Shown here piece after piece: positions 1-64,000 of a stretch of 64,000 nt of DNA. The notes under the pieces are model-generated. The model had not been told where the DNA came from. It saw only the letters and a program-made list of their open reading frames with translations, and searched no databases. A program made the translations under genes and the position numbers. The DNA lies in contig NZ_SOZH01000005.1 of assembly GCF_004519295.1 (NCBI RefSeq), positions 62,001-126,000 of the forward strand. The letters run 5' to 3'. This DNA comes from Cellulosimicrobium funkei. Lineage in GTDB: Bacteria; Actinomycetota; Actinomycetes; Actinomycetales; Cellulomonadaceae. Position 1 is the stretch's first letter, and each line of letters starts with the position of its first letter.

Positions 1-52
1 GGCCGGGTTCCTGCCGCGCCACCTGATGAACGTCTTCGGAGGGGGGCACTGA
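1..52 (+). CDS. sdhC: Succinate dehydrogenase cytochrome b subunit, C-terminal end (partial)
   Basis: Only the last 16 codons are in the window, ending with residues GFLPRHLMNVFGGGH and a TGA at 50-52. The stop overlaps the ATG of the next gene (TGATG), so the two are translationally coupled. Identity is inferred from position directly before sdhD, sdhA and sdhB, where the cytochrome b556 membrane subunit of complex II is expected. The peptide is too short to identify on its own. Confidence 0.6.
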   Translation, partial: AGFLPRHLMNVFGGGH

Positions 53-510
53 TGGCCGCCGCACCCACGGTCGAGGTCGCGAGCCCGCGCGACCCGTACA
101 AGCGCCGCAAGGCCACGCGCAGCAACTACGAGCTGTACAGCTGGATCTTCATGCGCGCCTCCGGCGTCGTGCTGATCGTCCTCATCTTCGGGCACCTCTT
201 CGTCAACCTCATGGTCGGCGAGGGCGTGCACGCGATCGACTTCGGCTTCGTCGCCGGCAAGTGGGCCTCGCCGTTCTGGCAGATCTGGGACCTGCTCATG
301 CTGTGGCTCGCCATGTTCCACGGCACCAACGGCGTCCGCACGATCATCAACGACTACGCCGAGCGTGACGGCACTCGCCTCGTCCTCAAGCTCGCGCTGT
401 ACCTCGCCTTCACGATCGTCACGGTCCTGGGCACGCTCGTGATCTTCACGTTCGAGCCCTGCCCCGCGAACGCCCCGGCCGAGCTCCTCGCGTCGTTCTG
501 CACGGCCTGA
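52..510 (+). CDS. sdhD: Succinate dehydrogenase hydrophobic membrane anchor subunit
   Basis: 152 residues with a basic N-terminus and three membrane segments (about 36-54, 78-90 and 112-133). It anchors the SdhAB catalytic dimer of respiratory complex II in the cytoplasmic membrane and helps bind haem and quinone. His48 and His90 (in [10 protein letters not shown]) lie in the first two helices; a histidine before GxNGxRxxxxDY is typical of haem ligation in SdhD-type subunits. The ATG overlaps the sdhC stop, and sdhA follows after a 71-base gap. Length and order fit an actinobacterial SdhCDAB operon. Confidence 0.9.
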
Positions 511-581
511 GCACCGCACCACCGCACGCCCCCGTCTTCCTCTCGCTCCACCCGGCTCTCTCCCAGGAGGCATCGACCCCG

Positions 582-2414
582 ATGCAAACCCATCAGTACG
601 ACGTCGTCATCGTCGGCGCAGGCGGCGCCGGGATGCGCGCGGCGCTGGAGTCGTCCGGCAAGGTCCGGACGGCCGTCATCTCCAAGCTCTACCCCACGCG
701 CTCGCACACGGGCGCCGCGCAGGGCGGCATGTGCGCCGCGCTCGCGAACGTGGAGGAGGACAACTGGGAGTGGCACACGTTCGACACGGTCAAGGGCGGC
801 GACTACCTCGTCGACCAGGACGCCGCGGAGATCATGGCCAAGGAGGCCATCGACGCCGTCCTCGACCTCGAGCGCATGGGCCTGCCGTTCAACCGCACGC
901 CCGAGGGCCGCATCGACCAGCGCCGGTTCGGCGGGCACACCCGCAACCACGGCGAGGCCGCGGTGCGCCGCTCGTGCTACGCCGCGGACCGCACCGGTCA
1001 CATGATCCTCCAGACGCTCTACCAGCAGTGCGTCAAGCAGGACGTCGAGTTCTTCAACGAGTTCTACGTCCTCGACCTCATCACCGACCACGACCTCTCC
1101 GCGGGCGAGATCCCCGACGACGAGACGGTCACCGCGACCGGCGTCGTCGCCTACGACCTCGCCTCGGGCGAGATCCACGTCTTCCAGGCAAAGGCGATCA
1201 TCTTCGCCACCGGTGGCGCGGGCAAGATCTTCAAGACGACGTCCAACGCGCACACGCTCACGGGCGACGGCATGGCCCTGGCCTACCGCCGCGGCCTGCC
1301 GCTCGAGGACATGGAGTTCTTCCAGTTCCACCCGACCGGCCTCGCGGGCCTCGGCATCCTCCTGTCGGAGGCCGCCCGCGGCGAGGGCGGCATCCTGCGC
1401 AACGCGGACGGCGAGCGCTTCATGGAGCGCTACGCCCCCACCATCAAGGACCTCGCGCCGCGCGACATCGTCGCCCGGTCCATGGCGAACGAGGTCCGCG
1501 AGGGCCGCGGCGCCGGGCCGAACAAGGACTACGTCCTGCTCGACCTCACGCACCTCGAGCCCGCGCACATCGACGCCAAGCTCCCCGACATCACCGAGTT
1601 CGCCCGGACCTACCTCGGGATCGAGCCGTACACCGAGCCCGTGCCCGTGTACCCCACGGCGCACTACGCGATGGGCGGCATCCCGACGAACGTCGACGCC
1701 GAGGTGCTGCGCGACAGCCACAACGTCGTCAAGGGCCTCTACGCCGCCGGTGAGGTCGCGTGCGTCAGCGTGCACGGCTCCAACCGTCTCGGCACCAACT
1801 CGCTGCTCGACATCAACGTCTTCGGCAAGCGCGCCGGCCGCACGGCCGCCGCCTACGCCGCGACCGCGTCGTACAGCGAGCTCCCGGAGAACCCCGCCAC
1901 GGCCGTCGTCGCGCAGCTCGAGGAGATGCGCAACCGTCCCGACGGCGAGCGCGTCGCCGACGTCCGCAAGGCGCTCCAGGAGACGATGGACGCCAACGCC
2001 CAGGTGTTCCGCACGGGCGAGTCGCTCAACCAGGCCCTCGCGGACATCCGCGACCTGCAGAAGCGCTACAAGAACGTGTCGGTGCAGGACAAGGGCCGCC
2101 TGTTCAACACCGACCTCCTCGAGGCGATCGAGCTCGGGTTCCTCCTCGACATCGCCGAGGTCACCGTGGTCGCGGCGATCAACCGCAAGGAGTCCCGCGG
2201 CGGCCACTACCGCGAGGACTTCCCGGACCGCGACGACACCAACTACATGCTGCACACGATGGCCTACCGCCGTCCGACGTCCGCCAGCGACGTCGCCGAC
2301 GGGCACGTCGCGGGCTACTTCGACCACGTCGAGCAGTTCGACGGCTACAAGGTCGCCCTGGGCTCCAAGCCCGTCACCCAGACCCGGTACGAGCCCATGG
2401 AGCGGAAGTACTGA
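582..2414 (+). CDS. sdhA: Succinate dehydrogenase flavoprotein subunit
   Basis: 610 residues, normal for SdhA. It oxidises succinate to fumarate in the TCA cycle and passes electrons through covalently bound FAD to SdhB. Seen directly: the dinucleotide-binding GAGGAG at residues 12-17; SHTGAAQGG with His42, the expected FAD-linking histidine; HPTGL and the REGRGAG region (near residue 305) that carries the catalytic arginine; and [12 protein letters not shown] near the C-terminal side of the FAD domain. An AGGAGG ribosome site lies about 11 bases upstream of the ATG, slightly far. The stop overlaps the sdhB start. Confidence 0.97.
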
Positions 2415-3181
2415 TGACTGCCACACTCGAGAGCCCGGCGGCCGAGCCCAAGGCCGGGGAGATCCCCTCGTTCGAGGTCACGCTCCGCGTCCGCCGCTAC
2501 TCCCCGGAGTCGGAGCACGGCGAGGAGGCGTACTGGGACGAGTTCACCGTCCAGGCGCACGGCACCGACCGCGTCCTCGACGCGCTGCACAAGATCAAGT
2601 GGGAGCACGACGGCTCCCTGACGTTCCGCCGCTCGTGCGCGCACGGCGTGTGCGGCTCGGACGCGATGCGCATCAACGGCCGCAACCGGCTCGCGTGCAA
2701 GACGCTCCTCAAGGACGTCAACCCCGACAAGCCGATCACGGTCGAGCCCATCAAGGGCCTGCCCGTGGTCAAGGACCTCGTCGTGGACATGGAACCGTTC
2801 TTCGCGTCCTACCGCGAGATCATGCCGTTCCTCATCACGTCCGGGAACGAGCCGAGCAAGGAGCGTCTCCAGTCCGCCGCGCAGCGCGAGCGCTTCGACG
2901 ACACCACCAAGTGCATCCTGTGCGCCGCGTGCACGTCGTCCTGCCCGGTGTTCTGGACCGACGGCCAGTACTTCGGCCCCGCCGCCATCGTCAACGCGCA
3001 CCGCTTCATCTTCGACAGCCGCGACGAGGGCGCCACGCAGCGCCTGGAGATCCTCAACGACAAGGAGGGCGTGTGGCGCTGCCGCACGACCTTCAACTGC
3101 ACCGAGGCCTGCCCGCGCGGCATCGAGGTCACGAAGGCGATCCAGGAGGTCAAGCGCGCGATGATCACCCGCGCGTTCTGA
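2414..3181 (+). CDS. sdhB: Succinate dehydrogenase iron-sulfur subunit
   Basis: 255 residues. It carries electrons from SdhA flavin to quinone through three Fe-S clusters. The N-terminal ferredoxin domain has Cys75, Cys80, Asp83 and Cys95; an Asp in the third ligand position is also found in E. coli SdhB. The C-terminal domain has CILCAACTSSCP and a later CTEACPRG for the [4Fe-4S] and [3Fe-4S] clusters. The start ATG was chosen because it overlaps the sdhA TGA (TGATG) and gives the usual family length; the frame is open further upstream but runs inside sdhA. The operon ends at a terminator 19 bases downstream. Confidence 0.97.
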   Translation: MTATLESPAAEPKAGEIPSFEVTLRVRRYSPESEHGEEAYWDEFTVQAHGTDRVLDALHKIKWEHDGSLTFRRSCAHGVCGSDAMRINGRNRLACKTLLKDVNPDKPITVEPIKGLPVVKDLVVDMEPFFASYREIMPFLITSGNEPSKERLQSAAQRERFDDTTKCILCAACTSSCPVFWTDGQYFGPAAIVNAHRFIFDSRDEGATQRLEILNDKEGVWRCRTTFNCTEACPRGIEVTKAIQEVKRAMITRAF

Positions 3182-3199
3182 CGCTCCCCGCACCGCCAC

Positions 3200-3231
3200 G
3201 AAGGGCGCCGACCGCACGGTCGGCGCCCTTC
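3200..3231. terminator. Intrinsic terminator after the sdh operon
   Basis: A perfect 14-bp inverted repeat (3200-3213 with 3218-3231) around a 4-base loop, immediately followed by TTCGTCGTCCCC rather than a long T tract, as is usual in high-GC actinobacteria. It lies 19 bases past the sdhB stop and before the convergent yihY-like gene, so it may act in both directions. Confidence 0.8.
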
Positions 3232-3271
3232 GTCGTCCCCGGGTGACGCCGCGCCCGCGCGGCCCCGCACC

Positions 3272-3374
3272 GATCGGCACCCACGGCCGGGATCGGCAGT
3301 CTCGACCGAGATCGGCATCTGCGGCCGACATCGGCAGCCGCACGTGCCGATCTCGGCAGCGCGTGCCGATCTCG
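3272..3374. repeat. Phased 19-bp repeat array with inverted second half
   Basis: The heptamer ATCGGCA occurs at 3273, 3292, 3311 and 3330, exactly 19 bases apart, three times as GATCGGCA. Then the complementary form TGCCGATCTCG occurs at 3345 and 3364, again 19 bases apart, within a 13-base exact repeat (3343-3355 and 3362-3374). The third forward unit (3307-3317) is the exact reverse complement of these. The array fills the gap between convergent sdhB and the yihY-like gene. It could be a REP-like element or a binding array; no function is known. Confidence 0.85.
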
Positions 3375-3396
3375 ACCTACCGCCCGAGCGCGACGG

Positions 3397-4582
3397 TCAC
3401 GTCCCGCGCGGACGGCGGGCCCGGCGGACACCACGGACCACCGGGCTCCACGGGCGGTGCGACCCGTTACCGGCGCGGACGTGCTCCTCGGTCGACGGGA
3501 CGACGGCGTCACGCGCGCCCTCGGCAGCGTCACGCCTGTCCTCGACGTGGTCGCGCGTGCTCTCGACGGCGTGGCGGGGCGCCCGGAGGTGGCGGCCGTC
3601 GGTCGTCCGGTCGCCGTCGAGCACGGGCAGCTCGGGACGGCCGTCGCGCGCGTGCCGGGCGCCGTCGGGCACCGGGTCGGGCGGGCGCGGCGGGTTCGCC
3701 ATCCACGCGCACACGGCCAGGAGGATGCGCGCGGTGAAGTTGACGAGGAGCAGCAGCGTCACGAGGACGGCGAACGACGCCAGGAGGGCGTTCCGCGTGG
3801 CGCTGCTCTCGACGAACGACGACCCGAGGTAGCGGAGCACGCCGAACCCGACGGCGGCGGTGAGCGAGCCGACGAGGAGGTCGCGGCGTCGGACCCGCAC
3901 CCCGGCGAGGAGCCGCACGACGACGACCACGACGAGCGCGTCGAGCAGGACGCTCACGACGAGGCCCGCACCGGTGACGAGGACGGCGGGCCCGCCGGAG
4001 AGCCCGATCGCCTCGAGGATCTGGTTGCCGAGGGACGTGACGGCGATGCCGGCGACGGCGGAGACGAGGAGGAACAGCGCGAGCAGGAAGAACCCGAGGA
4101 GGGCGCGCGCCCGGGCGAGCACGGGGCTCTGGCCGACGTCGCTCACGCCGAACATGGTCCGCACGGCGCCACGCAGGTGGTACATGAACGACACGACGGA
4201 GAAGAGCAGCACCACGCTCGCGACGACGCTCGTGACGCTGAGCCCGGAGTCCAGCAGGAGCTGGTCGGGCCGGATGGCGCCCGGCTGGCCGTCGAGGGCG
4301 ATGAGCCCGGGGACGAGCTCGTTGATCTCCCCGAAGACGACGTCCATGAGCTCCTGGCGCCCGCCCAGGACCCGCATGAAGACGGTGTAGCCGATCGTCA
4401 GCGCGGCGAACAGCGAGAACAGCGCGGAGTACGCGATGCCGCCGCACAGGAGCGCGCCGCGCGCGTACAGGTAGCGGTAGGTCGCGCGGCCGGGCCGGCT
4501 GTCCTTCCAGCGCTCGACGAGCGCGTCCACCCGCGTGCGCGTGCGCGGGGCGGCGGGGCGGGGCGACGTCACGCCCCGAACG

Positions 4583-4608
<26 letters not shown>
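3397..4608 (-). CDS. YihY/BrkB-family integral membrane protein
   Basis: 403 residues. The core (about 45-300) has six hydrophobic segments and family features such as CGGIAYSALFSLFAALTIGY in the first membrane segment and a later NFTARILLAVCAWMA. YihY/BrkB proteins are conserved inner-membrane proteins whose transport role is unproven; old annotations as ribonuclease BN are wrong. The last 90 residues are charged and unstructured (rich in Arg, Asp, His). It follows the 2H phosphoesterase gene on the same strand. The ATG at 4608 overlaps that gene by 26 bases; a GTG at 4572, 11 bases past its stop, is an equally plausible start. Confidence 0.85.
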
Positions 4609-8088
<3,480 letters not shown>

Positions 8089-8092
<4 letters not shown>

Positions 8093-9057
8093 GAGGTGCC
8101 GAGCGCTCCTGTCATGGTCGTCCAGCCCCGGGAGATGCGCGCCGGGACCCCGGCATCGTAGTCACGGGCCGGGAACGCCGCCACGAGGGCGGCGACCGTC
8201 TCCTGCTCGGTGTCGGCGACGACGTCGATCACCGTGTCGCCCGACTGCCACACGACGTGCCACGGGGCCTCGGACAGCACGTGCACGCGGCGCCCGTCGA
8301 CGTCCCACGTCTCGCCGCCCGCGAGCGCCGACGTGTCCAGCAGGCCGGTCTGCTCGCGCACGACCGCCTCCCCACCCGGCGCCTCGAGGTCGATCTCCAG
8401 CACGCCGCGCCGCGCGTCGTCGCGCACGTCGGCCACGCGGAATCCCTCGGGGAGCGGCGTCGGGCAGGTCCAGCCCTGCGCGGCGAGCGCCGCGAGGGCG
8501 GACGCGCCGCCGTCGGCGACCGTCCCCCCGCCCGACCCGCCGTCCAGGCCGTCGGTCCGCGCGCCGCCGACGACGAGCGCGCCCGTGGCCCGGGGCGCGG
8601 CCTGCGCGAGCACGGTGAGCGGGTCGCTGCGGTGCAGGTCCGGCGTGACGAGCGGGCTCTCCCCGAGCGCGAAGAGGCCGACCGCCGCGACGCCGACGCC
8701 GCCGACGACGAGACCGACGACCCGCCGCCGGAGCGAGCCGCGGCGCACCTCGCCGCTCCACGCGCCGCGCGGGAGCGTCGCGGGCGTGGCCCAAGGGTCG
8801 CTCGGCGCGGGCGCCGCGCGCAGCGGGTCGCCGTCCGTCGGCGGGATCTGGGCGGACAGCGCGAGCAGGCGCGCGGCGAGGTCCGGCGCCGGCTCCACCG
8901 GCCCGGCCGCGCTCAGCGCGCGCCGGGCCGCCCGGGCCGCGGAGAGCTCCGCCGCGCACCGCGGGCAGCACGCCACGTGCTCCAGGGCGCGCTCCGCCTC
9001 GGCGGGCGACAGCTGCCCGTCGACGAGCGCGGAGAGCCGCGAGCCGAGATGGGTCAC
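8089..9057 (-). CDS. Zinc-binding anti-sigma factor (RseA-like) with large extracytoplasmic domain
   Basis: 322 residues. The N-terminus holds an anti-sigma zinc-finger motif HxxxCxxC (His27, Cys31, Cys34), one membrane helix (about 125-145), then an external region of some 175 residues. Proteins of this kind bind and silence their cognate ECF sigma factor until envelope stress triggers release or proteolysis. The GTG start overlaps the sigE stop (GTGA). M. tuberculosis RseA is much shorter and lacks the big outer domain, so the sensor part here differs from the model. Function is inferred from the zinc finger and context. Confidence 0.88.
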
Positions 9058-9680
9058 GCCGCCCCCCGCGCGCCCACGGCGGTCGGTGCGTCGTCCGACG
9101 CCGGACGCTCGGCGGGGTCGCGGTGCGGCAGGGCGGCGCGGAGCTGGGAGCGCGCGCGGTGGATCCGCGAGCGGACCGTGCCGAGCTTGATGCCGAGCGT
9201 GACGGCGATCTCCTCGTAGGAGAGGCCCTCGATGTCGCACAGCACGACGGCGGCCCGGTACTCGGGCGAGAGCGCGTCGAGCGCGCGCTGCACGTCGCGG
9301 TCGAGGTTCGCGTGCTCGAACCCGCGCTCCGGCTGGGCCTCGGCGCGCGCCGGGTAGTGCCCGTCGTCGTCGCCCATGGCCTCCATCCGGATGCGCTGCT
9401 TGCGCCGGACCTGGTCGAGGAACAGGTTCGTCGTGATCCGGTGGAGCCAGCCCTCGAACGTGCCCGGGGTGTAGCTCGACAGCGAGCGGAACACCCGGAC
9501 GAACGTCTCCTGCGTGAGGTCCTCCGCGTCCTGACGGTTGCCGGTGAGGCGGTAGGCCAGCCGGTAGACCCGCGCCGAGTGCTCGCGCACGATCGAGTCC
9601 CACGACGGCGGCACCCACGTGCCCGCGTCCTGCTGGCCGTGCGTGCTGGTCCTCGGTCGTGCGTCGTCCACGTGGTCCAT
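9054..9680 (-). CDS. sigE: RNA polymerase ECF sigma factor, SigE-like
   Basis: 208 residues with the two ECF domains: region 2 ([20 protein letters not shown] and [18 protein letters not shown]) and region 4 ([20 protein letters not shown], then a helix-turn-helix [20 protein letters not shown]). It directs envelope-stress transcription. Gene order sigE-rseA-htrA-tatB with 4-base overlaps is the actinobacterial SigE locus. The ATG at 9680 is only about 12 bases from a matching ECF promoter, which implies an almost leaderless mRNA; the frame is open further upstream, so a longer product from another promoter is possible. Confidence 0.93.
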
Positions 9681-9691
9681 CGTCCCAGAAG

Positions 9692-9717
9692 AACGTCCCG
9701 CCCTCGGCGCGTGTTCC
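9692..9717 (-). promoter_or_regulatory. Putative SigE-type ECF promoter of sigE (autoregulation)
   Basis: On the minus strand GGAAC (9717-9713) is followed after 17 bases by CGTT (9695-9692). This matches the known SigE/ECF consensus of GGAAC, a 16-17 base spacer and CGTT. Transcription would begin near 9685, almost on the sigE ATG at 9680. Autoregulation is inferred. Confidence 0.65.
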
Positions 9718-9863
9718 CCGGCTCGCGCGGGACGTGCGCGCGACGTCCACGGCCCGTGCACACGCACGCGGCGCGGGAACGGGCCGGCGTGGGAGGGGGC
9801 GGGTACGATCCGAGACAGTGCCGGCCCGGCCCCCGGGGCCGGACGACGGACCACCAGGAGGAC

Positions 9864-10520
9864 CTGATCACCAGCGACGTCGGCACCCACCGCAGCGCCA
9901 AGGCGGCGAGCTGGGTGTACAGCGAGGAGTTCGTCCCCGAGGACGAGGTCCTCCTGCGGGCGCGCGACCGCGCGGCCGAGCTCGGCTGCCCCGCGGTCCT
10001 CCCGGGCGTCGGGGCCGTGCTCCAGGTCCTGGCCGCGTCCCTCGCGGCCCGCGCGGTCGTCGAGATCGGCACGGGCACGGGCGTCGCCTCGATCTGGCTC
10101 CTGCGCGGCATGCCCGCCGACGGCGTGCTGACGACGATCGACGTCGAGGTCGAGCACCAGCGCGCGGCGAAGGCGGCGTTCGCGGAGGAGGGCGTGCCCG
10201 CGTCCCGCACGCGCACGATCCCGGGCCGCGCGAGCGACGTGCTCCCCCGCCTCACCGACGGCGCGTACGACCTCGTCCTCGTCGGGGCCGACAAGCACAG
10301 CTACCCCGAGTACGTGGAGCAGGGGCTGCGCCTCCTGCGGCCCGGCGGCGTGCTGGCGGTCGACGGCGCGCTCTCGCACGACCGCGTCGCCGACCCCGCA
10401 CGGCGCGACGAGGTCACGACGATCGTGCGCGAGGTCGGCCGGTCGCTCCGGTCCGACGAGCGCGTGCTGCCGGCGCTGCTGCCCAGCGGCGACGGCCTCC
10501 TGCTCGCCGTCCGCCGCTGA
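9864..10520 (+). CDS. O-methyltransferase family protein (Rv1220c-like), start codon non-canonical
   Basis: About 218 residues with a Rossmann SAM-binding motif ([16 protein letters not shown] near residue 68), [10 protein letters not shown] and DLVLVGADK, as in class I catechol-type O-methyltransferases. The substrate is unknown. It is divergent from sigE, exactly as Rv1220c is in M. tuberculosis. A perfect AGGAGG at 9856-9861 is followed by CTG (9864) and ATC (9867), with no ATG, GTG or TTG; conserved protein sequence begins at once ([20 protein letters not shown]). Alternatives are GTG at 9915, which discards conserved residues, or GTG at 9789, which lies before a -10-like TACGAT at 9804-9809. 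Start given as CTG. Confidence 0.8.
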
Positions 10521-10529
10521 CCCGCCGCG

Positions 10530-10577
10530 TCAGAGCCGGCCGAGGTCAGAGCCGGCCGAGATCAGAGCCGGTCGAGC
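10530..10577. repeat. 16-bp tandem triplication over the pepA stop codon
   Basis: Three nearly identical 16-base units (10530-10545, 10546-10561, 10562-10577), each starting TCAGAGCCGG. On the minus strand each unit ends in TGA. Because 16 is not a multiple of three, the stops fall in three different frames: the true pepA stop at 10562 and two more downstream. It lies between convergent genes. Confidence 0.9.
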
Positions 10578-12187
10578 GCCTCGAGCAGCAGCCGGGCACC
10601 GAAGCCCGTCGCCCCGGCCACGACCTCGTGCCGGTCGGCTGTAGCGCGCGCCGGTCCCGCGACGTCGAGGTGGGCCCAGGGCACGTCGCCCACGAACTCC
10701 CGCAGGAACAGCGCGGCCGTGATGGCCCCACCGCCGGGGCTCTCGACAGGGACGTGCCGCAGGTCGGCGACGTCGGAGCGCAGCGCACCCGCGTAGTCCT
10801 CGACGAGCGGCATGCGCCACACCTGCTCGCCCGTCGTGCGGGCGGCGTCCTGGAGCACGTCGGCGACCCCGTCGTCGGTGGCGAACAGGGCTCCGTGGCC
10901 ACGACCCAGGCCCACGCTCGCCGCGCCGGTGAGCGTCGCGACGTCGACGAGCACGTCGGGAGCGAGCTCCTGCACGGCGTACCCGACGGCGTCGGCGAGG
11001 ACGAGCCGGCCCTCGGCGTCCGTGTTCGCGACCTCGACCGTGCGCCCCGACCACGTGCGCAGCACGTCACCGGGACGGTACGACGCCGCGCCGACGTGGT
11101 TCTCCGCGAGCGGCAGCACGGCGGTGACGCGCCGGTCCGAGCGGGCCCGGGCGGCCCCGAGCACGACGGCGAGCGCGACGGCGGCGCCCGCCATGTCGGT
11201 CTTCATGGGCACCATCGCCTCGCGCGGCTTGATGGACAGGCCCCCCGTGTCGTAGGTGATGCCCTTGCCGACGACGACCACGTGCCGCGGCGCGGAGCGG
11301 TCCGTCGCCGGGGTCACGCCGTGGTCCGCGGGGTCGTACGTGACGGTGACGAGCCGGGGCCCGCGCGCCGAGCCGGCGCCCACGGCGAGGAGCGCGCCGA
11401 AGCCGTCGGCGGCGAGCTCGGCGGGGCCGCGGACGGTGGTGTCGAGGCCGAGCGCGTCGGCCAGCCCGAGGGCGCGGTCGGCGAACCAGGCCGGGTCCTT
11501 GACGTCGGACGGTGTGTTCGCGAGGTCGCGCACGAGCCACGTCGCGGCGGCCGCGCGGGTCGCCGCCTCGATCGGTGCCGCCACGTCGGGACGGTCGGGC
11601 GGCGTGAGCAGCACGAGCTGCGCGGCGGCGTCCTGCGCGCCGGCGGGCGCGTCGCCGCGACGCGGCTGGGCGTACGCGGCGAGCAGGTAGCCCTCGACGT
11701 AGGCGCGGACCTCGGCCGCCCCGGCGTCCGCGGTCACGGCGCTCACGACCCGATCGAGGCCGCGGGACGCACGGGCCAGCGCGGCACCGGCGCGGCGCAG
11801 GTCCGTCGCGGTGCCGGCGCCCACGCCGAGCAGCAAGAGGCGGGGCGGCAGGCCCGCCCACGGCAGCCGGGTCGTGGACCCGACGTGCGCGCGCGGCAGG
11901 TCCACGCGCACGACCTCGCCGGCCGCGCCGCGGAAGCCCGGGCCGCCCGCACGCTCGGCCAGCCCGGCGAGGTCGACGCCGTACCGCAGGGTCGCGTCGA
12001 CCGTGCCGGCGCGCGGCTGCAGCCCGTCCTCCGCCTCGCGCGGCGGCGCGACGGCGACCACGACCGCGTCGGCCTGTGCCTCGTCGACGAGCGGGGCGTC
12101 GCTCAGCGCGCCCCGTGCACCGACCACCTCCGGCAGCGCGCGCGGGATCTCCGAGGTTCCGGAGACCCGGCGCTCACGTGCGGGCAA
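10562..12187 (-). CDS. pepA: Leucyl aminopeptidase (M17 family)
   Basis: Up to 541 residues. M17 peptidases are hexameric cytosolic enzymes that remove N-terminal residues using two metal ions. Metal-binding and catalytic segments are present: GKGITYDTGGLSIKP, MKTDMAGAAV and the family signature NTDAEGRLVLADA. The first 180 residues form the variable N-terminal domain. A TTG at 12187 immediately follows the DUF3117 stop; a GTG at 12127 is the other possible start, so the N-terminus is uncertain. The C-terminal codons lie in a triplicated 16-base repeat. Confidence 0.93.
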   Translation of the reverse strand: MPARERRVSGTSEIPRALPEVVGARGALSDAPLVDEAQADAVVVAVAPPREAEDGLQPRAGTVDATLRYGVDLAGLAERAGGPGFRGAAGEVVRVDLPRAHVGSTTRLPWAGLPPRLLLLGVGAGTATDLRRAGAALARASRGLDRVVSAVTADAGAAEVRAYVEGYLLAAYAQPRRGDAPAGAQDAAAQLVLLTPPDRPDVAAPIEAATRAAAATWLVRDLANTPSDVKDPAWFADRALGLADALGLDTTVRGPAELAADGFGALLAVGAGSARGPRLVTVTYDPADHGVTPATDRSAPRHVVVVGKGITYDTGGLSIKPREAMVPMKTDMAGAAVALAVVLGAARARSDRRVTAVLPLAENHVGAASYRPGDVLRTWSGRTVEVANTDAEGRLVLADAVGYAVQELAPDVLVDVATLTGAASVGLGRGHGALFATDDGVADVLQDAARTTGEQVWRMPLVEDYAGALRSDVADLRHVPVESPGGGAITAALFLREFVGDVPWAHLDVAGPARATADRHEVVAGATGFGARLLLEALDRL

Positions 12188-12355
12188 TCAGCCCACCACG
12201 GCCTGGAGCGCCTCACCCAGCTCGCTGGCCTCGGTCGCGTTGAGCTCGACCACCAGACGCCCGCCACCCTCGAGCGGGACCCGCATGACGATGCCTCGCC
12301 CTTCCTTGGTGACCTCCAGCGGTCCGTCACCCGTCCGCGGCTTCATCGCAGCCAT
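12188..12355 (-). CDS. DUF3117 family small actinobacterial protein
   Basis: 55 residues, beginning MAAMKPRTGDGPLEVTKEGR and ending in a short helical stretch. This family is almost invariant across Actinobacteria (Rv1211 in M. tuberculosis) and has no established function. The ATG at 12355 was chosen over an earlier in-frame start at 12397 because conservation begins there and a GGAG site sits 9 bases upstream. pepA begins right at its stop, so the two are probably cotranscribed. The strong conservation, charge and small size suggest a binding or regulatory role, which is a guess. Confidence 0.9.
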   Translation of the reverse strand: MAAMKPRTGDGPLEVTKEGRGIVMRVPLEGGGRLVVELNATEASELGEALQAVVG

Positions 12356-12439
12356 CGATGGCACTCCATTTCCGTTTGTCCCGAGTCCACCCCGCACGCG
12401 CGAGGAGGGGCGTCCGACCTCGGACGACGCCCGGGGGAC

Positions 12440-12445
12440 AGTCTA
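12440..12445 (-). promoter_or_regulatory. Putative -10 element for DUF3117-pepA
   Basis: TAGACT on the minus strand, about 85 bases before the DUF3117 ATG, in an otherwise GC-rich gap. The -35 region is poor. It would give a leader of about 75 bases. Confidence 0.4.
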
Positions 12446-12477
12446 GTTCACGCGTGCCGACATCCGGGGCGTCCCGG

Positions 12478-13695
12478 TCACGGCGGCCAGCCCGACGGCG
12501 GGACCAGCCGCCACAGCGACCAGACCCACCACACCTGACCCACGACGCACGCGACGGTCACCGCCGCGAGCCACGCGCGCGACCGCGTCCACCCGGCCGT
12601 CACCGCGCCGAGCGGGAACGCGAGCAGGAGGAAGCGCACGAGCGACGTGCCCGGCTGGACGGTCGCCACGAGGTACGCCAGGTACGCCCCGGACCACGCG
12701 TGCATCTCCGGGCCGAGACGCGCCGCCACCGGGTTGAGCACGAGCGCGGCGGCCACCACGAGCACGAGCGCGAGGAGCCACGGGCCGGCGTCGCCCGCGA
12801 GCCACCGCGAGACGTCCACCCACGGCACGAACGGCACGACCTCCGCGCCGCCGCGCCAGGCCTCCTGGGTGCGGAAGTACGCCTGGTGCACGCCCGTGAC
12901 CGCGCCGCACAGCCAGGGCCACACGAGCCCGCTCGCGAGGGCGACGACGAGCAGCCCGCCCAGCCGGGCGGCGTCGGGCCCGCGCAGGTCACCGCGGCGC
13001 CACCGCACGAAGCCGTGCCACAGCACGACCGCCGCCATCGGCAGCGCGACCGCGCGGCAGAAGCCGAGGAGCGCGACGAGGAGCGCCACCCCGGCGTAGC
13101 GGCGCCGCGCGAGCAGGAGCAGCGCACCGGCCACGAGGAGCAGGGCGAGCGACTCGGTGTACGCGACCTGGAGGACCGGGCTGGAGGGGAAGACGCTGAC
13201 GAGCAGCACCGTCGCGAGCGGCAGGCCCGGGCGCCGCTCGACGGCGGCCGCCCCGGCCGTCGCGACGAGCCGATGGACGACGAGCACCGCGCCCGCCCCG
13301 CACGCGAGCGCGAGCGTCGGTGCGAGCACCTCCCAGCCGAGCCCCGTGACGGCGTCGAGCGCGCGGACGAGCGCGGGGAAGAGCGGGAAGAAGGCCCACA
13401 CGTTCTGCTGCACGGCGCCGTCGGGGCCCACGGGGAGCGTGTCCGGGTAGCCGGAGGAGTAGATCTGCTCGTACCAGCTCGCGTCCCACATCCGGGCGAC
13501 GTAGGCGAAGTACGAGGGCGCGGCGTCGGTCCACAGGTTCTGCTCCTGGGACCGCGCGGCGACGAGCAGCACGACGGCGCTCACCGCCCGGGCCAGGGCG
13601 TAGACCACGAGCACCTGCACCCACCACCGCCAGGTGGCGGGCCGCAGCAGCCGCGCCCGCGCCGCGGGAAGGGCGGCCGTGCGCGGCGTCGTCAC
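12478..13695 (-). CDS. PIG-V-like polytopic membrane glycosyltransferase
   Basis: 405 residues with about ten hydrophobic segments. After the first helix comes MWDASWYEQIYSSGYPD, matching the acidic W-D-x-x-x-Y loop motif of GT-C glycosyltransferases of the PIG-V type, and then FFPLFPALVRALD, also typical. Such enzymes move mannose or another sugar from a polyprenyl-phosphate donor onto lipid or protein acceptors at the outer face of the membrane. The GTG at 13695 overlaps the folP2 stop by 4 bases and was preferred over a longer frame running into folP2. The sugar and acceptor are unknown. Confidence 0.75.
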   Translation of the reverse strand: MTTPRTAALPAARARLLRPATWRWWVQVLVVYALARAVSAVVLLVAARSQEQNLWTDAAPSYFAYVARMWDASWYEQIYSSGYPDTLPVGPDGAVQQNVWAFFPLFPALVRALDAVTGLGWEVLAPTLALACGAGAVLVVHRLVATAGAAAVERRPGLPLATVLLVSVFPSSPVLQVAYTESLALLLVAGALLLLARRRYAGVALLVALLGFCRAVALPMAAVVLWHGFVRWRRGDLRGPDAARLGGLLVVALASGLVWPWLCGAVTGVHQAYFRTQEAWRGGAEVVPFVPWVDVSRWLAGDAGPWLLALVLVVAAALVLNPVAARLGPEMHAWSGAYLAYLVATVQPGTSLVRFLLLAFPLGAVTAGWTRSRAWLAAVTVACVVGQVWWVWSLWRLVPPSGWPP

Positions 13696-14687
13696 GCCAG
13701 GCCCCGCAGGGCCGCTGCCGGGGCCGTCTCGTCGCGGACGGCGGAGACCAGGTCGAGGACGCGGCGCGTCGCCGCCACGTCGTGCGCGCGGAAGACGCGC
13801 GCGCCGAGCCACGCGGCGACCGCCGTCGCCGCGAGCGTGCCCTCAAGTCGCTCGTCGGCCGGGAGGTCGAGCGTCTCCCCCACGAAGTCCTTGCGCGACA
13901 GGGCCATGAGGAGCGGGAAGCCGAGCCCCGCGAGCACCTCGGTGCGGCGGAGCAGGTGCAGCGAGTGCCACGTGTTCTTGCCGAAGTCGTGGGTCGGGTC
14001 GACGAGCACCGACGCGCGCGGGACGCCGCACGACACCGCCCGCTCGGCCGCGGCCCGCAGCGTCGTCACGACGTCCTGCACGACGCCGTCGCGCGGGTCG
14101 GCCGCTCCGGGGCGGGCAGGGTAGGCGACGCGGACGGGGTCCGTGCGCGGCCGCGCTCCCCCGGTGTGGGAGCACACCACCCCGATCCCGTGCTGCCCGG
14201 CCACCTCGACGAGCCGCGGGTCGTGCCCGGCCCACGTGTCGTTGACGAGGTCCGCGCCCGCGAGCGCCGCCTCGTGCGCGACGTCCGCCCGCCACGTGTC
14301 CACGCTGACGAGGAGGTCCGGGAACTCCGACCGCACGCGGGCGACGAACGGGACGACGCGGCGGATCTCCTCCGCCGGGGTGACCTCCGGGCCGACCCCG
14401 GCGCGCACGCCGCCCACGTCGAGGATCTCGGCGCCCTCGCGGACCGCGCGCTCGACGGCGGCGAGCGCCTGGCGGTCGTCGAGCTGGCGCGCCCCGGCGT
14501 AGAAGGAGTCGTCGGTGCGGTTGACGATGGCCATCACGGCGGGCCGGCCGAGCTCGCGCCCGCGCAGCACGAGCGAGGTGCCGCGCGGCGGCACCCCGAG
14601 GGGCGGCAGCGGGACGGGCGCGCCCTCGGGCGGGTGCGACCCCGGTTCGCCCGCGCCGGAGCCGGGCGCGCCGGGACCTGCGGTCAT
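13692..14687 (-). CDS. folP2: Dihydropteroate synthase-like protein, FolP2 type
   Basis: 331 residues with a Pro/Gly-rich N-terminal extension (about 45) before a DHPS TIM barrel. Conserved segments: AIVNRTDDSFY, ILDVGGVRAG, VSVDTWRAD, DPTHDFGKNTWHS and a C-terminal RGLA. Canonical DHPS has N-x-T-P-D-S-F and joins p-aminobenzoate to the pterin; here TDDS replaces TPDS. The sequence resembles M. tuberculosis FolP2 (Rv1207) more than FolP1, and FolP2-type proteins have been reported to lack DHPS activity. A specialised or pterin-related function is therefore possible. It follows the LOG-family gene and is coupled to the PIG-V-like gene. Confidence 0.85.
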   Translation of the reverse strand: MTAGPGAPGSGAGEPGSHPPEGAPVPLPPLGVPPRGTSLVLRGRELGRPAVMAIVNRTDDSFYAGARQLDDRQALAAVERAVREGAEILDVGGVRAGVGPEVTPAEEIRRVVPFVARVRSEFPDLLVSVDTWRADVAHEAALAGADLVNDTWAGHDPRLVEVAGQHGIGVVCSHTGGARPRTDPVRVAYPARPGAADPRDGVVQDVVTTLRAAAERAVSCGVPRASVLVDPTHDFGKNTWHSLHLLRRTEVLAGLGFPLLMALSRKDFVGETLDLPADERLEGTLAATAVAAWLGARVFRAHDVAATRRVLDLVSAVRDETAPAAALRGLA

Positions 14688-14700
14688 CGCGCCGCGCCCG

Positions 14701-15540
14701 TCAGCTCGCGTCGCCGGCCTGCGCCCGGACGAGCTCCTCCGTCGCCTCGCGCTCCTCCGCGCGCAGCTCGGCGCCGCGGTCGCACACGTACTCGACGGCC
14801 TCGGCCGGGTCGTCGCACAGGTGGACCAGGTCGAGGTCGTGCTCGCTGATCATCCCGCGCCCCACGACGGCGGTCCGCGCCCAGTCGAGCAGGCCGGTCC
14901 AGTAGTCCGTCCCGACGAGCGCGACGGGGAACTCGGTGATCTTGTGAGTCTGGACGAGCGTGAGCGCCTCGAACAGCTCGTCGAACGTGCCGAACCCGCC
15001 CGGCAGCACCACGAAGCCCTGCGCGTACTTGACGAACATCGTCTTGCGGGCGAAGAAGTAGCGGAAGTTCACGCCGAGGTTGACGTAGCGGTTCATGCCC
15101 TGCTCGAACGGCAGCTCGATCCCGAGCCCGATCGACAGGCCGCCCGCCTCCGACGCCCCCTTGTTGGCCGCCTCCATGATGCCGGGGCCGCCGCCCGTGA
15201 TGACCGCGAAGCCCTCGTCGACCAGGAGGCGACCGACGTCCTCGGCGAGCGCGTAGTCGGCGTGGTCCGGCTTGGTCCGCGCCGAGCCGAACACGGAGAC
15301 GGCCGGGCCGACCTCCGCGAGCGCGCCGAAACCCTCGACGAACTCGCTCTGGATGCGCATCACGCGCCACGGGTCGGAGTGCACCCAGTCCGCGTTGCCG
15401 CGCGAGTCGAGGAGGCGCTGGTCCGTCGTCTGGCCGGGGATCTGGTCGCCGCGGAGCAGCACCGGCCCCTTGCGGTACCCGGTGCCCGTCTGGGGCACGC
15501 CGTCGTCGGAACCCTGCTGGTCACGCACCGTGTCGCTCAT
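14701..15540 (-). CDS. LOG-family (TIGR00730) protein, putative nucleoside 5'-monophosphate phosphoribohydrolase
   Basis: 279 residues from the ATG at 15540 (a GTG six bases earlier is the alternative). The lysine-decarboxylase-like Rossmann fold carries [14 protein letters not shown] and the active-site motif [12 protein letters not shown]. Proteins with this motif hydrolyse cytokinin riboside 5'-phosphates or purine nucleotides to free base and ribose 5-phosphate; older lysine decarboxylase labels are wrong. The gene follows dapE by 10 bases and precedes folP2, as in the mycobacterial Rv1202-Rv1207 stretch. Confidence 0.88.
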
Positions 15541-15550
15541 GGTCACGAGC

Positions 15551-16678
15551 CTATGCCGCAGGGGTGGCCGTCAGCCACGCACGGAGCGCGTCGCGGCACA
15601 GCGCGAGCTGCCCGACGGGGCACCGCTCGTCGTCCTTGTGCGCGAGCAGCGGGTCCCCGGGGCCGAAGTTCACCGCCGGGACGCCGAGCTCGGCGAAGCG
15701 CGCGACGTCGGTCCAGCCGTACTTCGGGGCCGGTGCCCCGCCGGTCACGCCGAGGACGGCCGCCGCGAAGTCCGCCGCGAGCGGGTCGTCGAGACCGGGC
15801 CGCGCACCGGGCGCGGCGTCGGTGAGGGTGACCGCGAACCCGGTGAAGAGGTCGCGGACGTGCTGCTCGGCCTCGGCCACGCTGCGGGAGGGGGCGAACC
15901 GGAAGTTCACCGTGACGACGCACTCGTCGGGCACGACGTTGCCCGCGATGCCCCCCGTGATGCCGACGGCGTTCATCCCCTCCCGGTACACGAGGCCGTC
16001 GACCTCGATCTCCTGGGGGACGTACGCGGCCAGGCGGTCCAGCACCTCGTGCGCGGCGTGGATCGCGTTGGTCCCCGTCCAGGAGCGCGCGGAGTGGGCC
16101 GCGACGCCCGGCACGCGCACCTCGGCGCGCAGCGTCCCGTTGCACCCGCCCTCGAGGCCGGCCGACGTGGGCTCCCCGAGCACCGCGAAGTCCGCCTCCA
16201 GCAGGTCCGGGCGGTTGCGCGCGAGGCGCCCGAGCCCGTTGAGGTCCGCGGCGACCTCCTCGTTGTCGTAGAAGACCCACGTGACGTCCTGCGCCGGGGC
16301 GTCGAGCTCCGCCGCGAGCGCCAGCGCGACGGCGACGCCGCCCTTCATGTCGACCGTGCCGCGGCCCCAGACCTCGGCGTGCGCGCCCTCGCCGACGACG
16401 CGCGTCGGCAGGTTCGGCGGGACCGTGAGCGGCACCGTGTCGAGGTGGCCCGCGACGACGACGCGCCGCTCCCGGCCGAGCGCCGTGCGCGCGACGACCG
16501 TGTCGCCGTCGCGGACGACCTCCAGGTGCGCGACCGTGCGCAGCGCGGCCTCGACCGCGTCCGCGAGCGCGCGCTCGTCCCCGCTCACGGACGGCACGTC
16601 GCACACCGCGCGGAACAGGGCGACGAGGTCGCCGTGGAGGTCGAGCACAGGTCCGGTGCCAGGGGTGGGAGAGGTCAC
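15551..16678 (-). CDS. dapE: Succinyl-diaminopimelate desuccinylase
   Basis: 375 residues, an M20 family metallohydrolase. It removes succinate from N-succinyl-LL-diaminopimelate in lysine and peptidoglycan precursor synthesis. Zinc ligands and catalytic residues are visible in [37 protein letters not shown] and a final HKDDERC. The GTG start at 16678 lies 36 bases from the divergent dapD, so the two pathway genes share a control region. LOG and folP2 follow on the same strand. Confidence 0.94.
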
Positions 16679-16714
16679 GCCAGCACCCTACCGGCGGCGG
16701 ATAGGGTGGGGCGC

Positions 16715-17707
16715 ATGACTTCTGCGACCCCCGCGCCCGCCCCCTCGGCGGGCGCGTCCGAGCCGCGTACGGCGTGGGGCTTCGGCCTGGCGACCGTCAC
16801 CGACGACGGCACGACCCTCGACGTCTGGTACCCCGCGCCGGCGCTCGGCGCCGCCCCGGCGGACGCCGCCGTCCCCGCGTCCCTCGCTGCGCTCGCGGAG
16901 CGCGACGAGCTGCGCGGCGTGGACGTCGTCGTGGTGCGGACCGAGGTCGACCTCGACGCCGCCCCCGCCGACACCGCCGACGCCTACCTGCGCCTGCACC
17001 TGCTCTCCCACCGCCTCGTCGTGCCGCACGGCCTGAACCTCGACGGCCTCTTCGGCGTGCTGACGAACGTCGTGTGGACGAACCACGGCCCGTGCGCCGT
17101 CGACGGCTTCGAGGAGACGCGCCTGCGCCTGCGCGCGACCGGCCAGCCCGTGACCGTGCTCGGCGTCGACAAGTTCCCGCGCATGGTGGACTACGTCGTG
17201 CCGTCGGGCGTCCGGATCGCCGACGCGGACCGCGTGCGCCTCGGGGCGCACCTCGCGGCCGGCACGACCGTGATGCACGAGGGCTTCGTGAACTTCAACG
17301 CGGGCACGCTCGGCACGTCGATGGTCGAGGGTCGCATCTCGGCGGGCGTCGTCGTGGGCGACGGCTCCGACGTGGGCGGCGGCGCGTCGATCATGGGCAC
17401 CCTCTCCGGTGGCGGCCGCGAGGTCATCTCGGTCGGGCAGCGCTCGCTGCTCGGCGCCAACGCGGGCCTCGGCATCCCGCTCGGCGACGACTGCGTCGTG
17501 GAGTCCGGCCTGTACGTCACCGCGGGGACCAAGGTGACGGTCGTCGGGCAGCAGGACGCCTCGGGCGAGCCGCTCGTCGTCAAGGCGCGCGACCTCGCCG
17601 GCCGGTCCGGCATCCTCTTCCGGCGCAACTCGCTGACCGGCGGGGTCGAGGCGGTCTCGCGGACCGGCGCGGGCGTCGAGCTCAACGCCGCGCTGCACGC
17701 GAACTGA
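16715..17707 (+). CDS. dapD: 2,3,4,5-tetrahydropyridine-2,6-dicarboxylate N-succinyltransferase
   Basis: 330 residues, the actinobacterial long form of DapD. It succinylates tetrahydrodipicolinate in the step before DapC. The central part (about 190-290) is a left-handed beta-helix with hexapeptide-type turns, containing [18 protein letters not shown] and [15 protein letters not shown]. The ATG at 16715 is preceded by ATAGGGTGGGG, which contains both a possible -10 and a purine-rich stretch, so the mRNA may have a very short leader. Divergent from dapE. Confidence 0.94.
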
Positions 17708-17738
17708 CCGGCCCTCGCGAGCACGCCCCGCCTCGACG

Positions 17739-18716
17739 ATGACGACGACGCAGCCCCCGCGCTCCCCCGACGCCCCGGCGCCGGGGCGTGCCCGGCGGCG
17801 CCGACGCCCCCTGCGCACCGCGGTCACCCTCGTCACGGTGGCCGCGGTGGGCGTCGGCGCGGTCGTGGTCGCGCTCAACCGGCTCGACGACGCGACACCC
17901 GTCGCGGAGCGCTGCGCCGCGACCGCCGACGGCCGCACGTGGTACCTCTCCGTGACGCAGGCGGACAACGCGGCTCTCATCAGCGGGGCTGCCGTGCGGC
18001 GTGGGCTGCCCGCCCGCGCCGCGACCATCGGGCTCGCGACCGCGCTGCAGGAGTCGCGGCTCGTCAACATCGACTACGGCGACCGCGACTCCGTCGGTCT
18101 GTTCCAGCAGCGCCCCTCGCAGGGGTGGGGAACCGTCGCGGAGATCATGGACCCCGTCTACTCGACCAACACGTTCTACGACGTGCTCGAGACGGTCGAG
18201 GGCTACGAGGGCATGGAGGTCACCGTCGCCGCGCAGACCGTCCAGCGGTCCGCGTTCCCCGACGCGTACGCGCAGCACGAGCCCCGCTCGCGCGCGTGGG
18301 CGTCCGCGCTGACCGGCTGGTCGCCCGCGTCGCTCACGTGCGACCTCGCGGCGGTCCCGGCGGAGGAGGTCCCGGCCGACGGCGACCCCGCCGAGCCGTT
18401 CCGGGAGCGCGCCGCGCGCGACCTCGGCGACGCCGTCCGCGTCGCGCCGTCGGACGGCGGGGACGGGGGCTTGGCCGTGGTCGACGCGTCCGCGCTCCCC
18501 GGCGCCGCGGAGGACGGCGGCGTCGAGCGGTCGGCATGGGCCGTCGCCCAGTGGGCCGTCGCGACGGCGGACGCCACGAACGTCGTCGCCGTCGAGGTCG
18601 GCGACCGCCGCTGGTCGCGCGACGGCTCGACGTGGACGACCCTCGACCCGGCCGACCTCGCGCCGCTCGAGCCGGGCACCCTGCGCGTCCACGTCGCTGT
18701 CCCCGACGCGTCCTGA
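17739..18716 (+). CDS. Membrane-anchored protein with lysozyme-like/lytic transglycosylase-like domain
   Basis: 325 residues: a basic N-terminus, one membrane helix (about 27-46), then an external domain. Residues 98-131 (LATALQESRLVNIDYGDRDS then VGLFQQRPSQGWG) resemble the catalytic Glu and the E-S and G-L-F-Q motifs of SLT-type lysozyme folds; Glu105 would be the acid. The tail from about 200 on is acidic and of unknown fold. Some actinobacterial relatives are mislabelled heavy-metal transporters. Its place 31 bases after dapD suits a peptidoglycan role, but activity is unproven. Confidence 0.65.
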   Translation: MTTTQPPRSPDAPAPGRARRRRRPLRTAVTLVTVAAVGVGAVVVALNRLDDATPVAERCAATADGRTWYLSVTQADNAALISGAAVRRGLPARAATIGLATALQESRLVNIDYGDRDSVGLFQQRPSQGWGTVAEIMDPVYSTNTFYDVLETVEGYEGMEVTVAAQTVQRSAFPDAYAQHEPRSRAWASALTGWSPASLTCDLAAVPAEEVPADGDPAEPFRERAARDLGDAVRVAPSDGGDGGLAVVDASALPGAAEDGGVERSAWAVAQWAVATADATNVVAVEVGDRRWSRDGSTWTTLDPADLAPLEPGTLRVHVAVPDAS

Positions 18717-18767
18717 CCGACCGTCGTCGGTCCCGACGCCGGGTCGCCGACGGGGCCGACGACGAAC

Positions 18768-18801
18768 GCCGCGCCGCTCACCGGGAGGTGAGGGGCGCGG
18801 C
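18768..18801. terminator. Bidirectional terminator between the lysozyme-like gene and gltA
   Basis: A 15-bp inverted repeat with one mismatch (18768-18782 with 18787-18801) and a 4-base loop, between convergent genes. No T tract. Confidence 0.7.
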
Positions 18802-18818
18802 GTCCGGAGGAGGGATCG

Positions 18819-20117
<1,299 letters not shown>

Positions 20118-20159
20118 GGTTCCCTTCCTGCTGCTGCTCGCGCCGTTGCCGCGCGGTCG

Positions 20160-20165
20160 ACCGTA
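20160..20165 (-). promoter_or_regulatory. Putative gltA -10 element
   Basis: TACGGT on the minus strand, 43 bases before the gltA ATG, with a weak -35 (TGGTCA) 18 bases further up. Predicted start near 20153. Confidence 0.45.
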
Positions 20166-20221
20166 CCCCGCCTCACCCGCACGTGACCAATCAGGAACCG
20201 TCACGAGAACACCACACCCGC

Positions 20222-20237
20222 TGTGATCCAGGTCACG
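20222..20237. promoter_or_regulatory. CRP/GlxR-like operator upstream of gltA
   Basis: TGTGATCCAGGTCACG contains the palindromic core GTGA-N6-TCAC characteristic of CRP-family (GlxR/Crp) sites. Its centre is about 76 bases before the predicted gltA start, a position suited to activation. It overlaps the last codons of dapC (stop at 20235-20233). Confidence 0.6.
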
Positions 20238-21375
20238 CCAGCGGGAGGCCTCCGGAGAGTCGAGCCGCGGCCTCGTGGACCCGCTCGTCGGTCGCGGTGA
20301 GGGCGACGCGCACGTGCCCCGTGCCCTCCGTCCCGTAGAACGCCCCGGGCCCGACGAGGATGCCCCGGTCCGCGAGGGCGGAGACCGTCAGCCAGCAGTC
20401 GCCGGCCGCCTCGTCGGCGGGCCGCGTCCACAGGTAGAGGCCCGCCTCGGAGTGGTCGATCACGAGGCCCGCGCCCGTGAGGGCGTCGACGAGCACCTCG
20501 CGGCGGCGCGCGTAGACGTCGCGCTGCGCGGCGACGTGCGCGTCGTCGGACAGGGCCGCGACCATCGCGGCCTGGACCGGCGCGGGGACGATCATGCCGA
20601 GGTGCTTGCGCGTCGCGAGCAGGTCCGCGACGAGCGCCGCGTCCCCGGCGACGAACGCCGCGCGGTAGCCCGCCATGCTCGACTGCTTGGAGAGCGAGTA
20701 GGTGACGAGCAGGCCGTCGTGCGACCCGCCGCACACCGCCGGGTCGAGCAGGCTCGGGACACCGGTCGTCGTGAAGGGCTCGGTCCACGCGAGCTCCGCG
20801 TAGCACTCGTCGCTCGCGACGACCGCGCCGATCTCGCGGGCCGCGGCGACGACGCGCGCGAGGTGCGCGGCATCGAGCACCCGGCCCGTCGGGTTGCTCG
20901 GCGAGTTGACCCAGACCAGGCGCACGTCGTCGCGCCCGGCCCACGTGTCCACGTCGTCCGTGGCGAGGGGCGTCGCGCCCGCCAGGCGCGCGCCGACGTC
21001 GTAGGTGGGGTACGCCGTCCGCGGGTGCACGACGACGTCGCCCGGCCCGAGCCGCAGGAGCGAGGGCAGCAGCCCCACGAGCTCCTTGCTCCCGACGGTG
21101 GGGAGCACGGCGTCGGGGTCGAGCCCGGGGACGCCGCGACGGCGGGCGAACCACGCGGAGACCGCCTCGCGCAGGGCGGGCGTCCCGTGCGTCGTCGGGT
21201 AGCCGTGCGCGTCGGACGCGGCGGCGAGCGCGTCGCGCACCACGGCGGGGGTCGGGTCCACCGGCGTGCCGATGGAGAGGTCGACCACGCCGCGGGGGTG
21301 CGCTCGCGCGCGCTCCGCGTACGGGGTCAGCGTGTCCCAGGGATAGGCGAGACCGGAGAGGTCGGCGAGTCCCAC
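20233..21375 (-). CDS. dapC: Succinyldiaminopimelate transaminase
   Basis: 380 residues, a fold-type I PLP aminotransferase. It forms N-succinyl-LL-diaminopimelate between the DapD and DapE steps. Visible features: NSPSNPTGRVLD, DECYAELAW and the PLP lysine in SLSKQSSMAGYR. The GTG start lies 19 bases after the fdxA stop. The fdxA-dapC pairing is standard in Actinobacteria (Rv1177-Rv1178), which separates this gene from other class I aminotransferases. Its stop codon lies in the CRP-like site of gltA. Confidence 0.93.
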   Translation of the reverse strand: MGLADLSGLAYPWDTLTPYAERARAHPRGVVDLSIGTPVDPTPAVVRDALAAASDAHGYPTTHGTPALREAVSAWFARRRGVPGLDPDAVLPTVGSKELVGLLPSLLRLGPGDVVVHPRTAYPTYDVGARLAGATPLATDDVDTWAGRDDVRLVWVNSPSNPTGRVLDAAHLARVVAAAREIGAVVASDECYAELAWTEPFTTTGVPSLLDPAVCGGSHDGLLVTYSLSKQSSMAGYRAAFVAGDAALVADLLATRKHLGMIVPAPVQAAMVAALSDDAHVAAQRDVYARRREVLVDALTGAGLVIDHSEAGLYLWTRPADEAAGDCWLTVSALADRGILVGPGAFYGTEGTGHVRVALTATDERVHEAAARLSGGLPLA

Positions 21376-21394
21376 GAGCGCCGGCGCCGGAGGC

Positions 21395-21712
21395 TCAGGC
21401 CTGCGGCGGCAGGGCGGCGATCATCGGGTCGTCCTTCTCGATGAGACCCATCTTCGCGGCACCGCCGGGCGAGCCGAGGTCGTCGAAGAACTCGACGTTG
21501 GCGCGGTAGTAGTCGCTCCACTCCGTCGGCACGTCGTCCTCGTAGTAGATCGCCTCGACGGGGCAGACCGGCTCGCACGCGCCGCAGTCGACGCACTCGT
21601 CCGGGTGGATGTAGAGCGACCGCTTGCCCTCGTAGATGCAGTCGACAGGACATTCCTCGATGCACGCCTTGTCCTTGACGTCCACGCACGGCTGGGCGAT
21701 CACGTAAGTCAC
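21395..21712 (-). CDS. fdxA: Seven-iron ferredoxin
   Basis: 105 residues with eight cysteines: Cys9, 17, 21 and 25 in the N-terminal CIEECPVDC region and Cys40, 43, 46 and 50 in [12 protein letters not shown]. The spacing matches FdxA-type ferredoxins with one [3Fe-4S] and one [4Fe-4S] cluster, small electron carriers for cytoplasmic redox enzymes. The C-terminal region [19 protein letters not shown] is typical of the actinobacterial family. GTG start with AGAAAGG upstream. Confidence 0.95.
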
Positions 21713-21785
21713 GACCGAGTACCTTTCTGGGTTCGTCCGGACCCGGCCCGGCGAGGGGCGAGGTCATGACAGGGGCATGCACGAC

Positions 21786-21791
21786 TAGTAT
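21786..21791 (+). promoter_or_regulatory. Possible -10 element in the fdxA/SH3-gene divergent gap
   Basis: TAGTAT, one of the few AT-rich hexamers in the 154-base gap. The overlapping minus-strand reading (GATACTAGT) could serve fdxA, so the two promoters may overlap. The -35 boxes are weak. Confidence 0.3.
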
Positions 21792-21866
21792 CGCTCAGGT
21801 CGGGCGGTGCCCGACCCTCCCTGACCAGCCCGTGGACGAACGTCACACGACCCGAGGAGCCGCCCC

Positions 21867-22169
21867 GTGCCCGACTCGCCCTGGACGACGTGGGCGCCGG
21901 GGACGCGGGTCGTCGTCCGCCGCAGGCTCTCGCCCGACGACGCCGCCGCTGCGGGCAAGCCCCTCACCGACGTGATCGGGGTGGTCGTGGAGACCACCGC
22001 GACCACGCTCGTGCTGCGCGAGGACGCGGGCGGCAGCGCCCCGCCGCACCGCGGCCACGGCCCGCGCGACGACGCCCCTCCCCTGGTCTCCGTGCCGCTC
22101 GACGCGATCGTGGCCGGCAAGCCCGTCCCGCCGCGGCCCCCGCGACGGCCCGCGTCGCGCCCGGACTGA
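21867..22169 (+). CDS. Stand-alone SH3-like domain protein (Rv0428c N-terminal type)
   Basis: 100 residues from a GTG preceded by GAGGAG. The sequence WAPGTRVVVRRRL, LTDVIGVVVETTATTLVLRE and VSVPLDAIVAGKPVPPRPP matches, from memory of the family, the small beta-barrel domain found at the N-terminus of Rv0428c-type acetyltransferases in Actinobacteria. Here no acetyltransferase domain follows. The C-terminus is basic and Pro-rich. Function unknown; it could be a partner or a remnant of a split gene. It is convergent with tyrA. Confidence 0.7.
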   Translation: MPDSPWTTWAPGTRVVVRRRLSPDDAAAAGKPLTDVIGVVVETTATTLVLREDAGGSAPPHRGHGPRDDAPPLVSVPLDAIVAGKPVPPRPPRRPASRPD

Positions 22170-22266
22170 CGACCGGGCCCGACGGACGACCGGTCGACGG
22201 GGCCCGGGGACGGGGCCCGGCGACGACGTGACCCGCGGGCGACGCCCAGACCCGGCGGGCGGCCGC

Positions 22267-23268
22267 TCAGGCGACGACGACCGCCCGGTCCTCGACGTCC
22301 ACGACGACGGCGCCGCGGGCCCCCGCGGCGGTGAGCGTCTCGCGCCAGGTGCCCGCGTCGTCGAGGTCGACGCGCACGGGCTCGCCGGTGCCGCCCGTCG
22401 CGGCGCGCACCGGGTCGGGCCTGTCGAAGAACTCCCCCACGGGCGCGTTGGTCTCCAGCGCGCGCACGAGCTGCTCGAGGTCGCGCACGACGACGCGCAG
22501 CGCGGACGCCACCCACGCGGCGTTGTCCGTGACCATGGCCTCGGTCCGGCGCGGGTCGGTGCGCCCCACGCGCGTCGCGTCGCGGAAGCTGCCCGCGGCG
22601 AGGCCCAGCGCGACGTCGCGCACGGGCGCGTCGGCGACGACGCCCAGGAGCTCGGTGGCCAGGACGTGCGGGACGTGGCTGACCAGCGCGGTGGACTCGT
22701 CGTGGACGTCGTCGGTGAGCACGTGCACCGTGCCGCCGAGCGGGCCCGTGACGAGCCGCAGCACGCTCGTGAACGCGTCCGGTCGCGTGGTCGCGTCCAC
22801 CGTCACGGCCCAGCGCGCGCCCGCGAGCATCGCGGGGTCCGACGCCTCGAAGCCCGAGTGCTCCGTCCCGGCCATGGGGTGCGCCCCGACGTACCGGGCG
22901 TCGAGCCCGGCGGACCGGACGGCGTCGCGCACCGCGCCCTTGACGCTCCCGACGTCCGTCACGACCGTCGCGCCCCGCACGTGCCGGGCGACGTCGGCCG
23001 CCACCGCCCGCATGGCGCGCAGCGGCACGGCGAGCACGAGGACGTCCGGCTCGTCGGCGCAGACCTCCGCGACGTCGCCGACCACACGCAGACCGGCAGC
23101 CCGCGCCGCCGCGCGCGTGGTCGCCGTGGCGTCGTAGCCGGTCACCTCGACCCCGCGGTCGTGCAGGATCCGGGCGACCGAGCCGCCGACGAGACCGAGG
23201 CCGACGACGCCGACCCGGACCGCCGAGCGGGACGTTCCAGGCTCCGGCGGGGCACCCGCGGCGCTCAC
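22267..23268 (-). CDS. tyrA: Prephenate dehydrogenase
   Basis: 333 residues. It oxidatively decarboxylates prephenate to 4-hydroxyphenylpyruvate for tyrosine synthesis. The N-terminal NAD-binding motif is VGVVGLGLVGGSVARIL, followed by TDVGSVKG and the prephenate-binding HPMAGTEHSGFEAS. The C-terminal 45 residues do not form an obvious full ACT domain. The GTG at 23268 overlaps the pheA stop (GTGA), so tyrA is the last gene of a coupled three-gene set with pheA and a PheA-like gene. Confidence 0.93.
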   Translation of the reverse strand: MSAAGAPPEPGTSRSAVRVGVVGLGLVGGSVARILHDRGVEVTGYDATATTRAAARAAGLRVVGDVAEVCADEPDVLVLAVPLRAMRAVAADVARHVRGATVVTDVGSVKGAVRDAVRSAGLDARYVGAHPMAGTEHSGFEASDPAMLAGARWAVTVDATTRPDAFTSVLRLVTGPLGGTVHVLTDDVHDESTALVSHVPHVLATELLGVVADAPVRDVALGLAAGSFRDATRVGRTDPRRTEAMVTDNAAWVASALRVVVRDLEQLVRALETNAPVGEFFDRPDPVRAATGGTGEPVRVDLDDAGTWRETLTAAGARGAVVVDVEDRAVVVA

Positions 23269-24212
23269 CACAGGAGCCCCGTCGCGAGGCCCGCCGCGCC
23301 GGTCGACGCGTCGACGCTCCCGACCGGGACGTGGGCGGCGTCGACGTCGGCGCGCACCGACCCGTCGAGCTCGCCGCGCGCCGGGACGACCCCGAGCGTC
23401 TTGAGCGCGTCCCCGGCCCCGACGAGGTCTTCCAGGACCGCGCGCACCGGCGCGTCCCAGGGCGCGCCGTCGACCACGAGGACGAACGCGTAGGTGCCCG
23501 CGACCGCCTTGAGCGGGCGGGTGATGAGGCTCGAGAGGTTGACGCGCCGCGCGCCGAAGGACTGGGTGATGCGCGCGAGCACCCCCGGTCCCGTGACGAC
23601 GGGCGTCACCGCGAGCATCGTGCGCCACGCCGTCTCGCCGCCGCTGCGCGCCCGGCCGAGCGCCGCGGCGGCCTCCGCGCGCGGCGCCAGCACGAGGAAC
23701 CGGGTGCGCGCGCCCGCGAAGTCCTCGACCGCGCGCTCGACCGTCTCCAGGCCGTAGAGCTCACCGCAGATCGTCGGGCCGAGGGCGACCTGGTGCGGGC
23801 CGGCGTCGCGGCACGCCGCGGCGTTCGACGACGCCGCGACCGGGGCGAGGCCCGTCCGGCGCACGAAGCCCTGGCACTGCGCGAGCCCGTGCGGGTGCGC
23901 CGTCACCTCGGTGAGGTCGCCGTGGCCCGGTCGCGCGAACGCGTCGAACGAGATGTCGAGCACGACCTCGTCGACCGCGACGACGCTCGCGCTCCCGACG
24001 ATCGCGTCGAGCGAAGGCACGACGTACCCCTCGACCGTGTTCTCGATCGCGACGACGCCCCGCTCGTGCACGCCCGCGGCCACGCCCGCGAACACGTCTG
24101 CGACGGTCTCGCGGGCCGCGAGCCCGGCATCCACCGGGCCGTGCTCGGCCGACCACGCGGCCGCCGCCTGGTGGGTGAACGACCCCTCGGGGCCGAGGTA
24201 CCCGACGCTCAC
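23265..24212 (-). CDS. pheA: Prephenate dehydratase with ACT domain
   Basis: 315 residues. It converts prephenate to phenylpyruvate. The catalytic domain starts VGYLGPEGSFTHQAA and contains VVAIENTVEG, SSNAAA and the essential Thr-Arg-Phe at 170-172. The regulatory ACT domain spans about 200-275; the usual ESRP phenylalanine motif reads ITRP here, so feedback binding may be altered. It overlaps the upstream PheA-like gene and the downstream tyrA by 4 bases each. Confidence 0.94.
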   Translation of the reverse strand: MSVGYLGPEGSFTHQAAAAWSAEHGPVDAGLAARETVADVFAGVAAGVHERGVVAIENTVEGYVVPSLDAIVGSASVVAVDEVVLDISFDAFARPGHGDLTEVTAHPHGLAQCQGFVRRTGLAPVAASSNAAACRDAGPHQVALGPTICGELYGLETVERAVEDFAGARTRFLVLAPRAEAAAALGRARSGGETAWRTMLAVTPVVTGPGVLARITQSFGARRVNLSSLITRPLKAVAGTYAFVLVVDGAPWDAPVRAVLEDLVGAGDALKTLGVVPARGELDGSVRADVDAAHVPVGSVDASTGAAGLATGLLW

Positions 24213-25108
24213 GCGTGGACGGGGTCGGGGGCGGTCGCCCAGCGCGGCTCGAGCGCGTCCGGGCCGGGCACGAACTCCTGCCCGGGCAGGACCGCGAGCA
24301 CCCGGTGCGCGACGCCCCGCTCCCCGAACCCCGCGACGAGCGCGTCGAGCGTCGTCGCGTCAGGGCACGAGAACGCGCAGAAGAAGATGTGCGGCCCCGC
24401 CTGCGAGCGGTGGCTGCGCAGGTGCTGGAGGTCGATCCCGGCGGCTGCGACGAGCGCGAGCGTCTCCTGGAGCGAGCCGCGGTGGTCGTCCCGGGGCCCG
24501 AACGCGAGCCACACCTGGGCGACGCCCTCCGCCCGAGGCGCCGCGTCGCGGCTCTCCAGCAGCCCGTACCAGACGGGCGCGCCCTCGCCGAGGAGCTCGC
24601 TCCCCGGGAGCTCGGCGTAGCCGAGCGCAGCGAGCGGCCCGCGGGCCACCGAGCGCTCCACGACGAGGCTGCCGTCGGCGCCGGCGAGCGCGACCCGCTC
24701 CTCCAGCGTGGTGCGGGTCGGGACGAGCGACGGGCTGACGCCCATCGTGCGCAGCACGTGGCGCCGGTCGCGCATGCCCGCCTCGTCGACCACCACGTGC
24801 CCCGTCAGGTCGCGGGCCGCCGTCGACCGGCCGACCCAGACCCACTGCGACGGCACCGCCGACGCGCCGGTCAGCACGAGCGACGGCGGCGCCGCGAGCA
24901 GCGCGCGCTCGAGCTCGTGCGACGGCTGCGCCGGGTGGCCCAGGTGCACGACGGCGGCCAGCGCGTCGATGCTCGCGACGGTCGACAGCGTCGCCGTCGT
25001 CGACCCGAGGTCGAGCAGCGCCTCCGTCGGGTCGCCGTCGACCCATCCCGCCGCCGTGGCCGCGAGCAGCGCCTGCGCTCCCGACTCCCGTTCGCTGCGT
25101 CCGAGCAT
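24209..25108 (-). CDS. Degenerate prephenate dehydratase paralogue with ACT-like domain (probable pseudoenzyme)
   Basis: 299 residues. The C-terminal part (about 198-275) reads like the PheA ACT domain: a strand, RGSLQETLALVAAAGIDLQH, GPHIFFCAFS and GVAHRVLAVLP. Just before it, the segment at 148-184 aligns with the end of the PheA catalytic domain, but the place of the Thr-Arg-Phe motif is Val-Trp-Tyr (179-181). The N-terminal YLGPEGTF-type and IENT-type motifs are also missing. I infer a full-length but catalytically dead PheA relative, possibly an aromatic amino-acid sensor or a partner of PheA. GGAGG precedes the ATG, and its stop overlaps pheA (ATGA). Confidence 0.7.
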   Translation of the reverse strand: MLGRSERESGAQALLAATAAGWVDGDPTEALLDLGSTTATLSTVASIDALAAVVHLGHPAQPSHELERALLAAPPSLVLTGASAVPSQWVWVGRSTAARDLTGHVVVDEAGMRDRRHVLRTMGVSPSLVPTRTTLEERVALAGADGSLVVERSVARGPLAALGYAELPGSELLGEGAPVWYGLLESRDAAPRAEGVAQVWLAFGPRDDHRGSLQETLALVAAAGIDLQHLRSHRSQAGPHIFFCAFSCPDATTLDALVAGFGERGVAHRVLAVLPGQEFVPGPDALEPRWATAPDPVHA

Positions 25109-25139
25109 GGGACCTCCGTGGTTCGTGGGTGGACCGGGT

Positions 25140-28100
25140 CTACTCGCAGACGACCGCGTTGTCCGGCTTGTAGGTCCACCGGTAGGACTCGTCCTTGACG
25201 AGCTCGCCCTCGCGGTAGACCTTGCGGTAGTTCGTGATGGAGAAGCCCGGGCTGCCCGCGGGCGTCGGGGCGCAGTCGGCGCCCGAGTGCGTGACCGTCG
25301 TCGGCTGGACCACGTTCGACTTGCCGCTCGACGACGTCTCGACGTCGTAGTACTTGGTGCTCCAGACCGCGACGTGCAGCTGGCCGCCGCCGACCCAGGA
25401 CTGCATGAGGACGCCGTACGGGGTGTCGTTCTTGAACTTCATGTCGATCGAGCCCACGAAGATCGTCGCCTCGCGGCCCGCGGGGTAGCGCTCGAACCAG
25501 TAGCTGTGCGGGCGGTGCTCGACGTCCTCGAGCCCCGCGAAGAACCCCGCGTTGTACGTGGTGGTGGCCATCTGCGACAGGCCGCCGCCGACGCCCTCGG
25601 TGTGCCGCCCGCTCTCGACGATGCCGGCCGCGTAGTAGCCGCCCTCGAGCGTGATGGGCGAGAGCGTGTCGACGAGCGAGAAGGTCTCCCCCGGCTTGAC
25701 GAGCGTCCCGTTCACCTTCTCCGCCCCGCGCTGCAGGTTCGCGGTGCGGACGGGGACGTTGGGGACGGGCGTCGAGAACTCCGACACCTTCTCCTTGATC
25801 CCCAGCGCCTCGAGCGCCGCGACCGACTGCTCCGGGTCCGACTCGACGAGCTCGACCGTCGCCGTGCGCTCGTCGCCCGAGGCGGCCGTCGTGACGGCCG
25901 TCGCGATGGCCGCCGGGTCGATCGTCGTGCCGGGCTGGCCGCCCTCGATCACCGGCACTCCGTCCCGGAAGACGAAGTGCGCGTCGTCGGCCGCGGTGAG
26001 CAGGTCGTTCGTCCGGTCGACCACGGACTGCACGAGCGCCGGGCCGTCGAAGGTCAGGGTGAGGACGCCGTCCGTCGCCGCGAAGGAGGCGGCCGCGGCG
26101 AGCGCCTCGGGGGGCAGCTCCGGCGACTGGCCGCCGACGGAGACGACGACGGGCGCGGACACGACCTTCTCCGCCAGGGCGAGCGCGGCGTCCGTCTCGT
26201 CCTGCGTGATCGTGGGCTCGACGGGCTCGGTGGGCAGCTCGACCGGCCCGTCGGTGACGAGCCAGCTCTCCGTGATGGTCGCGGGCACCTCGTCCGTGAC
26301 GAGCGCCGAGCCGTCCGCGGCAGGCGTGCTCGTGGGCGCGCCGTCGACGAACTGCACGGCCCCGTCCACGGGCTCGATCTCCAGGCTGCCGCGCAGCGCC
26401 TCGACCTGGGCGTCGAGGGCCGCGTCGTCGACCGTGACCAGCGGCTCCGCGTTCTTGCCGCCGAACAGGTGCTGCCACAGGCGCGCCGGGTTCATCGAGA
26501 ACGACGTGAGCTCCTCGGCCGTGCCCGCGGCGTCGAAGGTCAGGCCCGCCGTCGCCGGGTCGAGCGTCGTGCTCGCCTCGCCCGCGGCGAGCGTGATCGG
26601 CTCGGCCGCGCGCGGCCCGAGCTCCGACTCGAGCCGGTCCTCGGCCGCCGTCCGGGACAGGCCACCGACGTCGACGCCGGCGACGCTCGTCCCGCTCGGG
26701 ACCTTGTCGGAGTAGAACCACTGGGCGCCGGTGTACAGGCCGCCCAGGACCAGGACGGCGATCCCCGTCCACAGCAGCCCGCGGGCCCAGCCGCGCCGCG
26801 GCCCGTCCTCGTCGAAGCCCTCGAAGGGCGAGGCCTCGCGCGAGTCGTCGGGCGGGACCGGCGTGAACGCGCTCGGTGCGGCGGTCCCCGCGGCGACCGC
26901 CTGCGCCGTCGCGCCGAAGCCCTCGGCCGGGGCCTCCGCCGGAGCGGTCGCGCCGGCGGCGACCGGCGCCGGGCTCGCCGACTCGTCGGGGGACGCGGGA
27001 GACAGGATCGACGTGCGCACGACGGGCGCGGGCCGCGACCACGGGTCGACGGGCGGGATCACCCGCGTCGCGTCGGGCGCGGCGTCGCTCCCCTCGTCCG
27101 CGGGTCGGCCCTGGTCGCCCGCCGGCGCGGAGCTCACGGGCACGACGGTGGTCCGCTCGGCCGTGCTCTCGTCGGCCGGGCCTCCCCCGGTCGCGTCGGC
27201 CGACCGGTCGGCCGACGTCGGGTCGTCAGCTGTCGCGCTGCTCGCGGCCGTCGCGTCCGCGGCCGTGTCGTCCGAGGTCGTGGAGTCCGGGGGGACCGAG
27301 GTGTGGGCGACGGGCGCCGGGGCCTCCCGGTCGGCGGTGCCCGTGGCCTGGGCGGCCGGGGCGTCGGCCTGGGCACCCGGTGCGGGGACGAGCACCGCCG
27401 GGACGTCCGGGTCGAACGCGAACACGCGCGGGACGTACGGCTCCTCGTCGGCCTCGTCCGCGTCGCTGCCGCCCGGAGCGCCGACCGTCCGCGGGCTGCT
27501 CTCGGCCGTGGGGCCGCCGTCCGGGGTGCCGACGAGGGCCGGGCTCCCGGCAGCGCCGGCGACCGGCGCGTCGGGGGTGGTCGACGTCGGCGCGCCGCTC
27601 GCCTCGGTCGGGTCGGCCGTCGACCCGCCCAGCGCGGACGCACCCGCGACGGGCGACTCCGCGACGGACGCGTCCGGACCGCTCTCGACCGGGGTGTCCT
27701 GGGCGTCGGGCTCGAGGGCGGCGCTCGCCGAAGCACCGGCGTCCGCGTCCGTCACGGTCGTCGCGCGGGTCTCGGCGGGTGCCTCGTCCGCCGGAGCTGC
27801 GGGCGTGGCGTGGGTGGCCGGGCTCGCGTCCACGGCGTCCGACGACGAGGCGGGTGCCGGGCTCGCGGCGTCCGGCACCGCGGAGCCCTGCTCCGAGGCG
27901 GCGGTGGGCTGCGCGGCCGTCCGCTCGGGGGTCTCGGCCGTCTGCTCGGGGAGCGCGGCCGTCCGCTCGGGGGTCGCGGCCGTCTGCTCGGGGACCGCGA
28001 CAGACTCCGAGGTGACGAGCGGCTCCGAGGAGGCGACCTCCGGGCGGCTCCCCGCCGCGGGAGAGCCGGCCTCGGACGCGTCGGCGGTGGCTGCACCGGT

Positions 28101-28421
28101 GGCCGGCGCGTCGCCCGCCGGGGTCGCGCCGGGTACGGGGCCGGGCTCGGCCGCGCCGGCACCCTCAGGACCGTGGTCCGCAGGCGCGGGGCCGTCCGGG
28201 GCGGTGTCCGTCGGCGCGCCCGTCGGTTCGTCCGTCGACGCGCTCGTGGACTCGTCCGTCGGCGTGGGAGCGACCGGGGCGACGTCGCCGGACGCGTCGG
28301 CACGCTGCGCGTCGGGGCCGGACGCCGTCTCGGGAGCCGCGGGCTCGACCGTCTCGGCGGGCTCCGGCACGGCGTCCTGAGGGGAGTCGAGATCGGCGTC
28401 TCGGTCGGTCGGCTGACCCAT
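25140..28421 (-). CDS. Very large VanW-family protein with disordered cytoplasmic N-terminus
   Basis: 1093 residues. Residues 1 to about 540 are Ala/Pro/Thr/Ser/Glu/Asp-rich and predicted disordered, including four 7-residue repeats near 141-169. One membrane helix follows (about 545-565). The external half carries peptidoglycan-binding-4-type repeats (about 580-860) and a VanW domain (about 880-985, with KPGETFSLVDTL and the GGGLSQMATTTYNAGF core). VanW proteins occur in vancomycin-resistance loci and widely in actinobacteria; their exact activity is unknown, though cell-wall action is likely. The ATG at 28421 is the first reasonable start. It ends 31 bases before the PheA-like gene, so it may share its transcript. 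Confidence 0.85.
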   Translation of the reverse strand: MGQPTDRDADLDSPQDAVPEPAETVEPAAPETASGPDAQRADASGDVAPVAPTPTDESTSASTDEPTGAPTDTAPDGPAPADHGPEGAGAAEPGPVPGATPAGDAPATGAATADASEAGSPAAGSRPEVASSEPLVTSESVAVPEQTAATPERTAALPEQTAETPERTAAQPTAASEQGSAVPDAASPAPASSSDAVDASPATHATPAAPADEAPAETRATTVTDADAGASASAALEPDAQDTPVESGPDASVAESPVAGASALGGSTADPTEASGAPTSTTPDAPVAGAAGSPALVGTPDGGPTAESSPRTVGAPGGSDADEADEEPYVPRVFAFDPDVPAVLVPAPGAQADAPAAQATGTADREAPAPVAHTSVPPDSTTSDDTAADATAASSATADDPTSADRSADATGGGPADESTAERTTVVPVSSAPAGDQGRPADEGSDAAPDATRVIPPVDPWSRPAPVVRTSILSPASPDESASPAPVAAGATAPAEAPAEGFGATAQAVAAGTAAPSAFTPVPPDDSREASPFEGFDEDGPRRGWARGLLWTGIAVLVLGGLYTGAQWFYSDKVPSGTSVAGVDVGGLSRTAAEDRLESELGPRAAEPITLAAGEASTTLDPATAGLTFDAAGTAEELTSFSMNPARLWQHLFGGKNAEPLVTVDDAALDAQVEALRGSLEIEPVDGAVQFVDGAPTSTPAADGSALVTDEVPATITESWLVTDGPVELPTEPVEPTITQDETDAALALAEKVVSAPVVVSVGGQSPELPPEALAAAASFAATDGVLTLTFDGPALVQSVVDRTNDLLTAADDAHFVFRDGVPVIEGGQPGTTIDPAAIATAVTTAASGDERTATVELVESDPEQSVAALEALGIKEKVSEFSTPVPNVPVRTANLQRGAEKVNGTLVKPGETFSLVDTLSPITLEGGYYAAGIVESGRHTEGVGGGLSQMATTTYNAGFFAGLEDVEHRPHSYWFERYPAGREATIFVGSIDMKFKNDTPYGVLMQSWVGGGQLHVAVWSTKYYDVETSSSGKSNVVQPTTVTHSGADCAPTPAGSPGFSITNYRKVYREGELVKDESYRWTYKPDNAVVCE
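27915..27998. repeat. Four 21-bp tandem repeats inside the VanW gene
   Basis: Units at 27915, 27936, 27957 and 27978, each starting GGCCGTCYGCTCGGGG. They encode a heptapeptide with Pro, Glu, Thr and Ala in the disordered region, so copy number can change without breaking the frame. Confidence 0.85.
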
Positions 28422-28494
28422 CCACTGTCTCCGTGACGAAAGGCGCGCGGCGGTCCGCGCGACGACGAGGGGTGTGCGGGGATCCGCACGGCGA

Positions 28495-28500
28495 ATACTA
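28495..28500 (-). promoter_or_regulatory. Possible -10 element for the VanW gene
   Basis: TAGTAT on the minus strand, sharing its TAG with the stop codon of the upstream small membrane protein gene, 74 bases before the VanW ATG. No convincing -35. Confidence 0.35.
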
Positions 28501-28947
28501 GCGGGACGCGAGGGGGTTCTCGGGTCCGTCGTGCCTGGTGGGACGCCCGTGCTGGGCCGTGCGGACCGGGCGGTCGCTGAACCACGACCGGGGCAGGAAG
28601 GCCGCCGCGGCGACCACGAGCATGCCCCCGTAGATCCAGACGTACCCCACGGGCTCGGCCGGCACGAGCACGTCGCCACCCGGACCCTGCAGCGAGAGGA
28701 GCTGCACGACGACGACCCACCCGATGCCGAAGCCCAGGAGACCCGCCATCCCGCCCCAGGCGCGGGCCAGGGTGGCCGCCGCGAGGACGGTGAGCAGGGC
28801 GAGCACGATGCCGAGCCCGGCCCCGTCCGGGAGGTCGACGCCCAGGAGGTGCGCCCGGTGCGCGACCGTGCCGACGAGCCCGACGAGCGCGCCCACGAGC
28901 GCGCACGCCACCCCGCGGCCCACGAGCCGCCCCATACCGGTCTCCAC
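28498..28947 (-). CDS. Small four-helix membrane protein (DUF6113-like)
   Basis: 149 residues with four hydrophobic segments (about 10-30, 44-62, 66-86 and 100-117) and a hydrophilic C-terminus. No catalytic motif is seen. The start is GTG at 28947, 10 bases past the mshB stop; an ATG at 28935 is the alternative. A small membrane gene directly after mshB is common in this group of actinobacteria, but its function is unknown. The family name is from memory and tentative. Confidence 0.7.
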   Translation of the reverse strand: METGMGRLVGRGVACALVGALVGLVGTVAHRAHLLGVDLPDGAGLGIVLALLTVLAAATLARAWGGMAGLLGFGIGWVVVVQLLSLQGPGGDVLVPAEPVGYVWIYGGMLVVAAAAFLPRSWFSDRPVRTAQHGRPTRHDGPENPLASR

Positions 28948-28957
28948 GGGCCCCAGG

Positions 28958-29968
28958 CTAACGCGTCGGTCCGGGCGGGACCTGGTCGCTCGGGAGAGCA
29001 GGGCCGGAGGGAGCGTAGAACTCGTGTGAAGGGACGGGCGCCAGCACGTCGTTGCTCAGGGCGTACCACCCGAGCAGCACCGGCTCGCCCCCCGCGGCGG
29101 CCGTCACGTGCTGGACCTGCGTCGCGTGCGCGCGCATCGCGCCGAGCACGTCGTCGAGCACGGGACCTACCGGCACGCTGACGAGCGCGGGCAGCGACGC
29201 GTCGGGACGCGCGAGCGGGGGCAGCGCCTCGTCCGGGTCCGGGAGCGTGAGCCGCGCGTCGGCCGCGAGCAGCTCGCGCGCGCCGGGGTGCTCGGCGAGC
29301 GCGCGCCGCGCCGCGCGCACCGTGGTCTCGGGGGCGACGACCTGCCACAGCGCGGGCAGCGGCTCGCCGTCCGCGGCGAGGAGCTCGAGCGCGCGGACCG
29401 TGACGTCGTGCGCCCGGACGTGGTCGGGGTGGCCGTAGCCGCCGCCCGCCTCGTACGTCGCCACGACGGCGGGACGGCGCTCCCGGACCACCGCCGCCAG
29501 GTGGGCGGCGGCCTCGTCGAGCGGGACGCCGACGAACGCGCGCGGCGGGAGCTGCTCGGTCGCGACCCCGCCGGCCACGCCCGGCGCGACCCAGGCCATG
29601 CCCGAGTCCTCGAACCGCACGGTCGCGCCGCCGTCGGACGGCTCGACCGGGCTCGTGACGGTGTCGAGGAAGACGTGGTCCCGCACGCCCAGCGCGGCGA
29701 GCGCGCGGGCGAGCTCGGTCTCGCGGAACGCCGCGAGCGCGGGCCCGTCGCCCTCGAGGTGCCCGACGCCCGTCGGGTGCGCGGGGGTGTCGATCACCTC
29801 GCCCCGCTCGCCCCGCGTGCAGGTCACGACGGTGACCGGCTCCCCCGCGCGGGCCCAGGTCGCGAGCAGCGCGCCCGTCGCCAGGGTCTCGTCGTCGGGG
29901 TGGGCGTGGACGGCCAGCAGGCCGCCGTCGGGCACGACGGCGGCCTGCTGGCTCTGCGGGACGGTCAC
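28958..29968 (-). CDS. mshB: N-acetyl-1-D-myo-inositol-2-amino-2-deoxy-alpha-D-glucopyranoside deacetylase
   Basis: 336 residues of the LmbE/PIG-L zinc hydrolase fold, with the metal-binding HAHPDDE at 21-27 and GYGHPDHVRAH further on. MshB deacetylates GlcNAc-inositol in mycothiol synthesis, the main low-molecular-weight thiol of actinobacteria. The mycothiol conjugate amidase Mca is a close relative, but the length, the sequence TCTRGERGEV and the position near typA fit MshB. GTG start, 14 bases before the typA stop side. Confidence 0.85.
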   Translation of the reverse strand: MTVPQSQQAAVVPDGGLLAVHAHPDDETLATGALLATWARAGEPVTVVTCTRGERGEVIDTPAHPTGVGHLEGDGPALAAFRETELARALAALGVRDHVFLDTVTSPVEPSDGGATVRFEDSGMAWVAPGVAGGVATEQLPPRAFVGVPLDEAAAHLAAVVRERRPAVVATYEAGGGYGHPDHVRAHDVTVRALELLAADGEPLPALWQVVAPETTVRAARRALAEHPGARELLAADARLTLPDPDEALPPLARPDASLPALVSVPVGPVLDDVLGAMRAHATQVQHVTAAAGGEPVLLGWYALSNDVLAPVPSHEFYAPSGPALPSDQVPPGPTR

Positions 29969-29981
29969 CCCGTGGGTGGCG

Positions 29982-31892
<1,911 letters not shown>

Positions 31893-32011
31893 CTACGGTT
31901 CTCATTTCGTGGGGTACGAGGGGCGACGACGGCCGGCCACCTCAGCGCGCACGACGGCGGGCTCGGCCCGCCGCAGCATCACGGAGCACGGGCCGTCACC
32001 CGGGCCCGGCT

Positions 32012-32017
32012 ATCCTA
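32012..32017 (-). promoter_or_regulatory. Putative typA -10 element
   Basis: TAGGAT on the minus strand with TGGTGT 17 to 18 bases upstream, about 120 bases before the typA ATG. Confidence 0.4.
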
Positions 32018-32074
32018 CCGGGTCCGCGCTCGGGACACCATGCCCGCCGTCGTGCACCGTTCGGAAGGGCCTCC

Positions 32075-33997
32075 TCAGGTGGTGCCTCCTCCGGAGGGTG
32101 TCTTGCGCCGCGGCCGACGGACGAGCGCGCGCCATCGGTCCGGGCGGTCGGGGTAGAGCTCCTCCCACTGCTCGGAGATCGACTCCGAGACGCGCGTCGT
32201 CACGTGCTCCGTGAGCGCGGCGCGCGCGGCGCGCCGCTCGGCGCGCAGGATCGCGGCGTGCTCGACCCGGAGCGCACGCACCGTGGAGACGGCCATCCCG
32301 ATCATCACCACGGAGAACGGCAGCGCGATGAGGATCGCCGCCGTCTGCAGCGCCTGGAGACCGCCCGCGAGCAGGAGCGCGATGGCCAGCAGGCCGGAGG
32401 TGCCCGCCCAGAAGATGCGGCTCCAGGTGGGCGGGTTCGGGTTGCCCCCGCTCGCGAGCATGTCGACGACGAGCGAGCCCGAGTCGGACGACGTCACGAA
32501 GAAGATGACGATGAGCACGATCCCCACCACGGCGAGGACGTTCCCGAGCGGCAGGCCGTCGAACAGCTGGAAGAGCGCGGTGTCCGTGTCGACCTCGCCG
32601 TCCACGAGCATGCTCCCGGGCTCCATGAGCTCGCGGTACAGCGCCGACCCGCCGAACACGGAGAACCAGAGCGTCGTGACGATCGTCGGGACGAGCAGGG
32701 TGCCGAGGACGAACTCGCGGACCGTGCGACCGCGCGAGATCCGGGCGATGAACACCCCGACGAAGGGGGCCCAGGAGATCCACCAGCCCCAGTAGAAGAT
32801 CGTCCACTGCGACTGCCACTCGAGGCCGGCCTGGCCCTGGAAGGCGGTGGTGTCGAACGTGAGGCGCACGACGTTCTGCAGGTAGTAGCCGAGCGACTGG
32901 ACCCACTCGCGCAGGAGGAACAGCGTCGGGCCGAGGACCAGCACGAGCGCCAGGACCACACCGGCCAGGATCATGTTGCCGTTCGACAGCCACTTGATGC
33001 CCTTGCCCAGACCGGACACGACCGAGAGCGTCGCGAGCGCCGAGATCGCCACGATGAGCCCGATCTGCAGCGCGGTGCTCGGCTCGACCACGTCGAGGTA
33101 GCCGAGCCCGGCGGAGATCTGGAGCACGCCGAACCCGAGCGACGTCGCGACCCCGAAGACGGTGCCGATGATCGCGACGATGTCGATGACGTCGCCGAGG
33201 CGTCCCTTCACGCGCTCGCCGAACAACGGCTCGAGCGCCCAGCGGATCGAGACGGGGCGGCCCTTGCGGTGGATCGCGTACGCGAGCGCGAGGCCCGCGA
33301 CGACGTAGATCGCCCACGCATGGATGCCCCAGTGCAGGTAGCTCTGCCCCATCGCGGCCTGGGCGAGCGACGCGTCGCTCCCCTCGACGCCGGGCTTGGG
33401 GCTCACGTAGTGCGAGAGCGGCTCGGCGACGCCCCAGTAGACGAGGCCGATGCCCATCCCGGTGGCGAACAGCATCGCGAACCACACGGGCAGCCGGAAG
33501 AGCGGCGTCTCCTCGTCCTTGCCGAGCACGATGTCGCCGAACCGGCTCAGGCCCATCCACAGCGAGAAGACGACGAAGCCCGCGACGACGATCACGTAGT
33601 ACCAGCCGAAGGCGCCGATGACGTCGGTCTGGAGCGTGTCCAGCACCGCCGTGACGGTGTCCGTGAAGAGCACCGTGAGCAGGACGAAGACCAGGATGAT
33701 CCCCGCCGCCGGGTAGAAGACGCGCGGGTCCGGCCGACCCGTCCGGGGGGCGTCTGGATCGTGCGAGGACACGACCGGCGCGGAGCCGGTGTCCGGCCCG
33801 ACGGCGTCCGTCGCCACGGCGTCGGCCGTCGCGGCGTCGACCGTCGCGGCGTCGGTCGTCACGGCGTCGGCCGTCGCGGCGTCGGTCCTCACGGCGCCCT
33901 CGTCGCGGGGCGCGTCGGCCCCTCCCCCGTCGGGCGCTGGCGCGGCCTCCTCGTCACGTGCTGGCTCGCGGGGCGTCTCGTGGTGCGGGGCGTTCAT
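32075..33997 (-). CDS. BCCT-family transporter (glycine betaine/choline/carnitine)
   Basis: 640 residues with twelve membrane helices after a long N-terminal tail. The family Trp-rich segment is present (WTIFYWGWWISWAPFVGVF), as are FATGMGIGLVYWGVAEPLSH and FVTSSDSGSLVVDML. BCCT carriers import compatible solutes with sodium or protons under osmotic stress. The first 90 residues are acidic and low in complexity, with a five-residue Thr/Asp/Ala repeat; the C-terminus is charged, as in osmosensing BCCT proteins. The ATG at 33997 has GAGG upstream. Confidence 0.92.
   Translation of the reverse strand: MNAPHHETPREPARDEEAAPAPDGGGADAPRDEGAVRTDAATADAVTTDAATVDAATADAVATDAVGPDTGSAPVVSSHDPDAPRTGRPDPRVFYPAAGIILVFVLLTVLFTDTVTAVLDTLQTDVIGAFGWYYVIVVAGFVVFSLWMGLSRFGDIVLGKDEETPLFRLPVWFAMLFATGMGIGLVYWGVAEPLSHYVSPKPGVEGSDASLAQAAMGQSYLHWGIHAWAIYVVAGLALAYAIHRKGRPVSIRWALEPLFGERVKGRLGDVIDIVAIIGTVFGVATSLGFGVLQISAGLGYLDVVEPSTALQIGLIVAISALATLSVVSGLGKGIKWLSNGNMILAGVVLALVLVLGPTLFLLREWVQSLGYYLQNVVRLTFDTTAFQGQAGLEWQSQWTIFYWGWWISWAPFVGVFIARISRGRTVREFVLGTLLVPTIVTTLWFSVFGGSALYRELMEPGSMLVDGEVDTDTALFQLFDGLPLGNVLAVVGIVLIVIFFVTSSDSGSLVVDMLASGGNPNPPTWSRIFWAGTSGLLAIALLLAGGLQALQTAAILIALPFSVVMIGMAVSTVRALRVEHAAILRAERRAARAALTEHVTTRVSESISEQWEELYPDRPDRWRALVRRPRRKTPSGGGTT
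33801..33890. repeat. Six 15-bp tandem repeats in the BCCT N-terminal coding region
   Basis: Units of 15 bases start at 33801, 33816, 33831, 33846, 33861 and 33876, each near RCGGCGTCGGYCGTC. They encode a pentapeptide repeat of Asp, Ala, Thr and Val in residues 36-65. Confidence 0.85.
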
Positions 33998-34028
33998 GGC
34001 CTCAAGGCTTGTCGGACGCGCGGGCCCC

Positions 34029-34107
34029 GGCAACCGGAACGCCCGCCCGGCAGCAAGAACGCCCGTCATGGCAGCAGGAAAGCGCGTCCTGCCAGCAGGA
34101 ACGCCCC
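34029..34107. repeat. Tandem 20-21 bp repeats upstream of the BCCT gene
   Basis: Four imperfect units begin at 34029, 34049, 34070 and 34091, with the shared core GGCAGCAGGAACGCCCG. The 21-base period is two helical turns. The array lies between the BCCT start (33997) and the opp ATPase stop (34175). It could be an operator array for the transporter or a simple tandem duplication. Confidence 0.8.
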
Positions 34108-34140
34108 GGGAGCGGCCGCGTGCGCGGCCGCCCCCGGGGC
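34103..34140. terminator. Terminator of the opp operon
   Basis: A 17-bp inverted repeat with one mismatch (34103-34119 with 34124-34140) and a GTGC loop, 35 bases past the end of the opp ATPase gene on the minus strand. It overlaps the last unit of the tandem repeat. Confidence 0.75.
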
Positions 34141-34174
34141 GTCGTGAGGGCTCAGCGAGCCGTGAAGCGTGCGG

Positions 34175-36007
34175 TCAGAAGCCGGCGCCCGCGGTGGGCG
34201 GGGCGCTGCGCTCATGGTCCACGTCCTCGCGCGCCGCGGCGAGCGCGCGCTCCTCGTCCGCCAGCGAGGACACCTCGTCGTTCGCGATGTCGCGAGCGGC
34301 GGCCTCGAGGAGGGCGTCGCGCGCGGCGCGGCGCTCGCGCTGCGCGGCCGGGTCCGGGACGGGGACGGCGGCGAGCAGGCGCTGCGTGTACGCGTGCTTC
34401 GGCTCGTGCACGATCTGCGACGTGTCGCCCACCTCGACGAGCTTGCCCTTGTGCATCACGGCGATGCGGTCGGACAGGAGCTCCACGACCGCGAGGTCGT
34501 GCGAGATGAACAGGCACGCGAACCCGTGCTCGCGCTGCAGGTCGGTGAAGAGGTCGAGGACCTTCGCCTGGACCGACACGTCGAGGGCTGACGTCGGCTC
34601 GTCCGCGACGAGCAGCTTCGGCTCCAGCGAGAGCGCCCGCGCGATGCCGACGCGCTGGCGCTGACCGCCGGAGAGCTCGTGCGGGTAGCGGTTGCGCATC
34701 GCCCGGGGAAGCTCGACCTGGTCGAGCAGGCGCTCGACCTCGCGGCTGAGCTCCTTGCCCTTGACGCCCTTGTGCAGCATGAGCGGCTCGCCGATCGACT
34801 CGCCGATGGGCAGGCGCGGGTTGAGCGACGACCCCGGGTCCTGGAAGACGATGCCGACCTCGGTGCGCAGCGGCTTGAGGTCCTTGGGCCGGGCACCCAC
34901 CATGTCCGTCCCGACGATCTTCAGCGAGCCGCCCGTGACGGGCAGCAGCCCGACGGCCGCGCGGCCGATCGTCGTCTTGCCGGAGCCGGACTCGCCGACC
35001 AGGCCGACGACCTCGCCCTGGTGGATCTGGAGCGAGACCTCGTCGACCGCCCGGAACGCCGCCTGCCGGCCGCGGCCCGGGTACTCGATGATCATGTCCT
35101 GCGCGTCGAGCACGAGCGGCCGCTCCGGGGCCGGGGCGCCGCCGGGAACGCGGTCCGTGGCGGTCGTCGTGCCGCGCTTGGAGCCGAGGTGCGGCACGGC
35201 CTCGAGGAGACGCACCGTGTACGGGTGCTGCGGGTTGCCGAAGATCTCGGCCGACGTGCCGCGCTCGACGACCTGGCCGTCCTTCATGACCATGATCGAG
35301 TCCGCCATGTCGGCGACCACGCCCATGTCGTGCGTGATGAGGATGATCGCCGCGTCGACGCGGTAGCGCAGGTCGCGCAGGAGCTTGAGGATCTCCGCCT
35401 GGACCGTGACGTCGAGCGCCGTGGTCGGCTCGTCCGCGACGAGGAGCTTCGGGTCGCACGCGAGCGCCTGCGCGATCATCGCGCGCTGGCGCTGACCGCC
35501 GGAGAGCTGGTGCGGGTACGCGTCGAACCGGCGCTCGGGCTCGGGGATCTCGACGAGCCGCAGGAGCTCGATCGCGCGCTTCTTCGCGTCGGCGGGGCCG
35601 ACGTTGAAGTGCGTCCGGATGGTCTCGACGATCTGGAAGCCCACGGTGTAGACGGGGTTCAGCGCCGTCATCGGCTCCTGGAAGATCATGGAGATCTCCT
35701 TGCCGCGGACGTGCCGCAGCGAGCCGTGCGACATGCCGATGAGCTCGCGGTCGCCGAGCTTGGCCGAGCCGCTGGCGCGGCCGTTCGGCGGGAGCAGGCC
35801 CAGCAGCGCGAGCGACGACTGGGACTTGCCCGAGCCGGACTCGCCGACGATCGCGAGGACCTCACCGGAGTGGAGGTCGTAGCTCACGTCCGCGGCCGCG
35901 GGGTACCAGGCCTTGTCGACGTAGAAGTCCACGCCGAGGTTGCGCACGGTCAGCACGGGGCTGCCCTGGCGCGCGGCCGGGGCCGCGGGAGACGTCTCGA
36001 TGGCCAC
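34175..36007 (-). CDS. Oligopeptide ABC transporter, fused dual ATPase (OppD-OppF type)
   Basis: 610 residues with two complete ABC modules. Module 1 has GESGSGKSQSS (Walker A), LSGGQRQRAMIAQAL and LLVADEPTTALDVT; module 2 has GESGSGKTTIG, LSGGQRQRVGIARAL and LLVADEPTSALDVS. In many bacteria these are separate OppD and OppF subunits; here they are one chain. A charged tail of about 60 residues follows. It lies downstream of oppA, oppB and oppC but is separated from oppC by an oppositely oriented PH-domain gene, so it needs its own promoter or read-through. Confidence 0.93.
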   Translation of the reverse strand: MAIETSPAAPAARQGSPVLTVRNLGVDFYVDKAWYPAAADVSYDLHSGEVLAIVGESGSGKSQSSLALLGLLPPNGRASGSAKLGDRELIGMSHGSLRHVRGKEISMIFQEPMTALNPVYTVGFQIVETIRTHFNVGPADAKKRAIELLRLVEIPEPERRFDAYPHQLSGGQRQRAMIAQALACDPKLLVADEPTTALDVTVQAEILKLLRDLRYRVDAAIILITHDMGVVADMADSIMVMKDGQVVERGTSAEIFGNPQHPYTVRLLEAVPHLGSKRGTTTATDRVPGGAPAPERPLVLDAQDMIIEYPGRGRQAAFRAVDEVSLQIHQGEVVGLVGESGSGKTTIGRAAVGLLPVTGGSLKIVGTDMVGARPKDLKPLRTEVGIVFQDPGSSLNPRLPIGESIGEPLMLHKGVKGKELSREVERLLDQVELPRAMRNRYPHELSGGQRQRVGIARALSLEPKLLVADEPTSALDVSVQAKVLDLFTDLQREHGFACLFISHDLAVVELLSDRIAVMHKGKLVEVGDTSQIVHEPKHAYTQRLLAAVPVPDPAAQRERRAARDALLEAAARDIANDEVSSLADEERALAAAREDVDHERSAPPTAGAGF

Positions 36008-36072
36008 GCTGATCAGTGTCCTTCCTGCTGGAGCCGGCGCTCGTGGCGCCGCGACTCTGCGAGCATGGGCGC

Positions 36073-36651
36073 ATGGGTCCCACGCTGGTCTTCCGTTCGA
36101 CGTACGGCCGAGTCCTCACGCTGGCGACGAGCGCCGTCGCCGTCGCCCTGGTCGTGGTCACGGCCGTGACGGGGGACGTCGTCGCGGTCCTGGGGGCTCT
36201 GCTCCCCGCCGCGCTCGTGACGTACCTCGTCTGGATGCTGTTCTGGCGTCCCGCCGTCGAGGTGTCCGACGGCGGGGTCGAGGTCCGCAACGTCACGCGC
36301 ACCGTGCACGTGCCGTGGACGGCGTACGAGGGCGTCGACACCCGCTACTCGCTCGAGGTGCGCTACGCCGGCGGACGCGTGACCGCGTGGTCCGCGCCCC
36401 GCTCGAGCGGCACGGCCCGCTGGCTGCGCAGCTCGCGACGGCGCGCCGTCGGCCAGGAGCAGGTGGTCGCCGGCGCGAGCGCCGAGGCCGTGGCCGACGC
36501 CGTGAGGCAGCGCCACGCGATGCTCGCGGCGGCCGGCCACCTCGACCGGGCGGTCCAGGGCGCCCCCGGCGCCCGCTCGACCTGGCACGTCGTGCAGCTC
36601 GCCGTGCTGGGCGCGCTCGCGGTGGGGACGGTCGTGGCGCTCACCGTCTGA
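36073..36651 (+). CDS. PH-domain membrane protein, inverted within the opp cluster
   Basis: 192 residues from the ATG at 36073. Two adjacent hydrophobic segments (about 14-50) are followed by a small bacterial PH-like beta domain (VEVSDGGVEVRNVTRTVHVPW, then a strand-rich part to about 115), and a last hydrophobic segment at the C-terminus. This is a common actinobacterial DUF with unknown ligand. It is divergent from oppDF and convergent with oppC, with a hairpin between it and oppC. Codon use looks like the neighbours, so recent transfer is not suggested. Confidence 0.75.
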   Translation: MGPTLVFRSTYGRVLTLATSAVAVALVVVTAVTGDVVAVLGALLPAALVTYLVWMLFWRPAVEVSDGGVEVRNVTRTVHVPWTAYEGVDTRYSLEVRYAGGRVTAWSAPRSSGTARWLRSSRRRAVGQEQVVAGASAEAVADAVRQRHAMLAAAGHLDRAVQGAPGARSTWHVVQLAVLGALAVGTVVALTV

Positions 36652-36666
36652 CCGCGGCGCGCCGCG

Positions 36667-36697
36667 CCGCCCGAGAGGTCCACGACCTCCCGGGCGG
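36667..36697. terminator. Bidirectional terminator between the PH-domain gene and oppC
   Basis: A 14-bp inverted repeat with one mismatch (36667-36680 with 36684-36697) in the gap between convergent genes. It would stop the oppC transcript before oppDF. Confidence 0.7.
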
Positions 36698-36716
36698 GCG
36701 GCGACGACGGCGGTCA

Positions 36717-37754
36717 TCAGCTGGCCCCGGCCTCGCCGGTCGCGCTCGGCGCCGTGGCGGCCGTCGGGCGGGCGACGCGCTTCGCACGGGCCATCTTGCG
36801 CTCGGAGGGGATGCGCTTCTGACGGGGGTCGAACGCGTCGCGCAGGCCGTCACCGATGAAGTTGACGCACAGTGCGATGGCGACGATGAACAGACCCGGC
36901 CACCAGAACAGCCACGGACGCGTCGCGAACGCCTCCTGGTAGTCGCTGATGAGCTTGCCGAGCGAGGTCGCCGGCGCCTGGATGCCGACGCCGAGGTAGC
37001 TCAGCGCGGTCTCCAGCAGGATCGCCGAGCTCATGAGCAGCGTGACGTTGACGATGATCACGCCGACCGCGTTCGGCAGCATGTGCTTGAAGATGATCCG
37101 CGCGTCGCTCGCGCCCGCGACCCGGGCGGCGTCGACGAACTCGCGCTCGCGCAGCGAGAGGAACTCGCCGCGCACGAGGCGCGCGAGCGGCGGCCACAGC
37201 ACGAGCCCGAGGAACCCCCCGAGGATGAGCGCGTTGCTGCCGCCCGAGAGCAGGGCCAGCACCGCACCGATGACGATGACCGGCATCGTGATGATGAGGT
37301 CCGTGAACCGCATGAGCCACGAGTCGGTACGACCGCGGTAGTACCCGGAGAGCGCCCCGACGAGGACGCCCGCGATCGTCGCGATGACGCCGACGGAGAG
37401 CACCACGAGGAGCGACGTCTGCGTGCCTTGCATGACGCGCGCGAACACGTCGCGACCCGCCTCGTCCTGGCCGAAGATGTGCGCCTCGGACGGTGCACCG
37501 CCGTTGACCAGGGGGTACGTGGACCCCTGCCCGGACGGCTTGTAGGCGTACCAGCCCTGCCAGCCGCCGATGCCGATCGAGGTGATCGCGAGCGCGACGA
37601 TGCCGATGAGCACGACGAGCGCGACCACGGCGCCCTTGTGGTGGAAGAAGCGCCGCCGGACGATCTGGCCCTGGGACAGGCCCTCGACCTCGCGCAGCTC
37701 GATCTGGTTCTCGACCGCGCCGCTCTGCGACGCGTCGTTCGGTGTGTTGGTCAT
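36717..37754 (-). CDS. oppC: Oligopeptide ABC transporter permease OppC
   Basis: 345 residues, with the N-terminal OppC-type domain and six membrane helices. The ATPase-contact motif is EFVDAARVAGASDARIIFKHMLPN. An external loop with GGAPSEAHIFGQDEAGRDVFARVMQG is typical of OppC/DppC. Its start overlaps the oppB stop by 4 bases. A charged C-terminal tail of about 40 residues extends past the usual end. Confidence 0.93.
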   Translation of the reverse strand: MTNTPNDASQSGAVENQIELREVEGLSQGQIVRRRFFHHKGAVVALVVLIGIVALAITSIGIGGWQGWYAYKPSGQGSTYPLVNGGAPSEAHIFGQDEAGRDVFARVMQGTQTSLLVVLSVGVIATIAGVLVGALSGYYRGRTDSWLMRFTDLIITMPVIVIGAVLALLSGGSNALILGGFLGLVLWPPLARLVRGEFLSLREREFVDAARVAGASDARIIFKHMLPNAVGVIIVNVTLLMSSAILLETALSYLGVGIQAPATSLGKLISDYQEAFATRPWLFWWPGLFIVAIALCVNFIGDGLRDAFDPRQKRIPSERKMARAKRVARPTAATAPSATGEAGAS

Positions 37755-39280
37755 GCGTTCACCCGGATCCGCGGGTCGAGGGCTGCGTAGATGAGGTCAG
37801 CCACGATGTTGGCGATGATGGCGAGGGCCGCGACGATGACGAGGTACGCCATGACGGGGTCGATCTCGCCGCGTTGCAGCGCGTTGAGGAAGAGCAGGCC
37901 CATACCTGGCCGGGCGAAGACCTTCTCGGTGATGATCGCGCCGCCCAGGAGCGTGATGACGTCGATCGGGACGATCGTCGCGAGCGGGATCAGCGTGTTG
38001 CGGAACCCGTGGCGCATGACGACGGTCCGTTCCGGCAGACCCTTCGCCCGCGCCGTGCGGATGTAGTCCTGGCTCATCACCTCGAGCATGCTGGCGCGCG
38101 AGTAGCGGGTGTACCCGGCGAACTGGATGAGCACGAGCGCGATCGTTGGGAGCAGCAGGTGGGTGTACTGGTCGAGGACCTGCACCCAGAAGTTGCCGCC
38201 GAGGTTCGGCGTGCTGTTGCCGATCGTCGGGATGGGCCGGCCGTTGATCGCCGGTGCGCCGAAGTACGCGGGCCAGACCGACATCACCTTGTCGACGAAG
38301 ACCATGGACCCGACGAGGAACGCGGTGATGGCGGCGGCACGCGCGGACACGCCCTTGTCGGGACCGCCCCACGCGTACCCGACCCCGATACCGACGCCGA
38401 CGGTGACCACGGCGAGCACCAGCACGATCCACCAGTTGTCGACCTGCTTGAGGACCGACTGGATCGGGAAGTAGACGACGACCCCGATCAGGACCGTGGT
38501 GAGCGACGCGTACAGGGCGCGGCGGTTCTTCAGGCCCGAGACGAGCGCGGTGATGGCGAAGGCCAGCGCGGCGCCCGTGACGACGATGATGACCGGGCCG
38601 AGGTTCGGCTTCTCCCACCAGCCCGAGAGCTGCAGGTAGAGCAGCGCGAGCGCGCTCGCCGCGAAGCCCAGGCCGAAGACCGTGAGCCGCCGCCGCGCGG
38701 TCCCGCCGAAGGCGAGGGACCACAGCAGGCCGGAGATCGCGCCGATGCCCACGATCACGAGGATCGAGAGGTTCGGGTCGCGGAGGAAGTCGTTGAAGCC
38801 GATCGCGCCCCACTGCTTGAGCAGGACGGCGACCCAGAAGGCCGGGAGGGAGTAGAGCACGAACGAGACGAAGATCGTCAGGTAGTCGAAGGTGCTGTAC
38901 TGCCGCAGCGCGCTGACGATGCCGACCATGACGCCGAAGATCACGGCGAGGACGGTCGCGGCGGCGACGAGCTGGATCGTCGAGATGACCGCGCCCTGGA
39001 GCAGGGTCGAGACGGACTGGCCACTCTGCCAGGCCGTGCCGAGGTCACCGGTGACGAAGTCGCCGAGCCACTTGAAGTAGCGGATCACCGACGGGGTGTC
39101 GAGATCGAGGTCGGCGGTGCGCTGGGCGATCAGCTGGGCCTTGTTGGGCTTCGTGCTCGACTCGAGATCCGCGAAGATGTACGGCCGGATCGCGGCGTCG
39201 ACGAGCAGGTACATCGCGAACGTGGACACGAGGAGGGTCGCCAACCCTGCCAGCACACGCCGCGAGATGAAGGAGAACAT
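37751..39280 (-). CDS. oppB: Oligopeptide ABC transporter permease OppB, long form
   Basis: 509 residues, against about 310-340 for normal OppB. The N-terminus (FISRRVLAGLATLLVSTFAMYLL) and the C-terminal part with the EAA loop (DYIRTARAKGLPERTVVMRHG) are standard. Between about 165 and 355 there is an insertion of roughly 180 residues with five or six extra hydrophobic segments and a loop rich in Gly, Pro and Asn before the permease core resumes at NFWVQVLDQYTHLLLPTIAL. Long OppB forms exist in some actinobacteria, but the insertion's role is unknown. Confidence 0.9.
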   Translation of the reverse strand: MFSFISRRVLAGLATLLVSTFAMYLLVDAAIRPYIFADLESSTKPNKAQLIAQRTADLDLDTPSVIRYFKWLGDFVTGDLGTAWQSGQSVSTLLQGAVISTIQLVAAATVLAVIFGVMVGIVSALRQYSTFDYLTIFVSFVLYSLPAFWVAVLLKQWGAIGFNDFLRDPNLSILVIVGIGAISGLLWSLAFGGTARRRLTVFGLGFAASALALLYLQLSGWWEKPNLGPVIIVVTGAALAFAITALVSGLKNRRALYASLTTVLIGVVVYFPIQSVLKQVDNWWIVLVLAVVTVGVGIGVGYAWGGPDKGVSARAAAITAFLVGSMVFVDKVMSVWPAYFGAPAINGRPIPTIGNSTPNLGGNFWVQVLDQYTHLLLPTIALVLIQFAGYTRYSRASMLEVMSQDYIRTARAKGLPERTVVMRHGFRNTLIPLATIVPIDVITLLGGAIITEKVFARPGMGLLFLNALQRGEIDPVMAYLVIVAALAIIANIVADLIYAALDPRIRVNA

Positions 39281-39413
39281 CGGAGGTCTTACCTCGCTGG
39301 TCGGTAGGGACCCCGGGTCAGGGGCCGGTCGATTCTACGCGCGGGTCTCGCGTGGTCGTGAACCGAGGGCCCGGGACGCCGCGGGTCTGGGCGTCGGGGC
39401 GGGTGCACGCGAG

Positions 39414-39454
39414 GACCGGGGGCCCCGGCGGACAGACCGCCGGGACCCCCGGTC
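39414..39454. terminator. Strong hairpin between oppA and oppB (processing or partial termination)
   Basis: An 18-bp inverted repeat with one mismatch (39414-39431 with 39437-39454), in the 239-base gap between oppA and oppB on the same strand. Such hairpins commonly keep the binding-protein message abundant relative to the permeases. Confidence 0.7.
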
Positions 39455-39519
39455 TCACACCCGGACGCGCCCCGCCGCCGCCGGGGCGGCGGCAGGGCCC
39501 GTCAGGGGACTCAGGGCAC

Positions 39520-41376
39520 TCAGCCCTCGAACGTCCAGTTCCAGAACCCGTGGAAGATCGTCGGGCTGATCGTGATCGACTCGACGCCCTTCAGGTTCTC
39601 GTCCCAGCCCTGGATGGCGGGGAACTGGAAGATCGTCACGCCGAAGCCGTCAGCCCAGAGGTTCTTCTCGACCTCGAGCTGGAGCTGGAACTGCTCCTCC
39701 GGGTCGGTCGAGACCTGGAGCTTGTCGAGCGCGGCGTCCACGGCGGCGTTGTTGTACTTGCCGTAGTTGTTGACGCCCGGGTTCGGCGCCCAGCGGAAGT
39801 TGGCGTCCGACTCGGTGACCGCGGTCGAGGTCGACTGCCAGCCGAAGAGCGACGCGTCGTACTGGTCCTGGCCGGTGGCGAGGAGCGTGCCCCACTCGGC
39901 GGCCGGGCGGCCCGTGTCGACGATCTCGAAGCCGGCCTGCGCCGCGGTGTCGGTGATGAGCGCGAGCTCGTTCACGCGACGCGTGTTCTCGTTGTTGTAC
40001 GCGAAGCGCACCTGGACCGGGGTGGCGACCCCGGCGTCCGCGAGCAGCTGCTTCGCCTTCTCGATGTCACCGGCCGGCGGGTAGAAGTCCGAGCCGTTCT
40101 CGGCGACCATCTGGTCGTAGTTCGGCGAGCCCGGGAGCAGGATGTTCGAGTTGCGCACCTCGGCGTCCGGGTTCAGCGGCTTGATGAGGTTGTCGACGAT
40201 CGTCTGGCGCGGGATCGTCAGCAGGAACGCCTGGCGCACGGCCTTGGCCTTCTCGGTGTCGCCACCGTAGGTGTTCGGGTCGAACGGACCACCGTTCTGG
40301 AAGACCAGGTCGACGTGCTCGTACGTACCCTCGATGCCCGAGTGGGTCTCGACGCCGTCGAGGCCCTCGAGCGCCGTGCGGACGTCCGCGGAGGCCTGCG
40401 GGCCGATCAGGTCGACCTCACCGTTCTCGAGCGCCTGGACCTGGGCCATCGGGTCGTCGATGTACCGGACCGTGATGGTCTCGACCGAGCCCTTGTTCTT
40501 GCCCTTGAAGTCCGGGTTCGCCTTGAGCGTGAGGTACTGGTTCTCCTTGTACTCCTCCAGCGTGTAGGCGCCGTTGGAGACGTAGAGCGACGGGTCCTCG
40601 GGGAGCGAGGTGAACTCGAAGCCCTCGTTCCAGAACTTCGAGATCTTCGCCAGCGCCGCGGTGTCGTTGTTGAGGATCGCGTCGCGGACGGCGGCCTTGG
40701 CCTCCTCCGGGTCCTCGATCTCGAGCGCCTTCTGGCCCACGACGTGCGCCGGGACGAACTCGTTCGTCCAGCTGAGCTCCCAGTCACCGAACGGCTTGTC
40801 GTACACCACGGTGATCGACTTGTTGTCGTCCGAGATCTCGGGGTTCTGCGAGATGAGCGCGACGCCCGGGTCCGAGCCGTCGAAGTAGACACCGGCGTCC
40901 ACCTCGGCCTGGTTCGTGACGTTGCCCTCTTCGTCCGTCTGGGCCTCGACCGTGTTGAACTTGCCGGACTGACCGGCCCAGTCCAGCAGGATCTCCGTCG
41001 CGTCGACCGGCGTGCCGTCCGACCACTTGGTGTCGTCGCCGAACGTGTACTTCACCGTCAGCGGGTCGTCCGAGAGCTTCTCGTACGTGCCGAACGACTC
41101 GTCCTTGACGATGTTCAGGTCGGCGTCGTAGTAGCTGAAGCCCGAGTTGAGCATGTAGTTGATGACGGCGTTCTGCGTCGCGTTGCCGTTCTGGGAGCTC
41201 AGGTTGAGCTCGTTGAGCGGAGCCTCCCACGCGACCGTGACGGCGGTCGCGGTGTTGATGCCCGCGTCGTCGCCGCCGTCGGTCTCGCCCTCACCCGACG
41301 TGCCGCTGCACGCCGAGAAGAGCAGTGCCCCCGTGACCGTCACGGCGAGGGCGGCACTCGTGCGCCTGATCTTCAA
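39520..41376 (-). CDS. oppA: Oligopeptide ABC transporter substrate-binding lipoprotein OppA
   Basis: 618 residues of the family 5 solute-binding fold. The N-terminus MKIRRTSAALAVTVTGALLF ends at a lipobox, SAC, with acylated Cys23, followed by a Gly/Asp-rich linker. It would capture peptides outside the membrane and deliver them to OppBC. The start is TTG at 41376, chosen for the ideal GGAGGA site 5 bases upstream and because it begins the signal peptide; the longer frame has no export signal at its start. Confidence 0.92.
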   Translation of the reverse strand: MKIRRTSAALAVTVTGALLFSACSGTSGEGETDGGDDAGINTATAVTVAWEAPLNELNLSSQNGNATQNAVINYMLNSGFSYYDADLNIVKDESFGTYEKLSDDPLTVKYTFGDDTKWSDGTPVDATEILLDWAGQSGKFNTVEAQTDEEGNVTNQAEVDAGVYFDGSDPGVALISQNPEISDDNKSITVVYDKPFGDWELSWTNEFVPAHVVGQKALEIEDPEEAKAAVRDAILNNDTAALAKISKFWNEGFEFTSLPEDPSLYVSNGAYTLEEYKENQYLTLKANPDFKGKNKGSVETITVRYIDDPMAQVQALENGEVDLIGPQASADVRTALEGLDGVETHSGIEGTYEHVDLVFQNGGPFDPNTYGGDTEKAKAVRQAFLLTIPRQTIVDNLIKPLNPDAEVRNSNILLPGSPNYDQMVAENGSDFYPPAGDIEKAKQLLADAGVATPVQVRFAYNNENTRRVNELALITDTAAQAGFEIVDTGRPAAEWGTLLATGQDQYDASLFGWQSTSTAVTESDANFRWAPNPGVNNYGKYNNAAVDAALDKLQVSTDPEEQFQLQLEVEKNLWADGFGVTIFQFPAIQGWDENLKGVESITISPTIFHGFWNWTFEG

Positions 41377-41702
41377 TGTTCCTCCTCCAAGGGATGGTGG
41401 GCGCGGACGAGCGGACGTCGATCGCCCCTCGGCCGCCCCGTCCGTCGCACGCTCGCCCTGCGGCCGGCGCGCGTGGACGGGCATGCCCACCACGGTTTGG
41501 GCCCACGCTACCCAGCAAGTTGCGAAGGATCTCCCCCTTGCCCGGTTGCGGCAGGTGATCGTTACCGAGTTGATACTGGCCGGTACGGGCGCGTTTCCGG
41601 GCCGCGACGGCCGGGAAACACGCGCGAAACCTCCGGCCCTGGACGCACGGACGCCCGCCGCGTCTCACGATGCGGCGGGCGCCCAGGCCTGTGACCTGCG
41701 TC
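41377..41702. other. Intergenic region upstream of oppA, holding the ychF terminator
   Basis: About 326 bases without a gene. It holds a 10-bp hairpin (41652-41661 with 41672-41681) just past the ychF stop, a likely terminator on the minus strand. On the same strand TAGCGT at 41510-41505 could be a -10 for oppA, but no good -35 is seen. The AT content rises around 41540-41580. No conserved RNA motif was recognised. Confidence 0.6.
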
Positions 41703-42788
41703 TCAGACGTTGAAGCGGAACTCCACCACGTCGCCGTCGGCCATGACGTAGTCCTTGCCCTCCACGCGCGCCTTGCCCGCCGCGCGCGCCGAGGCGACGG
41801 AGCCGGTCTCGACGAGGTCCTCGAAGGAGACGACCTCGGCCTTGATGAAGCCGCGCTCGAAGTCGGTGTGGATGACCCCGGCCGCCTGAGGCGCCGTCCA
41901 CCCCTTGCGGATGGTCCACGCGCGCGCCTCCTTGGGCCCGGCGGTGAGGTACGTCTGCAGGCCGAGCGTGTCGAAGCCGACGCGCGCGAGCTGGTCGAGG
42001 CCGGCCTCGGTCTGGCCCGACTCCGCGAGCATCTCCTTCGCCTCGTCGGGCTCGAGCTCGACGAGCTCGGACTCGAACTTGGCGTCGAGGAAGATCGCCT
42101 GGGCGGGCGCGACGAGCGCGCGCAGGCGCGCCTGGAGGTCCTCGTCGGCGAGGCCCGCGTCGTCGGTGTTGAAGACGTAGATGAACGGCTTCGCCGTGAG
42201 GAGCTGCAGGCTCGCGACGTCCGCGAGGTCGAGACCCGCGGCGGCCGCGCCCTGGAAGAGGGTCGTGCCGGCCTCGAGGACCGCCTGGGCCTTCTGGGCC
42301 GCGTCGAGGAGGGCGGCGTCGCCCTTCTTGATCCGGACCTCCTTCTCGAGGCGCGGGACCGTCTTCTCGAGCGTCTGGAGGTCGGCGAGGATCAGCTCGG
42401 TGCTGATGGTCTCGATGTCGCCCTCGGCGTCCGTCGAGCCCTCGACGCGGACGACGTCCGGGTCCGAGAACGCGCGCGTCACCTGGCAGATGGCGTCGGC
42501 CTCGCGGATGTTCGCGAGGAACTTGTTGCCGAGCCCCTCCCCCTCGCTCGCGCCCTTGACGATGCCCGCGATGTCGACGAACGACACCGTGGCGGGCAGG
42601 ACGCGCTGGCTGCCGAAGATCTCGGCGAGCTTGTCGAGGCGCGGGTCCGGGAGGGACACGACGCCGACGTTGGGGTCGATCGTCGCGAACGGGTAGTTCG
42701 CGGCGAGGACCTGGTTACGCGTCAGGGCGTTGAAGAGGGTGGACTTGCCGACGTTGGGCAGGCCGACGATGCCGATAGTGAGTGCCAC
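41703..42788 (-). CDS. ychF: Redox-regulated ATPase YchF
   Basis: 361 residues of the Obg-related HAS-GTPase group. GIVGLPNVGKSTLFNALT (G1), DIAGIVKGASEGEGLGNKF (G3) and the NTDD in place of NKxD at G4 (YVFNTDDAGLAD) explain its preference for ATP. The C-terminal TGS domain runs about 280-360 with the conserved KGWTAPQAAGVIHTDFERGF. It binds ribosomes and influences stress responses. GTG start; monocistronic, with its own terminator. Confidence 0.96.
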   Translation of the reverse strand: MALTIGIVGLPNVGKSTLFNALTRNQVLAANYPFATIDPNVGVVSLPDPRLDKLAEIFGSQRVLPATVSFVDIAGIVKGASEGEGLGNKFLANIREADAICQVTRAFSDPDVVRVEGSTDAEGDIETISTELILADLQTLEKTVPRLEKEVRIKKGDAALLDAAQKAQAVLEAGTTLFQGAAAAGLDLADVASLQLLTAKPFIYVFNTDDAGLADEDLQARLRALVAPAQAIFLDAKFESELVELEPDEAKEMLAESGQTEAGLDQLARVGFDTLGLQTYLTAGPKEARAWTIRKGWTAPQAAGVIHTDFERGFIKAEVVSFEDLVETGSVASARAAGKARVEGKDYVMADGDVVEFRFNV

Positions 42789-42839
42789 GTCGGCCGAGTC
42801 TACGGGCCGGGACCGCGGCGCGCGGTCCCGGCCCCCGCG

Positions 42840-44426
42840 TCAGGCGTACGACAGCACGCGCTGGAGCAGCTCGGGCGCCCGGCGGTCGTACGTGCGGGCA
42901 CCCCACCGCACGCCGAGCACGAGCACCACGGCACCCACGACCACGCCGACTGCGAGGGTGACCCACCCGAGGACGGGCCGGTCGGCGACGATCGCGATGA
43001 CACCCGGGACGAGGAACGGGAGCGACAGCGCCAGGACGAGGAGCATCGCGACCGTCTGGGCGGCGAGGGTGGCCATCGCGGCGCCCTGCGGCTGCTTGAA
43101 CGGGCTGTCGCCCGGCTTGGGCACCGGGTAGAGCAGGCGCGCCGACGTCGCGCTCGAGATGCCCGTCGAGGTGAGCAGCGTGCCCGCGGTGAGGCCGAGC
43201 AGCGCGGGCAGCGCGTCCCAGCGCCCGGCCACCGCGACGGAGACCAGCGCGAACAGGAGGGTCACGGCCCCGCCGGCGACGAGCACGGGGAGCGCCCGGC
43301 CCCAGCGGTCCGCCCGGCCCGGGACGCCCGACGACACGTGGAGCGCGAACGCGGTGTGGTCGTAGGCGATGTCCGCCGAGATGGAGAAGCCGAGGATCCA
43401 CGCCGTGAAGGGCGCGAGCGCGAGGAAGATCTCCGAGCCGGTGCCGCCGCCGACGACGAGCAGCACGACGGGGATGAGCGGCACGACCGCGATCGACCCG
43501 GAGTAGCGCGGGTCGCGCAGCCAGTAGGTTGCGGTGCGCGCGGCGACGGCGCCCGTGGGCGTCGCCGGGAAGCGCGAGAAGAAGCCGAGGCCCTTGGCGC
43601 GGCCGCCCCCGCCGGAGGTGGGCGGCGTGACGAGGGCGCGCGCGAGCGCCTTGTCCCACACGACCCACGCGACCGCGAGGGTCGCCAGCGCGACGACGAG
43701 CCGCGCGAGCGCGAGGCCCCACGCGCCGTCGTGCACCGCGGCGCCGAGCCCCCACGGCGCGCCGAACGGCGTCCAGGCCGCGACGTCGGCGAGGCGCGTC
43801 ACCATGCCGCGCACCGCGTCGCCGTCGACCGGGCCCCCGCCCAGCTGGGACCCCAGCCACGCGAACGCGGGCCCGATGAGGACGAGCGGCACGAACGCGG
43901 CGATCGTCACGACCTCGCGGTAGCGCCGCGACTCGAGCAGGGGCGCCAGCGCGGTCGTCGTCGCGCGCGAGCCGACGACGCACAGCGCGACCGCGACCAC
44001 GGCTCCCACGAGCGCGGCGAGGACCGCGAGGGGCGTGCGCCACCACGCGAACGACGCGCCGAGCGCCGCCAGGGCCGTGACGATGCCCGGGATCGAGACG
44101 ACGCCCGCGACGGCGAGGCCGGCGAGCAGCCGACGCTGCGGGATGCCGAACAGCACGAAGCGCTGCGGGTCGAGGGTCGCGTCCACGCCGAACGCGAAGA
44201 GCGGGATCACCCACCACCCGAGGACGGCGAGCGCCCCGGCGAGGATCGTGATCGAGCCCGCGAGCGCGGCGTCCTCGGTGCCGAGGAAGACCATCCCGAC
44301 GACGAGCATCCCGACGACGAACAGCCCGTAGAGGACACCCACGACGAAGCCGATCGTCTGCCACACGCTCCGGCGGAACGCGTTCCCCATGAGCGTGAGC
44401 TTGAGCCTTACGAACTGCGCAACCAC
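42840..44426 (-). CDS. ABC-2 type transporter permease
   Basis: 528 residues with some twelve to thirteen hydrophobic segments and no recognised catalytic motif. The GTG at 44426 is preceded by GGAGGGC and overlaps the ATPase stop by 19 bases in another frame, so translation is coupled. The protein pairs with the adjacent ATPase to make an exporter of unknown substrate, as in other actinobacteria where this pair lies next to ychF. Family assignment rests mainly on context and topology. Confidence 0.75.
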   Translation of the reverse strand: MVAQFVRLKLTLMGNAFRRSVWQTIGFVVGVLYGLFVVGMLVVGMVFLGTEDAALAGSITILAGALAVLGWWVIPLFAFGVDATLDPQRFVLFGIPQRRLLAGLAVAGVVSIPGIVTALAALGASFAWWRTPLAVLAALVGAVVAVALCVVGSRATTTALAPLLESRRYREVVTIAAFVPLVLIGPAFAWLGSQLGGGPVDGDAVRGMVTRLADVAAWTPFGAPWGLGAAVHDGAWGLALARLVVALATLAVAWVVWDKALARALVTPPTSGGGGRAKGLGFFSRFPATPTGAVAARTATYWLRDPRYSGSIAVVPLIPVVLLVVGGGTGSEIFLALAPFTAWILGFSISADIAYDHTAFALHVSSGVPGRADRWGRALPVLVAGGAVTLLFALVSVAVAGRWDALPALLGLTAGTLLTSTGISSATSARLLYPVPKPGDSPFKQPQGAAMATLAAQTVAMLLVLALSLPFLVPGVIAIVADRPVLGWVTLAVGVVVGAVVLVLGVRWGARTYDRRAPELLQRVLSYA

Positions 44427-45286
44427 GCGAGGCCCTCCGTGCTCTGCCGACCGCCCACGAGCTCGACGAACCGGTCCTCGAGGCTCTGGTCGCCGCGCAC
44501 CGCGTCCACGGTGCCGGCCGCGAGGACGTGCCCGCCCGCGACCACCGCCACGTGGTCGCACATGCGCTGGACGAGGTCCATGACGTGCGACGACACCACG
44601 ACCGTCCCGCCGCTGGCGACGTAGCCGGCGAGGATGTCGCGGATGTTGGCCGCGGAGACCGGGTCGACGGCCTCGAACGGCTCGTCGAGCACGAGCGTGC
44701 GCGGCGCGTGGATGAGCGCGGTCGCGAGCGCGATCTTCTTCGTCATGCCCGCGGAGTAGTCGACGACGAACGTGTTGGCGTCCTTCGCGAGGTCGAGGGC
44801 CGCGAGCAGCTCCGTGGTGCGCTCCGCCACCGTGTCGCGGTCCATGCCGCGCAGCAGGCCCGCGTACGTCACGAGCTGGGCGCCGGTGAGGCGGTCGAAG
44901 AGGCGGACGCCGTCGGGCAGGACGCCGAGCTGGCGCTTGCCCGCGACCGGGTCGGCCCACAGGTCCGTCCCGTGGACGTGCGCGGAGCCGGCGTCGGGCC
45001 GCAGGAGGCCCGTCGCCATGGAGAGCGTCGTCGTCTTGCCGGCGCCGTTGGGGCCCACGAGCCCGTAGAACGAGCCCGCCGGCACGTCGAGGTCGATGCC
45101 GGCGACCGCGATCTTCTCCCCGAAGCGCTTCCACAGGGCGCGCAGGGACAGCGCGGCGGTGGGGTCCGGGGGCGCGGGCTGTCCCGGCGGAGCCGTGGGC
45201 CGGGGGTCGGGCGCGACGCCCGGCACGCTGCCGGGGACGGGCGCGCCGGCGGGCGCGACAGGTGGGGCGGGGTGGGGATCGACCAT
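44408..45286 (-). CDS. ABC transporter ATP-binding protein, ABC-2 exporter type
   Basis: 292 residues. A Pro/Ala-rich lead of 45 residues precedes the ABC module: VGPNGAGKTTTLSMATG (Walker A), a divergent signature YSAGMTKKIALATAL and TLVLDEPFEAVDPVS (Walker B). The YSAGM form is usual in this exporter subgroup. It drives the downstream multi-helix permease. The substrate is unknown. It is divergent from rmuC. Confidence 0.9.
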   Translation of the reverse strand: MVDPHPAPPVAPAGAPVPGSVPGVAPDPRPTAPPGQPAPPDPTAALSLRALWKRFGEKIAVAGIDLDVPAGSFYGLVGPNGAGKTTTLSMATGLLRPDAGSAHVHGTDLWADPVAGKRQLGVLPDGVRLFDRLTGAQLVTYAGLLRGMDRDTVAERTTELLAALDLAKDANTFVVDYSAGMTKKIALATALIHAPRTLVLDEPFEAVDPVSAANIRDILAGYVASGGTVVVSSHVMDLVQRMCDHVAVVAGGHVLAAGTVDAVRGDQSLEDRFVELVGGRQSTEGLAWLRSS

Positions 45287-45406
45287 GGCGCCAAGGTAGC
45301 CGAGCCCTCGGCCGCGGGGCGGTGCCTTTTGTCACGACCTGCGCGACGGCGCCCGCCCCGCGCGCCGACCGACGGTGCTGTCGGTGCCCCGTGGGAGGGT
45401 GCGGCC

Positions 45407-46915
45407 ATGGACTCCTCGGGATGGTTGCTCTTCGCCGTCGGACTCGTGCTGGGGCTGGTGGCCGGCGCCGCGCTCGTGCTCGCGGTGCGGCGTGCCTCGC
45501 CCGACGCCGCGGGCGCGGAGGTCCGCCGTCTCACCCAGCTCCTGGGCCAGGCGCAGCAGGACGCGGCGCGCGGCGCGGGCCTCGCCGAACGGCTCGAGGC
45601 GGAGCGCGAGGGCTTCGCGCGCCAGCTCGGCGCGGCCCAGCGCAGCGCGGACGAGCGGCTCGACCTCGCCCGGGCCACCCACGAGCAGCAGCTCGCGGAG
45701 CTGCGGGCCGCGGCCGAGCGCCGCGTCGCGGAGATCCAGGGCGACCACCGGCGGCTCGAGGCCCAGTTCGAGGCGCTCTCGCGCAAGGTGCTCGCCGCGG
45801 GCACGGAGCAGTTCCTCGTGCAGGCGGAGGAGCGCATGCGGCGCAGCCAGGAGCAGGGGGCGGCCGAGCTCGCGCGCCGCGAAGAAGCCGTGCGCCACCT
45901 GGTCGAGCCGCTCGCCGGGGCGCTGGAGAAGGTGCGCGCGGAGGTCGCCGAGGCCGAGCGGGCCCGCCTCGCCGCGCACGGGAGCCTCGCGGAGCAGGTG
46001 CGCGGGGTGCGCGACGCCTCCGAGCTGCTGCGCGCCGAGACGTCGCAGCTCGTGACGGCCCTGCGCTCGTCGCAGGTGCGGGGCGCGTGGGGCGAGCTCC
46101 AGCTCCGGCGCGTCGTCGAGGCGGCGGGCATGCTCCCCCACGTCGACTTCGTCGAGCAGGACCAGGTCGCGACCGACGACGGCGCGCTGCGCCCGGACAT
46201 GGTCGTCCGGCTCGCGGGCGGCAAGCAGGTCGTGGTCGACGCGAAGGTCGCGTTCCTCGGCTACCTCGACGCGCAGGGCGCCACCGACCCGGCCGTGCGC
46301 GCGGACCGGCTGGCCGCCCACGCCCGCCACATGCGCAAGCACGTGGACGACCTCGGCGCCAAGCGCTACTGGGACCAGTTCGGCCCGGCACCGGAGTTCG
46401 TCGTCATGTTCGTCCCGGCGGAGTCGTTCCTCTCGGCCGCCGTCGAGCAGGACCCGTCGCTCCTCGAGCACGCGGTGTCGAAGAACGTCGTCATCGCGAC
46501 GCCCATGACGATGGTCGCGATGCTGCGGACGATCGCGTACGCGTGGCGGCAGGACGCCCTGGCCACGAACGCGCAGCAGGTCCTCACGCTCGGCAAGGAG
46601 CTCCACGGGCGGCTCGCGGTCATGGGGTCGCACCTCGCGAAGCTCGGGCGCCAGCTCCAGAGCGCCGCGGACTCCTACAACCGGACGGTCGGCTCGCTCG
46701 AGACGCGCGTGCTCGTCAGCGCGCGCCGGTTCGCGGACCTGCACGTCGTCGACGACGAGCTGACGACGCCCCCGACGGTGAACCCGCAGCTCAGCGCGGT
46801 GAGCGCACCCGAGCTGCTCGCGTCCGTCAACGAGTCCGTGGTCGCGATCGACGAGCGCCCGGACGACCGCGACGAGCCCCGGCGGGAGCCGTCGGCCGGC
46901 GGGGCGAGCGCCTGA
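45407..46915 (+). CDS. rmuC: RmuC-family DNA recombination protein
   Basis: 502 residues: an N-terminal membrane helix (5-26), a long coiled coil (about 35-205), then a RmuC domain (about 225-440) of the PD-(D/E)XK nuclease-like type with GAWGELQLRRVVEAAGM and VVVDAKVAFLGYLDA. E. coli RmuC limits recombination at inverted repeats; the biochemical activity is uncertain. The last 60 residues are acidic and variable. It converges on ispH and is divergent from the ABC-2 ATPase gene. Confidence 0.9.
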   Translation: MDSSGWLLFAVGLVLGLVAGAALVLAVRRASPDAAGAEVRRLTQLLGQAQQDAARGAGLAERLEAEREGFARQLGAAQRSADERLDLARATHEQQLAELRAAAERRVAEIQGDHRRLEAQFEALSRKVLAAGTEQFLVQAEERMRRSQEQGAAELARREEAVRHLVEPLAGALEKVRAEVAEAERARLAAHGSLAEQVRGVRDASELLRAETSQLVTALRSSQVRGAWGELQLRRVVEAAGMLPHVDFVEQDQVATDDGALRPDMVVRLAGGKQVVVDAKVAFLGYLDAQGATDPAVRADRLAAHARHMRKHVDDLGAKRYWDQFGPAPEFVVMFVPAESFLSAAVEQDPSLLEHAVSKNVVIATPMTMVAMLRTIAYAWRQDALATNAQQVLTLGKELHGRLAVMGSHLAKLGRQLQSAADSYNRTVGSLETRVLVSARRFADLHVVDDELTTPPTVNPQLSAVSAPELLASVNESVVAIDERPDDRDEPRREPSAGGASA

Positions 46916-46960
46916 CCGCTCCCCCGGGGCCGACGGCCGCGGAGGGCTCCGGCGCGGGCG

Positions 46961-48040
46961 TCAGACGGGCTGGACGGAGAGCGAGGTGCGGCCGCCGCGG
47001 GTGGGGCGCCCGCCGTCGGCCGTCGAGCCCTTGAGGTCGGCGCGCAGCTCGCGCGGCAGCGAGAACATGAGGTCCTCCGTCGCCGTGCGGACCTCCTCGA
47101 CCGCGCCGAACCCGCGCTCCGCGAGGTAGGCGAGCACGTCGTCCACGAGGATCTCCGGCACGGACGCACCCGAGGTCACGCCCACGGTCGTCGCGCCGTC
47201 GAGCCAGGCCGGGTCGATCTCCTTCGCGTGGTCGACGCGGTACGACGCCCCGGCCCCCGCCTGGAGCGCGACCTCGACGAGGCGCACGGAGTTGGACGAG
47301 TTCGCCGAGCCGACGACGATGACCACGTCCGCGTCGGGAGCGAGCTTCTTCACCGCGACCTGGCGGTTCTGCGTCGCGTAGCAGATGTCGTCGCTCGGCG
47401 GGTCCTGGAGGGTCGGGAACTTCTCCCGCAGCCTGCGGACCGTCTCCATCGTCTCGTCGACGGAGAGCGTCGTCTGGGAGATCCACACGACCTTGTCCGG
47501 GTCGCGGACCACGACGTCGTCCACGTGGTCGGGCGAGTCGACGACCTGCACGTGGTCGGGGGCCTCCCCCGCGGTGCCCTCGACCTCCTCGTGGCCCGTG
47601 TGGCCGATGAGCAGGATGTCGTAGTCGTCCTTCGCGAAGCGCACGGCCTCCTTGTGCACCTTCGTCACGAGCGGGCACGTGGCGTCGATCGTGTCGAGGT
47701 TGCGCGCGGCCGCGGCCGCCTTCACGGCGGGTGACACGCCGTGGGCGGAGAACACGACGCGCGCGCCCTCGGGCACCTCGTCGGTCTCGTCGACGAAGAT
47801 CGCGCCGCGCTCGCTGAGCGTCTCGACGACGAACTTGTTGTGCACGATCTCCTTGCGCACGTAGACCGGCGCGCCGTAGTGCTCGAGCGCCTTCTCGACC
47901 GCGACGACGGCGCGGTCGACGCCCGCGCAGTAGCCGCGCGGTGCCGCCAGCAGGACGCGCTTGCGGGTCCCGTCGACGGCAGGGGTCACGACGGGGCGGT
48001 CGGTCGGGGACGCGGACGAGCCGGCGGGGAGGACGCTCAC
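46961..48040 (-). CDS. ispH: 4-hydroxy-3-methylbut-2-enyl diphosphate reductase
   Basis: 359 residues. IspH makes IPP and DMAPP in the last step of the MEP isoprenoid pathway using a [4Fe-4S] cluster. The three cluster cysteines are in [19 protein letters not shown] and [22 protein letters not shown] carries the proton-relay glutamate. There is an N-terminal extension of about 25 residues and a basic C-terminal tail. A perfect palindrome lies 38 bases upstream of the ATG. Confidence 0.96.
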
Positions 48041-48077
48041 GCTCCCGAGTCTAGGCGAGCGGCGGTCGCCCGACCCC

Positions 48078-48093
48078 GGTGAGCCCGCTCACC
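48078..48093. promoter_or_regulatory. GTGA-N6-TCAC palindrome between ispH and the deacetylase gene
   Basis: GGTGAGCCCGCTCACC, arms of seven bases around CC, with the CRP/GlxR half-site arrangement. It lies in a divergent gap of 197 bases, closest to ispH. Confidence 0.4.
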
Positions 48094-48237
48094 CACGGCC
48101 CGGCCCCGACGTCGTCACGTCCCGCGCGCGAGGAGCACACAGACCCTCCGCAGGCGCGGCGTGCGGCACGCGTGTCGCACCCGTCCGCCGGGCGCGCCGG
48201 GTCGACGTCCGTCCCGCCGCCCCCCAAGATCGAGGGC

Positions 48238-49644
48238 ATGAGCGACGACCCGGGCGGCACGACGTCACCCGTGCCCGACGCGCCCCGGCGGCGCCGCCGC
48301 GTGTGGTGGTGGCTCGTCCCGCTGCTGCTCGTCGTCGTCGCGGCGGCGGTCGTGGTCGTCGGGACGCTGGAGCACCGCGCGTGGGTCGCCGCGGTCGAGC
48401 GCTACGACGCCGAGGTCGCGCGCGTGACGCAGGACGCGACGGACGGGCGCGCGCGGGCCGAGGCGGCGTACCTCACGCGGCTCGTCCCGACGACCGCGGC
48501 GGAGGTCGCGGGCGCGGCGCTGCTCGCCGCGAGCGAGGGCCAGGTGGACGACCCGGCGGTCCGCGAGCCCCTGGCCGCGACGCTCCAGGAGGCCACCGCG
48601 CTCCGCACGACCCCGGTGACCTACCCGGAGGAGGACCGCACCGTGGACGCCCTGTCCCGCCCGAACCCGCTGCGCCCGAGCGCGCGCCCCGCCGTCCACG
48701 TCGAGGTCGTGACGGGCTCCGAGCCCACGGCGGACGCCCTGGACGAGGCCGCCACCGCCGTCGTCGAGGCGGCGGAGCCCGTCGCGACCGCGCAGCGGCA
48801 GTGGGCGTACGACGGTCTGGAGGCGGCGGCGACCGAGGGCCGGCCCGTCCTCACGGAGTCGGCAGGCCTCGTCTCGGACGAGGGCACGCGGACGACGCTG
48901 GACGGGCTGCTGGCGCAGGCGACGACGACGCTCGACGCGGGCCCGGGCGGCGCCCCGGTCGCCGAGACCGTGGCGCTGCGCGACGCGGTCCTCGCGGCGA
49001 CGGAGGCCGTCTGGTCGGACCGGCTGGCGCTCCAGCTCGCCCAGCGGCGCGACCAGGCGCGAGCGACGGGCGTGGACTGCGCGGTCGAGCGGTGCGTGGC
49101 GCTCACGTTCGACGACGGGCCCGGGCCCGACACCGAGCGGCTCCTGCAGGTGCTCGCGGAGAAGCACGTCTCGGCCACGTTCTTCCTCGTCGGGAGCAAC
49201 GTGGAGAAGCGGCCCGACGTCGTGCGCGACACGGCGGCCGCCGGCCACCTGCTCGCGAACCACACCTGGGACCACCCGCAGCTCACGACGCTCGACGACG
49301 ACGCCGTCCGTGACGAGCTCGCGCGCACCCAGGCCGCGATCGAGAGCGCCGCGGGGGTCACCCCGACGCTCCTGCGGCCCCCGTACGGGGACGTCGACGA
49401 CCGCGTGCGGTCGGTCGCGCTCCGCTCCGGGCTCCAGGTGGTGCTCTGGAACCTCGACACGCTCGACTGGAAGACGCGCGACGCCGCGGAGACGCGTCGC
49501 CGCGCGGTGGAGGGCGCGCGACCGGGCAGCGTGGTGCTCATGCACGACATCCACGCCTCGACCGTCGACGCCGTGCCCGGGATCGTCGACGACCTGCGCG
49601 CGCAGGGCTACCGGCTCGTCACCGTCGACCTGCTCGCGCCCTGA
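48238..49644 (+). CDS. Membrane-anchored polysaccharide deacetylase (NodB/CE4 domain)
   Basis: 468 residues. One membrane helix (about 22-42) is followed by an Ala-rich, mostly helical external region of some 230 residues of unknown fold, then a CE4 domain (about 285-465). Its metal and catalytic motifs are seen: TFDDGPGPDT, NHTWDHP (His-x3-His), RPPYGDVDDR and LMHDIHAST. Such enzymes remove acetyl groups from peptidoglycan GlcNAc or MurNAc, or other wall glycans. It lies before xseA and is divergent from ispH. Confidence 0.9.
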   Translation: MSDDPGGTTSPVPDAPRRRRRVWWWLVPLLLVVVAAAVVVVGTLEHRAWVAAVERYDAEVARVTQDATDGRARAEAAYLTRLVPTTAAEVAGAALLAASEGQVDDPAVREPLAATLQEATALRTTPVTYPEEDRTVDALSRPNPLRPSARPAVHVEVVTGSEPTADALDEAATAVVEAAEPVATAQRQWAYDGLEAAATEGRPVLTESAGLVSDEGTRTTLDGLLAQATTTLDAGPGGAPVAETVALRDAVLAATEAVWSDRLALQLAQRRDQARATGVDCAVERCVALTFDDGPGPDTERLLQVLAEKHVSATFFLVGSNVEKRPDVVRDTAAAGHLLANHTWDHPQLTTLDDDAVRDELARTQAAIESAAGVTPTLLRPPYGDVDDRVRSVALRSGLQVVLWNLDTLDWKTRDAAETRRRAVEGARPGSVVLMHDIHASTVDAVPGIVDDLRAQGYRLVTVDLLAP

Positions 49645-49726
49645 GCGCGCGGCCGGCGCGCTGGTCGGGGCGCTCGGTCCCGCGGCGCGTTGGGTGGGCG
49701 TGGGTGGGGTGCGGCAGGCTGGTCCC

Positions 49727-51055
49727 GTGACCGCATCCCTCCCGCTGCCCGACGACGCCCCGCGTCCGGGTGCCGCGCCCGCCGGTCCGGCGGCCCGCGG
49801 CCCCCTGCCGGCGCGCGCGCTCGAGACGAGCGCGGAGCACCCGTGGCCGGTCCGGCTCCTGTCGCGCAAGATCGAGCAGTACGTCGAGCGGATGGCGCCG
49901 GTCTGGGTCGAGGGCCAGGTGGTCCAGCTCAACCGGCGCCCGGGCACGTCGACGGCGTTCCTCACGCTGCGCGACACGGACCTCGACATGTCGCTCCCGG
50001 TGTCGGCCGCGTCCCGCGTGCTCCAGGGCACGCCGGTGGAGGAGGGCGCGCACGTCGTCGTGCACGCGAAGCCGGTGTTCTGGACGCGGCGCGGCACGCT
50101 CCAGCTCCAGGCGCGCGAGATCCGTCCCGTCGGCGTGGGCGAGCTGCTCGCGCGGATCGAGCACCTCAAGCGCGTGCTCGCGGCGGAGGGCCTGTTCGAC
50201 GCCGACCGCAAGCGGCCGCTGCCGTTCCTCCCGGCCGTCGTCGGGCTGGTGTGCGGGCGCGAGTCCAAGGCGGAGCACGACGTCGTGGTCAACGCGCGCG
50301 CCCGCTGGCCCCAGGTCCGGTTCGAGATCCGCGAGGTGGCCGTCCAGGGCGCGCACGCGGTGCAGCAGGTGGGCGACGCGATCCGCGCGCTCGACGCCGA
50401 CCCGGAGGTGGAGGTCATCGTCGTCGCGCGCGGCGGGGGCGCCGTCGAGGACCTCCTGCCCTTCTCGAACGAGGCGCTCGTGCGGGTCGCGGCGGCGTGC
50501 CGCACGCCGCTCGTGAGCGCGATCGGCCACGAGACCGACTGCCCGCTGCTCGACCTGGTCGCGGACTACCGCGCCTCGACCCCGACGGCGGCGGCCAAGC
50601 GCGTGGTGCCCGACGTGACGGAGGAGCGCGCCCGCGTCGCGCAGAGCCGTCAGCGCCTGCGCAGCGCGATCGCGGGGCGCGTGTCCCGCGAGCAGGCGGG
50701 GCTCGACGCGCTGCGGTCCCGGCCCGTGCTCGCCGACCCCGGGCGGATGCTCACCGACCGGCAGGAGCGGGTCGGCGGCCTGCGGGACCGCGCACGCCGG
50801 GCGCTCGACGCGCGGCTCGTGCGCGCGGCGGGCGAGGTCGGCCGGCTCGAGGCCCAGGTGCGCGCCCTGTCCCCGGCCTCGACGCTCGAGCGGGGGTACG
50901 CCGTCGTGCAGCGGGCCGACGGGCACGTGGTCCGCTCCCCCGACGACGTCGCGACGGGCGACGCGGTGCGCGTGCGTCTCGCGCGCGGCGCGCTGGACGC
51001 GGCGGTCACCGGCACGCACGACGACGGACCCGCCCCCGGCCGGGAGGCGTCGTGA
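49727..51055 (+). CDS. xseA: Exodeoxyribonuclease VII large subunit
   Basis: 442 residues: an N-terminal OB-fold for ssDNA (about 40-140), then the catalytic domain with SKAEHDVVVNARARWP, ARGGGAVEDLLPFSNE and SAIGHETDCPLLDLVADYRA, then a helical region. It degrades single-stranded DNA with XseB. The GTG start at 49727 gives the normal length with a Pro/Ala-rich lead. xseB follows after 57 bases, so both are likely on one transcript. Confidence 0.95.
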   Translation: MTASLPLPDDAPRPGAAPAGPAARGPLPARALETSAEHPWPVRLLSRKIEQYVERMAPVWVEGQVVQLNRRPGTSTAFLTLRDTDLDMSLPVSAASRVLQGTPVEEGAHVVVHAKPVFWTRRGTLQLQAREIRPVGVGELLARIEHLKRVLAAEGLFDADRKRPLPFLPAVVGLVCGRESKAEHDVVVNARARWPQVRFEIREVAVQGAHAVQQVGDAIRALDADPEVEVIVVARGGGAVEDLLPFSNEALVRVAAACRTPLVSAIGHETDCPLLDLVADYRASTPTAAAKRVVPDVTEERARVAQSRQRLRSAIAGRVSREQAGLDALRSRPVLADPGRMLTDRQERVGGLRDRARRALDARLVRAAGEVGRLEAQVRALSPASTLERGYAVVQRADGHVVRSPDDVATGDAVRVRLARGALDAAVTGTHDDGPAPGREAS

Positions 51056-51112
51056 GGCGCCCGCGCCGGTTCTCGACCGCCCGCCGGACGACCGTCGGGC
51101 CACGACGCACAG

Positions 51113-51406
51113 ATGGGGTTGAATACTGCCGTGACTTCCTTTGACAACGCTGTCACGTCCGACGTGTCGACGCTCTCGTACGAGCAGGCGCGCGACGAGC
51201 TCGTGCAGGTCGTCGCCCGGCTGGAGGCCGGGGGCGAGCCGCTCGAGGACTCGCTCGCGCTCTGGGAGCGTGGCGAGGCGCTCGCCGCGCGCTGCCAGGA
51301 ATGGCTCGACGGCGCGCGCGCCCGCCTCGACGCGGCACGCTCGCAGGACGACGCGACGGCACGCGGCACGACCGACCTCGACGATCCGACCGGAGACGAC
51401 GCATGA
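51113..51406 (+). CDS. xseB: Exodeoxyribonuclease VII small subunit
   Basis: 97 residues with the conserved XseB core LSYEQARDELVQVVARLEAG, a short antiparallel helical hairpin, LEDSLALWERGEALA, then an acidic tail. It binds along the XseA stalk. A GTG at 51131 is an alternative start six codons later and would give the more typical 91 residues. Its stop overlaps the ATG of the sugar-kinase gene (ATGA), a tight coupling. Confidence 0.93.
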   Translation: MGLNTAVTSFDNAVTSDVSTLSYEQARDELVQVVARLEAGGEPLEDSLALWERGEALAARCQEWLDGARARLDAARSQDDATARGTTDLDDPTGDDA

Positions 51407-52362
51407 GCACGAGCACGGACCCCGCCCAGCCCGCCGCCGCGCCCGCCGGGCACGTCCTCGTCGTCGGCGAGGCGCTCGTCGACGTCGTGCACCGCGCGGA
51501 CGGCAGCGTCGCCGAGCACCCCGGGGGCAGCCTCGCGAACGTCGCGCTCACGCTCGGCCGGCTCGGGCGGGACGCCCGGCTCGCCACGTGGCTCGGGCAC
51601 GACGCGCACGGCGAGGCGGTGCGGGCGTGGCTCGACGACTCGGCCGTGACCCTCACGCCCGGCAGCACCGACGCCCCCACGACGAGCGTCGCCACCGCGC
51701 ACCTCGACGCGAACGGAGCGGCCACGTACGAGTTCGACCTGGAGTGGCGCGTCCCCGCGGGCACGGCTCCCGACGCCGGCACGCTCGCCGTGCACACGGG
51801 CTCCATCGCCGCCGTGCTCGAGCCCGGCGCGTCCGACGTCCGCGCGCTCGTCGCCGCGGCGCGCGACACCGCGACGATCACCTACGACCCCAACGCCCGG
51901 CCCGCCCTCATGGGCGACCCCGCCGACGCGCGCACCCGCATCGAGGCGCTCGTCGCGCTCGCCGACGTGGTCAAGGTGAGCGACGAGGACGTGGCGTGGC
52001 TCGCGCCGGGCGCGGACCCGGTCGCCGTCGCGCGCGAGTGGCTCGCCCTGGGGCCGGCGCTCGTCGTCGTGACGTTCGGCGGCGAGGGCGCGGTCGCCGT
52101 CACCGCGGCCGGCGAGCAGCGCGTCACGGCCCCGCGCGTCGAGGTCGTCGACACCGTCGGCGCGGGCGACTCGTTCATGGGCGCGCTCCTCGACGGGCTG
52201 TGGGAGGCCGGCCTGCTCGGCGCGGACCGGCGCGAGGCGCTGCGCGCGATCGACGCCACCGTGCTCGGCGACGTGCTGCGCCGCTGCGTCGCGGTCGCCG
52301 CCGTCACCGTCTCGCGCGCCGGGGCCAACCCGCCGCGACGCGCGGAGCTCGCCCCCGCCTGA
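51403..52362 (+). CDS. PfkB-family carbohydrate kinase
   Basis: 319 residues of the ribokinase fold. The two PfkB signatures are HPGGSLANVALTLGRLGRD near the N-terminus and DTVGAGDSFMGALL with the catalytic Asp and anion hole near residue 250. Fructokinase is the most likely specificity, though this is a guess. It is translationally coupled to xseB, an unexpected partner, and is convergent with the trehalose-type ABC transporter. Confidence 0.85.
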   Translation: MSTSTDPAQPAAAPAGHVLVVGEALVDVVHRADGSVAEHPGGSLANVALTLGRLGRDARLATWLGHDAHGEAVRAWLDDSAVTLTPGSTDAPTTSVATAHLDANGAATYEFDLEWRVPAGTAPDAGTLAVHTGSIAAVLEPGASDVRALVAAARDTATITYDPNARPALMGDPADARTRIEALVALADVVKVSDEDVAWLAPGADPVAVAREWLALGPALVVVTFGGEGAVAVTAAGEQRVTAPRVEVVDTVGAGDSFMGALLDGLWEAGLLGADRREALRAIDATVLGDVLRRCVAVAAVTVSRAGANPPRRAELAPA

Positions 52363-52401
52363 GCCCGGTCACCGCTCCGAGGCCGTGCCCGCGAGCCCGC
52401 C

Positions 52402-52472
52402 CACGAGCGCGGCCACGAGGCTGGCACGAGCGCGGCCACGAGGCTGGGCACGAGCGCGGCCACGAGGCTGGG
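52402..52472. repeat. Three 23-24 bp tandem repeats between pfkB-like gene and sugC
   Basis: Units at 52402-52424, 52425-52448 and 52449-52472, each CACGAGCGCGGCCACGAGGC plus CTGG-like end. They differ only by a single G. The array directly precedes the terminator hairpin. Confidence 0.85.
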
Positions 52473-52477
52473 CACGC

Positions 52478-52511
52478 CTCGGCCGCCCGGGCACGAGCCC
52501 GGGCGGCCGAG
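52478..52511. terminator. Bidirectional terminator between the pfkB-like gene and sugC
   Basis: A perfect 14-bp inverted repeat (52478-52491 with 52498-52511) with a 6-base loop, 8 bases past the sugC stop and 116 past the kinase stop. Confidence 0.8.
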
Positions 52512-52518
52512 ACCTGCG

Positions 52519-53772
52519 TCAGACCTGCGCGTCCTGCTTCTGCGCCCGCTCCAGGGAGCGCTTGCGGTCCTCGACGTTCTCCTGCTCGATGCGCTCGGCC
52601 TCCGCGGTGTCGCGCGTGAGGTTCTCGCTCGTCTCCGGGTCGAAGATCATCATCTTCGTCGGGTCGAACCACAGGTCCGTCACGTCGCCGTCCCGCGCGC
52701 GCGACGCCGAGTCGAGCGCCACGACGAACTGCGTGCGCACGCCCTCGCCGTCGAGCTCGCGGTCCAGCTCGTCGAGCTGCCCCTTCACGGACTCGTGCAT
52801 CTCGAACGGGACGTAGGCGTAGAGCTCCGCGCCGAGCCACTCGGTGACGTCAATCTGCGCCTCGAACGTGTGGCCCCGGTCCTTCTTCGCCGGGTCGACG
52901 AGCCGCGCGTCCTCGAAGTGCTCGGGCCGCAGGCCGACGATCACCAGGCCGCGGTCGCCGACGGCCGTCGCGATGCTCTCCGGCATGTCGAACTCGCCGA
53001 ACGGCAGCGTGATCTTCCCGCCCGAGACCTCGCCGGGCAGGAAGTTCATGGGCGGCGTGCCGATGAAGCCCGCGACGAACAGGTTGACCGGCTGCTCGTA
53101 GAGGCCGCGCGGGCTCGCGACCTGCTGGAGCACGCCGCGGCGCAGGACGGCGACGCGGTCGCCGAGCGTCATGGCCTCGGTCTGGTCGTGGGTGACGTAG
53201 ACGGTCGTCGTGCCGAGCCGGCGCTGCAGGCGCGCGATCTCGGTGCGGGTCTGCCCGCGCAGCTTGGCGTCGAGGTTCGACAGCGGCTCGTCGAAGAGGA
53301 ACGCCTTCGCGTCGCGCACGATCGCCCGGCCCATCGCGACGCGCTGCCGCTGACCGCCCGAGAGGTTCGCCGGCTTGCGGTCGAGGTGCTCGCGCAGGTC
53401 GAGCATGTCGGCCGCGCGCTCGACCTTCTCCCGGATCTCCTCCTCGCTGTGCTTGCCCTTCGCGAGGCGCAGCGGGAACGCGATGTTCTCCGCGACCGTG
53501 AGGTGCGGGTAGAGCGCGTAGTTCTGGAACACCATCGCGAGGTCGCGCTCGCGCGGCGCCTTCTCGTTGACGCGCACGCCGTCGATCTCGAGCTCGCCCG
53601 CCGTGATGTCCTCGAGCCCGACGATCATGCGCAGGACCGTCGACTTCCCCGAGCCGGACGGCCCGACGAGGATGACGAACTCGCCGTCCGCGATGTCGAG
53701 GTTGACGTTGTCCACGGCGAGGAAGCCGTCGCCGTAGCGCTTGACGATGTCCTTGAGGGTGATCGACGCCAT
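52519..53772 (-). CDS. sugC: Trehalose-type ABC transporter ATPase (SugC/UgpC/MsmK family)
   Basis: 417 residues: an ABC module (VGPSGSGKSTVLRMIVG, LSGGQRQRVAMGRA, FLFDEPLSNLDAKL) and the OB-fold regulatory domain (about 240-380) of the CUT1 MalK group. A charged tail of 40 residues is extra. It energises the SugA-SugB permease. The order lpqY-sugA-sugB-sugC equals that of the M. tuberculosis trehalose recycling importer. Substrate is inferred from that context only; other oligosaccharides are possible. Confidence 0.88.
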   Translation of the reverse strand: MASITLKDIVKRYGDGFLAVDNVNLDIADGEFVILVGPSGSGKSTVLRMIVGLEDITAGELEIDGVRVNEKAPRERDLAMVFQNYALYPHLTVAENIAFPLRLAKGKHSEEEIREKVERAADMLDLREHLDRKPANLSGGQRQRVAMGRAIVRDAKAFLFDEPLSNLDAKLRGQTRTEIARLQRRLGTTTVYVTHDQTEAMTLGDRVAVLRRGVLQQVASPRGLYEQPVNLFVAGFIGTPPMNFLPGEVSGGKITLPFGEFDMPESIATAVGDRGLVIVGLRPEHFEDARLVDPAKKDRGHTFEAQIDVTEWLGAELYAYVPFEMHESVKGQLDELDRELDGEGVRTQFVVALDSASRARDGDVTDLWFDPTKMMIFDPETSENLTRDTAEAERIEQENVEDRKRSLERAQKQDAQV

Positions 53773-53863
53773 CAGCTCTCTCCTCGGGTTCGGCGTGCGG
53801 CACGGTGCCCGGCGGACCGGGAGGGCGTGCGGTGGTGGGCGGGGCGGTCCGGGGACGCGGTGC

Positions 53864-54715
53864 TCATCCCTTCACCGCCCCCTGGGTCAGGCCCGAGACG
53901 ATCTGGCGCTGGAACAGCACGACGAGGATGACCACGGGGATGGTCACGACGACCGCGGCCGCGGAGATCGCGCCCGTCGGCTCCTCGAAGTACGACGCCC
54001 CGGTGAAGAACGCGAGCGCCGCCGGGACCGGTCGGGCCGCGCTCGTCGACGTGAGCGAGATGCCGTAGACGAAGTCGTTCCACGCGATGAAGAACGCGAT
54101 GAGCGCGGTGGTGAACACGCCCGGCGCGGCGAGCGGGACGATCGCCTTGCGGAACGCCTGCCACGGCGTCGCGCCGTCGACCTGCGCGGCCTGCTCGAGC
54201 TCCCACGGGATCTGGCGGAAGAACGCCGCGAGCGTCCAGATGGAGATCGGCAGGGTGAGCGACAGGTACGGGATGATCAGGCCGAGCCAGGTGTCGTAGA
54301 GGCCGATGTTGCGCCAGAGGTTGAACAGCGGCGTGACGATCGACACGACGGGGAAGATCGACACGCCGAGCGCCGTGGTGAGGATGAGGCGCTTGCCCGG
54401 GAAGTTCAGGCGCGCGATCGCGTAGGCGCACAGCGTGGCGAGCACGACGGCGATGACCGTCGCGATGAGCGAGATGCCGATCGAGTTGCGCAGCGCGGAC
54501 AGGAACAGCTCCTGCGCGGACCCGCCGGACGCGAGGATCTGCTCGTAGTTGGTGGTGCTCCACTGCGGCGGCAGGAACGTCCCGGAGTTGATGTCGCTGG
54601 GCCCCTTGAAGCTCGTCATGAAGATCGAGAGCACGGGGAACAGCGCCCCGACGAGCACGACGACCGTGATGACCGCCCACCAGATCTTGGCCTTGGTGCT
54701 GAGGACGCTGCCCAT
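53864..54715 (-). CDS. sugB: Sugar ABC transporter permease (SugB type)
   Basis: 283 residues, CUT1 MalG-like, with six membrane helices. The EAA loop reads ELEQAAQVDGATPWQAFRKAIVPLAAPG. The start ATG shares one base with the sugA stop (TGATG), giving coupled translation. 91 bases separate it from sugC. Confidence 0.9.
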   Translation of the reverse strand: MGSVLSTKAKIWWAVITVVVLVGALFPVLSIFMTSFKGPSDINSGTFLPPQWSTTNYEQILASGGSAQELFLSALRNSIGISLIATVIAVVLATLCAYAIARLNFPGKRLILTTALGVSIFPVVSIVTPLFNLWRNIGLYDTWLGLIIPYLSLTLPISIWTLAAFFRQIPWELEQAAQVDGATPWQAFRKAIVPLAAPGVFTTALIAFFIAWNDFVYGISLTSTSAARPVPAALAFFTGASYFEEPTGAISAAAVVVTIPVVILVVLFQRQIVSGLTQGAVKG

Positions 54716-55761
54716 CACTTCTCCCCCCTCGCGCCGGCGAGATCCACCTTGAAGAGCTTGATCGCGATGAAGCAGATGAGCACGACGCACAGGAACAGCA
54801 GCACGGAGATCGCGGAGCCCATGCCGATCTGGAGCTGGCCGATCGACGTGCGGTAGGCCAGCAGCGACAGCACCTCGGTGCCGTTGGCGCCGTTCGTCAT
54901 GATGAAGACGTTGTCGAAGATGCGGAACGCGTCGAGCGCGCGGAACAGGACGGCCACCATGATCGCGGCCTTCATGTTCGGCACGATGACGCGGGTGAAC
55001 CGCTGCCACGCGGTCGCGCCGTCGACCTTCGCGGCCTCCTCCAGGTCGCCCGGCACCTGCGCGAGGCCGGCGAGGAGCAGGAGCGAGATGAACGGTGTCG
55101 TCTTCCAGACCTCGGACGCGATGATGACGAACAGGCTCGTGCCCTGCTGCGCGAACCAGTTGAGGTCGGGACCGACGCCCGGCACCCAGTCGAACCAGTG
55201 GTTGACGTACCCGGACGTGATGTCGAACGCGTAGAACCACGCGAACGCCGAGACGACCGTGATGATGCCGTAGGGCACGAGGATCGCGGTGCGCAGGAGC
55301 CCGCGCAGGCGCTTGATCGCGCGGTGCATGACGAGCGCGAGGGCGAAGCCGAGGATCAGCTCGATGACGACCGTGACGACCGTGATGAAGAGCGTGACGC
55401 CGAGGTCCCGCCACCACACGGAGTCCGTGAGGATCACGACGTAGTTGTTGAGCCCGACGAACGACCGGTCGTCCGGCGCGGTGAGCTTGTAGTTGAAGAG
55501 CGAGTCGTAGACGGCCTGGAGGATCGGGTACAGCGTCACGGCGAGCATGACGACGAACGCCGGTCCGGCGAGGTACCAGCCGAGGCGGGCCTCGGCCCGC
55601 GAGCGGTCGCTGCGCGCGGCCTTGGCGGCGGCGTCCGGCGCGCCGCGCGACCCCGACCGGGGAGCGGCCCCGCCGCGCGGCGGGGCGTCCTCGGTCGCGG
55701 TCGACGGCGTGGTGGCGTGCCGGCCGCGGGGTGCGGGCTCGGTCGGGGGTCCGGCGTTCAC
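54715..55761 (-). CDS. sugA: Sugar ABC transporter permease (SugA type)
   Basis: 348 residues, MalF-like. A hydrophilic Pro/Arg-rich N-terminal extension of about 60 residues precedes six membrane helices. The EAA loop is DLEEAAKVDGATAWQRFTRVIVPN. The GTG start overlaps the lpqY stop by 4 bases and was preferred to a longer frame lying inside lpqY. Confidence 0.9.
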   Translation of the reverse strand: MNAGPPTEPAPRGRHATTPSTATEDAPPRGGAAPRSGSRGAPDAAAKAARSDRSRAEARLGWYLAGPAFVVMLAVTLYPILQAVYDSLFNYKLTAPDDRSFVGLNNYVVILTDSVWWRDLGVTLFITVVTVVIELILGFALALVMHRAIKRLRGLLRTAILVPYGIITVVSAFAWFYAFDITSGYVNHWFDWVPGVGPDLNWFAQQGTSLFVIIASEVWKTTPFISLLLLAGLAQVPGDLEEAAKVDGATAWQRFTRVIVPNMKAAIMVAVLFRALDAFRIFDNVFIMTNGANGTEVLSLLAYRTSIGQLQIGMGSAISVLLFLCVVLICFIAIKLFKVDLAGARGEK

Positions 55762-57050
55762 AGGAGTCGCTCCCCTCGCAGGACGGCGGTGATGAACTCG
55801 GTGGACTCCTGCGGCGTCGTGTCGGGGTCGACCGACGCGGGCGGGTACCACGTCTGCTGGAGGCCCGTGGAGACCTCGTTGTAGAACGGCGTCTGGGGCC
55901 GCGGCGCCGCCTGGTCGAGCGAGTCGCGGATGACGTCGTACATGGGGAACGCCTTCTGGACGTCCGGGTCGTCGTAGGCCTTGATGCTCGCGGCCGGGTT
56001 GCCGTTGGTGACGAAGTACTCGGCCTGGTTCTCGGGGCTCACGATGCACTGGGCCGCCTCGTAGGCGAGGTCGGTGTGCTTGCCGAACGCGCCGATGCCG
56101 AGCGAGATGCCGCCGTAGGGCGGACGGGCGTCCTCGCCCTCCGTCGTGCGCGGGTACAGCGCCCAGCCGATGTCGTCGAGGAGCGCCTGGTCGAGCGACC
56201 CGGCCTCGACGGCGCTCTGGGTGGACGACCAGACGAACGGCCAGTTCACCATGAACGACCCGCGGTCGCCCTGGAACTTGGTGAGCGACGCGGGCTCGTC
56301 CTCGCTCGGCAGGCCCGGCCCGCCGACGCCCGAGGTGCCGATGCCGCCGATGATCTCTGCGGCAGCCTTGCCCGCGTCCGTGTCCAGACCGAGCTTCACC
56401 TCGTCGGCCGGGGCCTCGGGGTTGTCGATGATGTGGCCGCCCGCGCCCTCGACGAGCGCGTTGATCCACACCGTGAGCGACTCGGCCTTGGCGCCCTGGA
56501 CGGCCAGGAGCTTGTCCTGGTCCTGGGCCGCCTGCATGATCTGCTCCCACGTGACGGGCTGCGACATGTCGAGCCCGGCGGCCTCGGCCACGGACTTGCG
56601 GTACCAGAGGAGCTGCGTGTTCGCCCAGAACGGGATGGCGACCAGCTCGTCCTTCCACGTCGAGGCGTCGATCGCGCCCTGCACCACGTCCTGCGTCGTC
56701 GCCTGCGCGACGTCGTCGGGCACGGGGGCCAGGAAGTCCGCCTCGGCGAACTCGGCGATGAACACCGGGTCGAGGCTCATGATGTCGATCGACGAGTCCT
56801 TCGCCGCGAGGCGGCGGGCGAGCTGCTCGCGCTGCGACGCCGCGTCGCGCGGGAGAAGCTCGGTCGTGATGCGGTACGCGCCCCCGGCGGCCTCGGTGCA
56901 GGCCGCCGCGATGTCGGCCTGGCCCCCGTTGTCCGGGTTGATGTACCACGTGAGCTCCGGCGTCCCGTCGTCGCCCGGGCCGCACGCGGCGAGCGGCGCC
57001 ACGAGCCCCGCGGCGACCAGGACGGCGAGCGCTCGGGTGCGTCGGCGCAC
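55758..57050 (-). CDS. lpqY: Sugar-binding lipoprotein (LpqY-like)
   Basis: 430 residues of the family 1 solute-binding fold. The N-terminal signal ends at a lipobox, LAAC, so the mature protein is acylated on Cys23. Later segments such as DIMSLDPVFIAEFAEADFLAPV and YGGISLGIGAFGKHTDLAYEA are typical of LpqY-like proteins. It would capture trehalose or a related sugar at the cell surface. The GTG at 57050 has GAGGGGAG upstream and was preferred to the long open frame before it. Confidence 0.88.
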   Translation of the reverse strand: MRRRTRALAVLVAAGLVAPLAACGPGDDGTPELTWYINPDNGGQADIAAACTEAAGGAYRITTELLPRDAASQREQLARRLAAKDSSIDIMSLDPVFIAEFAEADFLAPVPDDVAQATTQDVVQGAIDASTWKDELVAIPFWANTQLLWYRKSVAEAAGLDMSQPVTWEQIMQAAQDQDKLLAVQGAKAESLTVWINALVEGAGGHIIDNPEAPADEVKLGLDTDAGKAAAEIIGGIGTSGVGGPGLPSEDEPASLTKFQGDRGSFMVNWPFVWSSTQSAVEAGSLDQALLDDIGWALYPRTTEGEDARPPYGGISLGIGAFGKHTDLAYEAAQCIVSPENQAEYFVTNGNPAASIKAYDDPDVQKAFPMYDVIRDSLDQAAPRPQTPFYNEVSTGLQQTWYPPASVDPDTTPQESTEFITAVLRGERLL

Positions 57051-57179
57051 GTCAGCTCCCCTCGGTCGCGCTTCCCCGAGTACCGGGGGTGTCACCCTCC
57101 ATGGATACCGCCCCCCGGCGCGGCCCGCCATGCGAACGGGCACGCGGAGCACGCCCCGACCTGCGCGATGATGGGAGCC

Positions 57180-57857
57180 ATGACCTCTCCCGCCCCCGCA
57201 CAGCCGGTCCGTTCGCTCACCCCCGCCGAGGCGTGGGCGACGCTGCGGACCGGGAACGACCGCTTCGTCGCCGACGCCCCGCTGCACCCGTCGCAGGGCG
57301 CGGACCGACGGCGCGAGACGTCGGCCGCGCAGCACCCGCACACGGTCCTGTTCGGCTGCTCCGACTCCCGCGTCGCGGCGGAGATCATCTTCGACCAGGG
57401 CCTGGGCGACATGTTCGTCGTCCGCACGGCGGGGCACGTGGTGGACACCACGGTGCTCGGCTCGATCGAGTACGGCGTCGAGGTGCTGTCCGCGCCGCTC
57501 GTCGTGGTGCTCGGGCACGACTCGTGCGGTGCCGTGGGCGCGGCGGTCGAGACCCTGCGGACGGGCGCGCAGGCGAACGGGTTCGTCCGGGCCGTCGTCG
57601 ACCGCGTCATCCCCTCCGTGGCGAAGATCACGGGCGCCGGGAACGGCACGCTGGAGAACCTCGACCCCGCCGTGCTGCGCCGCGAGCACGTGCGCAACAC
57701 GGTCGACATGCTGCACTCCTACTCGGCCGGCCTCGCCGCGGCCGTCGCCGAGGACCGCTGCGCGATCGTCGGCGTCGAGTACGACTTCGCCGAGGGCCGC
57801 GCGCACCTGGTCGACGTCGTGGGCGACGTCGGCGAGCAGCCCCGCGCCGACGCCTGA
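57180..57857 (+). CDS. Beta-carbonic anhydrase
   Basis: 225 residues from the ATG at 57180 (two other ATGs lie 9 and 12 bases earlier, without a ribosome site). Zinc ligands are Cys60, His113 and Cys116, with Asp62-Arg64 as the catalytic dyad, in CSDSR and GHDSCGAV. It interconverts carbon dioxide and bicarbonate in the cytoplasm. It is divergent from lpqY and lies before fumC with a terminator between them. Confidence 0.94.
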
Positions 57858-57878
57858 CCCCACGGCCCGGGCTGCGCG

Positions 57879-57909
57879 GCTGCCCCGGCGCGCTCGTCGC
57901 CGGGGCAGC
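57879..57909. terminator. Terminator of the carbonic anhydrase gene
   Basis: A 12-bp perfect inverted repeat (57879-57890 with 57898-57909), 22 bases past the stop. Confidence 0.7.
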
Positions 57910-57933
57910 GCCCGCCGACCCGCGCACGACCCT

Positions 57934-57973
57934 CCCCGCAGCCCGCGTGACCTCGCTCACGCGGGTTGCGGGG
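57934..57973. promoter_or_regulatory. Hairpin with CRP/GlxR-like core upstream of fumC
   Basis: A 17-bp inverted repeat with a single G-T wobble (57934-57950 with 57957-57973) and a 6-base loop. Its centre is CGTGACCTCGCTCACG, the GTGA-N6-TCAC core at 57947-57960. It ends 30 bases before the fumC ATG. It could be a regulator site, a second terminator, or both. Confidence 0.6.
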
Positions 57974-58002
57974 GCCGGCGCGCGGTGCGGCAGGATGGCC
58001 CC

Positions 58003-59448
58003 ATGACTGCATCTCCCGAGGCTCCCGGCGCCGCCGCCGGGACGGCCGCACCGACGACCGAGTACCGCATCGAGCACGACACCATGGGCGAGGTGCGCGT
58101 GCCCGCGCAGGCCCTCTACCGCGCGCAGACGCAGCGCGCGGTGGAGAACTTCCCCATCTCCGGCACCCCCCTCGAGCGCGGCCACATCGAGGCGCTCGCC
58201 CGCGTGAAGAAGGCCGCGGCCCGCGCGAACGCGGAGCTCGGCGTGCTCGACGAGGACGTCGCCGCCGCCATCGTCGCCGCGGCCGACGAGGTCGCGTCGG
58301 GCGCGCACGACGCGCACTTCCCGGTGGACGTCTACCAGACGGGGTCCGGGACGTCGTCGAACATGAACACGAACGAGGTCCTCGCGACGCTCGCGACGCG
58401 CTCGCTCGGGCGCGACGTGCACCCGAACGACCACGTCAACGCGTCGCAGTCCTCGAACGACGTGTTCCCCACGTCGGTCCACGTCGCCGCGACGGCCGGG
58501 GTCGTGCGCGACCTGGTCCCCGCGCTGGGCCACCTCGCCGAGGCGCTCGAGGCGAAGTCCGCCGAGTTCGCGACGGTCGTGAAGTCGGGCCGCACGCACC
58601 TCATGGACGCCACGCCCGTGACGCTCGGCCAGGAGTTCGGCGGGTACGCCGCCGCGATCCGCTACGGCGTCGAGCGCCTGGAGTCGGCGCTCCCCCGCGC
58701 CGCCGAGGTCCCGCTCGGCGGCACCGCCGTCGGCACCGGCATCAACACGCCCGCCGGGTTCCCCCAGCGCGTCATCGCGCTGCTGGTCGAGGACACGGGC
58801 CTGCCCCTCACGGAGGCGCGCGACCACTTCGAGGCGCAGTCCTCGCGCGACGGCCTCGTCGAGCTCTCGGGCGCGCTGCGCACGATCGCCGTCTCGCTCA
58901 CCAAGATCTGCAACGACCTGCGCTGGATGGGCTCGGGCCCGAACACGGGTCTCGGCGAGATCTTCATCCCGGACCTGCAGCCGGGCAGCTCGATCATGCC
59001 GGGCAAGGTCAACCCCGTCGTGCCCGAGGCCGTGCTCATGGTCGCCGCGCGCGTGGTCGGCAACGACGCGACCGTCGCGTGGGCCGGCGCGTCGGGCTCG
59101 TTCGAGCTCAACGTGCAGATCCCCGTGATCGCGCAGGGCGTCCTCGAGTCGATCCGCCTCCTCGCGAACGCGTCGCGCGTCCTCGCGGACAAGACCGTCG
59201 CGGGCATCACGGCGAACGTCGAGCGCGCCCTCGCGCTGGCCGAGTCGTCGCCGTCGATCGTCACGCCGCTCAACCGCGTCATCGGCTACGAGGCGGCGGC
59301 GAAGGTCGCGAAGCACTCCGTCAAGGAAGGCCTCACGGTCCGCCAGGCCGTGATCGACCTGGGCTTCGTCGAGCGCGGCGAGGTCACCGAGGCGCAGCTC
59401 GACGAGGCGCTCGACGTCCTGTCGATGACGCGCCCGCCGCAGGCCTGA
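58003..59448 (+). CDS. fumC: Class II fumarate hydratase
   Basis: 481 residues, in the fumarase/aspartase superfamily. It interconverts fumarate and malate. Seen: [42 protein letters not shown] and the superfamily signature [12 protein letters not shown]. The first 17 residues are an Ala/Gly-rich extension. The ATG at 58003 follows a possible -10 (CAGGAT, 57991-57996), so the transcript may be nearly leaderless. A CRP-like hairpin sits just upstream. Confidence 0.97.
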
Positions 59449-59470
59449 GCGTCCGCGACCCGGGTCCACG

Positions 59471-59508
59471 AGGCCGGGCGGAGCGGGACGACCCGCTCCG
59501 CCCGGCCT
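59471..59508. terminator. Intrinsic terminator after fumC
   Basis: A perfect 17-bp inverted repeat (59471-59487 with 59492-59508) with an ACGA loop. The following sequence, CCTTCGTCGTCCCCGGGT (59506-59523), is identical to that after the sdh terminator. It lies between convergent fumC and marR-like genes. Confidence 0.8.
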
Positions 59509-59537
59509 TCGTCGTCCCCGGGTCGTGCGGGAGGACG

Positions 59538-60026
59538 TCAGTAGTCGACGGGGTCGAGGCGGCGCAGCACGACGGCGAGCAGGCGCGCGAGCTCGGCGCG
59601 CTCGGCCTCGTCGAGGTCGACGAGCGCCGCGCGCTCGCGGTCGAGCTGCTGCGGGAAGACCTCGTCGACGAGCGCCGTCCCGGCGTCGGTGAGCGCGACG
59701 AGGACGCCGCGCCGGTCGCGCTCCGCGACGGTGCGCTCGACGAGTCCGGCGCGCTCGAGCCGGTCGAGGCGCTTGGTGATCGACGCGCCGGGGGCGCCGG
59801 TCATCGTCGTGACCTCGCCCGCACGCAGCGGCCGCCCGGCGCGGCGCAGCGCCGCGAGCACGTCGAACTCCGCGCGCGAGACGTCGTGCCGTGCCGCGGA
59901 GCGCTCCAGCGCCGCCTCGAGCAGCGCCGCGACGCGACGCAGCCGCGCCCCGACCGCCGACGTCGCGGTGTCGAGGTCCGGCCGCTGCTCAGCCCACTCC
60001 GCGCGCACGCGGTCGACGTAGTCCAC
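59538..60026 (-). CDS. MarR-family transcriptional regulator
   Basis: 162 residues, winged helix-turn-helix with AEFDVLAALRRAGRPLRAGE, the recognition segment MTGAPGASITKRLDRLERAGLV and the wing ERDRRGVLVALTDAG. MarR dimers bind palindromes and release on binding small phenolic or similar ligands. It is divergent from a FUSC transporter gene, and a palindrome overlapping the transporter's promoter is the probable operator. GTG start. Confidence 0.92.
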   Translation of the reverse strand: MDYVDRVRAEWAEQRPDLDTATSAVGARLRRVAALLEAALERSAARHDVSRAEFDVLAALRRAGRPLRAGEVTTMTGAPGASITKRLDRLERAGLVERTVAERDRRGVLVALTDAGTALVDEVFPQQLDRERAALVDLDEAERAELARLLAVVLRRLDPVDY

Positions 60027-60055
60027 GGACCCAGGATAGGGCGGGCCTCACACTC

Positions 60056-60069
60056 TTTCACTGGTGAAA
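60056..60069. promoter_or_regulatory. Putative MarR operator overlapping the FUSC gene -35
   Basis: TTTCACTGGTGAAA, six-base perfect arms, unusually AT-rich for this genome. Its right arm GTGAAA (60064-60069) is a possible -35, with TAGGCT (60087-60092) as -10 exactly 17 bases on. Binding would block the transporter promoter and lies 30 bases from the marR start. Confidence 0.7.
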
Positions 60070-60101
60070 CACCGAGGAATCACCGCTAGGCTGGTTCGTC
60101 G

Positions 60102-61445
60102 ATGCGCCTCTCCTCCCCCGCCCGCCCGGCGCTCGCGCCCGTGCGCGCCGCCGCCCAGGACGTCCTCGACGCCGCCCACCTCCGCGACGCCCTGCGCGTG
60201 AGCCCCGCCGACGCGACGGTCGCCGCCGCGCTGCGCTGCGGCGCCGCGGTCGCGCCCGCGATCGCCGTCCCGGGCCTGCTCGGGCGCCCCGACCTCGCGG
60301 CGTTCGCGTCGCTCGGCGCGCTCACGTCGCTCTACGGGCGGTACGACCCGTACCGGCGTCGGGCCACGCTCCTCGCGACCGTCGGCACGCTCATGACCGG
60401 CACGATCGCGGCCTTCACGCTCCTCGCCGCGACGGGCACGCCCGCGCTCGTCACGACCGCCGCCGTCGCGCTCCTCGCCGCCGGGGCCACGGCCTTCTGC
60501 CTCCTCGTCCGCACGGGCCCGCCCGGCGCGACGATCGTCGTCTTCGCCGCGGGCGCGGGCCTCGCGGGCGCACCGACGCTCGCCGACATCGGGCCGCGCG
60601 CGCTCGCGGCGGCGTTCGGCGCGCTCCTCGCGGGGCTCGTGTGCACGGCCGGCGTGCTCGTCCGCCCGACGGCGCCCGCGCGCCTCGCCGTCCGCCGCGC
60701 CGCCGACGCCGTGCGCGCCGCCGAACGGCCCGGGGCCCCGCGGCACGCCGCGCATGCTGCCCGGGGCGCCGTCGCCCGGGCGCGCGACGTCCTCGCGGAC
60801 GACGCGTCCTGGTGGCGGACGCGGCCCGCCGTCCCCGCGCTCGCCGCAGAGCTCGACGCCGTCGAGGAGGCGCTCGACGCGAGCGGCGCGCCGCGCGGCG
60901 ACACCGGCCCGGCGGTCCGCACGACCCTGCGCGCCCAGGCACGGTCCCGGGCCGCAGGACCCTGGCGGCTCCCGACCGTGCGCGTCGGCGTCGCCGGGCT
61001 CGTCGCCGGTGCGGTCGCCGCCGTCGCCGGCCTCGGGCACGCGGCGTGGGCGACCATGGGCTCGACCGCGGTGCTCCAGGGCGAGTCGACGCGCCACGCC
61101 GTCGTACGGGCGCTGCAGCGCGGGGCCGGCACGGTCGCGGGCGCGCTCCTCGCCTGGCCGCTGCTCGCCGCGCCGCTCGGGTTCTGGGGGACGGCCGCCG
61201 TCGTCGTCGTGCTCCAGACCGTCACCGAGACGATCGTGGGGCGCCACTACGGGCTCGCGATGCTCACCATCACGCCCATGGCGCTGCTCATGACCTCGCT
61301 CGCGCACCCCGCCGACCCGTCGGCGCTCGCGCTCGACCGCGCGCTCGACACGGTCCTGGGCGCCGTCGTCGGCGTCCTCGCGGTGGTCCTCGTCCACCCG
61401 CGGACCCGCCGCCGCGCGAGCGAGACCCCCGGTCCGCCGAGGTAG
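60102..61445 (+). CDS. FUSC-family membrane protein (putative aromatic compound exporter)
   Basis: 447 residues with two membrane blocks (about 45-190 and 290-435), each with several helices, separated by a soluble region of about 100 residues. This is the FUSC/ArAE layout of aromatic acid exporters and YccS-like proteins. Control by an adjacent MarR regulator supports export of a small toxic or aromatic compound, but the substrate is unknown. The stop codon TAG lies within a repeat unit (61434-61453). Confidence 0.8.
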   Translation: MRLSSPARPALAPVRAAAQDVLDAAHLRDALRVSPADATVAAALRCGAAVAPAIAVPGLLGRPDLAAFASLGALTSLYGRYDPYRRRATLLATVGTLMTGTIAAFTLLAATGTPALVTTAAVALLAAGATAFCLLVRTGPPGATIVVFAAGAGLAGAPTLADIGPRALAAAFGALLAGLVCTAGVLVRPTAPARLAVRRAADAVRAAERPGAPRHAAHAARGAVARARDVLADDASWWRTRPAVPALAAELDAVEEALDASGAPRGDTGPAVRTTLRAQARSRAAGPWRLPTVRVGVAGLVAGAVAAVAGLGHAAWATMGSTAVLQGESTRHAVVRALQRGAGTVAGALLAWPLLAAPLGFWGTAAVVVVLQTVTETIVGRHYGLAMLTITPMALLMTSLAHPADPSALALDRALDTVLGAVVGVLAVVLVHPRTRRRASETPGPPR

Positions 61446-61500
61446 AGGCCTGGCACCGCGAGGTAGAGGCCCGGTCATGACCAGGCCTCTACCTCGGCGG
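61434..61500. repeat. Triple REP-like repeat forming a bidirectional terminator
   Basis: A perfect 20-bp inverted repeat (61434-61453 with 61481-61500). Between them is a second direct copy of the left arm core (CGAGGTAGAGGCC, 61459-61471), next to the palindrome GGTCATGACC (61473-61482). The inner copy pairs with the right arm over 19 bases with one mismatch. It lies between convergent FUSC and phoH genes; the left arm provides the FUSC stop. Confidence 0.9.
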
Positions 61501-61504
61501 CGGG

Positions 61505-62881
61505 TCAGACCTCGATCGACTCCAGCATCTCCGTGACGAGCGCCGCCACGGGCGAGCGCTCGGAGCGCGTGAGCGTGACGTGCGCGAACAGCGGGTGGCC
61601 CTTGAGCGCCTCGATGACCGCGGCGACGCCGTCGTGCCGGCCCACGCGCAGGTTGTCGCGCTGCGCGACGTCGTGCGTGAGGACGACGCGCGACGACTGC
61701 CCGATGCGGGACAGCACCGTGAGCAGGACGTTGCGCTCGAGCGACTGCGCCTCGTCGACGATGACGAACGCGTCGTGCAGCGAGCGCCCGCGGATGTGCG
61801 TGAGCGGGAGCACCTCGAGCATCTCGCGGTCGATGACCTCGTCGAGCACCTGCGGCGAGACGAGCGCCCCGAGGGTGTCGTAGACGGCCTGCGCCCACGG
61901 GTTCATCTTCTCGGCCTCGGAGCCGGGCAGGTAGCCGAGCTCCTGGCCGCCGACGGCGTAGAGCGGCCGGAACACCATGACCTTGCGGTGCTGCCGGCGC
62001 TCCATGACGGCCTCCAGCCCGGCGCACAGCGCGAGGGCCGACTTGCCGGTCCCGGCCCGCCCGCCGAGCGAGACGATCCCCACGCTCTCGTCGAGCAGCA
62101 GGTCGATCGCGACGCGCTGCTCGGCGGAGCGCCCGTGCAGCCCGAACACCTCGCGGTCGCCGCGCACGAGCTGCACGTGCTTGTCCGCGGTGACGCGCCC
62201 GAGGGCGGACCCGCGCGGCGAGTGCACGACGAGACCCGTGTGGCAGTGCAGCGGGCCGGCCGCCTCGACGACCGCCGGGTCCAGGCTCGTGAGCTCGACC
62301 GACTCGTGCTCCCAGAGCGCCGCCGCCTCCGCGTCGGTGAACGAGATCTCGCCCATGCCGGTCCAGCCCGAGTCGACGGCGAGCTCGTGCCGGTACTCCT
62401 CGGCCCGCAGGCCCACGGCCGACGCCTTGACACGCATCGGCAGGTCCTTCGACACGACCGTGACGTCGTGACCCTCGGCCGCGAGGTTCGCCGCGACGGA
62501 GAGGATCCGGGTGTCGTTGTCCCCCAGCCGGAACCCGGCCGGCAGCACGCCCGGGTCGGTGTGGTTGAGCTCCACGCGCAGCGTCCCGCCGACGTCGCCG
62601 ACGGGGATCGGGGCGTCGAGCCGGCCGTGCTTGACCCGCAGGTCGTCGAGCATGCGCAGCGCGCTGCGCGCGAAGTAGCCGAGCTCGGCGTGGTGGCGCT
62701 TCGCCTCCAGCTCGGTGATGACGACGACCGGGAGGACCACGTCGTGCTCGGCGAACCGCCCGATGGCGCGCGGGTCGCTCAGCAGGACCGACGTGTCGAC
62801 GACGAACGTGCGGCGCGCGCCGTCCGGTGCGTCGTCCTGCGGTGTGGGTGAGGTACCGGGGGTGGGTGAGGAATGGACCAC
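61505..62881 (-). CDS. phoH: PIN domain-PhoH ATPase fusion (PhoH2 type)
   Basis: 458 residues. The N-terminal PIN ribonuclease domain (about 24-170) has [16 protein letters not shown] with its acidic residues; the PhoH ATPase domain follows (about 250-440), with [15 protein letters not shown] (Walker A) and [12 protein letters not shown] (Walker B). PhoH2 proteins are RNA helicase-ribonucleases. The GTG at 62881 has GGAGGGGAG upstream and was preferred to a longer open frame. It has a long structured leader with a CRP-like site at its promoter. Confidence 0.92.
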
Positions 62882-63223
62882 GAGGGCTCCCCTCCGGCGC
62901 ACGCGCGCCGTTCTCTCTCTGGGCGAGGCGGGCGACCGGCCGTCGGGCCGTGGGTGCCACGGCTCAGCAGCGCCGGTGCCGGCCCTCCTGAGCGGAGCGT
63001 GAACCCCATCGGCTGGCCTCCCGGAGGACGGCGAAGGTGCCGTCCGTCTCCTCGAAACTACGCCCGTGTGATTCGGGTCACCACCCCCGACACGCCTCCG
63101 CGCGAGGTTTAACCCCCCGTTCACGCGGAGGCCGCACCCGCGGGCCGCGCGAGATCGACCTGAGCGTCCGAGACCGGTCCTCCGGGGGCCGGCGTCGTGA
63201 CGGTCGGGTCGATCCCGGACAGG
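62882..63223. other. Long phoH leader and upstream control region
   Basis: 342 bases without a gene. On the minus strand TAGTTT (63060-63055) is a likely phoH -10, giving a leader of about 165 bases. That leader can form several hairpins, one with GGACGGC and GCCGTCC arms. No match to a known riboswitch was recognised. The rest, next to the MFS stop, is GC-rich with a short AT-rich block at 63108-63113. Confidence 0.5.
63067..63082. promoter_or_regulatory. CRP/GlxR-like operator overlapping the phoH promoter
   Basis: TGTGATTCGGGTCACC with the GTGA-N6-TCAC core. It covers the -35 region of the proposed phoH promoter, so binding would probably repress. Confidence 0.5.
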
Positions 63224-64000
63224 TCAGTGCTCGACGTGCTTCGGCGCCATCGCGATCGCGGCGACGAACCCGAGGACGAGCACCACGGCCGTGACCGCGA
63301 GCGTCTGCCCGACGGCGGTCGCGAAGCCCTGGTGGAGCGCGGTGGTCGCGGCGTCCGTGACCTGGCGCGCGACGTCGTCGGGCACGCCCGGCGGGAGGTC
63401 GAACGACCCGCCCTGGCCGCCCTGGAGCGACCCCGCGTTCGCGAACCCGTCGACGAACTGCTGGCGGAACTGCTCGGGGAGCGAGGCCGCCGCGTCCCGC
63501 GCGGCCGCGGGGAGAGTCACCGCGAGGCGCGCGGTGAGCGTCGCGACGATCGCGGCCGACCCGATCACGCCGCCCACCTGGCGCGTCGTGTTGAAGGCGC
63601 CCGCGCCCGCCCCGGCGGTGCGGTGGTCGAGGCCCGACGTCGCGAGGTTCGCGAGCGGCGAGAAGACGCACCCGGTGCCGATGCCGAACAGCGTCATGGG
63701 GAGCACGATCGTCACGACCGACACGCCCGGCCCGACGACCGCCGCGAGCCAGCCGATCGCGACCGCGAGGACGCCGAACCCCGTCGCGACGACCCACTTC
63801 GCGGGCACGCGATCGGACAGGCGGCCGGCGAGCGGCGCGACGATCCCCGACACGAGCGAGCCCGGCAGGTTCACGAGCGCGGCGTGCAGGGGCGACAGCC
63901 CGAGGATCGACTGGAGGAAGATCGTCAGCGGGAAGAAGATGCCGATCATCGCAAAAGACACGGACATGCCCGCGACGTTCGCGAGCGAGAAGTTGCGCGA
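63224..64000 (-). CDS. MFS multidrug exporter, DHA2 (EmrB/QacA) type, C-terminal part
   Basis: About 258 residues are inside the window; the gene continues past base 64000. It shows at least six membrane helices and motifs of the second half of a 14-helix DHA2 exporter: NVAGMSVSFAMIGIFFPLTI, PGSLVSGIVAPLAGRLSDR and GIGTGCVFSPLANLAT with FNTTRQVGGVIGSA. A large extracytoplasmic loop of about 60 residues precedes the last helix. Substrate unknown. An internal ATG at 63967 is not the real start. Confidence 0.88.
   Translation of the reverse strand, partial: SRNFSLANVAGMSVSFAMIGIFFPLTIFLQSILGLSPLHAALVNLPGSLVSGIVAPLAGRLSDRVPAKWVVATGFGVLAVAIGWLAAVVGPGVSVVTIVLPMTLFGIGTGCVFSPLANLATSGLDHRTAGAGAGAFNTTRQVGGVIGSAAIVATLTARLAVTLPAAARDAAASLPEQFRQQFVDGFANAGSLQGGQGGSFDLPPGVPDDVARQVTDAATTALHQGFATAVGQTLAVTAVVLVLGFVAAIAMAPKHVEH

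Follow-up and report, generated by a model that had tools for sequence, protein, structure and literature searches.

A conserved PheA-related protein lacking prephenate dehydratase motifs is encoded beside pheA2 and tyrA in Cellulosimicrobium and related genera

Introduction

Why would a group of related bacteria keep, directly beside a gene for prephenate dehydratase (PheA), a second gene whose product resembles PheA and lacks its catalytic motifs? The question is raised by a 64,000-nucleotide stretch of the Cellulosimicrobium funkei genome (contig NZ_SOZH01000005.1; hereafter, the window), in which such a paralogue adjoins a divergent PheA gene, pheA2. Prephenate dehydratases carry the motif residues GPxGTFT, IEN, and HPHxxxQC, and PheA subunits associate through dimer faces on the ACT domain, the PDT domain, or both. 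Several enzymes are known to have a pseudoenzyme partner. A further element, the TRF triad, has a role within the prephenate dehydratase catalytic domain that is outlined in a section of PMC10845154.

Results

Locus organization

The genes of interest lie on the minus strand in the order typA, a PIG-L gene, a gene for a small protein, a VanW-domain gene, the paralogue, pheA2, tyrA, a ferredoxin gene, and an aminotransferase gene (Table 1). The 4-base overlaps described in the initial annotation are exact in the ORF coordinates, both between the paralogue and pheA2 and between pheA2 and tyrA. That the paralogue and PheA would be made at an equal rate, as was also proposed, is a prediction from the overlap of their genes. 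No Rfam match was found within positions 18000-32000, and promoter and terminator scans of positions 21700-25700 found nothing, a result of low weight in such GC-rich DNA.

Table 1 Genes and protein domains around the paralogue, in window coordinates
Feature	Positions	Strand	Remarks
PheA paralogue without catalytic motifs	24209..25108	-	ATG start, 299 aa, no internal stop
Former catalytic (PDT-like) domain of paralogue, residues 1-190	24539..25108	-	Placed by alignment, column counts, strand/helix order
ACT domain of paralogue, residues 195-280	24269..24526	-	Placed by hhalign, weak PDB profile matches, column counts
pheA2, divergent prephenate dehydratase (predicted), motif-complete	23265..24212	-	GTG start, 315 aa; TRF present, ESRP replaced by ITRP
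tyrA, prephenate dehydrogenase	22267..23268	-	GTG start, 333 aa; Pfam PDH_N and PDH_C
typA	29982-31892	-	
PIG-L gene	28958-29968	-	
Small protein	28498-28947	-	No Pfam match; by eye probably membrane
VanW-domain gene	end at 25140	-	Adjoins paralogue ORF
Ferredoxin and aminotransferase genes		-	After tyrA in minus-strand order

Distribution and linkage to pheA2 and tyrA

A single-sequence search of the window's taxonomic family recovered orthologues of the paralogue in 103 of 221 genomes, representing 18 of 25 genus codes, which confirms that its occurrence is far beyond chance. Among named contigs, carriers include members of Cellulosimicrobium, Oerskovia, Sanguibacter, Promicromonospora, Isoptericola, Luteimicrobium, Rarobacter, Jonesia, and Flavimobilis, and one carrier record is labelled Cellulomonas (L049). 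Outside the family, a search of 297 genomes of the order and a profile search of 394 genomes of the class, in each of which the best first-look candidates per genome were scored, found no full-length relative. A contig labelled Sphaerisporangium cinnabarinum (L024; QAPD01000048.1) encodes a protein 99% identical to that of the window; the contig looks like Cellulosimicrobium, and its label seems to be wrong.

Two kinds of PheA occur among the same family genomes. Carriers have PheA2, the type encoded in the window, and non-carriers have a distant type (114 of 118 matched, best E 6.5e-27; four without a match). Read genome by genome, the coordinates show PheA2 and the paralogue as same-strand neighbors in 102 of the 103 carriers, the exception being genome G467; the co-occurrence of the paralogue with this type of PheA, suggested as a check in the initial annotation, is thereby borne out. 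PheA2 sequence also lies just downstream of the paralogue in 44 of 44 named contigs, among which one ends inside PheA2 (L043), one holds broken PheA2 pieces (L045), and one has the paralogue in pieces (L063). The exact 4-base overlap between the two genes recurs in 36 of 43 genomes and 34 of the 44 named contigs, with start codons chosen by script. Together, adjacency and overlap uphold the tight coupling to pheA and tyrA that had been proposed. In carriers G430, G453, G486, and G489 PheA2 is cut or in pieces, and the paralogue is in two pieces in G411, G440, G482, G485, and G489. Because the TyrA type changes together with the PheA type in the 23 genomes tested, co-occurrence cannot separate PheA2 from TyrA as the partner of the paralogue.

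Fold and ancestry

An AlphaFold model of the paralogue, together with its fold matches in the PDB, reveals a two-lobe PDT-like domain (residues ~1-190) followed by an ACT domain (~195-280). In the model, the N-terminal part has the PDT fold; an unrelated fold, which would have spoken against the initial annotation, is not seen. The paralogue is predicted to keep the whole PDT plus ACT fold, and on the strength of the model it belongs with the prephenate dehydratases by fold and ancestry, its PDT and C-terminal ACT domains being collinear with theirs. A plain ACT protein with an unrelated N-terminus is ruled out by the model and the fold matches.

Family profiles barely register this relationship. 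Pfam PF00800 (PDT) gives no match up to E 1 in any of 52 paralogue members, the window protein included. Pfam PF01842 (ACT) scores the window protein at 14.8 bits (E 0.025), below its curated cut-off of 27 bits, and is listed up to E 1 for 37 of the 52 members (best 1.1e-4); the ACT fold is present in the model despite the sub-threshold score. A single-sequence search of the PDB found no PheA match for the paralogue, and a profile search gave weak matches of the ACT part to PheA (best E 0.0017). Weak matches in genomes fall in PheA genes at 6 of 7 loci in the order and at 8 of 9 in the class, the latter mostly within the ACT part.

Profile-profile comparison by hhalign points in the same direction. 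Over the full length, the paralogue aligns to conventional PheA with 93% probability across columns 37-243 (86% with a larger set) and to three PheA2 sets with 13%, 48%, and 57%. With the ACT half alone, PheA2 reaches 90% versus 70% for conventional PheA. The N-terminal half alone gives a weak match to PheA (12%, score 26.8), a score reached by 0 of 60 column shuffles and by 2 of 400 in a larger run; seven unrelated families score 17.7 or less against the same half. These comparisons suggest that the paralogue descended from a PheA, the full-length alignment favoring conventional PheA and the ACT half favoring PheA2. The branch of the paralogue in the PheA tree is very long, and it may have come from either type.

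A rebuilt active-site cleft

For column counts, filtering at 97% reduced 114 paralogue ORFs to 53 and 115 PheA2 ORFs to 61, both totals being counted after length limits. The paralogue alignment contains 52 of the 53 and the PheA2 alignment 51 of the 61; paralogue row L058, which runs through a stop, was excluded from subsequent sets.

In alignment to conventional PheA, V179-W180-Y181 of the paralogue stands at the T-R-F position, as the initial annotation had observed, and the TRF triad is absent from its sequence. All 86 orthologue rows have [VILQ]-W-[YF] at this position, 85 of them recognized by pattern and L061 by eye (some genomes are represented twice). In the 52 rows, W180 is found in 52, Y181 in 51, and V, L, or I at position 179 in 51. 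The other motifs, conserved in 42 conventional PheA, are likewise replaced: GPxGTFT by GRSERES, IEN by LGH, and HPHxxxQC by DEAGxRDC, in agreement with the earlier statement that the N-terminal catalytic motifs are absent. The PDT-like domain has instead acquired a new conserved signature comprising GRSERES, HLGHPxQP, DEAGxRDC, R138, E151, and WYG. Remnants of the old motifs persist as G3 (52 of 52), S9 in place of the last Thr of GPxGTFT (51 of 52), and C115 at the Cys that follows Gln (40 of 52). Because the hhalign alignment starts at column 37, the first loop was put in register by eye, guided by secondary structure. With the PDT fold in the model and these positions replaced, the description of the paralogue as a PheA-related protein without catalytic motifs stands.

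Within the PDT-like domain, conservation is higher at the old active-site positions than elsewhere (0.83 versus 0.69; block permutation p 0.009, with blocks chosen by the author from the alignment). The equivalent motif positions in PheA2 have a conservation of 0.94. There are 36 invariant columns in the 52-row paralogue alignment, and among nine named cleft residues (H55, H58, D108, E109, R113, D114, R138, E151, and W180) seven are invariant, H55 being found in 49 rows and H58 in 50. High conservation with new residues at the old active site makes the cleft look repurposed. A pure scaffold would not need these positions to be more conserved than their surroundings, and we therefore infer that the cleft still binds something or carries out new chemistry. 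The earlier term "dead" may be too simple for a protein whose motif positions are conserved with new residues.

The ACT domain has also changed. GSL takes the place of GALV and LRS[HQ] that of the ESRP region, whose glutamate corresponds to an arginine invariant in the 52 rows; the PheA effector-site motifs GALV and ESRP are thus not found in the paralogue sequence.

Selection and the exceptional genome G467

Selection was compared over 51 of 112 complete paralogue-PheA2 pairs. Over these 51 distinct loci, the paralogue has a mean pairwise identity of 0.621 and PheA2 one of 0.634 (correlation 0.90). Median dN/dS is 0.19 and 0.21, respectively, as calculated for pairs of more than 78% identity and dS below 2 (98 and 82 pairs, which are not independent). 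Purifying selection on the paralogue is as strong as that on PheA2.

Although its catalytic motifs are lost and five genomes have it in two pieces, perhaps through assembly errors or real breaks, a decaying duplicate kept by position only is scarcely credible, and the selection data speak strongly against it: the median dN/dS is low, the paralogue evolves at the same rate as PheA2, and 36 columns are invariant in a protein present in 18 genus codes.

In G467, pheA2 is absent and tyrA lies within 70 bases after the paralogue (L137; G467:C1:2612000-2620000). A distant PheA (35% identity) with TQF and VARP is found elsewhere in this genome, adjoining a second, divergent tyrA. The paralogue and tyrA are intact, and dN/dS of the paralogue to four relatives (0.10-0.19, compared with 0.13-0.21 for other pairs) gives no sign of relaxed selection. 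Two explanations are at hand: a recent loss of pheA2, or a different partner or role for the paralogue. No other single fact weighs as heavily as G467 against the paralogue being strictly a PheA2 subunit. A second PheA in paralogue-bearing genomes was seen at two loci, L135 and L136 (G467 and G471), with TQF and VARP in L135.

PheA2 and the ESRP motif

The window's PheA2 matches Pfam PDT at 2e-36, and reads GPEGSFT, IEN, SSNAA, and TRF. At E 1e-5, its genome of 4.38 Mb has no other PheA match. Its best score to the NCBIfam prephenate dehydratase models is 177 bits, below the cut-off of 219. By PDT domain, motifs, and fold, PheA2 is predicted to be a prephenate dehydratase. TRF is read in 83 of 85 carrier PheA2 rows and TQF in 2.

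Where conventional PheA has IESRP, the window's PheA2 has LITRP. Across the 44 named contigs, the PheA2 motif is LITRP in 33, LVTRP in 7, LITRS in 1, and LMARP in 1, with 2 unread. In 42 conventional PheA of the order, ESRP is found by pattern in 39 and TRF in 42; 16 of the 42 are from non-carriers of the window's family, and all 16 have ESRP. The initial annotation read this change as fitting a move of feedback sensing to the partner. A second family, f4, argues otherwise. PheA2 is present in 19 of its 23 genomes (E 1e-56 to 1e-80; no PheA match in the other 4), and 14 loci that were read have typA upstream and tyrA downstream, with no paralogue between. A paralogue profile search of the 23 genomes found no full-length match and one short match (E 0.05). 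The f4 PheA2 motif is NMTSF[IM]SRP in 12 of 12 distinct rows. The glutamate is thus lost where no partner was found, and its loss therefore does not need a partner. ITRP as a mark of the partner is ruled out for the E-to-I step; the S-to-T step (xTRP) is seen in paralogue-bearing genomes alone.

At the TRF position, the 12 distinct f4 rows have TDF (7) or TEF (5). The T[DE]F PheA of L158-L171 is the sole PheA match of those f4 genomes, which may be compared with TDF in the solved protein 3luy of Bifidobacterium adolescentis. Because 3luy is the closest solved protein in this context, f4 is probably Bifidobacteriaceae. In our alignment 3luy is of PheA2 type, with TDF for TRF and ISRP for ESRP; although deposited in the PDB as a putative chorismate mutase, it has the sequence and fold of a prephenate dehydratase-type protein. 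A quick tree placed f4 PheA2 inside the carrier clade. With a careful tree, a constraint keeping all carriers in one group could not be rejected (p-AU 0.40), and we therefore make no claim that f4 lost the paralogue.

Discussion

The analysis suggests a model in which this PheA-derived pseudoenzyme is a non-catalytic sensory subunit that binds PheA2, senses a metabolite through its ACT domain and/or its cleft, and alters PheA2 activity; we place the chance that this is right at about even. Pairing with PheA2 would use the dimer faces of the ACT domain, the PDT domain, or both, as between PheA subunits. A ligand, either an aromatic end product or an intermediate of the pathway, would bind to the ACT domain of the paralogue and probably to its remade cleft as well, and these sites would set the activity of PheA2, perhaps also that of the TyrA encoded just downstream. 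The presence of PheA2 with no partner found in f4 counts against this reading. A bolder version, offered tentatively as a possibility, is a two-subunit prephenate dehydratase: the active site of an ancient PheA copy would have become a second ligand pocket that, with the ACT domain, integrates two signals (for example, end product and pathway intermediate) and gates PheA2, perhaps also TyrA, at the Phe/Tyr branch.

The main rival is that the paralogue is a neofunctionalized enzyme whose rebuilt polar cleft catalyzes another reaction in or near aromatic metabolism, its coupling to pheA2 and tyrA reflecting membership of a pathway and no complex. The elevated conservation of the motif-equivalent positions, the invariant cleft residues, and the persistence of the paralogue in G467 are all consistent with such an enzyme, as is GqqA (7am0, 7alz), a PDT-fold protein to which its title assigns another activity. 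However, no pathway step is obviously missing, a CM_2 chorismate mutase being found in 13 of 14 genomes along with PheA and TyrA, and we regard a new enzyme as rather unlikely. The separate CM_2 gene in those 13 genomes, the window's included, also rules out a chorismate mutase in disguise as the default. The remaining genome, G242 (genus code g11), has no CM_2 match and has pheA2, tyrA, and the paralogue.

Alternatively, the paralogue could be a stand-alone aromatic sensor or a partner of TyrA, an ACT protein whose binding of Phe or Tyr serves chiefly to control TyrA or gene expression, its linkage to PheA2 being secondary. By Pfam, the window's TyrA has no ACT domain, and the paralogue still adjoins tyrA in G467 after the loss of pheA2. 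However, Pfam identifies no DNA-binding domain in the paralogue, the PDT and ACT domains account for the whole model, and presence of the paralogue tracks PheA2 in all carriers except G467, although the TyrA type changes alongside. We consider this quite improbable.

A group of related bacteria thus keeps a conserved PheA look-alike beside a motif-complete PheA, where it perhaps senses a metabolite and controls its partner. Should the paralogue prove to be a subunit, a protein named by neither Pfam nor NCBIfam would underlie control of the Phe/Tyr branch in many Actinomycetota genera. Two natural tests exist: f4 has PheA2, with no partner found, and G467 has the partner but lacks PheA2. In its conserved, rebuilt cleft the paralogue gives a tangible way to study how a dead active site can be put to new use.

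The closest known system is PheA itself, a PDT plus ACT protein with solved structures including 3mwb of Arthrobacter aurescens, 2qmx, 2qmw, 6vh5, and 4lub. Compared with PheA, the paralogue has GPxGTFT, IEN, HPHxxxQC, SSxxA, and TRF all replaced, an invariant arginine for the glutamate of the ESRP region, and no Pfam PDT match in 52 members. Among the PDB fold matches of its model is GqqA, a novel type of quorum quenching acylase according to its title; compared at the level of that title, it is a PDT-fold protein with another reported function. Among the open-licence PMC papers listed by our searches, we saw no description of an inactive PheA twin or of a pseudoenzyme partner of prephenate dehydratase.

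Inactive or regulatory relatives beside an enzyme are known from other pathways; such an arrangement would be new here for prephenate dehydratase, with a function that is putative. Prozymes are inactive paralogue partners, exemplified by the AdoMetDC prozyme of trypanosomes. The paralogue resembles them as a putatively inactive paralogue of an active enzyme, but it is bacterial, encoded beside its twin gene, and equipped with an ACT domain, and activation of its partner is putative. HisZ derives from an aminoacyl-tRNA synthetase fold. It is not derived from its own partner, whereas here the pseudoenzyme is a paralogue of the adjoining enzyme. In the account of PMC9734150, HisZ is the regulatory protein of the short HisG, enhances the catalytic protein, and mediates feedback inhibition; it is our candidate for a protein that works like the paralogue, for which a regulatory role is proposed. 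The paralogue may act on PheA2 as HisZ does on the short HisG, or as a prozyme does on its partner. Finally, a section of PMC1173090 describes an AroQ extension of TyrA in Nostoc and Anabaena that is degraded and has no catalytic activity. As is proposed for the paralogue, an aromatic-pathway domain without activity has been retained alongside an enzyme of the pathway; that domain is a chorismate mutase relic fused to TyrA, whereas the protein described here is separate and derived from PheA.
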